Assembly (NCBI RefSeq): GCF_900660615.1
Contig: NZ_LR215023.1
Coordinates: forward strand, 248,001-312,000
Length of the DNA: 64,000 nt
Direction of reading: 5' to 3'
Source: Malacoplasma iowae
Lineage (GTDB): Bacteria; Bacillota_I; Bacilli_A; Mycoplasmatales; Mycoplasmoidaceae
Shown: positions 1 through 64,000 of the stretch, piece after piece
How positions within the stretch are numbered: position 1 is the first letter of the stretch
Layout: each line of letters starts with the position of its first letter
Position numbers and translations under genes: made by a program
Notes under the pieces: model-generated
What the model was told of the DNA's origin: nothing
The model's input: only the letters and a program-made list of their open reading frames with translations
The model's database searches: none

Positions 1-1
1 A

Positions 2-427
2 AAAATGCAAAAAAATAAACTATATTCCTATAATGATGGTGTTGTTATTGGAAGATTAATTGGTGGAAATTTAAATACAATGGTATCTGTTTATAACACT
101 GAATTTATGCCTGAAATAGTAGAAGGAGACATTCTTTTTATTGAGGATTCAAATAAGTCAGTTGATGAATGTGAAAGAAATTTTGCTTTTTTAAAAAACT
201 CTAAAATCCTTGATAAAGTTTCTGGTGTTATATTGGGTAAATCTGAAAATTTTAATAAAATGTCATCTAATGAAACATATGAATCACTATTTATGAAATT
301 TTTAGATAGAAAAATACCTGTATTAACTAATTTTGATTCATCTCATTGTCAACCAATGAATGTACTAAAAATAGGTGGTAAAGTAAAGTTGGATACATTT
401 AATAAGCAAGTAACATTGTTAGAATAA
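2..427 (+). CDS. S66-family peptidase (LD-carboxypeptidase / MccF-like), 3' part only
   Basis: This is the C-terminal domain of a serine peptidase of family S66. The reading frame is open at the left window edge, so the nucleophile-serine domain lies outside. The family signature is clear: GRLIGGNLNTM, then ILFIEDS with the catalytic Glu (residue 47 counted from the first ATG in the window), then the PVLTNFDSSH block with the catalytic His (residue 114). Family members cleave LD-linked peptidoglycan peptides or, as MccF, inactivate peptide-nucleotide antibiotics. A wall-less cell has no obvious peptidoglycan substrate, so an MccF-like or peptide-recycling role is at least as likely. The ATG at position 5 is internal and not the true start. 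No operon partner is visible; a hairpin terminator follows. Confidence 0.8.
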   Translation, partial: KMQKNKLYSYNDGVVIGRLIGGNLNTMVSVYNTEFMPEIVEGDILFIEDSNKSVDECERNFAFLKNSKILDKVSGVILGKSENFNKMSSNETYESLFMKFLDRKIPVLTNFDSSHCQPMNVLKIGGKVKLDTFNKQVTLLE

Positions 428-545
428 ATGTAACAATATTTATTATTTGTAATAAAACATAATTCAAAAAAACAATAAACACATAATGCTATATTATTTA
501 ATTTGTGTTTGATAAAAAAGATTTTGTTCACATAATTTTAAAAGG

Positions 546-578
546 GAAATGTTATTTTTATATTAACATTTCTTTTTT
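546..578 (+). terminator. Hairpin terminator after the S66 peptidase gene
   Basis: Stem GAAATGTTA / TAACATTTC with a 9-nt loop, followed by a run of T. It ends the peptidase transcript. Confidence 0.7.
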
Positions 579-1185
579 AAATAAATTTTTATTACATGTT
601 TAATAGTTTGATTTTATATATTTTTATTTTGTTATTAGATATTAACAATTTCTTATAAAACATTACACTTTTTATAACCATATTTTGTTTTATGTCTTTA
701 TTTTTATAAATTTCAATTCAAACATTACTTATTTTTAAAATAAAGAGATTGAATATTATAACTATGAGAAGTTAATTACTTGTTATGTGAATGTAAAACT
801 TAAAAAATCTTTGTTAATTTTTTTCTATCATTTATTATTATTTTTAATCTTTTGTTTTATAAAGTTATGCAGTAACATTTATGAATTTTGTACTAGCTTT
901 TGAATTACAAGATTACAATGTACTTCTTTATATTTTTTGCATCTCTCTCTTACATTGCTTTGTTAATTATTGGTAAAAGTTTTTAGCTATTAACCTTTTT
1001 ATTTTCTATGTAATTATTAATCTTTTTAATTTTATAAATTAAAAACTTTTACATTTTTTTATTTATTCTAAATGTTTCATTTTTCACTTGTTAAATATTT
1101 TTGCTTTCTTGATTTTTTATAAACAAATTTATAAAGTGAAAAATCATTTAGAACTAAAAAGCATAAGATAAAATATAGTATTTTT
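579..1185. other. AT-rich spacer without a recognisable gene
   Basis: About 600 bases with stops in all frames and no recognisable protein on either strand. One imperfect inverted repeat is visible: TCTAAATG near 1067 and CATTTAGA near 1145, each next to a TTTTTCACTT / AAGTGAAAAA arm. No RNA gene was recognised. Confidence 0.6.
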
Positions 1186-1215
1186 TTAATTAAAAATAGA
1201 GTTATATATTATAAT
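1186..1215 (+). promoter_or_regulatory. Candidate promoter of the suf operon
   Basis: TATAAT at 1210-1215 with a weak -35 element TTAATT at 1186-1191 (spacer 18). It sits about 95 bases before the sufC start, which leaves room for a leader carrying the 1241-1284 hairpin. Confidence 0.4.
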
Positions 1216-1240
1216 ATTTACATAACAAAATAAATAATAA

Positions 1241-1284
1241 ATATGATGCAGCATATTTGTGAATCCAAATATGTTGTATCATAT
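1241..1284 (+). promoter_or_regulatory. Long leader hairpin upstream of sufC
   Basis: Two 19-nt arms (1241-1259 and 1266-1284) pair across a 6-nt loop. The only departures from perfect pairing are two positions that become G-U in RNA. The hairpin ends 21 bases before the sufC ATG and the ribosome-binding site GAGAGGG follows it. It has no strong T run, so it looks like a leader structure or an mRNA stabiliser more than a simple terminator. Confidence 0.6.
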
Positions 1285-1305
1285 TTTATTTACAGAGAGG
1301 GATAA

Positions 1306-2058
1306 ATGAAAAAGTTAACAATTAAAAATTTGCATACATCTATTAACGATAAAGAAATTTTAAAAGATATTAATTTAGAAATTAATGCTGGAGAGATTAT
1401 AGCTGTTGTTGGTCCCAATGGACATGGTAAATCAACATTAGTTAAAGTGTTAACTCACCACTATATGACAGAAATTACTAAGGGTAATATCTTAATTGAT
1501 GATCAAGATATTGAAGAGTGGGAAACCGATGAAATATCAAGAGCTGGTTTGTTTTTAGCTCCACAAACTTCAGAAGAAATTCCTGGTGTTTTAATGATTG
1601 ATTTTTTAAAAACAATTATTAATGTAAGACGTGAAACAAAAATATCACTTCCAGAACTTTATAAATTAATTCAAACAAATATTAAATCTCTTGAAATGAA
1701 TAATGATTTATTACATAGATTTGTTAATCAAGGTTTTTCTGGTGGAGAAAAGAAAAAATGTGAAATACTACAAATGAAATTAGCTAATCCTGATTTTGTA
1801 ATGCTTGATGAAATTGATTCTGGATTAGATGTTGATTCATTAAGGATTGTAGTTAGAGAAATAAAAAATTGGTTTGATAAAAATAAAGCTTTAATTATTA
1901 TTTCTCACCATGAAAAACTATTTAAAGAAATTATTCCTACAAAAGTTATTGTTGTATACAATGGTAGAATTGCTAAACAAGGTGGTTTTGATATTCTAGA
2001 AAGAATTTATAAAGAAGGTTATTCTTGGGTTGCTAAAGAGTTAGGAGACAAAAAATAA
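1306..2058 (+). CDS. sufC: SufC, Fe-S cluster assembly ATPase
   Basis: ABC-type ATPase of the SUF iron-sulfur cluster machinery. It works in the cytosol with SufB and SufD to build clusters on the SufB scaffold. The 250 residues show the Walker A loop GPNGHGKST (about residues 36-44), the ABC signature FSGGEKKK, Walker B FVMLDEIDSGLD and the switch-His segment IIISHH, all typical of SufC. An AGAGAGGG ribosome-binding site precedes the ATG. It is the first gene of sufC-D-S-U-B and its stop overlaps the sufD start (TAATG), so the two are translationally coupled. Length is normal for the family. Confidence 0.97.
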   Translation: MKKLTIKNLHTSINDKEILKDINLEINAGEIIAVVGPNGHGKSTLVKVLTHHYMTEITKGNILIDDQDIEEWETDEISRAGLFLAPQTSEEIPGVLMIDFLKTIINVRRETKISLPELYKLIQTNIKSLEMNNDLLHRFVNQGFSGGEKKKCEILQMKLANPDFVMLDEIDSGLDVDSLRIVVREIKNWFDKNKALIIISHHEKLFKEIIPTKVIVVYNGRIAKQGGFDILERIYKEGYSWVAKELGDKK

Positions 2059-2675
2059 TGTCTTCAAGTGTTGTGTTTTTAGATGATAAAAATTATAACC
2101 ATACAATTAAAGTTAAAGATAAAGAGATAAAAGAACTTTTTATTCTAGATACTTTAAAATCAGATGTTAACCTTCATATAAATATTGATATAGAAACAAA
2201 CTCAAAAGTTGATATAGTTATATCTTCATTAAATCTTGAAAATCATAATAAAACTTTTAATGTTTTAGTTAATCATTTGGGTGATGAATCAGAAAGTTAT
2301 TGCCAAGTGTTTGGCGTTAATAAAGATAATGCAAAAACAACTTTTAATCTAGAAGCAATTATAAAAGATACTTCTAGGGGTAATTATTGTGAACAAGCAA
2401 TAAAAGGAATTTTATTATCCAATTCTGCTGTAATAGAGGGAAAACCAAATTTAATTATTAACACCAATAATATTAAAGCTAAACATGCTTTAGCGATTGG
2501 AAGACTTAATCAAGCTCATATATTTTATTTACAAAACAAAGGCCTTAAAAAAGGAGATGCAATAAAATTAATTTTATTAAGTTATTTTAATGTTGTTTTG
2601 TACAAACTAGAGGATGAAAAATTAAGGGAAGAAACAGTTCAAAAAATATATAACACTATTGGTAAAGTGGAGTAA
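2058..2675 (+). CDS. sufD: SufD-like Fe-S assembly protein, short form
   Basis: SufD is the beta-helix partner of SufB in the SufBC2D complex. At 205 residues this protein is about half the usual SufD length. It keeps the C-terminal part of the family: a PNLIINTNNIKAKHALAIG segment with the conserved His, followed by YLQNKGLKKGDAIKLILLSY. The N-terminal helical domain and part of the beta-helix are missing. The ATG overlaps the sufC stop and sufS follows 3 bases later. Identity rests on the C-terminal motif and the operon position. Whether a reduced SufD still binds SufC and SufB cannot be told from the sequence. Confidence 0.85.
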   Translation: MSSSVVFLDDKNYNHTIKVKDKEIKELFILDTLKSDVNLHINIDIETNSKVDIVISSLNLENHNKTFNVLVNHLGDESESYCQVFGVNKDNAKTTFNLEAIIKDTSRGNYCEQAIKGILLSNSAVIEGKPNLIINTNNIKAKHALAIGRLNQAHIFYLQNKGLKKGDAIKLILLSYFNVVLYKLEDEKLREETVQKIYNTIGKVE

Positions 2676-2678
2676 TTT

Positions 2679-3896
2679 ATGGAAAATAGATGAAGAAATA
2701 AAATTGATTGATTTGCAAATAATAGTGATTATGTATATCTTGATAGTGCAGCAACAGCACTTAAACCAAGAAGTGTTTTAGAAGCAATTAATTACTACAC
2801 AAATCATATTTGTACAAATCCACATAATGATGATTCACAATTTTCACATAGACCACATATTGTTATGGAAGAAACAAGAACTTTATTAAGTGAAATATTA
2901 AATTGTGATAGTAAAGAAATAATCTTTACTCCTGGTGGTACATTTTCTTTAAATATGGCAGCATCATCTCTTGAGGATTTTTTATCAAGCGGAGATGAAA
3001 TCATATTAACAAATGCAGAACATGCATCAAACATTTTGCCATGAATGGATCTTGCTAAGAAAAAAAACTTAAAGCTAATTTTTGCAGAAACAGATTTTAG
3101 CAACTCAAATATATATGAAAATGACATAATAAATAAAATTACTCATAAAACAAAAGTTGTTGCTTTTGCTAATGGTACAAATCTTATAGGTCATGAAATA
3201 GATGCAGAAAGATTGTCTAACTTAATAAAATCTATAAATAATAATATTTTTATTATTGTTGATGCTGTTCAATATTTAGCTCATAATAAAATGAACTTAA
3301 AAAAAGCATCAATTGATTTTTTAGCTTGTAGTGCTCATAAAATGATGGGACCAACAGGAATAGGTGCATTATATATAAATAAAAATTTAATAAATTTCAT
3401 AAAACCAAAAATTGTTGGTGGTGGAATGAATGGTGAAATTAGAAGAGATTATTATACCTTAATGGAAGGCAATCTTAAGTTTGAAGCAGGTACTCCAAAC
3501 ATTATGGGAATATATGGTTGAAATGCTGCTTTAAAGCTTTATGTTAATACAGATTTTGAAAAAGAAAGAGAAAGAATATTTGAATTAAAGCATTATCTTG
3601 ACTCGAAATTAAAATCTATTAATAATTTAAAAATTTATAATATGGGAATAAATTCTTTTGTTACAATTTTCTCAATTGATAACGTCTTTAGTCAAGATTT
3701 AGCTAATTATCTTGGTAATAACAAGATAATTGTAAGAAGTGGTTTATCTTGTGCAAAACTTGCAGATGAAATTATCAATTATCCACATGTTGTAAGAGTA
3801 TCTATGCATTTTTACACTACAAAAGAAGATATAGATAAACTTATTGACGCATTAAAAAAATACAAGAAAGGGGATGAACTTGATGGACTCGTCTAA
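2679..3896 (+). CDS. sufS: SufS cysteine desulfurase
   Basis: PLP-dependent class V aminotransferase that removes sulfur from cysteine and passes it as persulfide to SufU. The 405 residues need in-frame TGA codons read as Trp, for example at residues 5 and 11. Motifs in order: YLDSAATALKP near the N terminus, a conserved His in NAEHASNILPW, DAVQYLAHN for PLP binding, the PLP lysine in ACSAHKMMGPTG, and the sulfur-carrying Cys in the VRSGLSCAKL loop. The start ATG follows the sufD stop directly. The end overlaps sufU by 14 bases. It could also supply sulfur to other enzymes, such as the PAPS-reductase-like protein at 48050-49429, but that is inference. Confidence 0.95.
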
Positions 3897-4320
3897 TGAA
3901 TCAATGGTTTTTAGACAAATGATTTTAGATCATTATGAAAACCCTATAAATAAAAAAATTGATGATGATGTCATAAATACTTATAGTAAGTATAATTACA
4001 AATCTGAATCTTGTATTGATAATCTTACAGTTTATTTAAAAATAGAAAATAACATTGTTAGAGATGCTCGTTTTGATGGAATAGGATGTGCAATAAGTAC
4101 ATCATCAACAGATATATTATGTGAAATGATAAAAAATAAAAATAAGAATGAGATTAAATTAATTTTAGATAACTATTTTTCAATGATTAATTCAGAACCA
4201 TATGATCAAACAATTATAGGCGATCTTAAAATTTTTAAAAATGTAAACCAACAATTAAATAGAATTAAATGTGCTTTAGTGGGGGTTAATTCAATAAAAA
4301 ATATTATTGATAGTAATTAA
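3883..4320 (+). CDS. sufU: SufU sulfur-transfer protein
   Basis: IscU-fold protein that accepts persulfide sulfur from SufS in Gram-positive type SUF systems. The 145 residues begin with the family pattern FRQMILDHYENPINK. Three cysteines lie at the expected places: SESCIDNL, GIGCAIS and NRIKCALVG. Two ATGs are possible. The first (3874) directly abuts the AAAGGGG ribosome-binding site, while 3883 lies 9 bases after it, so 3883 is chosen. The gene overlaps the end of sufS and is followed by sufB after 2 bases. Confidence 0.93.
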   Translation: MDSSNESMVFRQMILDHYENPINKKIDDDVINTYSKYNYKSESCIDNLTVYLKIENNIVRDARFDGIGCAISTSSTDILCEMIKNKNKNEIKLILDNYFSMINSEPYDQTIIGDLKIFKNVNQQLNRIKCALVGVNSIKNIIDSN

Positions 4321-4322
4321 TT

Positions 4323-5720
4323 ATGATTGATAAAAAAGAAATAAATATTGAGTATGAATATGGATTTAATGATGGTGATAATGCAATTATTAAATTTGAA
4401 AAAGGATTAAATGAGGAAGTAATTAGAAAAATTTCTAAAATAAAAAATGAACCTGACTGAATGTTGGAAATAAGACTTAAAGGTTATCAAGAATTTTTAA
4501 AATTTAATAATCCTAAATGAGGACCTAATTTAGATTTCATTAAATTTGATGATTATGTGTACTATACAACATCATCTAAGAAAACAGAATCTTATTGAGA
4601 AAAAGTTCCACAAGATATAAAAAACACTTTTGAAAGACTTGGAATTCCAGAAGCTGAAGCTAAATTTTTAAATGGTGTTTCAGCACAATATGATTCAGAA
4701 ACTGTATATAAAAAACTGGAAGAAGAACTTGAGCAAAAAGGTGTGATATTTACTAATGTTGAAACAGCAGTATTAAAATATCCTGATCTAGTAAAAAAAT
4801 ATTTTGGAAAATTAGTTCCAGCAAATGATAATAAATATGCAGCATTAAATACTGCTGTTTGATCTGGTGGTTCATTTATATATGTTCCAAAAAATGTTGA
4901 ATTAGAAAAACCACTTCAAGCATATTTTAGAATTAATGGTTTAAGTTCTGGACAATTTGAAAGAACCTTAATTATTTTAGATGAAGGTGCAAAAGTTCAT
5001 TATGTTGAGGGTTGTACAGCTCCAGTTTATAGTGAACATAATTTGCATGCAGCAGTTGTTGAATGCTTTGTACATAAAAATACCAACTTAAGATATACAA
5101 CAATTCAAAATTGAAGTAAAAATGTTTTAAATTTGGTTACAAAACGTGCTAAAGTATATCGTTCAGGTAATATGTCTTGAATAGATGGTAACATAGGTGC
5201 TGGAATTAATATGAAATATCCTTCAAGCATCCTTGCAGAAGAATATGCATCAAGTGATTGTATTTCAATTGCTGTTGCATCTAAAAATGTTGTACAAGAT
5301 GCTGGTGCTAAAATGATTCATTTAGCTCCTAACACAAAATCTAAAATTATTTCAAAATCAGTTTCTCTTAATGGAGGGGATACAAGATATAGAGGATTTG
5401 TTAAAATCGCTAAAGATGCAATTAATTCACATGCATCTGTTGAATGTGATACTTTAATCCTTGATGACATATCAAGAAGTGATACGGTGCCAGTGGAAAT
5501 AATTGGTAATAAAGAATCTTTTTTAGAACATGAAGCAAAAGTTTCAAACATTTCAGAAGAACAGTTGTATTATTTAATGGGGAAAGGTTTGAGCAAGGAT
5601 GAAGCTGAATATCTAATTGTATTAGGTTTTTTAGAACCATTTGCCAAAGAATTACCAATGGAATATGCAATAGAGTTAAATCGTTTGATAAAATTGGACA
5701 TGGAAGGTTCAGTGGGGTAA
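4323..5720 (+). CDS. sufB: SufB Fe-S scaffold protein
   Basis: Scaffold of the SufBCD complex on which the cluster is assembled. The 465-residue product carries several UGA-Trp codons. The family segments [59 protein letters not shown] and the C-terminal RGDTRYRG-equivalent [15 protein letters not shown] are all present. It is the last protein gene of the suf operon. A short inverted repeat (AGTGGG / CCCACT) straddles its stop codon and a tRNA gene begins 13 bases later, so the tRNA is probably cut from the same transcript. Confidence 0.96.
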
Positions 5721-5729
5721 AATCCCACT
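5711..5729 (+). promoter_or_regulatory. Small hairpin across the sufB stop codon
   Basis: AGTGGG (5711-5716) pairs with CCCACT (5724-5729). It has no T run, so it is not a classical terminator. It lies just before the tRNA and could mark a processing point between mRNA and tRNA. Confidence 0.4.
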
Positions 5730-5733
5730 ATGT

Positions 5734-5809
5734 CTCCTAGTAGCTCAATTGGTAGAGCGTTTGTCTTCGGAACAAAAGGTTGTGGGTTCAATTCCTATCT
5801 AGGGGGCCA
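5734..5809 (+). tRNA. tRNA-Arg (anticodon UCG)
   Basis: A full cloverleaf can be folded by eye. The acceptor stem is CTCCTAG / CTAGGGG with one G-U pair, and the D arm is GCTC / GAGC. The anticodon stem is TTTGT / ACAAA with loop CTTCGGA, which gives TCG at positions 34-36. The T arm contains GGGTTCAATTCC. The discriminator is G and CCA is encoded. C35 is the main arginine identity base. It follows sufB by 13 bases and is followed by a terminator. Confidence 0.9.
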
Positions 5810-5845
5810 ATTAATAACTATTGTTTATTTTTTTATAAAACTATT

Positions 5846-5886
5846 AGCACCTATCTTTTGTATGTTATAAATTTAGGTGCTTTTTA
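5846..5886 (+). terminator. Terminator after the tRNA-Arg
   Basis: AGCACCTA pairs with TAGGTGCT across a loop of about 20 bases, followed by TTTTT. It ends the suf-tRNA transcript. Confidence 0.75.
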
Positions 5887-5914
5887 GTTCCCAAAGATGT
5901 AGGAAAGGAGTGTT

Positions 5915-6364
5915 ATGATGAATGAATTAGAGCTAAGACAAAAGTTTGAAAACAATATCAACAAAGTAGTTACAAATTTCAATAGTATATGCCCAGATAA
6001 CGAAAGCAAACTCTCTTTTATAAAAACAGCTATTAAAAGTGATAACATGTTAGAAATGTTATCTTCAGAAAATACTAAACTACTAAAAGAAGCTATGGAA
6101 GCATTTATTGATTCAGCTAAAGTCACTGAAACAAGAAAAATGCAGCAAGCAATGCTTATGCCACTTCTTGCTAAAATGTTCAAAGATACACCATTTAGTG
6201 AAATGAAGTCATACTTTGAACAAGACTCGAAAATGTATAGCTTATTTTGTATGATGTTTGTAACTTTTAAATATGAAGAAAGTTTAAAAAAACACGGGGA
6301 AGAACATCATAAAGACATATTGGCAGCACTTGATAAATATGTTTATGGAATAACATCTTTATAG
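5915..6364 (+). CDS. Hypothetical helical protein, 149 aa
   Basis: Not recognised. A good ribosome-binding site (AAAGGAG) lies 4 bases before the first of two consecutive ATGs (5915 and 5918). The product is predicted to be almost entirely alpha-helical, rich in Lys, Glu and Met, with no signal peptide or membrane segment, so it is probably cytosolic. A stretch of unusual methionine density (KMQQAMLMPLLAKMF) sits near residue 80. It lies alone between the tRNA terminator and a small membrane protein gene. Confidence 0.7.
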   Translation: MMNELELRQKFENNINKVVTNFNSICPDNESKLSFIKTAIKSDNMLEMLSSENTKLLKEAMEAFIDSAKVTETRKMQQAMLMPLLAKMFKDTPFSEMKSYFEQDSKMYSLFCMMFVTFKYEESLKKHGEEHHKDILAALDKYVYGITSL

Positions 6365-6413
6365 ACAATAAGTTATAATCTAGTAAGTATTATTAAATTT
6401 TAGGAGTAAAATT

Positions 6414-6638
6414 ATGAACAAAATTTCAAAAATTATTTTATCTGTATTATGAGCTTTAACAGCTATTTCAACATTAGGAGTTGGTGCTTATGTATTAGCT
6501 GATGTTAACACAGCATGTCAATGAGCTTGATTCTTACCAGCAATTGTAGCTTTTGTTTCATCAGTTGCTACAGTAATTGCAAAAGCAGTTTCAACTTCAA
6601 AAAAAGCACACCAAGCAAAAATTGCTACAAAAGCTTAA
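6414..6638 (+). CDS. Small two-helix membrane protein, 74 aa
   Basis: This short gene has several UGA-Trp codons, which hide it under the standard code. The ribosome-binding site TAGGAG lies 8 bases before the ATG. The product has two hydrophobic segments, about residues 6-28 and 38-58, and a short Lys/Ala-rich basic tail (SKKAHQAKIATKA), so it is probably an integral membrane protein with a cytosolic tail. No family was recognised. TATAAT at 6374-6379 may be its promoter and a strong terminator follows at 6663-6690. Confidence 0.75.
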
Positions 6639-6662
6639 TTTAATATCTATTTAAAACCAATA

Positions 6663-6690
6663 AACGTTCACCTAAAGGTGGGCGTTTTTA
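6663..6690 (+). terminator. Terminator after the small membrane protein gene
   Basis: AACGTTCACC pairs with GGTGGGCGTT (two G-U pairs) over a TAAA loop, followed by TTTTT. Confidence 0.85.
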
Positions 6691-6769
6691 TTTAATAATT
6701 TTTTTATTTTTATTAATTTGTTAAATCTATATTAAAATAAATTTAACTTTTATTTTATGGGTGATAATA

Positions 6770-7744
6770 ATGACTTTCTCAGTTGATGTAATGGGTTTTG
6801 AAAATGATATTAGTGAAGCTATAAAAGCTTGTAGAAAATTTGTTTCAAAAAATAAAGATGTAAAAATAATTCTTGTTGGTAATAAACAAGAAATTCTTTC
6901 TCATTTAAAAAATGAAGAAGAGTTTGAAATAGAAGATGCTAGTGATGTAATTAAAATGACTGATGATCCAATTAGTGTAAGAAACAAAAAAGATAGTTCT
7001 ATGTATAAAGCAATAGAATTAGTTAAAGATGATAAAGCTCATGCAGTTTTGTCAGCTGGTAATACTGCATGTTATGTTTTTTTAACTCATTTATTGTTAA
7101 AAAAATTAAATAAAATATCTAAAGCTGGTTTTATGCCTTTTATTCCAACAAGAAATAATGTTGGTTTAAATATTTTAGATGTTGGAGCTAATAAAGAAGT
7201 TTCGCCAATTGATCTTGTTAATTTTGCAATTATGGGAAATGTTTATGTGAAAGAAACAAGAAATATAGAAAATCCTAAAATAGGGTTAATAAACATTGGA
7301 ACTGAAGATAATAAAGGTTTAGATTATTTAATAGAAGCAAATAAAATGTTAAAAGAAAATAAACAATTAAATTATGTTGGTTTTATTGAACCTAGAAATT
7401 TAATTGAAGGTGAAGTTGATATAGCGGTTGCAGATGGTTTTGTTGGAAATATTGTTTTAAAAACTCTTGAAGGTACAAGCAAAACAATTAGTAGATCTTT
7501 AAAAGACCAATATAAAAAACCATGAAATTGGCTTGGATTATTATTTTCTATTTTTGCATTAAAAAAAATAAAGAAAAAATTTGATTATAAAAACAATGCA
7601 GGAGCATTTGTTATTGGATTGTCAAAAATTGCTTTTAAAACACATGGTAATGCTGATTTTAAACAATTTTACAGTTCGTTAAGAATGATGAAAGAAACTA
7701 TTGATAATAGTGTTTTAAAGAAAATTGAAAGTGAATTTAATTAA
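6770..7744 (+). CDS. plsX: PlsX, phosphate acyltransferase
   Basis: Interconverts acyl-ACP and acyl-phosphate and supplies acyl-phosphate for phosphatidate synthesis, peripherally at the membrane. The 324 residues contain FSVDVMGFEND at the N terminus, the SAGNTACYVF segment, FMPFIPT, ILDVGANKEV, NIGTEDNKG and VADGFVGNIVLKTLEG, all typical of PlsX. The coding region runs through a TGA (7523-7525) as Trp. The ATG at 6770 aligns with the family start; a GTG three codons earlier is possible. Its stop overlaps the rnc start by one base (TAATG), the plsX-rnc arrangement seen in many Firmicutes and Mollicutes. Confidence 0.95.
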
Positions 7745-8421
7745 TGTACCCCGTTGAATCATTACTTAGAAAACTAGGTATTAAAACAAAAAACAAACAC
7801 TATTATATAGAGGCATTAACACATAATTCATATAAAAATGAAAACCGTAAAATTGATTATACATATCAAAGACTAGAATTTTTAGGTGACGTTATTATTT
7901 CTAAAATTATTTCATGCTATTTATTCTATAAAAAACTTGATGAGCAAGAAATGACTGAAATTAGGAAAATGTTAGTAAGTAGTGCAACTTTAAAAAGAGC
8001 AAGCGATGAACTTGATTTAATAAATTATGCATTTCTTGGTAAGGGAGTAAATATAGAAACAGATACTGCCAAAATTCGTGAAGATATTTTTGAATCATTA
8101 ATGGGAGCTATTTATTTAGATCTTGGCGAAATTAAAGTATATGAAATTTTAAAATCAACATTAATCAAATACTATGAATCAAATAGATTAAATAATGTTA
8201 TTGATTATAAATCAAAAATTCAAGAGATTTTTCAAAGTGGTATGGCCACAGATAAAAAAGTAAAAAACAAAATTCTATATGTTCATACAGAACTTGAAAA
8301 TAGAAAATTCAAATCTACATTATCTTTTAATAATGTTATTTATGGTGTTGGTATAGGCAATACAAAACATGAAGCTGATATTAATGCTGCTAGAATGGCA
8401 TATGAAAAATACCAAAGGTAA
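7744..8421 (+). CDS. rnc: Ribonuclease III
   Basis: Double-strand-specific endoribonuclease that processes rRNA and structured mRNAs. The catalytic domain (about residues 1-150) carries the RNase III signature QRLEFLGDVIISKI, with metal-binding Glu and Asp, and the second acidic cluster EDIFESLMGAIYLDLG. A double-stranded-RNA-binding domain follows (about 155-225) and ends in KHEADINAARMAYEKY. Length 225 is normal. It is translationally coupled to plsX. Confidence 0.96.
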   Translation: MYPVESLLRKLGIKTKNKHYYIEALTHNSYKNENRKIDYTYQRLEFLGDVIISKIISCYLFYKKLDEQEMTEIRKMLVSSATLKRASDELDLINYAFLGKGVNIETDTAKIREDIFESLMGAIYLDLGEIKVYEILKSTLIKYYESNRLNNVIDYKSKIQEIFQSGMATDKKVKNKILYVHTELENRKFKSTLSFNNVIYGVGIGNTKHEADINAARMAYEKYQR

Positions 8422-8441
8422 AATCAATAATTACAAATATT

Positions 8442-8493
8442 AAAAATACCTACTTTATCTTTAGATTAATTTCTTTAGAAAGTAGGTATTTTT
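8442..8493. terminator. Shared bidirectional terminator between rnc and the nucleoside hydrolase gene
   Basis: AAAATACCTACTTT pairs with AAAGTAGGTATTTT across a loop of about 22 bases. A tracts and T tracts flank both sides, so it can stop rnc on the plus strand and the hydrolase gene (ending at 8500) on the minus strand. Confidence 0.85.
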
Positions 8494-8499
8494 ATATTA

Positions 8500-9417
8500 T
8501 TATTCACACATTTTCATTGAATTATTAAATCACTCAATAAATTTGTTTTCATCTATATCTGTACATATAGTTACATTTGGAGTTTTATTTAATTTATTTT
8601 TTAAATCTATTATTGAATGGCCATAAACATATGTCTTTGTTGTTTCTATATCCACAAACACTTTTTGCGTAGTAAATATCTCTGGTTTGTCCAAATATGT
8701 AATAACAGTTGGATCATACATTTTTAAACCAGTTTGTAAACTTCCACCTCTATAGTGCTTAAATAGGTTATAAAAAATTTCACCTGTTTTGTTTAAGTTT
8801 TTAAATTTTTCACAATCATCTTTATATATTAAAGATTTCATCCCTATTTCTAATGGAACTATGACAATATCAAGTTTTGAATCAATTACTATTTTTGCAG
8901 CTTCTGGGTCTATATAAAAATTAAATTCTGCACTTGGAGATGAATTACCTCTATTAATTGCTCCACCCATTAATACAATTCTTTTTATTTTGTGTTTTAC
9001 ATCTTTATATAAAGATAATAACAATGCAATATTTGTTAGTGGTGCTAGTGCTACTATTGTGATTGGAGTGTCTGATTCTTTTAATATTTTATAAATTTCA
9101 TTTACTGCATGATTGTTTAAACAAGATTTAATAGGTTTTTTAAAATCATATCCGTCCATTCCTGTATTTCCGTGAACACTTTCACAAGTTTCTAATGTAT
9201 TTATTAGTGGAGATTCACTTCCTTTTGCAACTGGGATATCCTTTTTGTATTCAGATAAAATTTTTAATGCATTTGTTGTGGTCTTTTCCACATCTACATT
9301 TCCAGCAACTGTTGAAATTAATTTGATATCAAATTTGGGATTATGTAAAGCAAAAATAATTGCTATTGCATCATCTATTCCTGGATCTGTATCAATTATA
9401 ATTTTTTCTTTTTCCAT
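8500..9417 (-). CDS. Inosine-uridine preferring nucleoside hydrolase
   Basis: Hydrolyses the N-glycosidic bond of nucleosides to free base and ribose. The start (MEKEKII) is chosen because AAGGAG lies 6 bases upstream; a longer frame from an upstream ATG lacks this. The metal-binding signature DTDPGIDDAIAI is at about residues 9-20, with VALAPLTNIALLL and MGGAINRGNSSPSAEFNFY further on and the last conserved Asp near MYDPTV. UGA is read as Trp near the C terminus and the frame ends at TAA (305 residues). It follows the DcuC-like carrier by 19 bases on the same strand. Next to ribokinase this suggests nucleoside salvage feeding ribose 5-phosphate. Confidence 0.92.
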
Positions 9418-9436
9418 AATATTCTCCTTATTTTTT

Positions 9437-10945
9437 TTAAGATGGCATTGTTGGTGCTCCAATTCCAGGACCAATAGGTTGTAATCCAATTAATCCATAG
9501 AATACAATTGATAAAATAATTACTGATACAACAGCAACTCCAGCTGGAAGAGCAATTCTTTTTAATATTGCTGAAGCTTCAACTTTAGCTTGTTGAGCAC
9601 AAATAATAATTACAGCAGCAATTGGTGAAAAACTTCTACTTAGATTTGCTAATTCTTGAATTGGAATTACAACCATTAATTGTTCACTTCCAGTTAATCC
9701 ACCTGTTTCACTAATACTTGCAACAATTGGAACAAAAGCAAATACTGTTGATGTACCACTACCACTTAAAGAACCTATTAATAAAATTATTAATGCAAAT
9801 ATAAATAAATATCCATATGCAGCCCCAGAAATATTATTGACAGAGTCTGTTAATAATTTAATTACCCCAAGACTTATTAATCCTTTAGAAAAAATAGAAG
9901 CAGCAGTAGATAAAACCACAACTGAAGCAAAACCATCTCCCATTCCTTTAAAAAAACCTGTAAATTCATTAAGAACTGGTTTTACTTGTCTTTGTCTAAT
10001 CATTTGAATAACTATTGTAACTATTGTACAAAGAATGATTGTTTCAACTATTCCAAACTTAAATCCAATATTTGGGTCAACTAAATTAACAATAAAAGGT
10101 ATTAATAAAACAAAGATTGGAAGAATTGGTAATATTGAATATCAACTCGGTGGTAAATTTTGTTGCTCAGTTTTTGTTTCAAAAGTTACTTCTTGTTCTA
10201 CAACCAATCCTAATTTATTGTTTTTTTGTTCAAATTTTTTATCCATAAATTTTTGTCAAAATAAATGTGCTATTCCCATAAGAATCAATGAAGGAATAGC
10301 GACTATAGCAAGTCTTGCATAAGTATAACCAATTAAGTCTCAATTCATTCTTGTAGAAACAAATGCACTGTCACTTCCTAATGGTGTTGGAAATATAGTT
10401 GCTGTTGTTGCAATGATAGCAACACTACTTAATGTTGAAATTTTTGCTTTTTTTAATATCGGAAATAACAATGTCATCAAAATAACAGCTAGAGAACTAG
10501 CGCTTGGAACAACAATTGATAATATGTTTCCCAAAATAAATATCATAAATAACAATAAGTATTTATGTTTTATTTTTAATAAAGGTTTTGTTAGTAAATT
10601 TACAATAACACCATTTGCACCAATCTCGCTCATGAATTTTGTGTAACCAAATAGTGCCATAATAATTAATCCAGCACTAACAAAATAATTTTTAAATTCT
10701 AATGCAATTACATAGAATGCATTAATTTCTCCTACCCCTGTTCCATAATCTGGTTTAAAATTATTTGAACCTTGATCATATCAATTTACAGGTGATAATC
10801 TACCAATGAATCCTGCAATCAATAACATAATGAAACCAATAAACAATAACACCAATCTAGCATCATGTTTTTTAATCATTAAGTATATTAATGCAGCAAA
10901 TGCAATGATAGCTACAATAATACCGACAATATCTTGTCAGCTCAT
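9437..10945 (-). CDS. DcuC-family (C4-dicarboxylate type) membrane carrier
   Basis: A 502-residue polytopic membrane protein resembling the DcuC anaerobic C4-dicarboxylate carrier family. Matching regions include FMSEIGANGVIVNLLTKPL, SIVVPSASSLAVILM, IAHLFWQKFMDKK, a GSGTSTVFAF loop and a C-terminal IQELANLSRSFSPIAAV. It has about 12 hydrophobic segments. A strong ribosome-binding site (AAAGGGGAG) precedes the ATG, and the second codon after AGC is UGA-Trp. It is transcribed with the nucleoside hydrolase and lies downstream of ribokinase. The family label predicts dicarboxylates, but the neighbours suggest a nucleoside or sugar-related substrate. The true substrate cannot be read from sequence. 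Confidence 0.8.
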
Positions 10946-11009
10946 AATATACTCCCCTTTAGTTATATATACAACCTTAATATATCACTGCAAAATTGTT
11001 TTTATATAT

Positions 11010-11055
11010 AAAAAATTCCATCCTAGTTTTTAGTACCAGTATGGAATTAATTTAA
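11010..11055 (-). terminator. Terminator downstream of ribokinase
   Basis: AATTCCAT (11014-11021) pairs with ATGGAATT (11041-11048). Read on the minus strand it is followed by TTTTTTAT. It separates the ribokinase transcript from the carrier-hydrolase operon. Confidence 0.65.
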
Positions 11056-11077
11056 TTAATTTGTTGTTTATTTAAAT

Positions 11078-11983
11078 TTATTTTTTATAAAAATCTAAAA
11101 CTTCTTGGTAACTTGGAATTGATTGTTGAGCTCCTTTTCTTGTTACTGCAATTGATGCAACATCAATTCCAAAATTAATTGCTTCATCTATATTATTACT
11201 ACTTAATATATTGGATACAAATCCACCAATGAATGAATCACCAGCAGCTGTTGTATCAATGGCATTTACTTTTCTAGATTCAAATAAATTAAATTTATTA
11301 TTTTTTCAAAGATATACACCTTTAGAACCATATGTAACAATTAAATTAATGTTTTTATTTTTTAAATTTAAATCGTTTTCGCTAATTTTTTGTATTGGTT
11401 TTTTTATTTTAAAAAGCTCTTCGAACTCTGTTTCGTTTGGGATTAAATAATCTGTATAATTTAATATTTCTTCATCGTATTTAATAATTGGAGCAGGATT
11501 TAAAAATGTTTTAATTTTTAATTCTTTTGCAATTTTAAATGCAGATAATATTACATCTTGTGGAATTTCAAATTGACATACAATAGCTTCAAAAGATTTT
11601 ATAAAATCTTTATTTTTAATTATGTCATCAACAGTGTTATTGTAGTTAGCACCTTTAATTATCACTATGTTATTTGAACCATCTTCTGAAACATAAATTG
11701 ATGCTAATCCTGTAGGGTTATTACATTTTTTAATCATTGATGTGTTTACATTATTTTCTTTTAATGAGTTAATAAGTTTATCGCCATTATCATCATTACC
11801 AACACAACCCATCATGTAAGTTTCTAAGTTCATTTTTGATAGAGCAACAGCTTGGTTTGCGCCTTTTCCACCACAAAAATATGAAATATTATTACCATAA
11901 ATTGTTTGACCCTCTTTTGGTAATTTATTTACATTTATGACAATGTCCATATTTAAAGAACCAATTACTAAAACCTTTTTCAT
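11078..11983 (-). CDS. rbsK: Ribokinase
   Basis: PfkB-family sugar kinase that phosphorylates ribose to ribose 5-phosphate. The N terminus (VLVIGSLNMDIVINVNKLP) and the substrate motif GGKGANQAVALSKM are classical for RbsK. The frame continues through a UGA-Trp to the active-site motif DTTAAGDSFIGGF, with the catalytic base Asp and the anion hole. The product has 301 residues, normal for the family. TTGGAG lies just upstream of the ATG. Next to the nucleoside hydrolase it would capture the ribose released from nucleosides. Confidence 0.93.
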
Positions 11984-12086
11984 ATTTCTCCAATTTAATT
12001 TCTTATTTTTATTCTATATTTTAAAGACTAGTATAGATAAGTTATTTTATTGGCTAATTATTAAAGTGTTTTATACAAAAAGTTTG

Positions 12087-12116
12087 TTAATTAAAAAAAG
12101 TCTTATCACATATAAT
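12087..12116 (+). promoter_or_regulatory. Candidate promoter of smc
   Basis: TATAAT at 12111-12116 with a weak TTAATT at 12087-12092 (spacer 18), 39 bases before the smc ATG. Confidence 0.35.
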
Positions 12117-12154
12117 TTATATGTTATGTAACAAAAACATATACAGGAGAAGCT

Positions 12155-15136
12155 ATGATTTTTTTGAAGAAGTTTGAAGCAAGAGGTTTTAAGTCATTTG
12201 CTGACTATACTAAATTGAATTTTGACTGTTCAATGATCGGGATAGTTGGTCCAAATGGTTCTGGAAAATCTAATGTAATCGATGCAGTTAAGTGGGTTCT
12301 TGGTGAAAAATCAATTAAGTCATTAAGAGGTAAAAAAAGTGATGATGTTATTTTTCATGGTTCTAAAACTAAACCAGCTAATGACTTTGCAGAAGTTACA
12401 TTAACTTTTGATAATTCAAAAAGAGTTTTGCATATTGATCTTGATGAAGTTTCTATTACAAGACGTTTATATAGAGGTAATGGTAATAATGATTACTTCA
12501 TTAATGGAGAACAAGCAAGACTTAAAGATATCATGGATGTTTTTGTAGATACAGGTTTATCTAAAGGGTCTCTTGGTATTATTTCTCAAGGTACAGTTAA
12601 CTGATTTGCAGATAGTAAACCTGAAGATAGAAGAACAATATTTGAAGAAGCAGCTGGAATTGGGTTATACACAAGAAAAAAAGAAGAATCATTAAGACAA
12701 CTTGAAAGAACACAAAACAATTTAAATCGTCTTATTGATATCACTAAAGAATTAAGTCGTGATATTAAAAAACTTGAACAACAAGCTTCTAAAGTAAAAG
12801 AATATAGTGAAAAAAAAGAAGAATTAACTAAACTTGAAATTTCTATTTTAGTAAAAGATATAGTAAAAGCTCAAAGTGAACTTGATAATATTAGTTCTAA
12901 ATTGAATACATCTAAATCTGTTAATCAAGATTTAGCTCCTAAATTGGAACAACTTGGAAAAGAATTAAGTGCTAATAAAGAAGCTCTTGAACAAGCAGAT
13001 ATTAAAGTTGGAATATTTAGTAATGAGTTAAACAATATTATTACTAAAATAAATAAACTAGAAATAGAAAAAGCAGCTTTGGACAATGATATTCAAATTG
13101 ACATGAATTCAACAGATTTTCAATCTAAAGTTAATGCTTTAGCAAACCTTGTTGCAACAACTGAAGCAGAAGTTAAATCAAAATCTGAAATTGTTGAAAG
13201 AAATAAAAAAGAAGCACAACAATACGAAGAACAAGTAATGCAACTTGAAAGTGAAAAAAATGAGAAACAAAAAACTTTAGTTGATCTAATAAAAGCAAAT
13301 ACAGAAAATAAAGCTAATTTGAATCACCTTGAAGATTTAATAAAAAACAAAATGGGTCATGAAGGTGGTGCTAAAGTTATTATTGAAAATAAAGAAGCAC
13401 TTACAGGAATTCTTGGAACAGTTTTAGATTTTATAAAAGTTGAACCAAATTATGAAAAAGCTATAATGTTGGCTTTAGGAAAAAACATTTCAAACATTGT
13501 AGTTAATACTCATAGAGACGCTAAAAGAGCTATTGATTTTTTAAATAACAATAAAGCTGGTATTGCAACATTTATGCCAGTTTATGAAATGAAACCAAAA
13601 GAAATAAAAAAAGAACATCAAGAAATACTTGAACATCTTCCAGGATTTATTGGTTTAGCTTCACAATTATTAACAAAAGTTGATAAAAAAATTCAACCAA
13701 TTATTGATGTTTTATTGGGAAGAATTATAATTGCTGAAAACTACGATACTGCAATTGATATTTCAAAATATACTTTCCAACTATATAAAATTATTACTCT
13801 AGATGGTCAAATTATAAATCCACAAGGTTCAATTACTGGTGGTTATAATGAAGGAAGAATTATAAATTCTTTAACAACTCTTGAAAACAAAAGAAAAGAG
13901 TTAAACAAATCTATTGAAGAACTTGATAAACAAATTTTAAAAGTTACTAACAGAACAAATGAAATTGATTTGTTATTAGTTAATTTTAGAAATAGATGTA
14001 ATGAATGTAGATTAAATGAATCAAAATATAGTGATCAACTTAAATGGTTGGAACAAGACTTTATTAAATACAAAGTTGAATATGAAAAACTTTCAAGAAA
14101 ATCATATACAAGTGATTCAGCAAATGTTGATAATGAATACAAAAATATTAATGATAGATTAAATTCTTTAATTAACACAAAAGAAAAAGTTGAAAATGAT
14201 TTAAATGTTAACCAAAATTCTAAAAAAATATTAAAAAATAGAATTTATGAAATAGAAGATGAAATTGAAAAAATAAGAGAAACAATGAGTCTTAACAATA
14301 ATGTTATTTTAGAATTTGACAAAAAAGAAATAATGAACTTTAACATTATTTCAAATGCAAAAGAAAAACTTAATAATAACTATAAAATGACAATTGAAAC
14401 TGCAATTCAAAATTATAGTGAACCACTACCAGTATCTGATAATGTCGCAAGACAAAAAATTGATAAACTAACTAAAGAATTAAATTACATAGGTCCAATT
14501 AATATGGATGCTATTAATGAACTTAAAGAAAAATCAGAACGTTATGAAAAAATGAGAGCTGAGGAAATTGAAATTTCTGAAGCAAAAGAAGAAATTATTA
14601 ATGTTATTAAAGAACTTGATTCTAAAGCACATGAAGATTTCTATAACACAATTCAAAAAATTAATGAAGAATTACCAAAAACATTTAAATATCTTTTTGG
14701 TGGAGGAAGTTGTAGTATTGAATTTACAGAACCTGACAACATATTAGAATCAGGAATTGATATTAAAGCTTCTCCACCAGGAAAAAATATTAATTCTTTA
14801 TTTGCATTATCTGGTGGTGAAAAAACACTTGTAGCTTTATCTGTTTTATTTTCAATTTTAAAAATTAGCTCTTTCCCGCTAGTTATTTTAGATGAAGCTG
14901 AATCTGCATTAGACCCATCAAACGTTGAACGTTTTGGAAATATTATTTCTAACTATTCAACTGACACACAATTTCTAGTTATTACACATAGACCTGGTAC
15001 TATGGAAAGATGTGATAAATTATATGGTGCTACAATGCAAACACAAGGTGTTACTTCAATTTATCAAGTTAAAGTACAAGATGCTAAAAAAGATTTTGGT
15101 AGCGACGAAATAATAGAAGACTTAGAAAATAAATAA
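12155..15136 (+). CDS. smc: SMC, chromosome segregation ATPase
   Basis: Condensin-type ATPase that organises and segregates the chromosome. The 993-residue protein has Walker [10 protein letters not shown] at residues 32-40 and the R-loop region ([18 protein letters not shown]). Long coiled coils run from about 160-400 and 560-800, separated by a hinge ([20 protein letters not shown] to [11 protein letters not shown]). The C-terminal head has the ABC signature [12 protein letters not shown] and Walker [14 protein letters not shown] near residues 880-925. It is shorter than the roughly 1190 residues of Bacillus SMC because the coils are shorter, as is usual in Mollicutes. A UGA-Trp occurs at codon 150. 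AGGAGA precedes the ATG. ftsY follows by 17 bases, the common smc-ftsY pairing. Confidence 0.97.
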
Positions 15137-15153
15137 TATTTTGGAGTATATTA

Positions 15154-16200
15154 ATGGGTTTTTTAAAAAAATTAATAGATAAAATAAAAGGTAAAAAAAC
15201 ACTATCTGAAAAAATTGAAGAAAAAAACATAGAAAACAAAGCAGAAGTTTATGTTAAACAAGAAAGTGTTTCGCAAAAAAAGTTTGATGATGGATTAAAA
15301 AAATCATCTAGCAACTTAAGTCAAGCAATTGCTGAAATCTCAAAAAAGTATAAAGAAGTTGATGAAAGTCTTTATGAGAGTATTGAAGAACTTTTAATTT
15401 CTTATGATGTTGGTGTAACAGCAACAATGAAAATTGTTGATGCAATAAGAGATGAAATTAATTTTCAAAATGTAAAAGACCCAAAATTAATTAAAGAAAT
15501 TATTGTTGATAAAATTTTTACTTATTATATTCAAGATACTAATGTAAATACTTTTTTAAATGTTAAAAATGATAGAACTAATGTTATTTTAGTTACAGGT
15601 GTTAATGGTGTTGGTAAAACTACATCAATTGCAAAAATAGCAAATAAATTTAAAAAAGAAAAAAAGAAAATTCTTTTAGTTGCAGGTGATACTTTTAGGG
15701 CTGGTGCTGTTGAGCAATTAAATGTTTGATCACAAAAAATTGGAACTGATATAGTATTACCAGATAAACCAAATCAAGACCCAGCATCAGTAATTTATAT
15801 GGGTCTTAAAAAAGGGTATGAAGAAAAATATGATTTAATTATTTGTGATACATCAGGTAGACTCCAAAACAAAGTTAACTTAATGAATGAATTGAAAAAA
15901 ATACATCAAGTAATCCATAAATTTGATAATTCAGCACCACATGAAGTTTTATTGGTTTTAGATGCAACAACAGGACAATCAGGAATCATACAAGCAAAAG
16001 CTTTCAAAGAAATAACTGATGTTACAGGAATTATACTTGCTAAAATGGATAGTACTTCAAAGGGTGGAATTATATTATCAATTAAAGATAATTTTGATAT
16101 TCCAGTTAAGTATATAGGTTTAGGAGAAAAACTTGAAGATTTATCACCTTTTGATTTAGAGAAATTTATTATAGGAATAACAAAAGAGTTAAAAATTTAG
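15154..16200 (+). CDS. ftsY: FtsY, signal recognition particle receptor
   Basis: SRP GTPase that docks ribosome-SRP complexes at the membrane. The N-terminal 60 residues are highly charged (A domain, Lys/Glu rich). The N domain helices follow, then the G domain with G1 GVNGVGKTT near residue 150, the SRP-specific [16 protein letters not shown]3 CDTSGRLQ, and [10 protein letters not shown] near the C terminus. The 348 residues include one UGA-Trp. It lies between smc and ylxM in a segregation and protein-targeting operon. Confidence 0.97.
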
Positions 16201-16203
16201 ATT

Positions 16204-16524
16204 ATGGAAAAACATGATTTGCAAAAGATTGCTTTTTTAATAGATTTTTATGGCAAACTATTAACAGAAAAAAAGATAACTTATTTAAAAGATTATTATT
16301 TTAATGACTATACTATTAATGAAATCGCAGAGCAAAATAATATTACAAAAATTGCGGTTTTTGATAGTATTAAAAAGTCTTTAATCGAACTTGAAAAATA
16401 TGAGGAAAAATTAAAGTTCATTGAAAATTTTAATAAAAGACTTGTTTTATATAAAGAAATTGAAGACAAAGAACTAGTTGATAAACTAATGAAAACTGAG
16501 GTACTTGATATATGGAAAAAATAA
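16204..16524 (+). CDS. ylxM: YlxM-like helix-turn-helix protein
   Basis: Small (106 aa) protein of the UPF0122/YlxM family. It has a sigma-region-4-like helix-turn-helix: YLKDYYFNDYTINEIAEQNN followed by ITKIAVFDSIKKSL. YlxM is usually encoded next to ffh or ftsY and modulates SRP activity, which matches its place here 3 bases after ftsY. The C terminus is a charged helix. The following gene starts inside its last codons (13-base overlap), so the two are coupled. Confidence 0.88.
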   Translation: MEKHDLQKIAFLIDFYGKLLTEKKITYLKDYYFNDYTINEIAEQNNITKIAVFDSIKKSLIELEKYEEKLKFIENFNKRLVLYKEIEDKELVDKLMKTEVLDIWKK

Positions 16525-17081
16525 TTAACTTTGTCTTTTGTATTAATGAATTACTAGAAGTTGAAGAAGATGAACAAACCAAACAATTCACTGATTTAAT
16601 TTGTAATTTAATTAATGAAGGAAAGCAATCTAAAAGTTTAAAAACATATTTTCTTATTGATAAAGAATTTGAGATTGATGAAAAACAACAAAAGAAATCA
16701 ATTCAAAAAGAAAAGATAAAATCTTTTTTAAAAAAACATGATTTAAAAATTTTAGAAAATGATATTAAATTTATTTTTAAATCAAAAGAAGATGAGCAAA
16801 TTGATGTTGATACAGCATTTGATGATATAGCAGTACCATCAAGTAGATTTAATTTTTCAAAAGAAGACACTATCATTTTCTTCACTGATCCATCAATTGG
16901 AGAAACAGCTTTTTTTGAAGGGTATTGAACAGTCTTTTTAGATTGTCCTTCATTGCCATATGATCAAAAAGAATTAAAAGAGATAAGAGGACTATCTTCA
17001 TATTACATAAGAAATGATATTAACAAGGTAAATCTTGATTCAATAAAATATGATTTTTTAACATTTCTAGAAAATAAATAA
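16512..17081 (+). CDS. Hypothetical protein coupled to ylxM, 189 aa
   Basis: Not recognised. The frame opens within the 3' end of ylxM and runs through one UGA-Trp (FFEGYWTVFLDCPS) to a TAA. The product is acidic and Lys-rich, with no signal peptide or clear membrane helix. The C-terminal half looks like a compact alpha/beta domain (IIFFTDPSIGETAFFEGYW). Tight coupling to ftsY-ylxM suggests a role connected to protein targeting, but no motif supports a specific function. Confidence 0.75.
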
Positions 17082-17125
17082 AAACGTTTATGTGTTAAAA
17101 TTTTTATAAATATGAGGTAACCAAT

Positions 17126-17734
17126 ATGAGTATGTTCAAATCTAAATTACAAAAAAAATCTGAAATTGATTACAATAAGCAATTTACAATTGATCAATTA
17201 TTAGCTGATCCAAAAATGTTACAAATCCATGCTGAAAGATTAAAAGCTGTTTATAAAGATGCAACAGATGATTTTATAAGAACCCAAATTGATCAAATAA
17301 TTCTAAAAGAAAATGCTTTTAATAAGATAATGCAATATCTAACTTCAAACTTTAGTTTTCAAATTGATGCTACTGAACTTGATGAATTTAAAAAAAGATT
17401 TAAAGCTCAATTTAATGAAACAGATGAAACTAAGTTAACAGAGCTTGCAAAAAAACTAATTATGAAAGGTTTAGTTTTTGAACAAGTTATAGCTCAAAAT
17501 AAATTGAGTATTGATGATGCTCAAGTTAAAACTTATTTAGATAATTATTACAAGACAACAAACCAACCAATTAATGAATACTTAAATAACAAAGAAAAAT
17601 TTGAAGAAATTAGAAACATCATTCTAGAAGAAAAAACAACTCAATGATTAATTCAAAAATTTAAAGTATGAATTGATTTAAAAACTCTAGTTCGTTTTGA
17701 TGGTTCTGGAAATGAAGATAACAACAAAGCTTAA
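17126..17734 (+). CDS. Trigger-factor C-terminal-like protein, 202 aa
   Basis: The 202 residues resemble the substrate-binding C-terminal domain of trigger factor or SurA-type chaperones: long amphipathic helices with IDQIILKENAFNKIMQYL, LAKKLIMKGLVFEQVIAQ, and LSIDDAQVKTYLDNYY near residue 130. The ribosome-binding domain with its signature loop and the PPIase domain are absent. A free chaperone arm or a dedicated assembly factor is plausible. The frame reads two UGA-Trp codons near the end (TTQWLIQKFKVW). GAGGTAA precedes the start. It is the last gene of the smc-ftsY run and a terminator overlaps its stop codon. Confidence 0.7.
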
Positions 17735-17748
17735 TGCTTTGTTTTTTT
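17723..17748 (+). terminator. Terminator overlapping the stop of the chaperone-like gene
   Basis: AACAAAGC pairs with GCTTTGTT over TTAAT (which holds the stop codon), followed by TTTTT. Confidence 0.85.
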
Positions 17749-17761
17749 ATTTTTTACAATA

Positions 17762-17790
17762 TTGAATTTTCATTTTTGAATTAATATAAT
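17762..17790 (+). promoter_or_regulatory. Promoter of surface protein gene A
   Basis: TTGAAT (17762-17767) and TATAAT (17785-17790) with a 17-base spacer. The block TTTGAATTAATATAATCAA around the -10 is nearly identical upstream of genes B and C. Confidence 0.75.
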
Positions 17791-17820
17791 CAAAAAAAGT
17801 GGTTCAAAAAGAGATGTATT

Positions 17821-20800
17821 ATGAAAAATAAAATTAAATTAATGATTTTTTCTACTGTGAGTTTATCTGCAATAGCAGTTCCATCAATTGCAAGTTTTTC
17901 TAAACTTGATCAAAATAAGGCAGCAAATATTTCAAATTCTTTTGCAAATAAAAGTTTATTAGCAGAACAAAATGAGCAAGATAAAACTAATTTTTTAGAT
18001 AAAAAAAGTTTGGATAACATTTCAACTTCTATTGGTCCAATAGTAATGAAAGATGCAAAAACTATTGAGAGTAGGGATTGATATGGATATGCAAATTGAA
18101 GTTTTGATATTACATCAGTTGACAAAACAACAAATAATTCTGGAACAACAACTGTTGTTCATTGAGAATATTTAGAAACTAGTGATAGTTTATTTTTAAT
18201 TACATCAAATAGTTATTTGATAAAACTTAATGCAACCACAGGTGAAGTTTTAGCATCAACAGATAAAACAACTGCAGAAATTAATAGTGGAACCCCAGAT
18301 AGAATTGCTGGTATTTCTTATAATGACACTTTATATGTTTGAGATTCAAAAACAACTTCAACAACTATATATGAAGTAGATAGAAATACTTTGAAGAAAA
18401 CTGGTCAAATTATTTCTTCTGGTAATTCTTTTTTAACACAAAATCGTTTACAAACTATTTATCCATTAGAAGTAGGATACAACATTGCAATTACAACTGA
18501 ATCAAATCAAGGTAGTGGAACTAATAATGGAAAAATTGCTAAATTAAAAGCAACGCTTGTTGATGATAATATGAAAGAATTAGTTCCATCAACTGCTGGA
18601 AATAATAAGCAAACAGAAACTGAAAAAAATGTTCAAACAATTGATATAGAAATAAATTCTACAACTGATGGTTTAGAATGAGAAAATATTTATAAAAATT
18701 CTTTTTATAGACCATCAACTAGAACTACTTTTCTTTTTATAGATAATAAAGCTTATGAAATTACTTTAAATAAAAATGCTGTTCAAAAGTCAAATATTAA
18801 AGAAGTTACTTTGACAAAAGATAATAAAATAGGTGAACAAACTCAACAATTAAAACCATTTAATTCATCTTTTATTGATGCAAACAACACTATTGTTTTT
18901 AAAAGAGATGGAGACAAAGAAATAAGTTATTTATCTGGTAATAACAACACAATTCAAACTATTAGTTTAAATACAACAACTAATAATGAATTGAAGAATA
19001 TAATAGATAAAGACTCTAATAATGAGAATAAACTAACTGTTTATGGTGTACCAACTGAAGCAAATAAATCTGTCAATTCAGGTAATTTAATTTATCTGGT
19101 AGATAAATCTAGTAATTTTGCTACTGGTTTTGTTTCTAACATTGTGCAAGCAACAAACTTTTATAGCAATCAAATGCAATTAAAATTAAATGATAGTGTC
19201 AGTCAATCTACTTTATTGCCATCACAAGTTTCTATCAATAATTTTAGAATTGAAGGAACAGGTGCAGATGCAATTAATCCTAATAATACTAATGCTAAAT
19301 TTATTGTTGATGATAGACAAGGAAAACTTTCAGTTACTTTATTAGCAACAAGAAATGCTTGATATTCACAGTTGAATTCAGTAAAAACTAAAACTCATTT
19401 ACATTTTGAGGGAACAAGTTTTATGAAAACATCTGATGCTATTAAATGAGCATCTGAAGCAATATTTCAATCACTTTATGGAAAAAATACACCAGGACAA
19501 ATTACTGAAGAGTTATTAGATAAAAATAAAGATACAATATTACCATCAAATAATATAAATACTAATAATGGATATTCAAACATTACTAAAAACTTTTTGA
19601 TAGTTAATAGAAACGATTCAGAAGGAAAAATTAAAATTGAAGCAACAGTGTCTTATACTGATAAATACAACACAACAATTAACTATTCACTAACACCGCA
19701 AGAATATACAATTAAGAAAGCAACTGCTTCAGATTATAAATTTGAATTTTATGGTCAAAAACCTGGAGAAGATGTTTCTGATGGCAAAGGTGAGAATTTA
19801 GATCCAATTGACATAAACACAATAACTGACAATTCTGCATTGAATGATTTAAAAAAATATATTCCATCATTTATTGATCCAAAACCAGACAAATTGGCTG
19901 AAGCGTTTATTAAAACACAAGATTCATATCCAATAGCTGATGGTTTAAGAAATGTTTATATTAAAGAAAAAGATGATACTAATGGAACATTAACAATTGC
20001 AGTTGAATATGTTGGTTTAAGTAACAAAGTAAAATCAAGTTTTTCAAGAAAATATACAGGTTTCCAAACTACAACAACTGCTGCTGTTACTTTTAAAGGA
20101 AATAAAGTTCCAAGAGAAAAAGTTGATTCTAACATAACTAATATTTTTAAAGAGGAATCAACAACTTTTATTGATATAAAAGATGTGTATCCAAATTATT
20201 CAGATAGAATTTCAGATGAAGTTTCAGAAGTTGCTCAAACTTATTCTGATGGTATTTCTAAACTTGCTGCAATGGGATATTCACCAGTTGTTAATATTAA
20301 ACATGATGATAATGGTGCACAATATGGATATCTTCAAGTTGAATTAGATTACTCACAACCAACAACTGATCAAAGAAAAAAACTACCAGGTAGTTTTTAT
20401 GATAAATTTGGTTTAAAAGATGGAAAAATTTCACAAGTTTATATTGGATTTTTACCAGTTAGTACAAGATTTGGAATAACTTTAAAAAACTATTATTCTC
20501 AAGAAGTTCAAAGAGTAGTGAATAATTATAATGTTGAATCTGTAGTTAATTATAATGATCTTTTAAAAACCTTAGATTACAGAGGATATTTAGAAAACGA
20601 AATAAGTATTATGGATGTTAAGTGAAATGGTGAAAAGCTAGATTTTGTAGTTTCAGGTAGATCAGCACAATATCCATCAGTTGCATCTACATATAATTTT
20701 ACAATTGACTGAGCACCAAAATTTGCATCTATTAGAGAAAGAAACTTAATATTGGCAGTATCATTAACATTAGCTGGTATTGGTGTTGTTGCATTTGGTA

Positions 20801-20850
20801 TAGGTGCATATATATTGAGAAAAAATAAAATTAGAAGATTATTGAAATAA
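17821..20850 (+). CDS. Large surface protein A (tandem paralogue family)
   Basis: First of five tandem paralogues of about 1000 residues (1009 here), with many UGA-Trp codons. It has an N-terminal signal or anchor segment (MKNKIKLMIFSTVSLSAIAV) and no lipobox Cys. A family hallmark near residues 60-85 reads ENISTSIGPIVMKD then KTIESRDWYGYANW. Next comes a beta-rich region with propeller-like strands (LFLITSNSYLIKLNATTGEV). Later repeats contain DKYNTTINYSL and GTLTIAVEYVGL, which resemble lipoprotein-17-type surface repeats. The C-terminal membrane helix LILAVSLTLAGIGVVAFGIG is followed by a basic tail (LRKNKIRRLLK). The shape is a surface protein anchored at its C terminus. Adhesion or antigenic variation is inferred, not shown. 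Confidence 0.85.
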
Positions 20851-20858
20851 TGAATCCA

Positions 20859-20892
20859 AAAATATTGTCTATTTGTTTAGACAATATTTTTT
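20859..20892 (+). terminator. Terminator of surface gene A
   Basis: AAAATATTGTCT pairs with AGACAATATTTT over an 8-base loop, then T run. The same hairpin follows gene C, where an IS has duplicated it. Confidence 0.85.
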
Positions 20893-20917
20893 ATTTGCTT
20901 TATAAAATGTGTTTGGG

Positions 20918-20945
20918 TTGATTTTTATCTTTGAATTAATATAAT
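20918..20945 (+). promoter_or_regulatory. Promoter of surface gene B
   Basis: TTGATT (20918-20923) and TATAAT (20940-20945), spacer 16. It shares the block around the -10 with genes A and C. Confidence 0.7.
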
Positions 20946-20975
20946 CAAGAAACACATGTAAATTAGGAATTAATT

Positions 20976-23900
20976 ATGAAAAATAAAACTAAACTTATAT
21001 TATTTTCAGCTATAGGTATGTCAGCAATGGCTATACCATCTTTGGCTGTTTTTTCAAAAAATGAACAACGACTTAATGTGGTAAACAAGGAAAGTTCTAT
21101 ATCTAGAAATGCTAAAGCAGTAGCACAAGATAACACTAGTTTTTTAGATAAAAAAGGTCTTGATAACATTTCAACTTCTATTGGACCAATAGTAATGAAA
21201 GACGAGAAAACTATTGAAAGTAGAGATTGATATGGATATGCAAACTGAACTTTTGATATTACATCAATTGATAAAACAATTAAATCAAGTAGTTCTACAA
21301 CTGTTGTTGATTGAGAATATTTAGAAATAAGTGATAGTTTGTTTTTAATTACTTCTAATAGCTGCTTAATAAAAATTAATGCAACAACTGGAGAAGTTTT
21401 AGCAAGTGCTGATAAAAACACATCAGGTATTAGTGATGCTGATAGAATCTCTGGTATTTCTTACAATGATACTTTATATGCTTGAAATTCAAAATCTACA
21501 TCTACAACAATATATTCTGTTGATAGAAACACACTTAAAAGTAATAAGAAAAGCATGGACACTTCATCTAATAGCAATGACTTTTTAACTACAAATAAAT
21601 TACAAGCTATTTATCCACTTGATGTTGGTTACAATATTGCCTTAACTATTGGAAGCTCTGAAAATGATGGATCAATTAAAAAAGTTAAAGCAACAATGGT
21701 TGATGATAACATCAAACCATTGGTAACTAAAAAAGAACCAGCAATGGTAACAGATAATACTGCACAAACAAAACAAGAAATCGAAATAGATTTAAATAGT
21801 TTAAATGGTGCTGGTTTAAATTGAAATGATATTTATAAAAATTCTTTTTATAGATCAGCAACAAAAACGACACTTTTATTTATTGGGAATAAAGCTTATG
21901 AAATTTCATTAAATAAAAATGCTGTTGAAAAATCAAATATAACAGAAATTACAACAACTCAAAATAGCACTCCAGAGAAAAAAGAAAATCAAAAATCTTT
22001 TAATTCATCATTTATAGATTCAAATAATTTAGTTGTTTTTAAAAGAGAAGGTGATAAATCTATTAGTTCATTAACAATTGATAATAAAGTTAATGTATTA
22101 GATTTAACAAATTCAACTAATAATTCATTAAAAACAATAATAGATGGTGATACAAACAACACAAATAAACTTATGGTTTTTGGTGTTCCAACAGAAGCAA
22201 ATAAAAAAGCCAATGCTGCCAACTTAATTTATTTAGCAGATGCTGGTAGTAAGTTTGCAACAGGATTTGAATCAAACATAGTTAAATCCAATAATTTTTT
22301 TCAAGATCAATTGCAACTTAAAACAATAGATTCAGTTTCTGTTTCTAGATTATTACCATCACAAATGAATATATCAAATTTTAAAATTGAAGGTAGTGGT
22401 GCTGATGCTATAAGACCAGATAATGCAGATGCTAAATTTACTGTTGATGATTTAAATGGAAGTATATCTTTAAAACTTTTATCTACAAGAAATGCATGAT
22501 ATTCAAGAACAAATAACATTAAAACAAAAACATATTTGCATTATTCTAGTAATAGTTTAATGAAAACAAGTACTGCTATTAATTGAGCATCAGAACAAAT
22601 TTTTAAAGGTCTTTATGGTAAAAATACTCCAGGCCAAATTACAGAGGATATTCTAGAAAAAAACAAAGATACTATATTACCATCTAATAACATTACTTCA
22701 AACAATGGATATACAAATATTAAGAAAAGTTTTTTAATTGTTAATAGAGATGATTCTAAAGGTGAAATATGAATTGAAGCGACAGTTACATATACTGATA
22801 AATATAACACTACTATTAACTATTCTTTAAATCAACAAAAATACACAATCAAAGCAGCATCAACATCTGATTACAAATTTGAATTCTATGGTCAAACTAA
22901 TGACCAAGATGGATCTGATCAAAATGCAAGTAGTTTGCCTGTAATTGATATAAATAGTATTTCAGGTAATAGTGCTTTAAATGATTTGAAAAAATTTATT
23001 CCTTCATTTATTGAACCAGATCCAAACAAATTAGCTGATGCTTTTATAAAAACACAAGACTCTTATCCTATTGCTAAAGAATTGAGAAATGTTTATATAA
23101 AAGATAAAGATGATGCAAATGGACAATTAACAATAGCTGTTGATTATGTAGGGTTAAGAAAAGATGTTAAATCACATTTTGAAAGAAGGTTTGGTGGTTT
23201 TCAAACAACTACAACTGCTAAGGTAACTTTTAAAGGTCAAAATGTGCCAAAAGACCAAGTAAGTCCTGAAATAAAAAATATATTTAAAGATGAAACAACA
23301 ACATTTATAAATATTAAAGATGTTTATCCAGAATATACAGATAAAATTTCTGATGAAGTAACAGAAATTGCCAAAACATATTCAGATGGAATTGCTAAAC
23401 TATCTGCAATGGGTTATTCACCTGAAGTTAGAATAATAAGTGATAATAATGGTGCACAATATGGATATCTTCAAGTTGAATTAGATTATTCTAAACCAAC
23501 TACAGAACAAAGAAAAAAAATACCACAAAGTTTCTACAATGAGTTTGGTTTAAAAGATGGTAAAATTACTCAAGTGTATATTGGATTTTTACCAGTTAGT
23601 ACAAGATTTGGAATAACTTTAAAAAATTATTATTCCCAAGAGGTTCAAAACATTGTAAATAATTATAGTGTAGAGTCTCATGTTAGTTATGATGACCTTT
23701 TAAAAACACTTAATTACAAAGGATATTTGCAAGGTGAAGTTAATATTCTTAATGTTAATTGAAATGGTGAAAAACTTGAATTTATGGTTTCTGGTAAATC
23801 AGCTAAATATCCATCAGTTGCATCAACATATAATTTTACAATTGATTGAGCACCAAAATTTGCATCAATTAGAGAAAGAAATTTAATATTAGCTGTTGTT

Positions 23901-23987
23901 TTAACATTGGCTGGTATTGGGGTTGTAGCATTTGGTATTGGTGTTTACATACTTAGAAAAAATAAAATTAGAAGACTATTGAAATAA
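20976..23987 (+). CDS. Large surface protein B (tandem paralogue family)
   Basis: Second paralogue, 1003 residues, colinear with A throughout: N-terminal anchor MKNKTKLILFSAIGMSAMAI, hallmark ENISTSIGPIV and SRDWYGYANW, propeller-like region, the FATGFESNIV and LLPSQMNISNFKIEG segments, the C-terminal repeat with SYPIAKELRNVYIKD, and a C-terminal membrane helix with the tail RKNKIRRLLK. Variable parts are concentrated in the first 60 residues and in Asn/Thr-rich loops around residues 220-280 and 370-420. TAGGAATTA precedes the ATG. It has its own promoter and terminator, so each family member is an independent transcription unit. Confidence 0.85.
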
Positions 23988-23991
23988 AAAC

Positions 23992-24026
23992 AAAAATATT
24001 GTCATTCAAATATGGCAATATTTTTT
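23992..24026 (+). terminator. Terminator of surface gene B
   Basis: AAAAATATTG pairs with CAATATTTTT across a 14-base loop, then T run. Confidence 0.8.
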
Positions 24027-24052
24027 ATTTGTTTTATAAAACTTTGCTTGGG

Positions 24053-24080
24053 TTGATTTTTATCTTTGAGTTAATATAAT
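24053..24080 (+). promoter_or_regulatory. Promoter of surface gene C
   Basis: TTGATT (24053-24058) and TATAAT (24075-24080), spacer 16; near copy of the gene B promoter. Confidence 0.7.
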
Positions 24081-24109
24081 CAAAAAAATGACTGTAAATG
24101 GCGGTTTTT

Positions 24110-27070
24110 ATGAAAAATAAGATCAAATTAATGATTGCATCTAGTATTGGTATTTCTGCAATAATGGTTCCATCTATTATAAGTTATACAAAAAATAACA
24201 ATAATTCAATTGGAAATTTAAACACTTATAAAATAACAAATAATGATTTAACATCTACTAAAGATGTTAATTTTTTAGACAAAAAAAGTTTAGAAAACAT
24301 TTCTACATCTATTGGGCCAATTGTTTTAAAAGATAATAAAACTATTGAAAGTAGAGATTGATATGGATATACTAATTGAACGTTAGATATTTCAACAATT
24401 GATAAAACAAATAATGGATCAATTTCGGTTGTTGATTGAGAATATTTGCAAAAAAGTGATAGTTTATTTTTAATTACATCAAATAGTTATTTGATAAAAA
24501 TTAATGCTACCACTGGTGAAGTATTAGCTTCAGCTGATAAATCAAGTTCTGAAATTCAAAATGCAGATAGACTAGGCGGAATTCAATACAATGATACTTT
24601 ATATGTATGAAATTCTAAAACTACATCCACTACAATTTATTCTGTTGATAGAAATACTTTGAAAAAAACAGGTACTACAAATAATTCTAATAATTTTTTA
24701 ACAATGAATAAGTTACAAAAAATTATTCCAATTGATGTTGGATATAATATTGCTGTAACAACAAATGGACAAGAAAATAATCAAAATACAATTTCTAAAT
24801 TGAAATTAACTTTAGTAAATGATTCATTAGAACCACTTGTTAAAAAAGAAAAAGTTGATTCAAAAGAAAATGTACAAGAATTAGAAATTGATATAACACC
24901 TGGTCTTGAATGAGGCAATATTTATATAGATGGTTTCTATAGATCATCAACACAATCAACTTTATTGTTTATTGATAATAAAATTTATGAAGTATTTTTA
25001 AATAAAAACACTCCAAATAAATCAGACATTAAACTAATTACTAATAATGATCAAGCAAACAAAGCTGAAACAACTAGTCCTAAATCATTTAATTCATCAT
25101 TTATTGACTCAAATAATAATGTAATTTTTAAAAGAGATGGTGATAAGACCATTAGTAATTTAAATTCATCTAATAAAATTAGCACACCAATAGATTTAAG
25201 TAATGCTAACAATAATGATTTAAAACAGATAATTACTAATGATACTGGAAACACAAATAAACTAAAAGTTTATGGTGTACCTACAGAAGAAAGAGAAGAT
25301 ATTAATTCTGCAAATAATATTTATTTAGTAGATCAAGGTTCAAATTTTGCAACAGGGTTTACATCAAATATTGCAAAACCAACTAATTTTTATAATGAAA
25401 AATTAGAATTAAAACCCAATGATAATATTTCAATTACGAACCTTTTACCATCACAATTAAATATTAGTAATTTTAAAATAGTTGGAAATGGTGATCAAAT
25501 AAATAACTCAAATAATGATGCAAAATTTGTTATTGATGATAGGAAAGGAGAATTATCTCTAACTTTACTTTCAACGCGTAATGCTTGATATTCTCAATTT
25601 AGCTCTGTGAAAACTAAAACATATTTGCATTATAAAAATACTGGATTTAAAAAATTAGAGGGAGCTGTTGTTTGGGCTAAACAAGTTTTCCAAAATCTTT
25701 ATAGCAAATATACACCAGGACAAATAACTGAAGAACTATTAGATAAAAATGCAGAATTAATAATGCCAAGTTCTAATATTACAACATCTAATGGTTATTC
25801 AAACATATCTAGAAAATTTTTAATTGTTGAAAGAACTGACACTACAGGTTTAATTAAAGTAGAGGGCACATTTACATATACAGATAAGTACAATACTACT
25901 ATTAATTACACTTTAAATCCAGAAACTTTCACTGTTAAAAAAGCGACACAAAGTGATTATAAATTTGAATTTTATGGTCAAGACTCTAATGGTAATGGAC
26001 ATGATAATGACTATACAAAATTACCAGCTATTGATATAAATCAAATAACAGGAAACCAAGCATTGGATAGTTTGAAAAAATATATTCCTTCTTTCATCAA
26101 TCCAGATCAAGATTTATTAGCAGATGCATTCATTAAAACACAAGATTCTTATCCTATTGCAAAAGGGTTAAGAAATATTTATTTAAAAGATTGAGATAAT
26201 GAAAATGGAACTGTAACTGTTGCAGTAGATTATGTTGGTTTAGATAATAAAATTCCATCAAGTTTTGCAAGAAAATTTACAGGTTTTAAAACTTTAAATC
26301 AATCTAGAATTGATTTCAAAGGTAATAAAGTTAAAAAAGAAGATGTTTCAACTAACATAACATCTTTATTTAGTAATGATACTACATATATAAACATTAA
26401 AGATGTTTATCCAGAATATGCTGATAAAATATCTGATGAGGTTAATGATTTAGCTAAAACTTATTCTGATGGAGTTGCTGCATTGGCTGCAATGGGATAT
26501 TCTCCTATAGCGGAAGTTAAACATAGTGACAATGGAGCTCAATATGGTTTCTTACAAGTTGAATTAGACTATACAAGGGAATCAACTCAAGATAGAAAAA
26601 GATTACCAAAGAGTTTTCAAGATAAGTTTGGTTTAAAAGATGGAAAAATATCACAAGTTTATTTTGGGTTCTTACCAGTTAGTACAAGATTTGGTATATC
26701 TTTAAAATCTTATTATTCTCCAGAAGTTCAAAATATTGTTAATAACTATAATGTTGAGTCATTAGTTGACTACAATGATCTTTTAAAAACATTAGATTAT
26801 AAAGGTTTTTTAAATGATGAAATTAAAATCCAAAATAGATCATGAGATGGTGAAAAACTTAATTTTGAAGTAACAGGAAAATCTGCTAAATATCCATCTG
26901 TTGTTTCTACATATAATTTCACAATTGATTGAGCACCAAAATTTGCATCTATTAGAGAAAGAAACTTAATATTGGCAGTATCATTAACATTAGATGGTAT
27001 TGGTGTTGTTGCATTTGGTATAGGTGCATATATATTGAGAAAAAATAAAATTAGAAGATTATTGAAATAA
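24110..27070 (+). CDS. Large surface protein C (tandem paralogue family)
   Basis: Third paralogue, 986 residues. The ATG at 24110 aligns with the starts of A and B (MKNKIKLMIASSIGISAIMV); an in-frame ATG four codons earlier is less likely. It carries the hallmark LENISTSIGPIVLKD, the propeller-like half, the DKYNTTINYTL repeat, and the C-terminal membrane helix with basic tail. About 180 bases at its 3' end (from 26931) are almost identical to the end of gene A and differ clearly from gene B in between. This points to gene conversion or recombination between A and C. Its terminator was the target of an IS30-type insertion. Confidence 0.85.
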
Positions 27071-27078
27071 TGAATCCA

Positions 27079-27110
27079 AAAATATTGTCTATTTGTTTAG
27101 ACAATATTTT
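27079..27110. repeat. Target-site duplication, left copy, IS copy 1 (32 bp)
   Basis: The gene C terminator hairpin (AAAATATTGTCT / AGACAATATTTT). It is repeated exactly at 28272-28303 on the other side of the IS. Confidence 0.9.
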
Positions 27111-28271
27111 CCCTAACTGACATGTGAAGTGCAACACTTCAATGTTACATTAAACTCTCGACTTTGAAATATAAGTTGAGAGTTTTTTGTTTTAAATATT
27201 TTCTTGATACATTTGGTAAGCTGTTTTATAACCAAACATTTTTCTTGGGATGTTGTTTACTTTTCATTCAAGAGTTTTTATTTTATCTTCACTTACTAAA
27301 CTGAAGTCAGTTCCTTTTTTATATCATCTTCTAACTATCCCATTTATGTTCTCGTTGGACCCTCTTTGGAATGAAGAATAAGGTTGGCAATAATAAACTT
27401 TAAAGTTGAATTGTTTTGCAGTTATTCCCATCATTTGAAACTCTAACCCATTATCAACAGTGATGCTTTTTATTGGGAGTTTTTCATCTCGAATAATGGT
27501 ATACATTTTAGCCATCATTGATCTAGCGTTTTTACCTTTTATTTTTCTAATAATTGCCAACCTTGTTTTTCTTTCTACTAATGTTAATAAGTGGTAATAA
27601 CCACTTTGCCTTTTACTAACTATTAGATCAGCTTCTCAATGTCCAAATTCTTTTCTTTTGTTTATCTTTTCTGGTCTTAGACTATAAGGAATGCAGTATT
27701 TTCCATCAATTTTAGAAAATATACCTATTTTTCTTCTTTTTCCTTTAACATATTTTCTTCTTAAACAATCTCTTCTTTGTATCTTTCAAATCTTGCTATT
27801 GATTCATCTAAATACTTGCCTAGCACTTGGAACTTTAACTAATGGATAGTTTTCTTTTATTCAAAAAATTGTAGCTTCTACACCATGAGATTTAGGATTA
27901 AATTTTTGAATAAAAAGATCTGTGAAGTTTTTGTACTTCAACATAAAAAACATATGACAATTTGATTTTCTTCTAATGTATTTTTTGTGAGCATTTGATG
28001 AATAATAAATTCCTGTTGAAGATGTGTTTCTTTTTAATTCTCTTGATATTGTTGATTTGTTTTTATTTAAGATTTTTGCAATCTTATTCATAGAATATTT
28101 TTCTTTATTTCAAAGAAAATAAATTAAGCATCTTTCTTCTTTTGTTAAATGTTTATAAGTTTTCATAAGCACTCCTAATATTCATTATCTTTTTATTAGT
28201 GAACACTTACAAACAAAACAAATGAAGTGCACACTCTTTTTCGAGTGTTGCACTTCACATGTCAGTCGAGC
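27111..28271 (-). mobile_element. IS30-family insertion sequence, copy 1
   Basis: A 1161-bp element in minus orientation, nearly identical to copies 2 and 3. Its ends carry an 18-bp perfect terminal repeat (TGACATGTGAAGTGCAAC and complement). Outside this the two ends differ: CCCTAAC at the low-coordinate end and GAGC at the other. A subterminal hairpin of about 14 bp lies upstream of the transposase (28223-28257), and an ACTCTC / GAGAGT hairpin lies after it. It is flanked by exact 32-bp duplications of a terminator hairpin, as described for the Mycoplasma fermentans element IS1630. Confidence 0.95.
27192..28166 (-). CDS. IS30-family transposase, copy 1
   Basis: A 324-residue DDE transposase that reads several UGA codons as Trp. 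The N-terminal helix-turn-helix (MNKIAKILNKNKSTISREL) binds the ends. The catalytic triad is visible as Asp in HWEADLIVSK, Asp in SITVDNGLEF and Glu in GSNENINGIVRRW, the usual IS30 layout. The ATG is preceded by AGGAGTGCTT. The frame is intact, so the copy may be active. It differs from copies 2 and 3 by a few residues, for example Asn instead of Thr in YYSSNAHKKY. Confidence 0.95.
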
Positions 28272-28303
28272 AAAATATTGTCTATTTGTTTAGACAATAT
28301 TTT
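28272..28303. repeat. Target-site duplication, right copy, IS copy 1
   Basis: Exact direct repeat of 27079-27110. Confidence 0.9.
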
Positions 28304-28395
28304 TTATTTGCTTTATAAATTTTTTATTAAAAAAAGATTAAATTATTTTATTTTATGAATTATTAGTTTTTATTCTCAAAGTTGATTTTAAATTT

Positions 28396-28424
28396 TTGAT
28401 TCTTTAAAATTTATTTTATATGAT
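28396..28424 (+). promoter_or_regulatory. Promoter of surface gene D
   Basis: TTGATT (28396-28401) and TATGAT (28419-28424), spacer 17. The first 16 bases, TTGATTCTTTAAAATT, recur exactly in the promoter of the surface protein gene at 54585. Confidence 0.7.
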
Positions 28425-28441
28425 TTCTGGAGTTGTAAATA

Positions 28442-31414
28442 ATGAATATTAAAAATAAATTTAAGTTATTAATAGCTTCTACAATTGGTATTGCATCTGC
28501 ATCTATACCTTTTATATCTATAAATTCTATTGATTATAATTACACAAATAAAATTAATGAAACTATAGATTCTAATAAAAATACACTAAATGATACTGTA
28601 ACAACTAATGATGGAACATTTGCTACTGAAACAGGGCTTGAAAACATTTCAACATCTATTGGTCCTATAGTTTTAAATAATGATAAAAAGACTGTAGAAA
28701 GTAGAGATTGATATGGTGCTATAAACTGAAGTGTTGATGTTAGTCAAATAGATACTGAAAATAATGCTACAGTATCTGATTGAGAATATTTACAAAAGGA
28801 TGAAAATTTATATTTAATAACATCAAATAGTTATCTTATTAAAATTAATGCTACTACTGGGGAAATTTTAGCTAAAGCATCTAAAAGTGAATCAGAAGTG
28901 TCAAGCAATTCAGATAGAATTGGAGGTATTGACTACAATGATACTTTGTATGTTTGAAGTTCTAAAACGTCAAACCCTATAATCACTATTGTAGATAGAA
29001 ATACATTTAAAAAAACCGGTAATCAAATAACAACAACTTCTTTTGCTGATGAAAAATTATTAAAAATTTTACCTATAGAAGTTGGATATAATCTTGCTGT
29101 TACAGCCTTAAATTCAACTAGTCAAAATGTAGAAACAATCTCATCATTAACTTTTACTTTAGTTAATGATGAAATGAAACCAATTATAAATAACAAAGAT
29201 AAACCAATAACAAATGAGTTAACAAACTTTGGAACTACAGGAAAATTTACTGTTAATAATATTAATTTAAAATATGAATCTATTTTTATTGAATTTATTG
29301 AAAGAAGTCAAACGCAATCAAAAATATTATTTGTTGACAAAACAGCATATGAAATAAAAACATATAAAAATGCAATTGAAAAATCAACTGTTACAGAAAT
29401 TCTTAAATCTGATCAAAACAAAACTTTTACTAATGATAAATCATTAAATTCAGCATTTATAGATGCTAATGGTTTAATTTATTTCAAAAGAAAAAATGAA
29501 ACATCAATTTGAAAATTATCTACAACTAATACATTAGATGGAACATTTAATTTAAAAAATACATCAAATAGTGATTTAAATAAAATAACTACAAAAGATG
29601 ATAATGATCTAATGATTTTTGGTGTTCCAACAGAACAAGATAAAAAAACTAATTCTGCTAATAATTTATTTTTAATTGATCCAAAAAGTAAATTTGCAAC
29701 AGGGTCACAATCTAATGTTTTAAAGACTAATAATTTTTATAATTCACAAGTAGAAATTAAATATGTTGGAAACCAAACTAAACTTCCATCTCTTTATTCC
29801 ATAAGAGATTTTCAATTATCAGAATTTGCAGATTCAATTAATTTAACAAATAATGATGCTAAATTTGAAATAGATGATAGACAAGGAAAAATAAAATTAA
29901 CTATAACAGCATATCGTCAAGCTTGATATTCTTCTTTAGCAAATATTAAAACTAAAGTTAAAGTAAGATATGAAAATACAGTTAAGAAATTAGATGAATC
30001 TGTAATATGGGCAAATGACTCCATATTTAAAGGCCTTTTTGGGAATTATACTCCAAATCAAATTAATGAAAGTACATTAGAATCTAAAGGTAGTGACATT
30101 ATAGTTTCAAGCAGTATTACAACAGCTAATGGGTATTCAAATATTCAAAGAAAATTTTTAATAACTAGTACTGATAATACAAATGGGAAAATAAACTTAC
30201 AAGGTACTTTTACTTATACAGATAAATACAATACAACTATTGTTTATACTTTACCAGACAAACAATATACTATAAAACCAGCATCAACTAATTCATATGA
30301 ATTTAAAATGTATGGACAATCAAAAACTAATAGTCCTACTGGTGATGAACAAGCAATTGATATTTCAACGATAACAAGTAGTCAAAATTTAAATACCTTA
30401 AAAAACTTTGTACCATCTCTTGTAACATCTGATCAAGAATTCTTAGCTAAAGCATTTATTGAAATTCAAAATTCTTATCCAATAGATGATGGAATTAGAA
30501 GTGTATATATAACTGAAAGAAATGATGAAGATGGTACATTGACTGTAAATGTTGACTACAATGGATTGGCAAATACCATTCAAAGTAGTTTTAAACAAAA
30601 ATATACTGGATTTAAAACTAACACACAAGCACGTGTTGATTTTGCTGGTACTAAAACACCATATGATAATCTAGAAACTGAAGGTATTAAAGAAGCATAT
30701 TCAAAAAATCATAGTGATTATTCTTTTATTGATATAACTCAAAATGGGTTATATCCAAATTATGGTAAAGAGATAGCTAATCCATTGGGTCAATTTTCTA
30801 ATACTTATTCATCTGGAATACAGGCTCTTGCTACAATGGGATATACACCTAAAGTTGAAGTTACTACTGGTGAATCTGGTGTTGAATATGGATATGTTGA
30901 AATTACTTTAGATTATTCTGCTCCAAGTGATGAAAATAGAAAAAAATTACCTAATTCATTATTAAATAGTTTTGGGTTAAAAGATGGGAAGATAAAATCT
31001 GTCTATTTTGGTTTTTTACCAATAAGAGATATATATTGAATAACTTTAAAAAATTATAGTTCAAAAGATGTTCAAAATATTGTAACAACTTATAAAGTTG
31101 ATGATGTGATTGACAACCAAATGTTAATAAATTCTCTTGAATTAAATGGATATACTCCTAATGAAATTCAAATTAGGGATAAAACTTGAGATGGTGAAAA
31201 ATTGAACTTTGTTGTCTTTGCTCAATCAAATGAATATAAATCAGTTAATGGTCAATATTCATTTACAATTGATTGAGCGCCACAATTTGCAGCTATTAGA
31301 GAAAGAAATATTATTCTTGCAGCATCATTAACATTAGTTGGTATAGGAATTGTTTCTTTTGGAATTGGTGCTTATATATTAAGAAAAAACAAAATGAGAA
31401 GAATGTTGAAATAA
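28442..31414 (+). CDS. Large surface protein D (tandem paralogue family)
   Basis: Fourth paralogue, 990 residues, and with E it forms a second subgroup. The N-terminal anchor is MNIKNKFKLLIASTIGIASA. The hallmark is present as LENISTSIGPIV and SRDWYGAINW. The central part has an IEFIERSQTQSKILFVDKTA block that differs from A-C. The C-terminal repeat holds SYPIDDGIRSVYITE and VEYGYVEITLDY, and the membrane helix ends in RKNKMRRMLK. The ribosome-binding site TGGAG lies 9 bases before the ATG. UGA-Trp codons occur throughout. A terminator hairpin overlaps the stop codon. Confidence 0.85.
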
Positions 31415-31428
31415 CATTCTTTTTTTGT
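31402..31428 (+). terminator. Terminator overlapping the stop of surface gene D
   Basis: GAATGTT pairs with AACATTC across the stop codon, followed by seven T. The same arrangement ends gene E. Confidence 0.8.
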
Positions 31429-31459
31429 TCTATATAATATTTTTCTAAATTTTTCAAGT

Positions 31460-31488
31460 TTGAAATTGAATTTTATAAACTTTACAAT
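31460..31488 (+). promoter_or_regulatory. Promoter of surface gene E
   Basis: TTGAAA (31460-31465) and TACAAT (31483-31488), spacer 17. Confidence 0.6.
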
Positions 31489-31518
31489 TATTTATGAAGT
31501 ATCTAAATGGAGTTTGGA

Positions 31519-34500
31519 ATGAACATAAAAAGTAAATTTAAATTGCTTCTTACATCTACAATTGGAGTAGCATCAATTGCTGCACCAATTCTTGCATCAA
31601 GTTTTAATGATTTTAGTAAAAATAATCTTGCTAAAAATTTTGATCAAACTATAAATAAAAATAATTTAAAAGCAACACAAAATACTAATGATGGTACTTT
31701 TGCAAAAGATACTGGATTAGAAAATATTTCTACTTCAATTGGACCAATAGTTGTAAACAAAGATAAAAAAACAATTGAAAGTAGGGATTGATATGGTTCT
31801 TTAAATTGAACTTTAGACATTTCAACATTGGATACAAATTCAAAATCAATAACTAGTTGAGAATATTTACAAGAACAAGAATGATTATTTTTAATTACTG
31901 ATAAAAGTTATTTAATTAAAGTAAATACATTAACTGGTGAAATTTTAGCGAAAGCTAGTCAAACTGAAAGTGGCATTAGTGCTAATTCAGATAGAATTGC
32001 TGGGATTGATTTTAACAATACATTATATGTATGAAGTTCTTCAACACCTAACCCACAAATAACACCTGTTGATAGAAATACATTAAAATCTAGTGGAAGT
32101 AAAATTACTAGTACAAGTTTTGCTAGTGAAAAATTGCTTGATTTAATTCCTTTGGATGTTGGTTATAACTTAGCAATTAGTACTGAAAATGGAACTACAA
32201 GTTTAGAAAACATAACGAGTTTGAATTTTACATTAGTGAATGATGAGGCGACAACTTTAATAAAACCTAAAGAACAAAAACAAGAAACAACAAATAGTAT
32301 TGAAAATTTTGGGCAAACTGGAAAATTCACTGTTACAGGCTTATCTGGAAAATATTCTTCTATTTTTATTCAAGCAATTGATAGAAGTCAAACAAGTTCA
32401 AAGATTTTGTTTGTAGGTAAAAATGCTTATGAAATAAGATTAAATAAAAATGATTATAGTAAAACTACTGTATCTGATTTATTTAATCAAAGTCAAAATA
32501 AAAATGGTTTTGATACAACAAATAATTTAAATTCTGCTTTTATTGATTCAAATGGTTTAATCTATTTTAAGAAAACAAATGAAAAATTTGTATGAACATT
32601 AAACACTCAAAACACTATTAATCAAGCTATTGATCTTTCTTCAGATACTAATAATGAGCTTAAAAAAATAGTTACTAGTAATAATGGAACAGATGGCCAA
32701 AGTAATACTAATGATGTAATGATTTATGGTGTACCTACAGATAAAAACCATGTTCAAAATTTAGCAAATGCTTCTTATATTGTTGATCCAAACTCTAAGT
32801 TTGCTACAGGTGCTGTAAACAATATTTTAAAAACTAATAATTTTACATCTGATCAAGTAACTTTAACTCTTTCATCATCATCAAGTAATAGAGTTCCTTC
32901 TCAATTTAGTATCAATGACTTTAAATTATCAAACAATGCATTTGCATTAAAGGCTGATGGAACAAATGAACCTAAATTTACTATTGATGATCTAACTGGT
33001 AAACTTGAACTTTCAGTATTAGCATTTAGACAAGCTTGATATTCTAATTTATCTAGTGATACTACAAAATCAATTGTTAGATACACTAATACATTTTCAA
33101 AAACATCAGATGTTGTTAAGTTTGCTTCAGATGAAATATTTAAAGCTTTATTTCAGAAAAAAACAGCAAGCCAAATAAGTGAAGCAATGCTTGCTGAAAA
33201 AGGTGAACAAATTTTAGTTTCTGGAACAATAACTGAAGGTCCAAATTATTCTAATGTTCAAAGAACTTTTTTGATATCAAATGTAGATAATCAAAAAGGG
33301 GAACTGGAAGTTCAAGCAACTTTTACATACACTGATAAATATAATACAACTATTCAATATGCCTTAGAAACTCATAAGTTTAAAGTTGAGCCAGCAAAAA
33401 GTGATGCTTATAAATTTAAATTTTATGGTCAACAAGAAAATAGTGAATCAACAACTGAAGCTATTGATATTAACCAAATACCAAATATTAATCCTACATT
33501 AAAAAATCTTGGTAACTATATTCCATCACTTGTAACTAGAGATGAAGATATCTTGGGAGAAGCATTTATTGAGGTTCAAGATTCTTATCCTATTGCAAAA
33601 GGAATAAGAACCATAACTATAGATGATGTTAATAATAATGATGGGTCATTAACAGTTAAAGTTCATTATAATGGACTTGCGCCAAATACAAAAGCTGATT
33701 TTGAACAAAAGTTTACTGGTTTTCAAACATCACAAAGTGCAGCTGTTAATTTTACAGGTAATTTAACATCATATGAAAATCTTCCTTCACAAGGGATAAA
33801 GGACGCTTATAAGGATAAAGAAAAAGAAACAAAGTTTATTGATATAACTCAACAAGGATTATATCCGGGTTATAAAACTGAATTAGCATCAGTAGATAAA
33901 GCTATTGCTAATACATACTCTAATGGAATAGCTAAACTTAGCACAATGGGTTATGACCCAAAAATAGAAGTTTCATTAGGACCAAGTGGTGTTGAGTTTG
34001 GTTATATTGAAATTACATTAGATTATGCAGCTCCATCTGAAGATGGTTCTAGAAAACCATTAAGTAAATCATTAAGAAATTTATTCAATTTAAAAGAAGG
34101 TAAAATTTCTGCAGTATTCTATGGTTTTTTACCAGTTAGTGAACTTTATTCAGTTCAATTAAAAAATTATGGATCAAGAGATGTTCAGAACATAGTTACA
34201 TCTTATAGGGTTGATGATGAGATTGGCAATGATATGTTGGTTAATTCACTTGATTTAAAAGGTTATACAAATGATGAAATAACTGTAAGAGAAAAAAGAT
34301 GAGATGGTGAGAAACTACATTTTTCAGTTTTTGCACAATCAAAAACTTATAAATCAGTTAATGGTCAATATTCATTTACAATTGATTGAGCACCACAATT
34401 TGCAGCTATTAGAGAAAGAAATATTATTCTTGCAGCATCATTAACATTAGTTGGTATAGGAATTGTTTCTTTTGGAATAGGTGCTTATATATTAAGAAAA

Positions 34501-34527
34501 AACAAAATGAGAAGAATGTTGAAATAA
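31519..34527 (+). CDS. Large surface protein E (tandem paralogue family)
   Basis: Fifth paralogue, 1002 residues. The ATG at 31519 matches the start of D (MNIKSKFKLLLTSTIGVASI) and follows TGGAG by 6 bases; an in-frame ATG four codons upstream lacks a ribosome-binding site. It has the hallmark LENISTSIGPIVVNKD and SRDWYGSLNW, the QAIDRSQTSSKILFVGKNA block shared with D, the repeat SYPIAKGIRTITIDD, and a C-terminal membrane helix with tail RKNKMRRMLK. The last 180 bases are almost identical to gene D. It ends the array. Confidence 0.85.
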
Positions 34528-34540
34528 CATTCTTTTTTTG
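34514..34540 (+). terminator. Terminator overlapping the stop of surface gene E
   Basis: GAATGTT (34514-34520) pairs with AACATTC (34526-34532), followed by seven T. Confidence 0.8.
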
Positions 34541-34588
34541 TTTTTTTTAGCAAATTTGTGAAAATTTATTAAAAATTTGCAGACCCCC

Positions 34589-34615
34589 TTGTTTTTTTTT
34601 TTTTTTTTGTATACT
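34589..34615 (+). promoter_or_regulatory. Lipoprotein promoter with a 17-T spacer tract
   Basis: TATACT at 34610-34615 is a good -10. TTGTTT at 34589-34594 is the likely -35, giving a spacer of 15 here. The spacer is formed by a run of 17 T (34592-34608). Slippage in the run would change the spacer length and so switch expression of the lipoprotein gene, as known for other mycoplasma surface genes. Confidence 0.65.
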
Positions 34616-34645
34616 TTATCTAAACAAAAATATGGGGAAATTTTT

Positions 34646-35476
34646 ATGAAAAAAAGTAAAATATTAAAACTTGTTGCATTAGGTAGCATGTTTGGTGTTG
34701 TAGCTGTAACTCCAATAATAACTACCTCTTGTTCTAAGAAAAAAACTTCTACAAGTGTAGTTGTTCCAGTTGTTAAATCAACAGTTAGTTATGACGGAGA
34801 TTTAACTAATGTGTTTGGAACAAATGGTACAAATGAACAAATTAAAAAGTCATTAGATAAACTATTGAACGAAAGCAAAGATTTAGTTATAGAAAATTTT
34901 TCAAGTATCAATAGTGCAGGACAAGCAAATGATTTGAAAATTGTAACTACAATAACATCAGGGGATGATTCTAAGTGAGAAAGTGAATCAGTATCTAAAC
35001 AAAGTAGTAACGAACAAAATACAGTAAAAAAACTTAGTTGAGCTGGAAGAAACAACCAAGCTAATAAAAGTGAAATAATTAAATTTGATTCAATTAAAGA
35101 ACTAAAAACTATTTTTAGCGGAATTAGTGGAGATGATATAGTGAAGAATGCTTTAAATAGTTTAGAAGAAAACAAAGATAATAAAATAACAACAACTCTT
35201 ATTAGAAAATTAAATATAAACTTTTTTAAAGAACCAATTAAATTAAATAAAAATAATTTAGAAATCTCAATTTCAATAACAAAAAAAGATAATAAAGATA
35301 CAAATTTAGATGAACAAATAAATAAAATATCTGGTAATTACATTCTAGAAATACCACAACAAAATATAAAATTTAATCCAACTTTCAAAGTTGATGTTAC
35401 ATATAGAGGTGGAAAGATTTTAAGTAAAGAAAATGTTGTTCTTGATTTTGCTAAAAAAGCAACAAGTTTAATATAG
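34646..35476 (+). CDS. Lipoprotein, P35-like signal peptide
   Basis: A 276-residue surface lipoprotein. The signal peptide KILKLVALGSMFGVVAV ends in a lipobox with Cys29 (TPIITTSC), followed by a Lys/Ser-rich linker. The signal resembles the P35 lipoproteins of Malacoplasma penetrans, but the mature part is not clearly recognised. The mature region is Lys/Asn/Ser-rich with UGA-Trp codons and beta-like segments (KFNPTFKVDVTYRGGKIL). GGGGAAA lies 6 bases before the ATG. Its promoter holds a homopolymeric T run and its terminator was invaded by IS copy 2, so expression and termination may both be altered. Confidence 0.85.
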
Positions 35477-35528
35477 TTTATTAATATATTTTTAATAACT
35501 AATTTACTTTAAATAAACAGGAAATTTA

Positions 35529-35573
35529 GTATTTTATGTTTAATCAATAATTTTTGATTATTCATAAAGTTAC
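35529..35573. repeat. Target-site duplication, left copy, IS copy 2 (45 bp)
   Basis: Imperfect inverted repeat (TTTATG..AATCAA / TTGATT..CATAAA), the core of the lipoprotein gene's terminator. It is repeated exactly at 36736-36780. The outer arms of the same hairpin (GGAAATTTAGTA at 35520 and TACTAATTTCC at 36778) are now split by the IS. Confidence 0.9.
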
Positions 35574-36735
35574 GCTCGATTGACATGTGAAGTGCAACGC
35601 TCAAAAAAGAGTGTGCACTTCATTTGTTTTGTTTGTAAGTGTTCACTAATAAAAAGATAATGAATATTAGGAGTGCTTATGAAAACTTATAAACATTTAA
35701 CAAAAGAAGAAAGATGCTTAATTTATTTTCTTTGAAATAAAGAAAAATATTCTATGAATAAGATTGCAAAAATCTTAAATAAAAACAAATCAACAATATC
35801 AAGAGAATTAAAAAGAAACACATCTTCTACAGGGATTTATTATTCATCAACTGCTCACAAAAAATACATTAGAAGAAAATCAAATTGTCATATGTTTTTT
35901 ATGTTGAAGTACAAAAACTTCACAGATCTTTTTATTCAAAAATTTAATCCTAAATCTCATGGTGTAGAAGCTACAATTTTTTGAATAAAAGAAAACTATC
36001 CATTAGTTAAAGTTCCAAGTGCTAGGCAAGTATTTAGATGAATCAATAGCAAGATTTGAAAGGTACAAAGAAGAGATTGTTTAAGAAGAAAATATGTTAA
36101 AGGAAAAAGAAGAAAAATAGGTATATTTTCTAAAATTGATGGAAAATACTGCATTCCTTATAGTCTAAGACCAGAAAAGATAAACAATAGAAAAGAATTT
36201 GGACATTGAGAAGCTGATCTAATAGTTAGTAAAAGGCAAAGTGGTTATTACCACTTATTAACATTAGTAGAAAGAAAAACAAGGTTGGCAATTATTAGAA
36301 AAATAAAAGGGAAAAACGCTAGATCAATGATGGCTAAAATGTATACCATTATTCGAGATGAAAAACTCCCTATAAAAAGCATCACTGTTGACAATGGGTT
36401 AGAGTTTCAAATGATGGGAATAACTGCAAAACAATTCAACTTTAAAGTTTATTATTGCCAACCTTATTCTTCATTCCAAAGAGGGTCCAACGAGAACATA
36501 AATGGGATAGTTAGAAGATGATATAAAAAAGGAACTGACTTCAGTTTAGTAAGTGAAGATAAAATAAAAACTCTTGAATGAAAAGTAAACAACATCCCAA
36601 GAAAAATGTTTGGTTATAAAACAGCTTACCAAATGTATCAAGAAAATATTTAAAACAAAAAAACTCTCAACTTATATTTCAAAGTCGAGAGTTTAATGTA
36701 ACATTGAAGTGTTGCACTTCACATGTCAGTTAGGG
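35574..36735 (+). mobile_element. IS30-family insertion sequence, copy 2
   Basis: A 1162-bp element in plus orientation, from GCTCGATTGACATG to CATGTCAGTTAGGG. The 18-bp inverted core TGACATGTGAAGTGCAAC is at both ends. A subterminal stem-loop lies at 35588-35622 upstream of the transposase, and a hairpin (AAACTCTC / GAGAGTTT, 36661-36694) lies after it. The 45-bp flanking duplication is unusually long for an IS. Confidence 0.95.
35679..36653 (+). CDS. IS30-family transposase, copy 2
   Basis: Intact 324-residue transposase with the same helix-turn-helix and Asp-Asp-Glu triad as the other copies, with UGA read as Trp throughout. It carries Thr in YYSSTAHKKY like copy 3. AGGAG lies 8 bases before the ATG. 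The near identity of the three copies indicates recent spread within this genome. Confidence 0.95.
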
Positions 36736-36780
36736 GTATTTTATGTTTAATCAATAATTTTTGATTATTCATAAAGTTAC
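36736..36780. repeat. Target-site duplication, right copy, IS copy 2
   Basis: Exact direct repeat of 35529-35573. The right outer arm of the original terminator and its T run follow (36778-36797). Confidence 0.9.
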
Positions 36781-36925
36781 TAATTTCCTTTTTTTATCTT
36801 TAGTTAACTCAATCTACCACAGCAACAAATACTTTAAAAACACCATGCATACAATATTATTTTCTGAACTTTTATGTATTGGTATTTAGTATGTAATCTA
36901 ATATATACATAAATAGAACATTATA

Positions 36926-36953
36926 TTAATATTATTAGGTGTTTTGATATAAT
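36926..36953 (+). promoter_or_regulatory. Promoter of the rpsF-ssb-rpsR operon
   Basis: TATAAT at 36948-36953 with an extended -10 TGA directly before it and a weak TTAATA at 36926-36931. The leader is about 65 bases. Confidence 0.55.
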
Positions 36954-36976
36954 AATAATGCATTCAATAAAGATGC

Positions 36977-36990
36977 ACTCTTTGCCGAGT
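36977..36990 (+). promoter_or_regulatory. Possible S6:S18 autoregulatory element in the rpsF leader
   Basis: A short stem ACTC / GAGT presents TTTGCC, and a CCG trinucleotide lies at the loop edge (36985-36987). In many bacteria an S6:S18 complex binds a CCG-containing structure in the rpsF leader and represses the operon. Only the CCG and a weak stem are seen here, so this is tentative. Confidence 0.3.
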
Positions 36991-37023
36991 TTAGGCTATT
37001 ATCCATAAAGAGGAGAATTATAC

Positions 37024-37461
37024 ATGTCAAAATACGAAATTATGGTAGTTGTTGACGGAACTTTAAAAGAAAGTGAAGCAAAAAATACTATCAGTGAATT
37101 AAAAAATTTATTGAAAAAAACTGATAAGCTAAGTGTGACTGAATTAGGTCTTAAAGACTTATCTTATCCTATTAACAAAAAAAACAAAGCATTTTATTAT
37201 GTTATTAATTTTGAAACAAGTAACGCTCCAATCATAGCAGAATTTAGAAGAGTTACTTTATTAACAAAAAATGTTCTAAGACATTTAATAATTAATATTG
37301 AAAAAGATTATAGTTATAAAGCAACTATTAATCCTAAAAAAGTTGCTAAATCTAAATTTAGAGCTGAAAGATATAAAAGAATTAAAGAAGCTAATGCTTT
37401 AGAACAAGAAAAAGTAAAAAGAGAAAAAGACAACACACCAGTTAAATTAACTGATATTTAG
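37024..37461 (+). CDS. rpsF: Ribosomal protein S6
   Basis: Small-subunit protein S6, which pairs with S18 on the 30S platform. The 145 residues start with the typical [12 protein letters not shown] strand and contain [20 protein letters not shown] and [21 protein letters not shown] Lys/Glu-rich C-terminal tail of about 45 residues extends beyond the core. AGAGGAG precedes the ATG. It is the first gene of the conserved rpsF-ssb-rpsR operon. Confidence 0.96.
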
Positions 37462-37476
37462 TTTGGAGATTATATT

Positions 37477-38043
37477 ATGAATAAAGTATTTTTAGCAGGA
37501 CGTTTAGCAAGTGATCCACAACAGTTTGTTACACAAAATGGAATTACACAATCAAGATTAAGTATCGCTTGTTCTGATAATTGAAATAAAAATGAAACAT
37601 ACTTTTTTCCTTGTGTTGCATGACAATCAACAGCAAACTATATAAACACTTATTTTAAAAAAGGTGATGCTGTTGTTTTGGATGGAAAATTAATTAGAAG
37701 AAGTTATATTTCAAAAGAAGGTAAAACAACTTACATTATGGAAGTTGTTATTGAAACAATCAAACATTTTGGTGGTTCAAGAAAATCAGGCATTGACCAA
37801 AGTGCCAACCAAAATTATTCAAATAAACAAAACTTTAACAATGTAAACAGTACAAATGAATTTTCTCAAACATCAATGAGTGAAGAAGATATTGATGCAA
37901 TATTAAGTAATTCAAACGGTGTTGAAGATGATGAATTTGATGTATATGCTGTTGATAACAAAACAAACCAAGAAAACTCAATTCAATCAGATGATGAATA
38001 TATTGATTTAGAAGATCTAGATTGAGTTAATGAACTTAAATAA
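37477..38043 (+). CDS. ssb: Single-stranded DNA-binding protein
   Basis: SSB coats single-stranded DNA in replication and repair. The 188 residues include the OB fold at about 1-105: NKVFLAGRLASDPQQF, LSIACSDNWNKN, FFPCVAWQSTANYI and GDAVVLDGKLIRRSY. A flexible Asn/Ser-rich linker follows, with an acidic C terminus (DDEYIDLEDLDWVNELK). The usual DDDLPF-type end that recruits partner proteins is replaced by a non-canonical tail. UGA-Trp codons are used. TTGGAG lies upstream. It sits between rpsF and rpsR. Confidence 0.95.
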
Positions 38044-38060
38044 TAAGAAAGGCGTTAATA

Positions 38061-38474
38061 ATGGCAAAAGAAACAAAAACAACTGCAGCTAAAACAACTA
38101 CTAAATCTACTACAACAAAAAAAGCTGCTTCAGTTGAAAAAGATAAAAAAACTAATTTAAAAACTACAAAAGAAACAAAAACAACTGTTGAAAACAAAAC
38201 TCCTGTTGAAACTACAAGTCCAGCACATAAACCTAAATATAACAACTATGGACAAGGTAGATTTGTTAAAAGAAAAAAATTCTGTAAATTATGTGCAAAA
38301 GGAATTTTCCATGTTGATTACAAAGATGTAGAATTAATTTCTAAATACTTAACTCATAATTTAAAAATAGCTCCTAGAAAACAAACTGGTGCTTGTGCTA
38401 TGCACCAAAGAAGAGTAGCTAATGCAATTAAAAGAGCAAGAATTGTTGCATTAATACCCTACATTAAAGACTAG
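38061..38474 (+). CDS. rpsR: Ribosomal protein S18 with long N-terminal extension
   Basis: The C-terminal 75 residues are standard S18: FVKRKKFCKLCAKGIFHVDY, then LISKYLTHNLKIAPRKQTGA and HQRRVANAIKRARIVALIPY. The first 60 residues are an unusual Thr/Lys-rich low-complexity tail (KTTTKSTTTKKAA and similar), so the protein is 137 residues instead of about 75-80. AAGGCG lies before the ATG and no internal Met offers a shorter start. Its terminator was targeted by IS copy 3. Confidence 0.95.
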   Translation: MAKETKTTAAKTTTKSTTTKKAASVEKDKKTNLKTTKETKTTVENKTPVETTSPAHKPKYNNYGQGRFVKRKKFCKLCAKGIFHVDYKDVELISKYLTHNLKIAPRKQTGACAMHQRRVANAIKRARIVALIPYIKD

Positions 38475-38476
38475 TT

Positions 38477-38510
38477 AAAAAACTAGAAACGAAATTGTTT
38501 CTAGTTTTTT
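38477..38510. repeat. Target-site duplication, left copy, IS copy 3 (34 bp)
   Basis: The rpsR terminator hairpin (ACTAGAAAC / GTTTCTAGT flanked by A and T runs). It is repeated exactly at 39673-39706, so rpsR still has a complete terminator. Confidence 0.92.
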
Positions 38511-39672
38511 GCTCGATTGACATGTGAAGTGCAACACTCAAAAAAGAGTGTGCACTTCATTTGTTTTGTTTGTAAGTGTTCACTAATAAAAAGATAATGA
38601 ATATTAGGAGTGCTTATGAAAACTTATAAACATTTAACAAAAGAAGAAAGATGCTTAATTTATTTTCTTTGAAATAAAGAAAAATATTCTATGAATAAGA
38701 TTGCAAAAATCTTAAATAAAAACAAATCAACAATATCAAGAGAATTAAAAAGAAACACATCTTCAACAGGGATTTATTATTCATCAACTGCTCACAAAAA
38801 ATACATTAGAAGAAAATCAAATTGTCATATGTTTTTTATGTTGAAGTACAAAAACTTCACAGATCTTTTTATTCAAAAATTTAATCCTAAATCTCATGGT
38901 GTAGAAGCTACAATTTTTTGAATAAAAGAAAACTATCCGTTAGTTAAAGTTCCAAGTGCTAGGCAAGTATTTAGATGAATCAATAGCAAGATTTGAAAGA
39001 TACAAAGAAGAGATTGTTTAAGAAGAAAATATGTTAAAGGAAAAAGAAGAAAAATAGGTATATTTTCTAAAATTGATGGAAAATACTGCATTCCTTATAG
39101 TCTAAGACCAGAAAAGATAAACAATAGAAAAGAATTTGGACATTGAGAAGCTGATCTAATAGTTAGTAAAAGGCAAAGTGGTTATTACCACTTATTGACA
39201 TTAGTGGAAAGAAAAACAAGGTTGGCAATTATTAGAAAAATAAAAGGGAAGAACGCTAGATCAATGATGGCTAAAATGTATACCATTATTCGAGATGAAA
39301 AACTCCCAATAAAAAGCATCACTGTTGATAATGGGTTAGAGTTTCAAATGATGGGAATAACTGCAAAACAATTCAACTTTAAAGTTTATTATTGCCAACC
39401 TTATTCTTCATTCCAAAGAGGGTCCAACGAGAACATAAATGGGATAGTTAGAAGATGATATAAAAAAGGAACTGACTTCAGTTTAGTAAGTGAAGATAAA
39501 ATAAAAACTCTTGAATGAAAAGTAAACAACATCCCAAGAAAAATGTTTGGTTATAAAACAGCTTACCAAATGTATCAAGAAAATATTTAAAACAAAAAAA
39601 CTCTCAACTTATATTTCAAAGTCGAGAGTTTAATGTAACATTGAAGTGTTGCACTTCACATGTCAGTTAGGG
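38511..39672 (+). mobile_element. IS30-family insertion sequence, copy 3
   Basis: A 1162-bp element, same ends and structure as copy 2, with the subterminal stem-loop at 38525-38559. It is inserted in the rpsR terminator and flanked by 34-bp duplications. Only scattered single-base differences separate it from copy 2. Confidence 0.95.
38616..39590 (+). CDS. IS30-family transposase, copy 3
   Basis: Intact 324-residue DDE transposase, essentially identical in sequence to copy 2: helix-turn-helix NKNKSTISREL, first Asp in HWEADLIV, second Asp in TVDNGLEF, Glu in NENINGIVRRW. UGA codons encode Trp. It is bracketed by the subterminal stem-loop upstream and an ACTCTC / GAGAGT hairpin downstream. 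Confidence 0.95.
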
Positions 39673-39706
39673 AAAAAACTAGAAACGAAATTGTTTCTAG
39701 TTTTTT
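39673..39706. repeat. Target-site duplication, right copy, IS copy 3
   Basis: Exact direct repeat of 38477-38510. Confidence 0.92.
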
Positions 39707-39734
39707 ATTGTTATAATATTTCATGTGTTAATAA

Positions 39735-39771
39735 TATAATTAACTTTTTCTCCATATATTTTTATATATGG
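39735..39771 (+). promoter_or_regulatory. dnaB promoter -10 and leader hairpin
   Basis: TATAAT at 39735-39740, followed by CCATATA (39752-39758) pairing with TATATGG (39765-39771), then AAAGGA and the dnaB ATG. No convincing -35 is seen. The hairpin lies near the 5' end of the predicted mRNA. Confidence 0.4.
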
Positions 39772-39793
39772 TATTTTGAAAGGATTATAAGCT

Positions 39794-41290
39794 ATGAATA
39801 ATAACGATAAAATTCATTCAGGTTTAGAAAATTCAGTTGTTGAAATTGAAAGAATTGTTTTATCACATGCAATGCATCCAAGAGGTGAAAATGTTGATGA
39901 AATATTTTTGCAATTACAAAGTGATGATTTTAGCGAATATAGAAATAGGAGTATTTTTATAGTTATTAATTCACTTAGAGTAGATGGTAAAAATACAGAT
40001 TTTTTAAGTGTTTTAACTTATTTTGAAAATAACCCTGAAATTCAATTTGCTAATTTTAAACAATATGTAACTGAGGTTTATAGTCTTTATTCTTATCAAA
40101 CAAACATTTTACAATTTATTGAGATTATAAAAAACAATTCCATTGAAAATAAAATCAAAGAGTTTGGTCAACTATTAACTGGTACAAAACTAGATGTTAT
40201 TTCATCAAAAGAAAAACTTTGAAATCTTGAAAGAGATTTTTTAAATATTACAAGCAACAAAAAAAGTAAAGAAATATCAGTATTAAAAAGTGTTTTAAAA
40301 GAATATCAAGCAAAACTTAATGAACTTAGAAACTTTAAACAAGAATTAACAGGAATTTCATCAGGTTATCCAACAATCGATAGATTCACTAATGGTTTTC
40401 AAGGTGGAGATTTGATAATTTTGGCAGCAAGACCTGGTATTGGTAAAACAGCTCTTGCAATTAATTTCTTAGTTAATGCTGCCAAAAAATTAGTTTCAGA
40501 TCAAAAAGAAATAGAAGAGCAAAAAGAAGACACAGCTGAATTAAACGAAAAAAGAACACCTGGTGTTTTAATGTTTTCTATGGAAATGTCAAGTTCACAA
40601 GTATGTCAAAGAATTTTATCATCTTTATCATTAGTTAATGGTGGAACTTTTAAAACTGGTGGATTTACAAATTATGAATGAGCAAGTGTTTTAACATCGA
40701 TTGATTTTGCTAACTCACTTCCAATTTATATTGATGACACTGGTGATTTATCAATTATGGACATTCAGTCAAAAATAAAACAAATGTCAAATGATAAAGA
40801 TATAAAATTAGTTGTTGTTGATTATTTACAGTTATTAAAAGGTAGTACAAAAAATAACCAATTAAATAGACAACAAGAAGTTACATTAATATCAAGATCA
40901 CTTAAAAGTATTGCTAGACAATTTAATATTCCAATTATTGCAATAGCACAACTATCTCGTAAGATAGAGGAAAGAAGAGGAGATAAAAAACCAATGCTTT
41001 CTGACTTAAGAGAATCTGGTTCTATTGAACAAGATGCTGATTTAGTTTGTTTTTTAAATTATGTTATTAATGAAACTCAAGAAAATAAAAACCCAATTAA
41101 TCAGCCATATAATAACAATAGTTCAAGTGTAACTTCTGATGATGTTTTGGTTGAGTTTATTGTTGCTAAAAACAGAAATGGGTCAACTGGATCAACAAGT
41201 TTAATGTTTAAAAAAGATACAAGTTTATATCTTGATTTATTCACTACATTAAATCAAAATGATGAAGAAAGTAAAAATAAAATGAATTAG
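39794..41290 (+). CDS. dnaB: Replicative DNA helicase DnaB
   Basis: Hexameric fork helicase (498 aa). The N-terminal domain (about 10-115: ENSVVEIERIVLSHAM, DFSEYRNRSIF) contacts primase. The linker precedes the RecA-like motor (about 185-490) with TGISSGYPTIDRFTNGFQGG, Walker A AARPGIGKTALAINF near residue 215, FSMEMSSSQVCQRIL, Walker B LVVVDYLQLLKG, and SDLRESGSIEQDADLVCFL. A charged insert (QKEIEEQKEDTAELNEKR) follows the Walker A helix, and an Asn/Ser-rich insert lies after CFLNYV. UGA-Trp codons are used. AAAGGA precedes the start. Confidence 0.96.
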
Positions 41291-41348
41291 TATAAATAAT
41301 GGCCATATTAATATAAAATATTATTAGTGATTTTAGAATAGGATTATT

Positions 41349-42725
41349 ATGATTAATAAAAAATTATCTTTATTACTTTTATCTCCTGTGTTACTTACAA
41401 CCCCATTCTTGTTAGCTTCATGTGCTCCAATGAGTCAACATGGTGTTGCAGCAACAATTAAATTTACAACAACACCTAGTAGTAGTGGTGGTGGAACTGG
41501 CGGGAATGGTGCTGTTGGTGGAAAAACATTAGCGGAAAAAAATGGAGAATCAGCTGGAGATGGTTCTAATGGTCAAACTTCAATTGACGATGAATTTTCA
41601 AAATTTGCTTATGATTGAACTAATTCAAAACTTTATAAAGATAAAAAAGAAACTAAAGTTGATGATAATAAAGAATTTAGTTTATTACTTTCATTAGGAA
41701 TTATTCCAGAAATATCTTTATTTAGTCGTTTAATTACAGGAAGTCATATAGGTTTTACTTCAAGCGAAACAGATAATCCATTATTTGGAATGTATACTGA
41801 AAATGGAAATAATGGTTTATTAAAAGAATTTCTATATGCATCTGCTAATACATTAAACCAAGGAAGAAGTGGAGAAATTAGATTAAGTATTGCTGAAATT
41901 GATATCAAAGCAAGTTCTAATTTTTTACCAAATGAAAATGACAAACTTAAAGTTACAGATGTTGTAGAAGATAAAGAAACTCCAAAAGAAAATACAAAAA
42001 AATATAAAGTGAGTAATCTTCAATTTCAAAACACATCTAAGTTAACTTTTTCTTTCACAATGAAATATTTTTATTCTGGTGATAGCAATCCTTTTAAAAC
42101 ATCAGTAGACCACAACAAAGTTAATTCATATGTTGGTTCAAAAGGTGAATTATGAGGTGGAACAAAAGCAACAAAAGATTCTTTTACTCTATCGTCTAAA
42201 TTAGAAGTTAATATTAATCCTATTTATTCAGTAAAATCAGATCAAAGCATTCCATATGACAAAACAAATGGAGTAAATAACTCTGGTTCAAATAGTGGAC
42301 AGACAACAAATCAAACAAAGCCGAACAATGAAGTAACTTATAAAGAAGTAAAAGATAAAATAACTTTAGTTGGTGCAGGTGTTCAATACAGTTACATGGG
42401 TGTAACTAATGAAAATGGTGATACTCAAAGTAAAACCGAAAGTTCAACACAAAAATATGAAAATGGTTTTGCAGAAGCTCTAACTGAATCATTAATTCCT
42501 AAAGAAGAACAAGAAAAACCAGCACAAAAAACTGGTGAAGAAAATAAGGATGAACCAAAGGTTGAAAAAAGAAAGTTAGAAAATGGTAGTACACTAACTA
42601 CATGATTAAATAAAGCTAATGAATTTAACAAAGTTACAACTAATCAAGACATTATAAATTATAGAAATACATTATCCTCTGGTTTTAAAAAAACTATTAC
42701 TTTAAATGCTTCTACTAATTCATAA
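41349..42725 (+). CDS. Lipoprotein, 458 aa
   Basis: Surface lipoprotein with signal peptide and lipobox LLASC (Cys25). A Gly/Ser/Thr-rich linker follows (PSSSGGGTGGNGAVGG), then a long mature domain with beta-like stretches (LSLGIIPEISLFSRLITG, KLTFSFTMKYFYSGD) and a charged Glu/Lys-rich segment around residues 375-400. UGA-Trp codons occur. Not assigned to a known family. It lies between dnaB and ung, which is an unusual place for a surface gene, and its stop is followed by ung after 12 bases. Confidence 0.8.
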
Positions 42726-42737
42726 TCTAAATAAACT

Positions 42738-43421
42738 ATGAAAATAAATGTTGACACAACATGAAGTGAAATAATAAATGCTGAATTAGAAAAAGATTAT
42801 TTTAAAAAATTATTGCATTTTATAAATCTTGAATATGATTCTAATAAAATCATATACCCTGAAAAGGATAAGATTTTTAGATGCTTTAATTTTTTTAATT
42901 ACAATGATTTATCAGTTGTCATTTTAGGTCAAGACCCATATTATTCTAAAGGAATGGCAGATGGATTAGCATTTAGTTGTAGTAATGGTTTGACTCCAAA
43001 ATCATTACAAAATATCTTCAATGAAATAAATAGAAGTTTAAATGTAAATAGAATAAATCCAAATTTAGAAGATATAGCAAAACAAAATGTTTTGCTATTA
43101 AACACATGTCTTACAGTTGAAGAAAATTTACCAATGAGTCACTCTAAAATTGGGTGGGAAATATTTGTTGATAATGTTATTAAATTTATAAATGTAAAAT
43201 GTAATAATGTTATTTTTTTATTAATGGGCAACAATGCTTTTAAAAAAGAAAAACTAATTACAAATAATTCTCATATTATTTTCAAAACCTCTCATCCATC
43301 ACCTTTAAGTTATAAAAAAGGTTTTAAAGATCAAGACAAAAAGGCATTTTATTGTTCTAATGTCTTTAAAGATATAAATGAAACCTTACTAAGGTTAGGA
43401 AAGAATAAATTAAATTGATAA
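42738..43421 (+). CDS. ung: Uracil-DNA glycosylase
   Basis: Removes uracil from DNA in base-excision repair. The 227 residues have the water-activating loop VVILGQDPYYSKGMADGLAF (catalytic Asp near residue 65), the Asn-containing NVLLLNTCLTVEEN strand, LLMGNNAFKK, and the leucine-intercalation loop SHPSPLSYKKGF with the catalytic His. The usual GQDPYH reads GQDPYY. The first codons include UGA-Trp, and the last sense codon is also UGA, directly before TAA. Confidence 0.95.
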
Positions 43422-43469
43422 GATTTGTATTGTTATATTAAAATTAATTACAATTAAAAGGGTTATATT

Positions 43470-44555
43470 ATGGAAACTACTAGCATATCTTCAGTCCAAA
43501 TAGTTTTAATTGTATTAGCTTTTTTTGTGGCTTTAATAGCAGTTGCCACTGTAAAAAAAGTTTTTTACAAATTAAGATATAAAAACAAGTATTATATTTT
43601 TCCGCGTCCTAGTATAAATGGGATCGCATATATAGCAATGGTTGTTTCTTTATCTGTTGCAGTATTGCTACTTTTAACAGTTATTACAGCTAATGCTTTT
43701 GCTGTTTTATTTAGAGCTTTCCCCGGTACTAGAATTACAATTGAGGGAATCCTCATAAAAATTGGTGGTTTATTATTTGGTCCTTTTACTGGTATATTTA
43801 TTGGATTATTAACAGATATTTTATCTGTTGTGATGACAGCTGGTATTTTCCATTATGGTTATTTTATTTCTGCAATGGCTTATGGTTTATTAAGTGGATT
43901 AATCAAAACTATTGTTACTTATTCATCAAACAACAAATTTAAATTTTCAATTTATTCCACTATATTTTTAATTGTTATTTTAGTTTTATCTTTTTTTTAT
44001 TTTTATAGTGTTTCATTTAACCACCCAATTAAATTAAATTTTTTTATAGATCTTCCAGAAATTACTTTTACAATGATAATTTCTATATTTATATCTTTTT
44101 TTAGTTTAACTATAGGAATCATTTGATTGTTTTACTTTATTTCTTGAAGAAGACAAATGTTGTTGAAAAAACTTAATCCATCAACATTTGGAGAAGGGAA
44201 TAACATAAATAAAATTGAATACACTAAAAGTGGTAAAAGAAAAAAACCTAAAACTGATAAATTTTTAACTTTTTGTCCAGCAATTGTTTGTGTAATTGCT
44301 AACGAAACAATTATCAATACTATAATGATGCCGTTTTTTGATGCTGATTTAAGTACACTACAATACACTGATTGATTTGCAATTAGAATCTTATTGTTTA
44401 TACCAATGATTGTTTTCAATATGGTATTTATTTATCCTGTATACAGTATTGTAGCCCCATTGATCAAATACAATTATCGTGATGATTTTATTGATAAAAC
44501 CCCAAGTAATTTGGAAATGAAAAAAACTGGAGTTATTAATGAAAAAAATAGATAA
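43470..44555 (+). CDS. ECF-type transporter S-component-like membrane protein
   Basis: A 361-residue integral membrane protein. The central part (about residues 50-160) resembles energy-coupling-factor substrate-binding (S) components, including RITIEGILIKIGGLLFGPF, GIFIGLLTDILSVVM and YFISAMAYGLLSGLIKTIV. FolT/RibU-like folds have this IKIGGLLFGP..GLLTD pattern. An extra N-terminal helix, a Lys-rich cytosolic loop (YTKSGKRKKPKTDK) and further helices make it longer than typical S components. The vitamin bound cannot be told. It reads several UGA-Trp codons. AAAGGG precedes the ATG. The end overlaps gatC by 17 bases. Confidence 0.75.
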
Positions 44556-44817
44556 AGAAACTATGAAGGAAATATCAAATAAATTAATGATAGATCTAAC
44601 TGATAAAGAGATTGAAATTATTATAGATGAAGTCAGCAAATCTATATCAGATTTAAATGCTATTAAATCAATGAATCTAGATGGAGTTATCCCAACTAAT
44701 TTTGTTAATATAAGTGTCAATAATGATTTTAGAGAAGATGTTGTTGTTGAATTTGAAAACAAAGAAAAACTTTTAAAATGTGCAAAAGAAATAGAAAAAG
44801 GTTTAGTTAAAGTTTAA
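44539..44817 (+). CDS. gatC: GatC, aspartyl/glutamyl-tRNA amidotransferase subunit C
   Basis: Small stabilising subunit (92 aa) that wraps around GatA and GatB. It has the usual start MKEISNKLMIDLTDKEIEII, the VSKSISDLNAIKSMNLDGV helix and the C-terminal LREDxxxE-like segment (NNDFREDVVVE). It begins inside the preceding membrane protein gene, and gatA starts one base after its stop, so gatC-A-B is one coupled unit. Confidence 0.93.
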   Translation: MKKIDKETMKEISNKLMIDLTDKEIEIIIDEVSKSISDLNAIKSMNLDGVIPTNFVNISVNNDFREDVVVEFENKEKLLKCAKEIEKGLVKV

Positions 44818-44818
44818 T

Positions 44819-46213
44819 ATGTCAAAAATTCTAGATTTTATAACTAATAACAAAAAAGATAAAGACTTTGCACAAAAACTTTTAAAAGACACTTATTCTA
44901 AATTAGAAAAACAAAAAGATAATAATGCTTATATAACACTAGTTAAAAATTATAAATATGTTATTGATAACCCTAAAAGTTTAATAAATAAAATACCTTA
45001 TGCTATTAAAGATAACATTAATGCATTAGATACGATTACAACTGGTGGTTCTTTATTTTTTAAAAATTATAATAGTCCATATAGTGCTACAGTAATTGAA
45101 AATTTAAATAAAGCAGGAGCTATCCCTGTTGCTAAGGCAAATTTAGATGAATTCGGATTGGGTGGTACTGGAACTTTTTCAAGTTATGGGCATGTATTTA
45201 ATCCACTAGATAAAAATAGAATTACTTCAGGTTCAAGTTCTGGTAGTGCTGTTTTAGTTGCAAACGATACTGTTGCTTTTGCACTTGGAACAGATACTGG
45301 TGATTCTATTAGAAAACCAGCAAGCTATAATGGAATAGTTGGTTACAAACCAACTTATGGATTAGTTTCAAGATATGGTGTTTTTCCATATGCTCCAAGT
45401 TTTGATCATGTTGGTGTTTTAACTAAATCAGTAACAGATGCTGCTATTGTTAGTGACATTATGATAAGTTACGATGAAAAAGATTTTACAAGCCAAAATA
45501 TAAAACCATTAGAGCTTTATAAAAATATAGATTGTTTTAAAACTAGTTCTAAAATTGCAGTTTTTAAAAATGTTATTGAATTTATGCAACCAAAGGAAAA
45601 AGAACTTTTTTTAAAAACTGTTAAAGAAAAATTTAATAATTTAAAAATAGATTTTATAGATTATCCAATAGAGTTAATAAGATTAATTCCTTCAGTTTAT
45701 AAAATTGTTAGTTATTCTGAAGCTGTGAGTTGTTACCAAAACATTACAGGAATAGTTTTTGGTGAAAAAGAAAATGGTAAAAACTTTGATGAAAAAATAA
45801 TTAAAACCAGAACTAAAAATTTTGGTAAAGAGTTAAAAAGAAGATTTGTTATTGGAAGTTTCTGTACATTAGAAGAAAACTATGAAGACATTTTTTTAAA
45901 AGCAAAAAAAATGAGAACACTTATTATAAATGCAATTGAAGATGTATTTAAAAAATATGATTTTGTTTTAATGCCAGGTAGTTCTTCTGTTGCACCATTA
46001 ATTGATGATTTAAATTCAAAAAAATATAATGATACAGAAACTGATGATTATTTACAAATTGCTAATTTTGGTGGTTATCCTTCTGTTACAGTTCCAATGG
46101 GAAAAATTGATAAGTATCCAATTGGAATTAATATTATGGGAAAAATAAATGAAGATGCAAGTGTTTTATCTTTTGCAAAATATATAAACAACAAATTAAA
46201 TGGAGGAGATTAA
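44819..46213 (+). CDS. gatA: GatA, glutamyl-tRNA(Gln) amidotransferase subunit A
   Basis: Amidase subunit that releases ammonia from glutamine for transamidation of misacylated Glu-tRNA(Gln). The 464 residues carry the amidase signature: catalytic Lys in PYAIKDNINALD, the Ser-rich ITSGSSSGSAVLVAND, and the nucleophile Ser in GTDTGDSIRKPASYNG. The last motif reads DTGDS where most GatA proteins have DTGGS; the catalytic Ser is kept. The C-terminal part holds VLMPGSSSVAPLIDD and NFGGYPSVTVPMG. The last codons contain the GGAGGAG ribosome-binding site of gatB. Confidence 0.95.
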   Translation: MSKILDFITNNKKDKDFAQKLLKDTYSKLEKQKDNNAYITLVKNYKYVIDNPKSLINKIPYAIKDNINALDTITTGGSLFFKNYNSPYSATVIENLNKAGAIPVAKANLDEFGLGGTGTFSSYGHVFNPLDKNRITSGSSSGSAVLVANDTVAFALGTDTGDSIRKPASYNGIVGYKPTYGLVSRYGVFPYAPSFDHVGVLTKSVTDAAIVSDIMISYDEKDFTSQNIKPLELYKNIDCFKTSSKIAVFKNVIEFMQPKEKELFLKTVKEKFNNLKIDFIDYPIELIRLIPSVYKIVSYSEAVSCYQNITGIVFGEKENGKNFDEKIIKTRTKNFGKELKRRFVIGSFCTLEENYEDIFLKAKKMRTLIINAIEDVFKKYDFVLMPGSSSVAPLIDDLNSKKYNDTETDDYLQIANFGGYPSVTVPMGKIDKYPIGINIMGKINEDASVLSFAKYINNKLNGGD

Positions 46214-46214
46214 A

Positions 46215-47690
46215 ATGAAACATAATTTTACTCCAGTTATCGGGATAGAAGTACATGTTGTTTTAAATTCAAAAACTAAAATGTTTTCTAGTTCTAAAAG
46301 TTCACATAATGATATAGCAAACACAAATATATCACCAATTGATTTAGGGCATCCAGGAGTTATGCCTCAACCAAATAAAGAGTGTATAAAAAAAGGGATT
46401 ATTTTAGCTCATGCTTTAAATATGGAAATCTCTAAAGATATTATTTTTGATAGAAAAAATTATTTTTATCAAGATTTACCAAAAGGATTCCAAATTACAC
46501 AACAATTTTATCCGATTGGAAAAAATGGAAAACTTGATATTGGAAACAATGAATTTATTGATATAGAAAGAATTCATTTAGAAGAAGATACAGCAAAACA
46601 AACAATTGAAGATGGCAAGATTTTATTAGATTATAATCGTGCAGGATTACCATTAATAGAAATTGTTACAAAACCATGCATAAAAAATTCTAAACAAGCA
46701 TCAGCTTTTTTAAAAGCTTTAAGAAGAATATTAGTATTTAATAATATTTCTGATGCCAAATTAGAAGAAGGATCTATGCGTGCTGATATCAACATATCAG
46801 TAATGCCAATTGGTTCTAAACAATATGGTACAAGAGTTGAAATAAAAAATATCAATTCTATTTCTAATGTAGAAAAAGCAATTGAGTTTGAAATTAATAG
46901 ACAAATTAACACAACATTATCAACACATGAATCTGTCCAACAAGAAACAAGAAGATTTGATGATAAAACATTTTCAACAGTATTCATGAGATTAAAAACT
47001 AACGCAGTAGATTACCACTATATGTGTGAACCAAATATTCATGTTAGAAGAATTGATGATAAATTTATAAAAGAAACAATCAAAGAAAATTATGTAAACA
47101 TTAACGACATAATTTCTAATTTAGAAAAAGAAAATGTTAGCAATGAATTCATTAATCTTTTAATGGATGATTATGATTTATTTAAAGTCTTTAAAGAAAT
47201 GAATAAAGTTGTTAATAATGCAAATGAAGTTGTTAAATGATTATGTGTTGAATTAGTAGGTTTAATTTCAAAAGATAATAAATCAATTAATGATATCCAA
47301 ATAGAAAAGATAAATAAAATTTCTAACATGATTAAAATGTTATTGGATAAAAAAATAAATGGAAAACAAGCAAAAGAAATCTTAAAGTTTATTTATGAAA
47401 CAAATGATAGTTTAGAAGATATTATAGAAAAAAATAACTTTAAACAAATCACTGATGAAAAAATAATTGCAAATGTTTTAGTTAATTACTTAAACCAAAA
47501 CAAAAAAATGTTAGAGCAATATAATGATAGACCAGAACGTGTTGAAAAATTCTTCATAGGTATGGTTATGAAAGATACTAATGGGCAGGCAAATCCAGAA
47601 GTTACAACAACTGTTTTTAATAAGTTCTTAAAAACCTATCAAGACAGTAAAGATAAAGAAAATTTAGTTTTTGATAATAAATTAATTTAG
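46215..47690 (+). CDS. gatB: GatB, glutamyl-tRNA(Gln) amidotransferase subunit B
   Basis: tRNA-binding kinase/transamidase subunit (491 aa) that activates the misacylated tRNA and adds the amide. Start at 46215 because GGAGGAG lies 6 bases upstream; an in-frame ATG at 46200 precedes this signal. Motifs: VIGIEVHVVLNSKTKMFSSS, LGHPGVMPQPN, FDRKNYFYQDLPKGFQITQQ, LDYNRAGLPLIEIVT, RADINISVMP and EIKNINSISNVEKAIEFEI. The C-terminal YqeY-like tail domain runs from about residue 350 to 491 (NGKQAKEILKFIYE, NPEVTTTVFNKFL). One UGA-Trp occurs. A strong terminator follows. Confidence 0.96.
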
Positions 47691-47692
47691 TT

Positions 47693-47726
47693 AAAAATCA
47701 CATAGTTTAACTATGTGATTTTTTTT
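47693..47726. terminator. Terminator between gatB and the minus-strand HTH gene
   Basis: AAAATCACATAGT pairs with ACTATGTGATTTT over a short loop, then T run. On the minus strand it also lies just past the stop of the HTH gene (47725), so it can serve both transcripts. Confidence 0.85.
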
Positions 47727-48063
47727 ATAAAAAATATTTAAAAACTAATAATGTTATTTCATCTTTTTTGTTTTTTCACTCTTCGTTATTCTCGAATGCG
47801 TATTTTAATGCCCCAAAAATATAATTAACTGATGGATTGGAATATGATTTTGTTCCATCTTTATTTTTAAATCCATTAACAATTTTTGAATAGTATTTGT
47901 CGTTTGCTCAACCCAAATCATAAACAAATTGATCAATAGTTTTATTCATTAATTTTCTTAGTTCTAATAAAAAATTTGATACATCGATATTAAATGATTT
48001 GTAATTATTCTCAAATTCCAAAGGTGTGGGAACTAATTTTTCCACATTTTTACTTTTTTTCAT
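47725..48063 (-). CDS. Small XRE-like helix-turn-helix protein
   Basis: A 112-residue product interrupted by two UGA-Trp codons, so invisible under the standard code. Residues about 32-90 look like a Cro/C1 (XRE) DNA-binding domain: LLELRKLMNKTIDQFVYDLG, then WANDKYYSKIVNGF, where YYSKIVNG matches the usual recognition-helix end, and PSVNYIFGALKYAFENN. The ATG lies inside the 3' end of the PAPS-reductase-like gene (14-base overlap), so the two are translationally coupled. By position it could regulate the divergent GHKL-Z1-nuclease operon, like controller proteins of restriction systems. The HTH call rests on pattern only. Confidence 0.6.
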
Positions 48064-49429
48064 TCTTGCTTTTTTCTTTCAAATTTTTTTCTTTTTTTCT
48101 AATTTGATCAATTTCTTTTTTATTTGTTTGATAATTGGTTTTAAAATGTTGTTGAGCTTTATTGAATTCTGAAACTGTATATTTTCAATTAGTAGAATTA
48201 TTATCACTCAATTCAATTTGAACCATTATTCTAATTAAATTTATGTTTAAGTTTTCATATCATTCATTAATTTTTTTTCTTCTCTCATAATAGTACTTCA
48301 TGTATTTTTGATCATTTCTAATCTTTATATCCATATCTGCTATTATGCTATACATTCCGGTTCTTCATATTTGAGACTCATATAGATTTGGCATATAATC
48401 ATATAGTTTTTCAAATCTATTTCTATATTTGTATTCATCTGACAATTTATCATCTTTTGAATATTTATTTGCTATGTATTCTTCAAGTGAACTTCCTAGA
48501 GGACAAGCTGTGCAACCCAACCTTGAAAATCTTAATTCATTAATATTGTGTTTGTTTGGATGATATCCATATGCATCATTTATTATTAATTTATTTTCTT
48601 TAATGTATGTTCATATATCATTGGTGTTTCAAATTGATATTGGTCTACTCATTGGGTGATTTTGATTGTATATATTACAACCATTTTTTATTCATGACTG
48701 TTTTCTGAGTTCTGACTCATTTGCCATTGTGCCTATAAAACTAGGTCTTTTATCATGTTTTAATCCACCTTTAACATAATCACAGCATTTTTCACTAAAA
48801 AAATAATTTATTTTGTTGCCATTTTCATCTATGAAATAAGTCATTTCTGAATCTAATAAGAATAATCTATTTTTTGAAATTTTATATTTTGCACTTGGCT
48901 CTATTCCAAAAGCAATTTTTGATAATAGTGTTTTTGTTTTACTTCTTTTTAATCTATTAAGCATTGTCGAAATTTTTTTAGAATAAATTGGATATCCTTT
49001 AGATTTTAAAATTTCAATTCATGGTTTAATTGGTTTGACAAATAATGGATTTTTTATGTAAGAAAATTTATCCTGATATTTCTCAACTGTTGATTTAATG
49101 AATTGTACAGTAGAAGGAAATGTTATTTCTATAGCATATGCTGGTACAAGATATATATCAGAATTAATTTTTTTATGTACTTTTGCAACTAAATCTAACA
49201 AAACAGTTGAATCTTTACCACCACTAAATGAAACAAGAACTTCTTTTTTATTTTCCTTTTTATATCAATTTAAAAAATCTATTATTTTCTCTTCTGCTCA
49301 TATTAATTTATCTTTATATGGCATATGATTGCATAATTCTTCATAATGATCTTTTCTAGTTTGTTGTAAAGAAAGTTTTTCGTTATTTTGTTTCAAATTG
49401 ATTGATAATCCAGTATTCTTTATTTCCAT
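48050..49429 (-). CDS. PAPS-reductase / N-type ATP pyrophosphatase family protein
   Basis: A 459-residue protein of the PAPS-reductase-like ATP-pyrophosphatase superfamily, related to phage-type 'PAPS reductases' and more distantly to DndC/SspD. The PP-loop SGGKDST lies at residues 69-75. Further motifs are a conserved KCCDYVKGGLKHDKRPSFIG with a Cys pair, GTMANESELRKQSWIKNGCN, SRPISIWNTNDIWTYI, and a Cys cluster RLGCTACPLGSS that may bind a metal or Fe-S centre. The C-terminal 60 residues are a Lys-rich charged helix. The family adenylates a substrate with ATP, often for sulfur insertion. The gene is divergent from a MORC-type ATPase operon. The exact reaction is unknown. Confidence 0.85.
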
Positions 49430-49431
49430 AC

Positions 49432-49470
49432 AAAATCACCGTATTATTTAATAACAATATAGTGATTTTA
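49432..49470. promoter_or_regulatory. Inverted repeat next to the PAPS-reductase-like start
   Basis: AAAATCAC and GTGATTTT flank about 20 bases between the start codon of the minus-strand gene and the 34-bp palindrome. It may be a 5' hairpin of that mRNA or a second operator. Confidence 0.4.
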
Positions 49471-49483
49471 AAAATTACAAATA

Positions 49484-49517
49484 ATCATTAAAACCATCTA
49501 TAGTTGGTTTTAATGAT
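49484..49517. promoter_or_regulatory. 34-bp palindrome between the divergent operons
   Basis: Perfect 13-base arms, ATCATTAAAACCA and TGGTTTTAATGAT, separated by TCTATAGT. It lies midway between the start of the minus-strand operon (49429) and the GHKL gene (49584) and has no T tract that serves a nearby gene. It is a good operator candidate for the XRE-like protein. Confidence 0.6.
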
Positions 49518-49583
49518 GAAGTTTTTTTCGTAGTATCATTTTTGATTTTTGTTAAATATATAAAAATTCAAGATGAGGAAAAA

Positions 49584-51620
49584 ATGAACGAAAAAAATAA
49601 TGTTGATTATATAAATTTAGATGATGAATATAACGAATACACAGAAACAAAAGACAAAGAAGTTATATACCAAAAAAATACTAAGCATCAATTCACAAGG
49701 TTTGCATCAGAAGATTATAATTTTCCATTAATGATTTCAGAATTTATCGATAACTCAATATCTGCTTATGAAAAAACTTTTGCTGCATCTGAAAATAAAG
49801 ATATAGATGAAGGCTTTAATACAAGAGATTATAGTAAATTACATATAAAATTTGTTGTTAATAATTTTGGTACTGAAGAAAACAATAAGTCAGAAATTAT
49901 AGTTGTAGATAATGGGCCAGGTATGACTTATGAGGAATTAAAACAAGCATCAAAAATGTATGATGTTGATGATAAAGGAATAAATGATTTAAACCAACAT
50001 GGTATAGGTATGAAATCTGCTTGTTTTTGACTTGGTAAAGATGTTTCCGTTCATACAAGAAGAAAAAATTCTTTTAATATTAGTTTTTTTAACCTTGAAA
50101 CATCTACGAAAAGTGAAAAAGAAGAATGCAATATAGAGGTTAGGCAATCTCCAATTTCAAAAAGACAAGAAAATTTTGCAGGTACTCAAATAAGAATTAG
50201 AAACATAAATAAAGCTGTTGATAAATTTGACTATTTTAGCAATTCAAATTCATTGCTTTTATATATGCAAATCTTTTTGGGTATAAAATTTTTAAGATAT
50301 ATTAAAAAATGTTTAAGAATTACTTTTGAATATAAAACTCAAGATGAAAAATCGTTAAAAAAATTTCAAATATTAGGTTTTGAAAGAAAATATTTAAATA
50401 AGAAAAATCTTTTTGATGCTTTATTAAATAAAAAAAATAATTTATCAAGAGAAGAAAAAATTAGTGCTTTTGAAAAAGAAGTAATTTCTAGAATGAACGA
50501 AATAGCAAATAATAAAGATGGAAAAACATCTAAAAATGCACAAATATTAGCTAATAAATTTTGTAATGGTAATGATGTTAAGATTGATGAAAATATTTTT
50601 ATAGAAGGGAAAGAATTTACATTAGAAATAGGTATAGTAAATAAATTTAAAAATTTACCTTCTACCAATTATATTTTTTATGATTCAGATGGAAATGTTG
50701 TATCAGATAATATTGCATTAAAAACAGAGTATAATGTGGAAATTGAAAAAATTAAAGATTGAGTTAGTTTAAATCAATTACAAGGTTTATATTTCTTTCA
50801 TCACAATAGAGGATTATTAATGGGACCACTTAGTGGCACTAAACAAATTAAAGGAAAGCGTCCAGAACCTATAACAGTTGCAAGAAATGGTCAAAAAATT
50901 GATGGTAATACAACACCAATGCGGTTAATAGGGCAAGCTGATATATATGGTGTTAAAACTGAAGTTAATAAAGCTAATTTTCATTTTTCAAATTTAACAA
51001 CAAATGATCTTAAAGCTAATTTAGAAAATATTTGAAAACAAGATTTTAAAAAAATATTAGAAATATTTGTAAACTTTGAAGATTATATAAAAAAAATAGA
51101 AGGTTTTGATAAAGAGTATACTTGTAAGTCTTTAAATAAAAATATTGATTATTGAAAAAACAAAACATCAACTAGTCTTATTAATTCAGAAATAATAAAC
51201 TATGATGATGAAGATGATAAGATTGCTAAAACATCATGAAAATTTAATTATAAAAATGAAAAGTATAAATTCATAATCTATTGTTCAGATATTGAAGAAC
51301 CTTTTACAAAAATGCAAATTGATAGTGATGGTCTTTCAGACGAAATTTGTTTTGAAATAAAAATAAATAAATTGCATCCATTTTGAAATCCTTATAACGA
51401 GACCAATTCAGAACAAGCAATTATTAAATTTAGAAATTTTGTTTATCCATTTACTATGGCTATGACTTTAGCTCAACATAAGCTTGATTTAGCATCAATA
51501 GAAATCAAAACTAGTGAAGGATATATTGATGACACAATAATGGATATAAATTTTATAGACATATTCTCTAGTATCACTAAGAATTGAAAGGAAAATGATA
51601 ATAGTGACCTTGATGAATAA
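49584..51620 (+). CDS. MORC/MutL-type GHKL ATPase
   Basis: A 678-residue protein with an N-terminal GHKL (Hsp90/MutL-like) ATPase: N box ISEFIDNSISAYE near residues 53-65, G1 motif IVVDNGPGMTYEEL near 110, and G2 motif DLNQHGIGMKSACFW. A MutL-S5-like second domain follows (YFFHHNRGLLMGPL), then a long C-terminal region. Family members occur in MORC-type restriction systems with Z1 and nuclease partners. The ATG at 49584 has GAGGAA upstream; earlier in-frame TTG codons are not needed. Several UGA-Trp codons occur. The 3' end overlaps the Z1 gene by 26 bases. Confidence 0.9.
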
Positions 51621-53130
51621 AGTCGATTACTTGGAACTAGAAGAATTAGATTTAAATAAAGAAGATAAATTTGTTCAAACAATTAACATAAAAAATGATG
51701 AAATTTATGAATTCAATTTAAAAAATATATTTTCTGATTTTAAAAATTTAGGAAAACAAAGAATAATTTGCATTGGTAATGTTCAAAGTGGAAAAACAGC
51801 AAACATAATAAATGTGATAAATGAAGCTTCAAATAGGGGTATAAATTTAGTTATTTTCTTTGGGGGTAATACCGAAGTTCTTAGATTACAAAGTGAAAAT
51901 AGATTAAATGTATTAAGTTGTAATAAAAAGATAAAAATTTTAGGAAAACATGTTTCAACAGGTTTAAATAATTATTTGTCTGGTAATTATACTTATGTGA
52001 TTACAGTTATGAAAAACAAGGATTCTTTTCAAAAAATATTTGAGTCTTTGAATAATGAAAATTTAAAAGATAAAAAAGTAATGTTAATAGATGATGAATG
52101 TGATTATGGTAGTGTGAACACATCAAAAATAGGTTCGTCAGAGTACCACAAAAAAATATTTGAAATTTATGATAGATTATACAATGTTACACTTATAAGT
52201 TTTACTGCTACACCTTTTGCAAATATTTTAAATTCCAAAGACTTGTTTAATTTGCAAGAAATTCCAAAAGTTGTTGTTTTAAAAAATAGTGATGAATATT
52301 GCGGTTTAGTTGAGTTTAATAAAAGATCTAATGAATGTTATTTATATAGATATAAAGATAAAAATAATCACAATGTTGAAGTTAGTTATAAAAATTCAAT
52401 AGAAGATACTTTTTTAATTTATCTTTATGATGCAGCTAGAAAGTGACATGATAATGGATATGAGTCAATTGAATGTTTTGAAACCCAAATGCTAATTAAT
52501 ATAGACTGTGAAAATGATATTCATTTAAATGTATATAAAACACTTATAGATTTTTTAAAAAATACTTTTACTAGTATAGAAAAAAGAAAAGTAGCAATAC
52601 TTAATGAGTTCAGAAAGGTTTTTATAAATAATAATAATCCTAGTTTTTTTGATGAAGATATGTATCAAGAATTTTATTCTAAAAAAATATTTACATTGGT
52701 TAAGTATATAATTGATAATTTAGAAAAAACTATCATTATTTTAAATAGTTCAGAAAATCAAGAAAAAGATTTATTTTATGACAAAAGTATTAAACACAAA
52801 ATAATAATTGGTGGGGTTTTATTGTCTCGTGGTGTAACATATGAAAACCTTATTACTGAACTTATATTAAATTATCCTAAAAAAACAATAGCAGTTGATA
52901 CTCTATTACAAAGAGCTAGATGATTTGGGTATAGAAAAAATGATATTAAATATATGAAAATCATAATGACTAAAGAATTAATTGATATTTTTAAAATTAC
53001 TGAAAGATATTTGGAGATTTTTATACCAGGAATATCTAATTATCATAAATTAAAAAAATACATTAAAAATCTTGATGCTTTGTATAGTCAAAAAAACATT
53101 AGGAGCACATCTTATGGAAAATCTAGATAA
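51595..53130 (+). CDS. Z1-domain helicase-like ATPase
   Basis: A 511-residue SF2-like ATPase with a Z1 domain. Walker A is GNVQSGKTANIINV near residue 65. Walker B is MLIDDECDYGS. A TATPFANIL motif follows. The Z1 signature lies near residues 405-450: GGVLLSRGVTYENLITELIL and then TLLQRARWFGYRKND. UGA encodes Trp in RARWFGYR. It is short compared with many Z1 proteins (often 800 or more residues), so a C-terminal extension is missing. AAAGGA lies just before the ATG, which is inside the GHKL gene. The PD-(D/E)XK gene starts inside its 3' end. Z1 proteins partner MORC ATPases and nucleases in prokaryotic conflict systems. Confidence 0.9.
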
Positions 53131-54016
53131 GAGAAAATATATACGTTTTGTTAAAGTTTCTGAGATGATAGGCATAGGTGTTGAAGTTGAAAATCTAGAT
53201 GAAAAAGAAAAGGAATGTTTAATCAAAGACATAGATAATATAAATTTTCAATTCATAAAATACCATGGTCTTTGTTATGATAAAATCACAAATAAAAATT
53301 ATCATTTTATTAAATTTATAGATATCCCAAAAAGTATGATTGATGAAGTATGTCTGTTAATTGATGAACAATTAGAAAAAGAAAATTATAGAGTATCATT
53401 CTATGATTGTTTGAATTATGTAGTTTCATTATTTAGAAAAAAAATATTTCCAAGTTCACTTGATAGTGAGATTAGAGGAGATATTTGTGAAGCTTTATTT
53501 ATATTAAAAGCTAAGAAAGAACTTAATATAGATCTAACAAAATATTATTATAGTGATGATAATTTATATGATTTCTATTTTGATGATAAAAAAGTTTGTG
53601 TTGATATAAAAGGAACAACAAAATTAAGTTCAAACATAAAAATAAATTATAGACAACTAAGTGAAAAAGAATTTAATAGAGATTTTTATGTTGTAGAATA
53701 CCAACTTGTTAATGATAAAGAAACAGGAAAGAACATTTTTGAATTATATAATGAGATTGGTTTACATTCAGAAATAATAAAATCAAAATATGATAAATGA
53801 AATAATTATAAGAATTCTGAAGAAGATGGAAAGAAAAAAATCGAATCATACTATCTTGTCAATCTAGACAATACGAAAATATTTAAAATTAAAAATGAAT
53901 CATTACCAAAAATAAGCGTGATAAATGATAATCTTTTAATAGATCTTGAATTAACTATATCAACCAAAAATTGTAATGATGGTGATATCAAAGAAGTAAT
54001 TAGATACATTGAATAA
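53114..54016 (+). CDS. PD-(D/E)XK-motif nuclease
   Basis: A 300-residue protein matching the 'PD-(D/E)XK motif protein' family found with Z1 and MORC ATPases. The nuclease core lies near residues 125-185: EIRGDICEALFILKAKKEL, then DNLYDFYFDDKKVCVDIKGT, with the Asp of YDF and the D-x-K triad in VDIK. The N-terminal half is a mixed alpha/beta domain and the C terminus ends in a short beta-rich segment. AGGAG lies 8 bases before the ATG; the frame starts inside the Z1 gene. UGA-Trp is used. No methyltransferase gene follows. It is the last gene of the operon. Confidence 0.88.
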
Positions 54017-54527
54017 ATGTCTGATTACTTTTTTTAAATGATTAAATTTTCATAACATTTCAAGCAATGGTTGATTAGTTTACTTACTTTAAATGGAGTG
54101 TGTTAATTCATATTATATTTTTTATATCAGACAATATTTTTATTATTCATATTAATATAATTTATAATTTTTGGTCTATTGAAATTTTTAATTACACATT
54201 TATCTTATATAAATTAGTTTTTAATGTCTATTTATTTTTTGGCTAGAATATCATTAACTACTCTTGTGAAAAGTACTCTTGTTGAAAATTTGTTTTTAAT
54301 TTATTAGTAATATAAAAATATAACATAATGAATTTTTAACATTTTCCTATCATTACTATTACAAATGTTTTGTAATTTAAATTTGATTTAAGAAAGTTGA
54401 TAATCCACTTATAACAGAATTAAACTATGATTTTATAATGGACCAAAACCATTTAGAACTGATTAAGTTATTTTTAGTTAAAATAATTTAAAATTATCGC
54501 TTTTAGTAAATAAGTGCTAATAACTTG
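54017..54527. other. AT-rich spacer after the defence-like operon
   Basis: About 510 bases with no reading frame, RNA gene or clear terminator recognised. The neighbouring operon would be expected to end here, but no strong hairpin with T run is visible within 100 bases of its stop codon. Confidence 0.5.
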
Positions 54528-54556
54528 TTGATTCTTTAAAATTAGTCGTATATAAT
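54528..54556 (+). promoter_or_regulatory. Promoter of the surface protein gene at 54585
   Basis: TTGATT (54528-54533) and TATAAT (54551-54556), spacer 17, a near-consensus promoter. The first 16 bases equal those of the gene D promoter at 28396. Confidence 0.8.
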
Positions 54557-54584
54557 TAACCCAAGTACGAATAGGGAGAAATTT

Positions 54585-55739
54585 ATGAATATGATTTCAA
54601 AAAAGAAAAAAATGATTATAGGATCATTAAGTGTATTAGCAGGTGTTGGTGCTATTGGTGGAATTGCACTAGGTGTTCATCCAACAACTAATCAATATAC
54701 AACATCAACTAACAATGGAAGCGGAGTATCTATCAATGATAATAATAAAATTGATTTACCACAAGCTCCAATTTCATCAGGTAATCAAACAGTAGTTGGT
54801 GGAGAAAACAACAACTCAAACTCAAGTAGTGATGCAAATTCTACTGCTTTAAGAATGACAGTAACAAAATTATCAAGCTTTACTAGAGAAGCTGGTGTAT
54901 CTGAAAGTTATAAAATGACTATACAAAATAACGAACAAAAAGAAGGAACAATTTATTTTGTAGTTAATGGTAAATTTACAACTGATACTATAACTTTCAA
55001 ACCAGGAGACAAAATTACATTAAGATTTGAAGCAAATAAAGGATATGAAAATTACACAGTAAGAGATTTCAAAATTTCTGGTGCTAATGAATCTTACTAT
55101 GTTCCAACTAAAAATGATGCAAGTGATAAACGTCAATTCATTGCTGAAATGCCTAGATATGAAGACACAATTGATAAATTAACTGGTGAGAGTTGATTAT
55201 ATGCTAATGACACTCCGATCACAATTAACCCATCATTTATAATTTCTGATATTGGAGAAAATGGTCAAACAGTTGAATGAACTCATGGTGCTTACATGGA
55301 AGCTATAAATGGATATGTTTACAGCTTTGATAAAGATACTAAATTCTCTGAATTATTAACTAAATATGCTGCATTCAAAAATGATGATATTAAAAATCCT
55401 ATTAATTTATTCTTCTACTTAAATGGACATAATTTAATTATGGATACAAATGTAACTAAAGAATTAGCTGAAAAATATGCACCAAGTGGATGAAACTTAG
55501 CATTCTTCAATAATAGCACTGATAGTATTGCTGAAAATGGTAAATATGGTTCAATTGTTCTTGATGAAAAATATGATGGAAATTGAACTAATGCTAATGT
55601 TGGTAGATTTACATTCAAAGGAACTATGACATTTGGACGTTCTTTAAACTACAGATATGTAAACATGAGTGATGGTGTTCAATTCCTTAACATGACAGAT
55701 AAATCAATTTCTGGATCTATAGTTAACGAAGCTAAATAA
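54585..55739 (+). CDS. Anchored surface protein, 384 aa
   Basis: Secreted or anchored surface protein. The N terminus (SKKKKMIIGSLSVLAGVGAI) is a signal-anchor with no lipobox Cys. A low-complexity Asn/Ser/Thr linker follows (residues about 40-90), then a folded region with beta-strand character (GTIYFVVNGKFTTDTITFKP, NPINLFFYLNGHNLIMDTNV, VGRFTFKGTMTFGRSLNYRY). GGGAGAAA precedes the ATG. UGA-Trp codons are used. Family not recognised. Its strong promoter and terminator suggest an abundant single-gene transcript. Confidence 0.8.
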
Positions 55740-55760
55740 TTTTATTAGTTTATAATATTG

Positions 55761-55790
55761 AACTTACAACTAGTTGGTTGTAAGTTTTTT
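55761..55790 (+). terminator. Terminator of the 384-aa surface protein gene
   Basis: AACTTACAAC pairs with GTTGTAAGTT over a 6-base loop, followed by T run. Confidence 0.85.
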
Positions 55791-55904
55791 ATTCACACTA
55801 GACAGCATGATTTTTCCTTTTATAAGTTGCCACAATTTAATTAGCGTTAATTTTTTAGAGTTATGATATATTTTTTTGAAATATATTTAAATTGATGTTT
55901 TGAT

Positions 55905-56925
55905 GATATAAAACAAAAAATATTTCTACCATTGTTAGCAATACCTATAAATTCCTACAAACAATATCATTAACAAGTTGTGTAACAAAATAAAATAATG
56001 TTGATGAAACTATCAAATATTAAGTGGGTAAGTTAAATGAAAAATTTATAAAAGAATAACTGGAATTATTAGCACATTTACTTGTGAAGGTTTTAAATAT
56101 ATTAAAGACAAATTAATTGGTAATACTGTAAGTTTGTATCAAATAAATAACATTATAAACATTGTAGGTTATATTGTAATGTGTTTTCCAAATTATATGT
56201 TGGATGTGGTTGGTTTAGATTTACCTTAATGAGTTGAAGATTTTGCTAAAGAAATAAATTTGTTGGTGGTTTAGATAACTTTAATAAGGGGATTAAAAAA
56301 ACTTAACAAATTGACATACACTAATTAAAGTAAGTTAAAAAATATAATTAATGAAGTTAAAACGCTTTTTATAAGTATATTAAATGAGATAATTATATAA
56401 ATTTTTTGGATTTAAAATTCCTTCTTTTTGTCAAATTAGGTTTTAGATGCTAATATAGGTGCATATCAATATTATGGCAATAATAAAAAATATTTATTGT
56501 TTCTTATCAATTATTTAATTATTATCAAAACAAGTATGATGGTTCTTCTTTAAGTTTAAATACAAATAATATAGATAATAATTAAAGTTTCTTTTATTAT
56601 GAAGGATATAAGTTTAATCAAGCTTTTTATGATAGGACAAATTATACGTACAAGTTTTTGAAACAAATAGTACCAATTATGTATTTTTTCTTTTTTATAA
56701 TAATGTTATAGATGTTAAATGTTTTATAGATAATGGACAAATATACTATAAAATAAGCCAAAAAGAACAACCTATATTAAAAATTTATAAAACAGTTAAA
56801 AGTGAAAATGGTCTTTATGAAATTGCTGATTTTTCAAAAACAACAAGCATATGAGTATAGGTTAGAAAATTATTGTTATATTTTAGGTCAAAAAAGAACT
56901 TATATATTTCCTACTTATATCAATA
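55905..56925 (+). pseudogene. Decayed lipoprotein gene
   Basis: Fragments of one protein appear in different plus-strand frames, broken by stops and single-base shifts. A lipoprotein signal is split by a frameshift (KQKIFLPLLAIP, then ISLTSCVTK with a lipobox Cys). Further fragments are WVEDFAKEINL and VGGLDNFNKGIKKT near 56230-56300, SLSLNTNNIDNN and YYEGYKFNQAFYDRTNYTYK near 56550-56660, and SENGLYEIADFSKTTSIWV near 56810-56860. No intact frame longer than about 60 codons remains. It looks like a former surface lipoprotein of about 300 residues. Confidence 0.6.
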
Positions 56926-57623
56926 AGTTTGTATAAAAATCATATATGGTGATGTATGTATTTATATATAAACTAGTTCTTGTTCATATCTTAAATTGCT
57001 TGTAATTGATTAATTTGCTCTGTTTTTAAAACAATTCAAATTTAAAAATTAATTCAAAAAGATTAATTTTGAACACATATTTTATCAGTAAAAATATTAG
57101 TTAGTTTAATATTTGAATTAATTGCACGTTGATCTTTAATTGTTTTTTTATTTAATGATTTAAATAATATGAATTATTTTTTATATTAATTGAGATTTTA
57201 AATCTATCCTTTTTCTAATGACTTAATATTCATGTTTTCAATTTTGATTATTGTCATTGTGTATAATATTTATTTCATTCGATTAAATATTTTATAAATG
57301 TTATTAATTGTTAAAAAATATTATTCTTTTAATCTATGTTTATCGGTTGTTTTTTATTTTATTTGTTCATAAAAATGACATAATTTTTTTGCAACTTGTT
57401 TTACGTTTTTTGAAATATCATTATTGATTACAGTTTGTTATTAATAAACCTTGTATAAAATTATAGTTAACTCTAATCATTGGCTTGTATTTTGACCATT
57501 TAAATTATTAAATTATTATTTTTAATACATAAATTTGAAGTATTAAAACCATATAAAATACATCCTATTTCTTTAAACTTGTATATATAAAATAAAAAAA
57601 TGCTATAATTTATAGTAAAATTA
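56926..57623. other. AT-rich spacer, no gene recognised
   Basis: About 700 bases with stops in all frames. Several short inverted repeats are present (for example AAATTAATTC / GATTAATTTT near 57045) but no coherent gene. It may be further remnant of the decayed lipoprotein locus. Confidence 0.5.
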
Positions 57624-57652
57624 TTTAAATCAATATTGAAAGTGTGTATAAT
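57624..57652 (+). promoter_or_regulatory. Promoter of a candidate small RNA
   Basis: TTTAAA (57624-57629) and TATAAT (57647-57652), spacer 17, placed just before the 57659-57800 structured segment. Confidence 0.5.
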
Positions 57653-57658
57653 ATTATA

Positions 57659-57800
57659 TGTCATAAGGGTTTTTTAACTTCCTTTATTTTTTTGATTTAA
57701 TTCTTTTGTTTTTAATCATAATTTTCCCTTATGACTCATTTAAAAGAAAATAGCTTGGAAAAGCTTATCTCATTAGTTCTATAACTAATGAGTTTTTTTT
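57659..57800 (+). ncRNA. Candidate structured small RNA (about 140 nt)
   Basis: A non-coding segment with its own promoter and terminator. The 5' arm GTCATAAGGG (57660-57669) pairs perfectly with CCCTTATGAC (57726-57735), closing a U-rich loop with a possible inner TGATT / AATCA helix. A small hairpin AGCTT-GGAA-AAGCT (57752-57765) follows. The transcript ends in a strong terminator, CTCATTAGTT / AACTAATGAG with eight T. It does not match SRP RNA, tmRNA, RNase P or a tRNA by eye. A 6S-like or regulatory RNA is possible. Confidence 0.45.
57769..57800 (+). terminator. Terminator of the candidate small RNA
   Basis: CTCATTAGTT and AACTAATGAG with a CTAT loop, then TTTTTTTT. Confidence 0.85.
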
Positions 57801-57913
57801 ATTTATAAAATATAAAAAAATTAAAAATTATTCGTACAAATTTAATATTTTTTAACGCTAACATTTTTTAAAAAACAGAATAAACTATAAACGCTTTTTT
57901 TAAGGAGAAAAAA

Positions 57914-58666
57914 ATGTTAAGCGATTTTAAAAAATATTTATGCAATGTAAAGTGTTATTCAAAAACAACAATTAAAACTTATATGAAATATATTGATAGA
58001 CTTTGTCAAAATAAATTCGATTATAAAATTATGTTAAATTTACACAAAGATAATTCAAACAATACTAAAAGAGTTATGTTAAGTGCAATAAAAGCGTATT
58101 ATAAATATGCTAAAGATGATCGTTTTTATGAAATAGAATTGCCAAAAAAAGAAAAAAGAGTGTTAGATTATTTAACTTTTAAAGAATATAAATTAATAAT
58201 CGAATATTTATATAGAAAACCTGTAAAAAACATTACAAAAATAATAATTACTAAATTGTTGTTTGAAACAGGAATTAGAAGTTGTGAACTTTTAAATATT
58301 GAAATAAAAAATATTGATCAAGATAAAATTAAAATTTTTGGAAAAAATAGTAAAGAAAGAATTGTATATATTTCTCATTCATTTGAAAAAATAATAAATT
58401 CTTATATTCAGTCTAGAATTAATCAAAAATATTTATTTAATTTTTCATATAAATATTTACACAAAGTAATAGGTTCTTTTGAAAAAATAATTAATAAGAA
58501 ATTAACTCCTCATATGTTTAGAAGGGGTTTTGCAACATATTGTATTGATAAAAATATTGGTATTTATGAATTATCTTTGATGATGGGTCATGACAATATT
58601 AATACAACAAGAACATATTTAAGAAACGAACATAGAATTGAATTAATGAAAAACATATTCAATTAA
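57914..58666 (+). CDS. Tyrosine recombinase (Xer-like)
   Basis: A 250-residue tyrosine site-specific recombinase. The N-terminal SAM-like DNA-binding domain (about 1-85) is short. The catalytic domain shows Arg in TGIRSCELLN, Lys in GKNSKERIVYI, the HxxR box HMFRRGFATY, the second His in MMGHDNINTT and the Tyr nucleophile in TRTYLRNE. UGA-Trp codons are not needed. AAGGAG lies 7 bases before the ATG. It could resolve chromosome dimers or, as in M. penetrans, invert surface-gene promoters. No dif-like site or invertible promoter was identified next to it. Confidence 0.9.
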   Translation: MLSDFKKYLCNVKCYSKTTIKTYMKYIDRLCQNKFDYKIMLNLHKDNSNNTKRVMLSAIKAYYKYAKDDRFYEIELPKKEKRVLDYLTFKEYKLIIEYLYRKPVKNITKIIITKLLFETGIRSCELLNIEIKNIDQDKIKIFGKNSKERIVYISHSFEKIINSYIQSRINQKYLFNFSYKYLHKVIGSFEKIINKKLTPHMFRRGFATYCIDKNIGIYELSLMMGHDNINTTRTYLRNEHRIELMKNIFN

Positions 58667-58693
58667 AAAAACTAAACATATAATATATATGCT

Positions 58694-60565
58694 ATGAAAA
58701 CTAATAATAAAATTTATGATTGTATTGTTATAGGTGCTGGTCATGCAGGTTTAGAAGCTGCATTTATTTTAGCTAAGAAAAAATATAATGTTGCCCTATT
58801 TGCACTAGATATAGAATTAGTTGGTAACATGCCATGTAACCCATCTGTTGGCGGACCAGCAAAAGGTATTGTTACTAGAGAAATTGATGCATTGGGTGGA
58901 ATGCAAGGAATAGCAAGTGACAAAACCCAACTTCAAATGAAAATATTAAATAGTTCAAAAGGAGCTGGCACTTGAGCTTTAAGAGCACAAATAGATAAAA
59001 TTGAATATAAAAAATATTTCCAAAAAGAAATAGAGTCAAACAAATTTATAGATCTTATTTGTAAAGAAGTAATAGATTTAAAAATTGAAAATAATGATAT
59101 AAAAGGTGTAATTGACAAAGATAACATCTTATATAAAAGTGATTATGTCATCATCACAAGTGGAACTTTTTTAGATTCAACAATTCATATAGGTCATGAA
59201 CAAATTAAAAAAGGACCAGATAATTTTGAAAACTCTATAAATTTATTGAATAATATTAAAAAACTTGGTTTTGAAACATTAAGACTAAAAACAGGAACAC
59301 CACCAAGAATTCTTAGTGATTCAATAGATTATTCTAAATTAACTATTGAATTGGGAACAAATAAAAAATTAAGTTTTGGACATTATAATCCAACTTATCT
59401 TGATTTTGATAAACAGTTACCATGTTATCTTGTTTACACTAATAAAAAAACTCATGAAATAATTAATAATAATTTAAATAAATCTGCTATGTATAGTGGA
59501 CATATAACTGGTACAGGCCCAAGATATTGCCCATCTATTGAAGACAAAATAGTTAGATTCAACGATAAAGAAAGACATCAAATATTTGTAGAACCAGAAT
59601 CTATTCATTTAGATACTATGTATTTATCAGGTTTTTCAACATCAATGCCAAAAGATGTTCAAAAACAATTAATTGAATCTCTTCCCGGATTTGAAAAAGC
59701 TATTATAAAAAAATATGCATATGCAATTGAATATGATGCTATAAATCCTATACAACTATATCCAACTTTGGAAACTAAAAAAATAAATGGATTGTTTTTT
59801 GCAGGACAAGTTAATGGTACAAGTGGTTATGAAGAAGCTGCTTGTCAAGGTTTAATAGCTGGAATAAATGTCATTTGTAAACTTGAAAATAAACCTAAAT
59901 TTATTTTAAAAAGAAGCGAAGCTTATATTGGTGTTTTAATTGATGATTTAGTAACAAAAGAAATTACTGAACCATATCGTCTTCTTACAAGTAGAGCAGA
60001 ATATAGACTAGAGTTAAGAAATGATAATGCTGATGAAAGACTTTTAAAATATGGTTATGAACTTGGAACAATCAGCAAAAATCAATATGATGAATTTGTT
60101 AATAACATGAACATATTAAACAACACTTTAGATGAATTAAGAAATAAAACTTTATCAAGTTGTAAGGGAATGCAAATAAATTTCAAAAAAACAAACGTAA
60201 CTTTATATGAATTATTAAAAAGACAAGACTATAACTTTAATGATATTGAACAATATCTTGATAACAAAAACTTATTAGATGATATATGAAAAGAAAAAAT
60301 AGATATCAAAATAAAATATGAAGGTTACATTGTTTCACAAAAAAAATTAATTGAAGAATCAAATAACCTAGCTAATGTTTTATTGTCATCAATAAAAAAT
60401 TATAAAGATGTACCAAATATTTCATTAGAAGCAATTGATAAATTAAATAAAATAAAACCACATTCATTAGACCAAGCATCTAGAATTAGTGGCATAAACC
60501 TTGTAGATTTATTAAATATAAAACTTTATTTAACTAACCAAAAAAAGGGAAAATCAAATGACTAA
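58694..60565 (+). CDS. mnmG: MnmG (GidA), tRNA U34 modification enzyme
   Basis: FAD-dependent enzyme that, with MnmE, adds carboxymethylaminomethyl to U34 of certain tRNAs. The 623 residues start with the FAD-binding fold [20 protein letters not shown], followed by [73 protein letters not shown] and [20 protein letters not shown]. The C-terminal helical tail for MnmE binding is present. UGA-Trp codons occur. The last codons overlap rsmG by 8 bases, the classic gidA-gidB pair found near replication origins. Confidence 0.97.
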
Positions 60566-61253
60566 AGAACTTTTTTTAAATAAATTGAAAAACGATTTTA
60601 AAAATATTGATATAGATTATGTTTCAAAAAAAATTGATATTTATGAAAACTTATTATTTGAATATAATGAGAAATTTAATTTAACTAGACTTAATAAAAA
60701 AGATATTATTTATGATCAATATTTTTATCAGTCAATTTTTGTTTATAAAAATGTTAATTTTCAAAAAAACATAAAAGTCTTAGACATTGGTTCAGGTTCT
60801 GGTATACCTGGCGTTGTTTTAAAAATTCTTTTTCCTAATATAAAACTAACAATTATAGAACCAATTAAAAAAAAGTGTTTATTTTTAAAAACATTAACAA
60901 CCGCTTTAGATTATTCAGATGTAGAAATTATTAATGATAGAGCAGAAATTTATGGTTTAAAAAACAGAGAAATATTTGATATTGTTACTTGTAGGGCTGT
61001 AGCTGAATTAAAAATAATTTTAGAATTAAGTTTTCCTTTAACAAAAATTAATGGAACAATGATATTTCCTAAATCTTTAAATTATTTAAGTGAACTAGAA
61101 AATTCACAAGATTTTTTATCAAAAATTGGAAAATATGAAATGAAAGTAATAAATGAAATTTATCAAGATAAACAATTTAATACTTTATTTTTCTACAAAC
61201 ATGAGCAAACAAGTAAAATTTTTCCAAGACAATGAAAGGACATTATTAAATAA
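60558..61253 (+). CDS. rsmG: RsmG (GidB), 16S rRNA G527 methyltransferase
   Basis: AdoMet-dependent methyltransferase acting on the 530 loop of 16S rRNA. The 231 residues show FNLTRLNKKDII, the SAM loop VLDIGSGSGIPGVVLKI, LTIIEPIKKKCLFLKTL, the NDRAE segment and VTCRAVAELKIILELSFPL. The frame continues through UGA-Trp to TAA at 61251-61253. The next gene starts on that stop (TAATG). The last 64 bases (from 61190) are part of the downstream tandem duplication. Confidence 0.95.
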
Positions 61254-61849
61254 TGAAAATAATTTTCTTTTTTAATACAAGTATTTCTTTCAAAACAATT
61301 AGTCTTTATATGTTTGCAAAAATTCTTAATAAAAAAAATAAAAAAGTTTTAATAATAAATTTTGATGTTCAATCTTACATGTCAAAAAAAGATATCAATG
61401 TGGATTTTATAAATTTTGATATTACTTCAAAAAACTGTTATCAAGAATTTTTAAAAACCATTGATAATAAAAAAGATTTGTATGATTTTATTCTGATAGA
61501 TAGTTCATCAACTTTAAGTGAAATAAATTTAAATCTTTTAAAAATTTCTAACAATGTAATAATTCCAATTGATGTATCAAATGATAATTCAAAAGAATTG
61601 TTAGAAATTCTTTTGAATTTAAAAATGAAAGAAAGATTTAATTCTACTTTCAATTTTTTTGCATGTGGATTTAACAAAAATGATATTTACTCTGTTAACT
61701 CACTTTTGAAAATAAAAAAGAATTTAAATAGTTTGTTATCAAATGTTGTAATCAATAAACATGAATTTAATAAAATAGAAGATTTATATAATAATAAAAT
61801 ACTTACAGATGAATATAAAAATTTAATTAAAAGTCTAAAAATTATATAA
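61253..61849 (+). CDS. ParA-like ATPase with degenerate P-loop, copy 1
   Basis: A 198-residue protein with the fold pattern of ParA/Soj ATPases. The position after gidA-gidB (mnmG-rsmG) is where parA normally sits. The deviant Walker A is decayed: NTSISFKTIS replaces KGGxGKT, keeping only the final Lys-Thr. A Walker A'-like strand VLIINFDVQSYMSKK and Walker B-like DFILIDSSSTLSEI are present, then NNVIIPIDVSND. ATP binding may be weak or altered. The ATG overlaps the rsmG stop. An exact second copy lies at 63237-63833. No parB-like gene is visible. Confidence 0.75.
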   Translation: MKIIFFFNTSISFKTISLYMFAKILNKKNKKVLIINFDVQSYMSKKDINVDFINFDITSKNCYQEFLKTIDNKKDLYDFILIDSSSTLSEINLNLLKISNNVIIPIDVSNDNSKELLEILLNLKMKERFNSTFNFFACGFNKNDIYSVNSLLKIKKNLNSLLSNVVINKHEFNKIEDLYNNKILTDEYKNLIKSLKII

Positions 61850-61874
61850 TTTAATATTGATTAAGGAGATATGC

Positions 61875-63116
61875 ATGAATTTTTTAGATGAATTAAAATC
61901 TAGGGGAATTATAAATAATATTACTAACGAAGATAAAGTAAAAGATTTTTTTGAAAAAAAAGATAAAGCTCTTTATATAGGTTTTGATCCTACAGCTATT
62001 TCTTTGCAAATGGGTAATTATGCAATGATTTGTTTACTAAGACGTTTTAAAGAAAATGGATTTAAAACTTATGCTGTTTTGGGTGGTGCTACTGGGATGA
62101 TAGGTGACCCCTCTGGAAAAACTAGTGAAAGAAATTTGTTAGATAAAAATACACTAGAACAAAATTGTGCAAATATTAAAAAGCAATTAGAAAAATTTTC
62201 TGGAGCTGAAATATTTAATAATTTTGACATTTATAAAGATATGAATGTTTTGGATTTTTTAAGAGACATAGGTAAATCTATAAATGTTAATCATATTCTA
62301 GAAAAAGAAATAGTTAAAAAGCGTTTAGAATATGGGTTATCTTTTACAGAGTTTTCTTACTCAATAATTCAAGGATATGATTTTTATTATTTGTATAAAA
62401 ATAAAAATGTTAGTTTGCAACTTGGTGGTTCTGATCAATGAGCTAATATAACTGCTGGAACAGATTATATTAGAAAACAAGTTGGTGATAAAAATACAGC
62501 TTGTGGAATGACAATTAATTTATTAGTTAAATCTGATGGAACTAAATTTGGTAAATCAGAAAAAGGTGCAATTTACTTGGATAAAAGATTAACTTCTCCA
62601 TATGCAATGTATCAAATGTTAATCAATAGTGCAGATGCTGATTTAAAAAACTTGTATAACTACTTTTCTTTTAAATCTTTAGATGAGATAAATAAAATCT
62701 TAGAAGATCATCAAAAAGAACCTTTTAAAAAACTTGGCCAAAAAATTTTAGCTGAAGAAATAATCACAACAATTCATGGAAAAAATGATTATTTAGATGC
62801 TTTGAAAATTTCTGAATGTATATTTAAAAATGAAATTGAAAAATTAACAATTGAAGAACTTCAACAAGCGTTTGTTTCAGTTCCAAGTTATGAATGTGAT
62901 AAAAAAGAAATTTCTATAGTTGATTTACTAGTTGAATCAAAAATTGTTGATTCAAAAAGAATTGCTAGAGAATTAATTGATGGAAAATCAATTTATGTTA
63001 ATAATAAATTAATTGATAATAAAGAAGAATTAATTAAGAAAAATGATGGATACAATAAGTCTTTTTCTTTGGTAAGAAAAGGTAAAAAGAATTATTTTTT
63101 AATTAACTGAAAATAA
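61875..63116 (+). CDS. tyrS: Tyrosyl-tRNA synthetase
   Basis: Charges tRNA-Tyr (413 aa). The start follows TAAGGAG by 6 bases. Motifs: ALYIGFDPTAISLQMGNY at about residue 34 (in place of SLHIGH), LGGATGMIGDPSGK, the tyrosine-binding SIIQGYDFYYLYKNK and QLGGSDQWANITAG, the KMSKS loop as DGTKFGKSEKGA, and a C-terminal S4-like RNA-binding domain (SKRIARELIDGKSIYVNNK). The usual His-Ile-Gly-His is read as Gln-Met-Gly-Asn. UGA-Trp is used, including near the C terminus. Confidence 0.93.
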
Positions 63117-63145
63117 TGATTGAAAATATTATTTAGGAGTTTTAT

Positions 63146-63259
63146 ATGTTTAAATCAATGATTGCTTCTATTGTTTCTACAAACATGAGCAAACAAGTAA
63201 AATTTTTCCAAGACAATGAAAGGACATTATTAAATAATGAAAATAATTTTCTTTTTTAA
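63146..63259 (+). CDS. Short chimeric reading frame at the duplication junction
   Basis: AGGAG precedes ATG and a 37-residue frame (MFKSMIASIV, then sequence from an alternate frame of the rsmG 3' end). Only the first nine or ten codons precede the junction at 63174. The original downstream neighbour of tyrS was probably cut here by the duplication, so this is likely a truncated start joined to unrelated sequence, not a real gene. Confidence 0.3.
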   Translation: MFKSMIASIVSTNMSKQVKFFQDNERTLLNNENNFLF

Positions 63260-63833
63260 TACAAGTATTTCTTTCAAAACAATTAGTCTTTATATGTTTG
63301 CAAAAATTCTTAATAAAAAAAATAAAAAAGTTTTAATAATAAATTTTGATGTTCAATCTTACATGTCAAAAAAAGATATCAATGTGGATTTTATAAATTT
63401 TGATATTACTTCAAAAAACTGTTATCAAGAATTTTTAAAAACCATTGATAATAAAAAAGATTTGTATGATTTTATTCTGATAGATAGTTCATCAACTTTA
63501 AGTGAAATAAATTTAAATCTTTTAAAAATTTCTAACAATGTAATAATTCCAATTGATGTATCAAATGATAATTCAAAAGAATTGTTAGAAATTCTTTTGA
63601 ATTTAAAAATGAAAGAAAGATTTAATTCTACTTTCAATTTTTTTGCATGTGGATTTAACAAAAATGATATTTACTCTGTTAACTCACTTTTGAAAATAAA
63701 AAAGAATTTAAATAGTTTGTTATCAAATGTTGTAATCAATAAACATGAATTTAATAAAATAGAAGATTTATATAATAATAAAATACTTACAGATGAATAT
63801 AAAAATTTAATTAAAAGTCTAAAAATTATATAA
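63237..63833 (+). CDS. ParA-like ATPase, copy 2
   Basis: Exact protein copy of the gene at 61253-61849: 198 residues, degenerate P-loop NTSISFKTIS. Here it is separated from an intact rsmG and preceded only by the duplicated rsmG tail. Its ATG overlaps the end of the alternate frame as in copy 1. Perfect identity points to a very recent duplication or an assembly effect. Confidence 0.7.
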   Translation: MKIIFFFNTSISFKTISLYMFAKILNKKNKKVLIINFDVQSYMSKKDINVDFINFDITSKNCYQEFLKTIDNKKDLYDFILIDSSSTLSEINLNLLKISNNVIIPIDVSNDNSKELLEILLNLKMKERFNSTFNFFACGFNKNDIYSVNSLLKIKKNLNSLLSNVVINKHEFNKIEDLYNNKILTDEYKNLIKSLKII

Positions 63834-63858
63834 TTTAATATTGATTAAGGAGATATGC

Positions 63859-64000
63859 ATGAATTTTTTAGATGAATTAAAATCTAGGGGAATTATAAAT
63901 AATATTACTAACGAAGATAAAGTAAAAGATTTTTTTGAAAAAAAAGATAAAGCTCTTTATATAGGTTTTGATCCTACAGCTATTTCTTTGCAAATGGGTA
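63859..64000 (+). CDS. tyrS: Tyrosyl-tRNA synthetase, second copy (5' part)
   Basis: Repeats the start of tyrS with the same TAAGGAG ribosome-binding site and the residues up to the Gln-Met-Gly motif. It runs off the window, so it cannot be told whether the copy is complete. Confidence 0.85.
   Translation, partial: MNFLDELKSRGIINNITNEDKVKDFFEKKDKALYIGFDPTAISLQMG

What the first reader, a model, noticed from the sequence alone, without database searches (positions are those of the whole stretch)
47725..54016. MORC-type GHKL ATPase, Z1 ATPase and PD-(D/E)XK nuclease facing a PAPS-reductase-like / HTH operon: possible undescribed defence cassette
Seen: three overlapping plus-strand genes carry GHKL motifs, the Z1 signature (LSRGVTYENL, RARWFGYR) and a PD-(D/E)XK core. 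A divergent operon encodes a PP-loop protein with SGGKDST and Cys clusters plus a coupled HTH-like protein. Known: MORC/MutL ATPases, Z1 helicases and REase-fold nucleases form restriction-like conflict systems, usually with a 5mC methyltransferase (described by Iyer, Abhiman and Aravind). No methyltransferase is visible in this cassette. Inference: the PAPS-reductase-like enzyme may provide the self-mark or a trigger nucleotide through adenylation or sulfur chemistry, perhaps with SufS as sulfur donor.
Basis: partly seen in the sequence, partly recalled or inferred. Interest (0 to 1): 0.88.

Follow-up and report, generated by a model that had tools for sequence, protein, structure and literature searches.

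The report
Sulfur-enzyme partner for MORC restriction cassette
In this mycoplasma-like genome a DNA-cutting defence cassette (a MORC ATPase, a Z1 helicase and a nuclease) is reproducibly paired with a sulfur-chemistry enzyme where relatives carry a DNA methyltransferase, which suggests a restriction system whose self-mark is a sulfur-type DNA change rather than a methyl group.

Summary
Read with the mycoplasma code (TGA=Trp), five intact genes lie at 47725-54016: a small helical protein and a PAPS-reductase-like PP-loop protein (minus strand), facing MORC-type GHKL ATPase, Z1 helicase and DUF4420-like PD-(D/E)XK nuclease (plus strand). The linkage is real. In 95 genomes of the family, 21 of 22 with this short-Z1 core also encode the PAPS protein. 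With intact flanks, 12 of 15 cores have it within 3.5 kb, in at least three gene orders. Long-Z1 relatives never have it there; several carry a cytosine methyltransferase. In a sister family the same core is joined to Dcm, D12 adenine methyltransferases or bona fide DndC, the sulfur enzyme of DNA phosphorothioation. Elsewhere the PAPS gene sits directly next to GmrSD/DUF262 nucleases, relatives of the phosphorothioate sensor SspE. In the nearest relative PAPS is 88% identical at the same site, but the three core proteins only 24-33%. Best reading: PAPS (plus its small partner) writes a sulfur-dependent self-mark and the core restricts unmarked DNA. No DndD was found and DndE could not be excluded, so the chemistry is unproven. 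No published report of this pairing was found. New variant of a known kind.

The parts
47725..48063 (-).
   Evidence: ORF under code 4; family of 13 with invariant W52 N54 Y58 N63 G64 P77; next to PAPS even where the core is elsewhere or replaced by GmrSD; no Pfam, PDB-sequence or PDB-fold match
48050..49429 (-). PAPS-reductase-like PP-loop protein (459 aa): SGGKDS, invariant Cys215-Cys216 and Cys306-x2-Cys309 (APS-reductase-like 4Fe-4S pattern); proposed writer of the self-mark
   Evidence: PAPS_reduct 2.2e-13; BrxP 1.1e-16, DndC 1.4e-6; invariant motifs in 20 relatives; AF2 pLDDT 80, fold matches FAD synthase PAPS domain Z 17.5, APS reductase Z 15.6
49430..49583 (.). Divergent 154-base intergenic region between the two operons (presumed promoters)
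   Evidence: sequence; inference
49584..51620 (+). MORC-type GHKL ATPase with S5 domain (678 aa)
   Evidence: HATPase_c_3 1.8e-15; family profile matches SMCHD1 6.7e-10 and MORC2/3/4 structures 3e-7 to 4e-6; ExxDN, DNGPG, GIGMK and MORC motif GLYFFHHNRGL present
51613..53130 (+). Short Z1 SF2 helicase/ATPase (505 aa): Walker A GNVQSGKT, DDECD, Z1 motif DTLLQRARWFG
   Evidence: Z1 1.6e-25, ResIII 1.5e-5; Helicase_II 1.5e-27, MzaC 5.2e-14
53114..54016 (+). DUF4420-like PD-(D/E)XK nuclease (300 aa), catalytic D153 ... D164-x-K166
   Evidence: DUF4420 2.8e-4, below cut-off; invariant G122 D123 E126 D153 K166 Q181 in 18 relatives

Best explanation
It is a restriction-modification-like defence system with two exchangeable halves. 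The PAPS-reductase-like PP-loop Fe-S protein, with its small helical partner, puts a sulfur-dependent mark on host DNA, as DndC, SspD and BrxP do. Sulfur would come from the genome's single cysteine desulfurase (SufS). The MORC ATPase, Z1 translocase/ATPase and PD-(D/E)XK nuclease form the restriction half, which loads on DNA lacking the mark, moves or remodels it with ATP, and cuts it. Shown: gene content, intact motifs, conserved linkage, swapping of the restriction half against a constant PAPS gene, and occupation of the same slot by methyltransferases or DndC in relatives. Inferred: that the PAPS protein modifies DNA, that the mark contains sulfur, that the mark protects self, and that the core restricts phage or plasmid DNA.
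For: (1) Linkage: 21 of 22 family genomes with the short-Z1 core encode the PAPS protein; 12 of 15 short-Z1 cores with intact flanks have it within 3.5 kb against none of the long-Z1 loci, in at least three gene orders. (2) Slot equivalence: in sister-family genomes the same core is adjacent to Dcm (L116, L117), D12 methyltransferase (L118, L119) or DndC at 3.8e-87 and 3.9e-108 (L115, L120); the long-Z1 Bacilli loci L122-L126, L129, L130 all have Dcm directly before GHKL. (3) The other partner of the PAPS gene is a directly adjacent GmrSD_N/DUF262 nuclease in 8 loci, the family of the phosphorothioate sensor SspE (PMC12707154). (4) Modularity: at the same site in G030 the small protein and PAPS are 84-88% identical but GHKL/Z1/PD only 24/33/27%. 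(5) Fold and Fe-S-type cysteines of APS reductases and thiolases. (6) The small protein follows PAPS, not the core. (7) Known precedent: type-4 BREX replaces the methyltransferase by a PAPS reductase (PMC12839542).
Against: No DndD over cut-off in this or related genomes. DndE was not detected, but the control did not ring either, so its absence is not shown. Known phosphorothioate writers need an ATPase and a DNA-recognition subunit (PMC12707154). P0004 is not a DndC by curated cut-off (20 against 290 bits) and the SspD model did not appear. Group-B PAPS genes lack the small partner. No DNA chemistry or restriction phenotype was measured. Three intact core loci have no PAPS nearby: in two the PAPS gene is elsewhere in the genome; the third (L036) has an NPPF-motif protein in the slot but without a Pfam match.
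Confidence: 0.6

Rival explanations
1. The PAPS protein is a nucleotide- or sulfur-chemistry enzyme that makes or senses a small trigger molecule (an adenylate or thio-nucleotide) that switches the MORC-Z1-nuclease effector on during infection; no DNA mark is involved.
For: The fold is shared with adenylyltransferases such as FAD synthase (Z 17.5); no DndD over cut-off; no nucleotide-specific evidence was found.
Against: The same slot is filled by DNA methyltransferases and DndC in relatives; the other partners are GmrSD/DUF262 nucleases of the type that read DNA modifications.
Confidence: 0.15
2. The PAPS gene and the core are two independent defence genes that merely share a defence hotspot between gatB and xerC/mnmG.
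For: In G025-G029 they lie apart; G030 carries a separate DpnII system in the same hotspot; L040 and L032 show separate exchange of the core.
Against: 21 of 22 core genomes have PAPS; 12 of 15 intact loci are linked, across several genera and at least three gene orders; genes often overlap (-10 to -73 bases); long-Z1 loci in the same genomes never have it.
Confidence: 0.13
3. The PAPS protein alters RNA or a protein (for example tRNA thiolation) and the core monitors that change, or it is a repair or rescue enzyme.
For: TtuA and NcsA tRNA thiolases are structural relatives (Z 12.6 and 11.9).
Against: It is absent from many related genomes, so not housekeeping; partners are DNA nucleases and helicases; slot-mates are DNA modification enzymes.
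Confidence: 0.07
4. The mark is made by an unlinked methyltransferase and the PAPS protein only regulates.
For: One Dcm exists elsewhere in the genome.
Against: That Dcm is followed by its own overlapping gene, an apparent HNH-type nuclease by its sequence; PAPS presence, not Dcm, tracks the short-Z1 core.
Confidence: 0.05

Closest known systems
MORC / SF2-helicase (Z1) / RE-fold restriction-modification operons (Iyer, Abhiman and Aravind 2008, PMC2292703)
   Same: MORC GHKL ATPase, helicase with the DThhQXuRhFG motif and a separate RE-fold nuclease in one operon
   Different: The described neighbourhoods use cytosine or adenine methyltransferases; here a PAPS-reductase-like protein plus a small helical protein take that place
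Mza (MutL-Z1-DUF-AIPR) anti-phage system
   Same: MutL/MORC-like ATPase (MzaB), Z1 protein (MzaC); a DUF4420-type nuclease as part of Mza is from my own knowledge, not tested
   Different: No AIPR; far below NCBIfam equivalog cut-offs (24 against 850 and 59 against 1500 bits); Z1 protein is about 500 aa against model lengths of 806-952
Dnd / Ssp phosphorothioation systems
   Same: PP-loop Fe-S sulfurtransferase as the presumed writer; DUF262 (SspE-like) nucleases are alternative partners of the PAPS gene
   Different: P0004 is not DndC by cut-off; no DndD over cut-off; restriction half is MORC-Z1-PD-(D/E)XK, not DndFGH, PbeABCD or SspE
Type-4 BREX (BrxP)
   Same: PAPS reductase replaces the methyltransferase; BrxP is the best PADLOC hit (1.1e-16)
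   Different: No BREX gene in the cassette; the restriction half is unrelated
CglI / NgoAVII (Z1-type N-protein R-M, PMC4267653)
   Same: Z1 protein as the ATP-driven part of restriction
   Different: PLD nuclease and a methyltransferase; no MORC

Membership tests
MORC family GHKL ATPases | GHKL ATP-binding motifs plus S5-domain motif GhXhhpXXRhl | tested here: met
   E53-x-x-D56-N57, D109-N-G-P-G113, G140-x-G142 and GLYFFHHNRGL at about 401-411; E53, D56, N57, D109, N110, G113, G142 and R409 invariant in 21 relatives; profile matches MORC2/3/4 structures
MORC-Z1-RE operons (Iyer 2008, third type) | SF2 helicase with DThhQXuRhFG and separate RE-fold nuclease | tested here: met
   DTLLQRARWFG; Z1 1.6e-25; D153/D164-x-K166
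MORC-Z1-RE operons (Iyer 2008, third type) | associated DNA methyltransferase (frequent, not universal) | tested here: not met
   none between 47725 and 54016; the genome's Dcm is elsewhere
Mza | MzaB and MzaC equivalog scores | tested here: not met
   24.4 against 850 and 58.9 against 1500 bits
Mza | AIPR protein in the operon | tested here: not met
   no AIPR-family match near the window core; AIPR found only beside some long-Z1 loci
Dnd phosphorothioation system | DndC equivalog | tested here: not met
   TIGR03183 20 against 290.4 bits; PADLOC DndC 1.4e-6
Dnd phosphorothioation system | DndD and DndE present | tested here: inconclusive
   DndD: nothing over cut-off; DndE: no match, but no control genome rang either
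Ssp system | SspD, SspB, SspC | tested here: inconclusive
   SspD model did not appear for P0004 at E up to 1; SspB and SspC not searched in the genome
Type-4 BREX | BrxP with PglZ, BrxC, BrxL | tested here: inconclusive
   BrxP 1.1e-16, partial; no such neighbour in the cassette; genome not searched for the other genes
Assimilatory PAPS/APS reductase (CysH) | CysH cut-off score | tested here: not met
   NF002537 25.7 against 154 bits; TIGR00434 17.5 against 165 bits
Phosphorothioate or thio-base DNA modification | sulfur in genomic DNA | not testable with these tools
   needs mass spectrometry

The most novel reading that the evidence does not exclude
A minimal sulfur-based DNA-marking machine, made of only a PAPS-reductase-like protein and a small helical partner without DndD/DndE or SspB/SspC, supplies the self-mark to a MORC-Z1 restriction core, and possibly makes a mark other than the classical phosphorothioate. 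The same core in the sister family uses a DndC with no DndD found in the genome, so MORC-Z1 cores form a further branch of sulfur-mark-dependent restriction.
Probability: 0.35. Interest if true: 0.87.

Novelty: new variant of a known kind. Interest (0 to 1): 0.72.

Why it matters
If true, MORC-type restriction systems, the bacterial relatives of eukaryotic gene-silencing MORC ATPases, are not tied to DNA methylation: the self-mark slot accepts methyl or sulfur chemistry. That would add a new reader/restriction branch to sulfur-marked DNA, point to a possibly minimal writer, and give a directly testable biochemical function to a PAPS-reductase family that is common in phages but unexplained.

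Tried and rejected
Broken genes under table 11: an artefact of the wrong code. Filing as Mza: equivalog cut-offs not met and no AIPR. Filing as Dnd: DndC cut-off not met, no DndD over cut-off. Sulfate assimilation: CysH cut-offs not met. The DpnII pair in G030 as cognate methyltransferase: it is a complete separate R-M pair. The small protein as an HTH: no support in Pfam, PDB sequences or Foldseek. A genome-contig scan with P0004 gave only the near relative, contig CASDXH010000005.1; plasmids none; phages only about 25-30% identical PAPS proteins, and in the viral contigs no GHKL or Z1 nearby. No solved relative of the Z1 profile was found by sequence. The Foldseek and VIA lists show no Dnd or Ssp structure; this absence is not evidence against kinship. 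A class-wide search with the PAPS profile at E<=1e-20 missed the divergent DndC genes, which were found through their neighbours.
Full report
WHAT IS THERE. The window belongs to a 1.28-Mb single-contig genome that reads with code 4; the nearest public relative is an uncultured Mycoplasma contig. Five intact genes occupy 47725-54016. On the plus strand a MORC-type GHKL ATPase (49584-51620), a Z1 helicase (51613-53130) and a DUF4420-like PD-(D/E)XK nuclease (53114-54016) overlap. On the minus strand, divergent across 154 bases, lie a PAPS-reductase-like PP-loop protein (48050-49429) and an overlapping small protein (47725-48063). Domain calls rest on Pfam, PADLOC, NCBIfam and family alignments. 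Catalytic motifs of all three core proteins are intact. The PAPS protein keeps SGGKDS and four invariant cysteines in a CC...CxxC pattern like the 4Fe-4S ligands of assimilatory APS reductases (the assignment to Fe-S is inference from family knowledge).

THE LINKAGE IS REAL. Whole-genome searches of 95 genomes of the family found the PAPS protein in 39 and a Z1 relative in 30. I fetched 57 loci and called ORFs with code 4. Counting genomes with the short-Z1 core (Z1 protein about 440-510 aa), 21 of 22 also encode PAPS; the exception, G044, is 78% complete. Among 15 short-Z1 cores with at least 3.5 kb on both sides, 12 have PAPS within 3.5 kb. Of 14 long-Z1 loci (680-780 aa) none does; restricted to the 9 with intact flanks the Fisher probability is 1.7e-4 (own arithmetic; 1.1e-5 with all 14). 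Related genomes are not independent, but the arrangement differs: PAPS divergent from the core (window, G030), PAPS after the nuclease on the same strand (G022, G024, G067), and PAPS before GHKL on the same strand (G033, G046, G048, G049, G055, G071, G089).

THE SLOT IS SHARED WITH DNA-MODIFICATION ENZYMES. In a sister family of the order the same short-Z1 core is directly adjacent to a Dcm-type methyltransferase (L117; L116 with one small gene between), to a D12 adenine methyltransferase (L119; L118 with the nuclease between), or to DndC at 3.9e-108 (L120) and 3.8e-87 (L115). The long-Z1 loci L122-L126, L129 and L130 of other Bacilli carry Dcm directly before GHKL. Inside the window's family, long-Z1 or methylase-type loci carry Dcm (L071, L074, L075, L077) or AIPR (L078, L079, L081), never PAPS. 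One short core without PAPS (L036) has instead a protein with an NPPF motif overlapping GHKL, possibly an N6-adenine methyltransferase, although Pfam gives no match.

THE PAPS GENE HAS A SECOND KIND OF PARTNER. In 8 loci it is immediately followed or preceded (-85 to +25 bases) by a GmrSD_N/DUF262 protein. This is the domain of GmrSD, BrxU and the phosphorothioate-sensing SspE (PMC12707154). L115 holds core, DndC and a GmrSD protein in a row. An HNH protein overlaps PAPS in L032, L035 and L038. The small protein stays with PAPS when the core is elsewhere (G026-G029) and when GmrSD replaces the core (L058, L059), so it belongs to the PAPS half.

THE RESTRICTION HALF IS EXCHANGED. At the same chromosomal site the window and G030 share gatA/B/C at 87-95%, mnmG at 93%, PAPS at 88% and the small protein at 84%, but GHKL/Z1/nuclease at only 24/33/27%. 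G030's core resembles those of other genus members (Z1 38-42%) while the window's is an outlier to all (Z1 35% at most), so the window's core was most likely replaced. L040 against L032 is a second case (PAPS 73%, Z1 30%). G027 against G025/G028 shows replacement of GHKL and the first two thirds of Z1, with a breakpoint near Z1 residue 350, while PAPS (89-95%) and the nuclease (93-97%) are kept.

HOW IT MOST LIKELY WORKS. Shown: gene content, motifs, linkage, slot equivalence and exchange. Inferred: PAPS with its small partner writes a sulfur-dependent mark using SufS-derived sulfur (the single Aminotran_5 gene, window about 2733-3842), and MORC-Z1-nuclease restricts unmarked DNA. Functional displacement of a methyltransferase by a PAPS reductase has a precedent in type-4 BREX (PMC12839542). 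The AF2 model (pLDDT 80) matches FAD synthase, APS reductase, CysD, TtuA and LarE, that is PP-loop adenylation and sulfur-transfer enzymes. That supports chemistry of this kind but not a substrate. What speaks against a plain Dnd-like writer is that no DndD was found over cut-off, and known writers also need an ATPase and a DNA-recognition subunit (PMC12707154). Either MORC or Z1 supplies the ATPase function, or the writer is minimal, or the mark differs.

KNOWN OR NEW. MORC-Z1-RE operons with methyltransferases are known (PMC2292703). The phosphorothioation survey PMC10853773 and the BREX survey PMC12839542 contain no mention of MORC or GHKL. Text searches combining MORC or Z1 with PAPS reductase, DndC or phosphorothioate gave nothing relevant. 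The library is open-access only, so absence is not proof. I rate it a new variant of a known kind.

Noticed in passing
L027, L028, L030, L033, L037, L039, L058, L059: PAPS-reductase-like gene directly adjacent to a GmrSD_N/DUF262 protein (SspE-like), a second, apparently two-gene system in the same bacterial family.
   Followed up: partly
L115:10227-11636 and L120:11770-13260: DndC genes (3.8e-87, 3.9e-108) placed directly in GHKL-Z1-DUF4420 operons of order-mates; no DndD over cut-off in those genomes.
   Followed up: partly
L043, L044, L045 (G028, G027, G025): Recombination breakpoint inside Z1 near residue 350: GHKL and the N-terminal two thirds of Z1 differ (60-70%) while PAPS and nuclease are 89-97% identical; suggests allele switching in the ATPase/helicase half.
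   Followed up: partly
L047:5924-7589: DpnII-type methyltransferase plus DpnII nuclease inserted in G030 between gatB and the small gene: the gatB-xerC/mnmG interval is a defence hotspot.
   Followed up: yes
L036:9442-10317: 291-aa protein with an NPPF motif overlapping GHKL in a core without PAPS; no Pfam match; a relative lies in the long-Z1/AIPR locus L081.
   Followed up: partly
window 55750-57900: About 2 kb without a sizeable ORF under code 4 between a possible surface protein gene and an XerC-like recombinase gene; looks like decayed coding sequence.
   Followed up: no
L135-L214: Viral contigs hold many 300-350 aa PAPS-reductase-like proteins about 27-35% identical to the window's; none has GHKL or Z1 nearby.
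   Followed up: partly
L114 (G000:C1 about 189 kb): Dcm-type methyltransferase gene followed by an overlapping gene with an apparent HNH-type nuclease sequence; a probable separate R-M pair in the same genome.
   Followed up: partly
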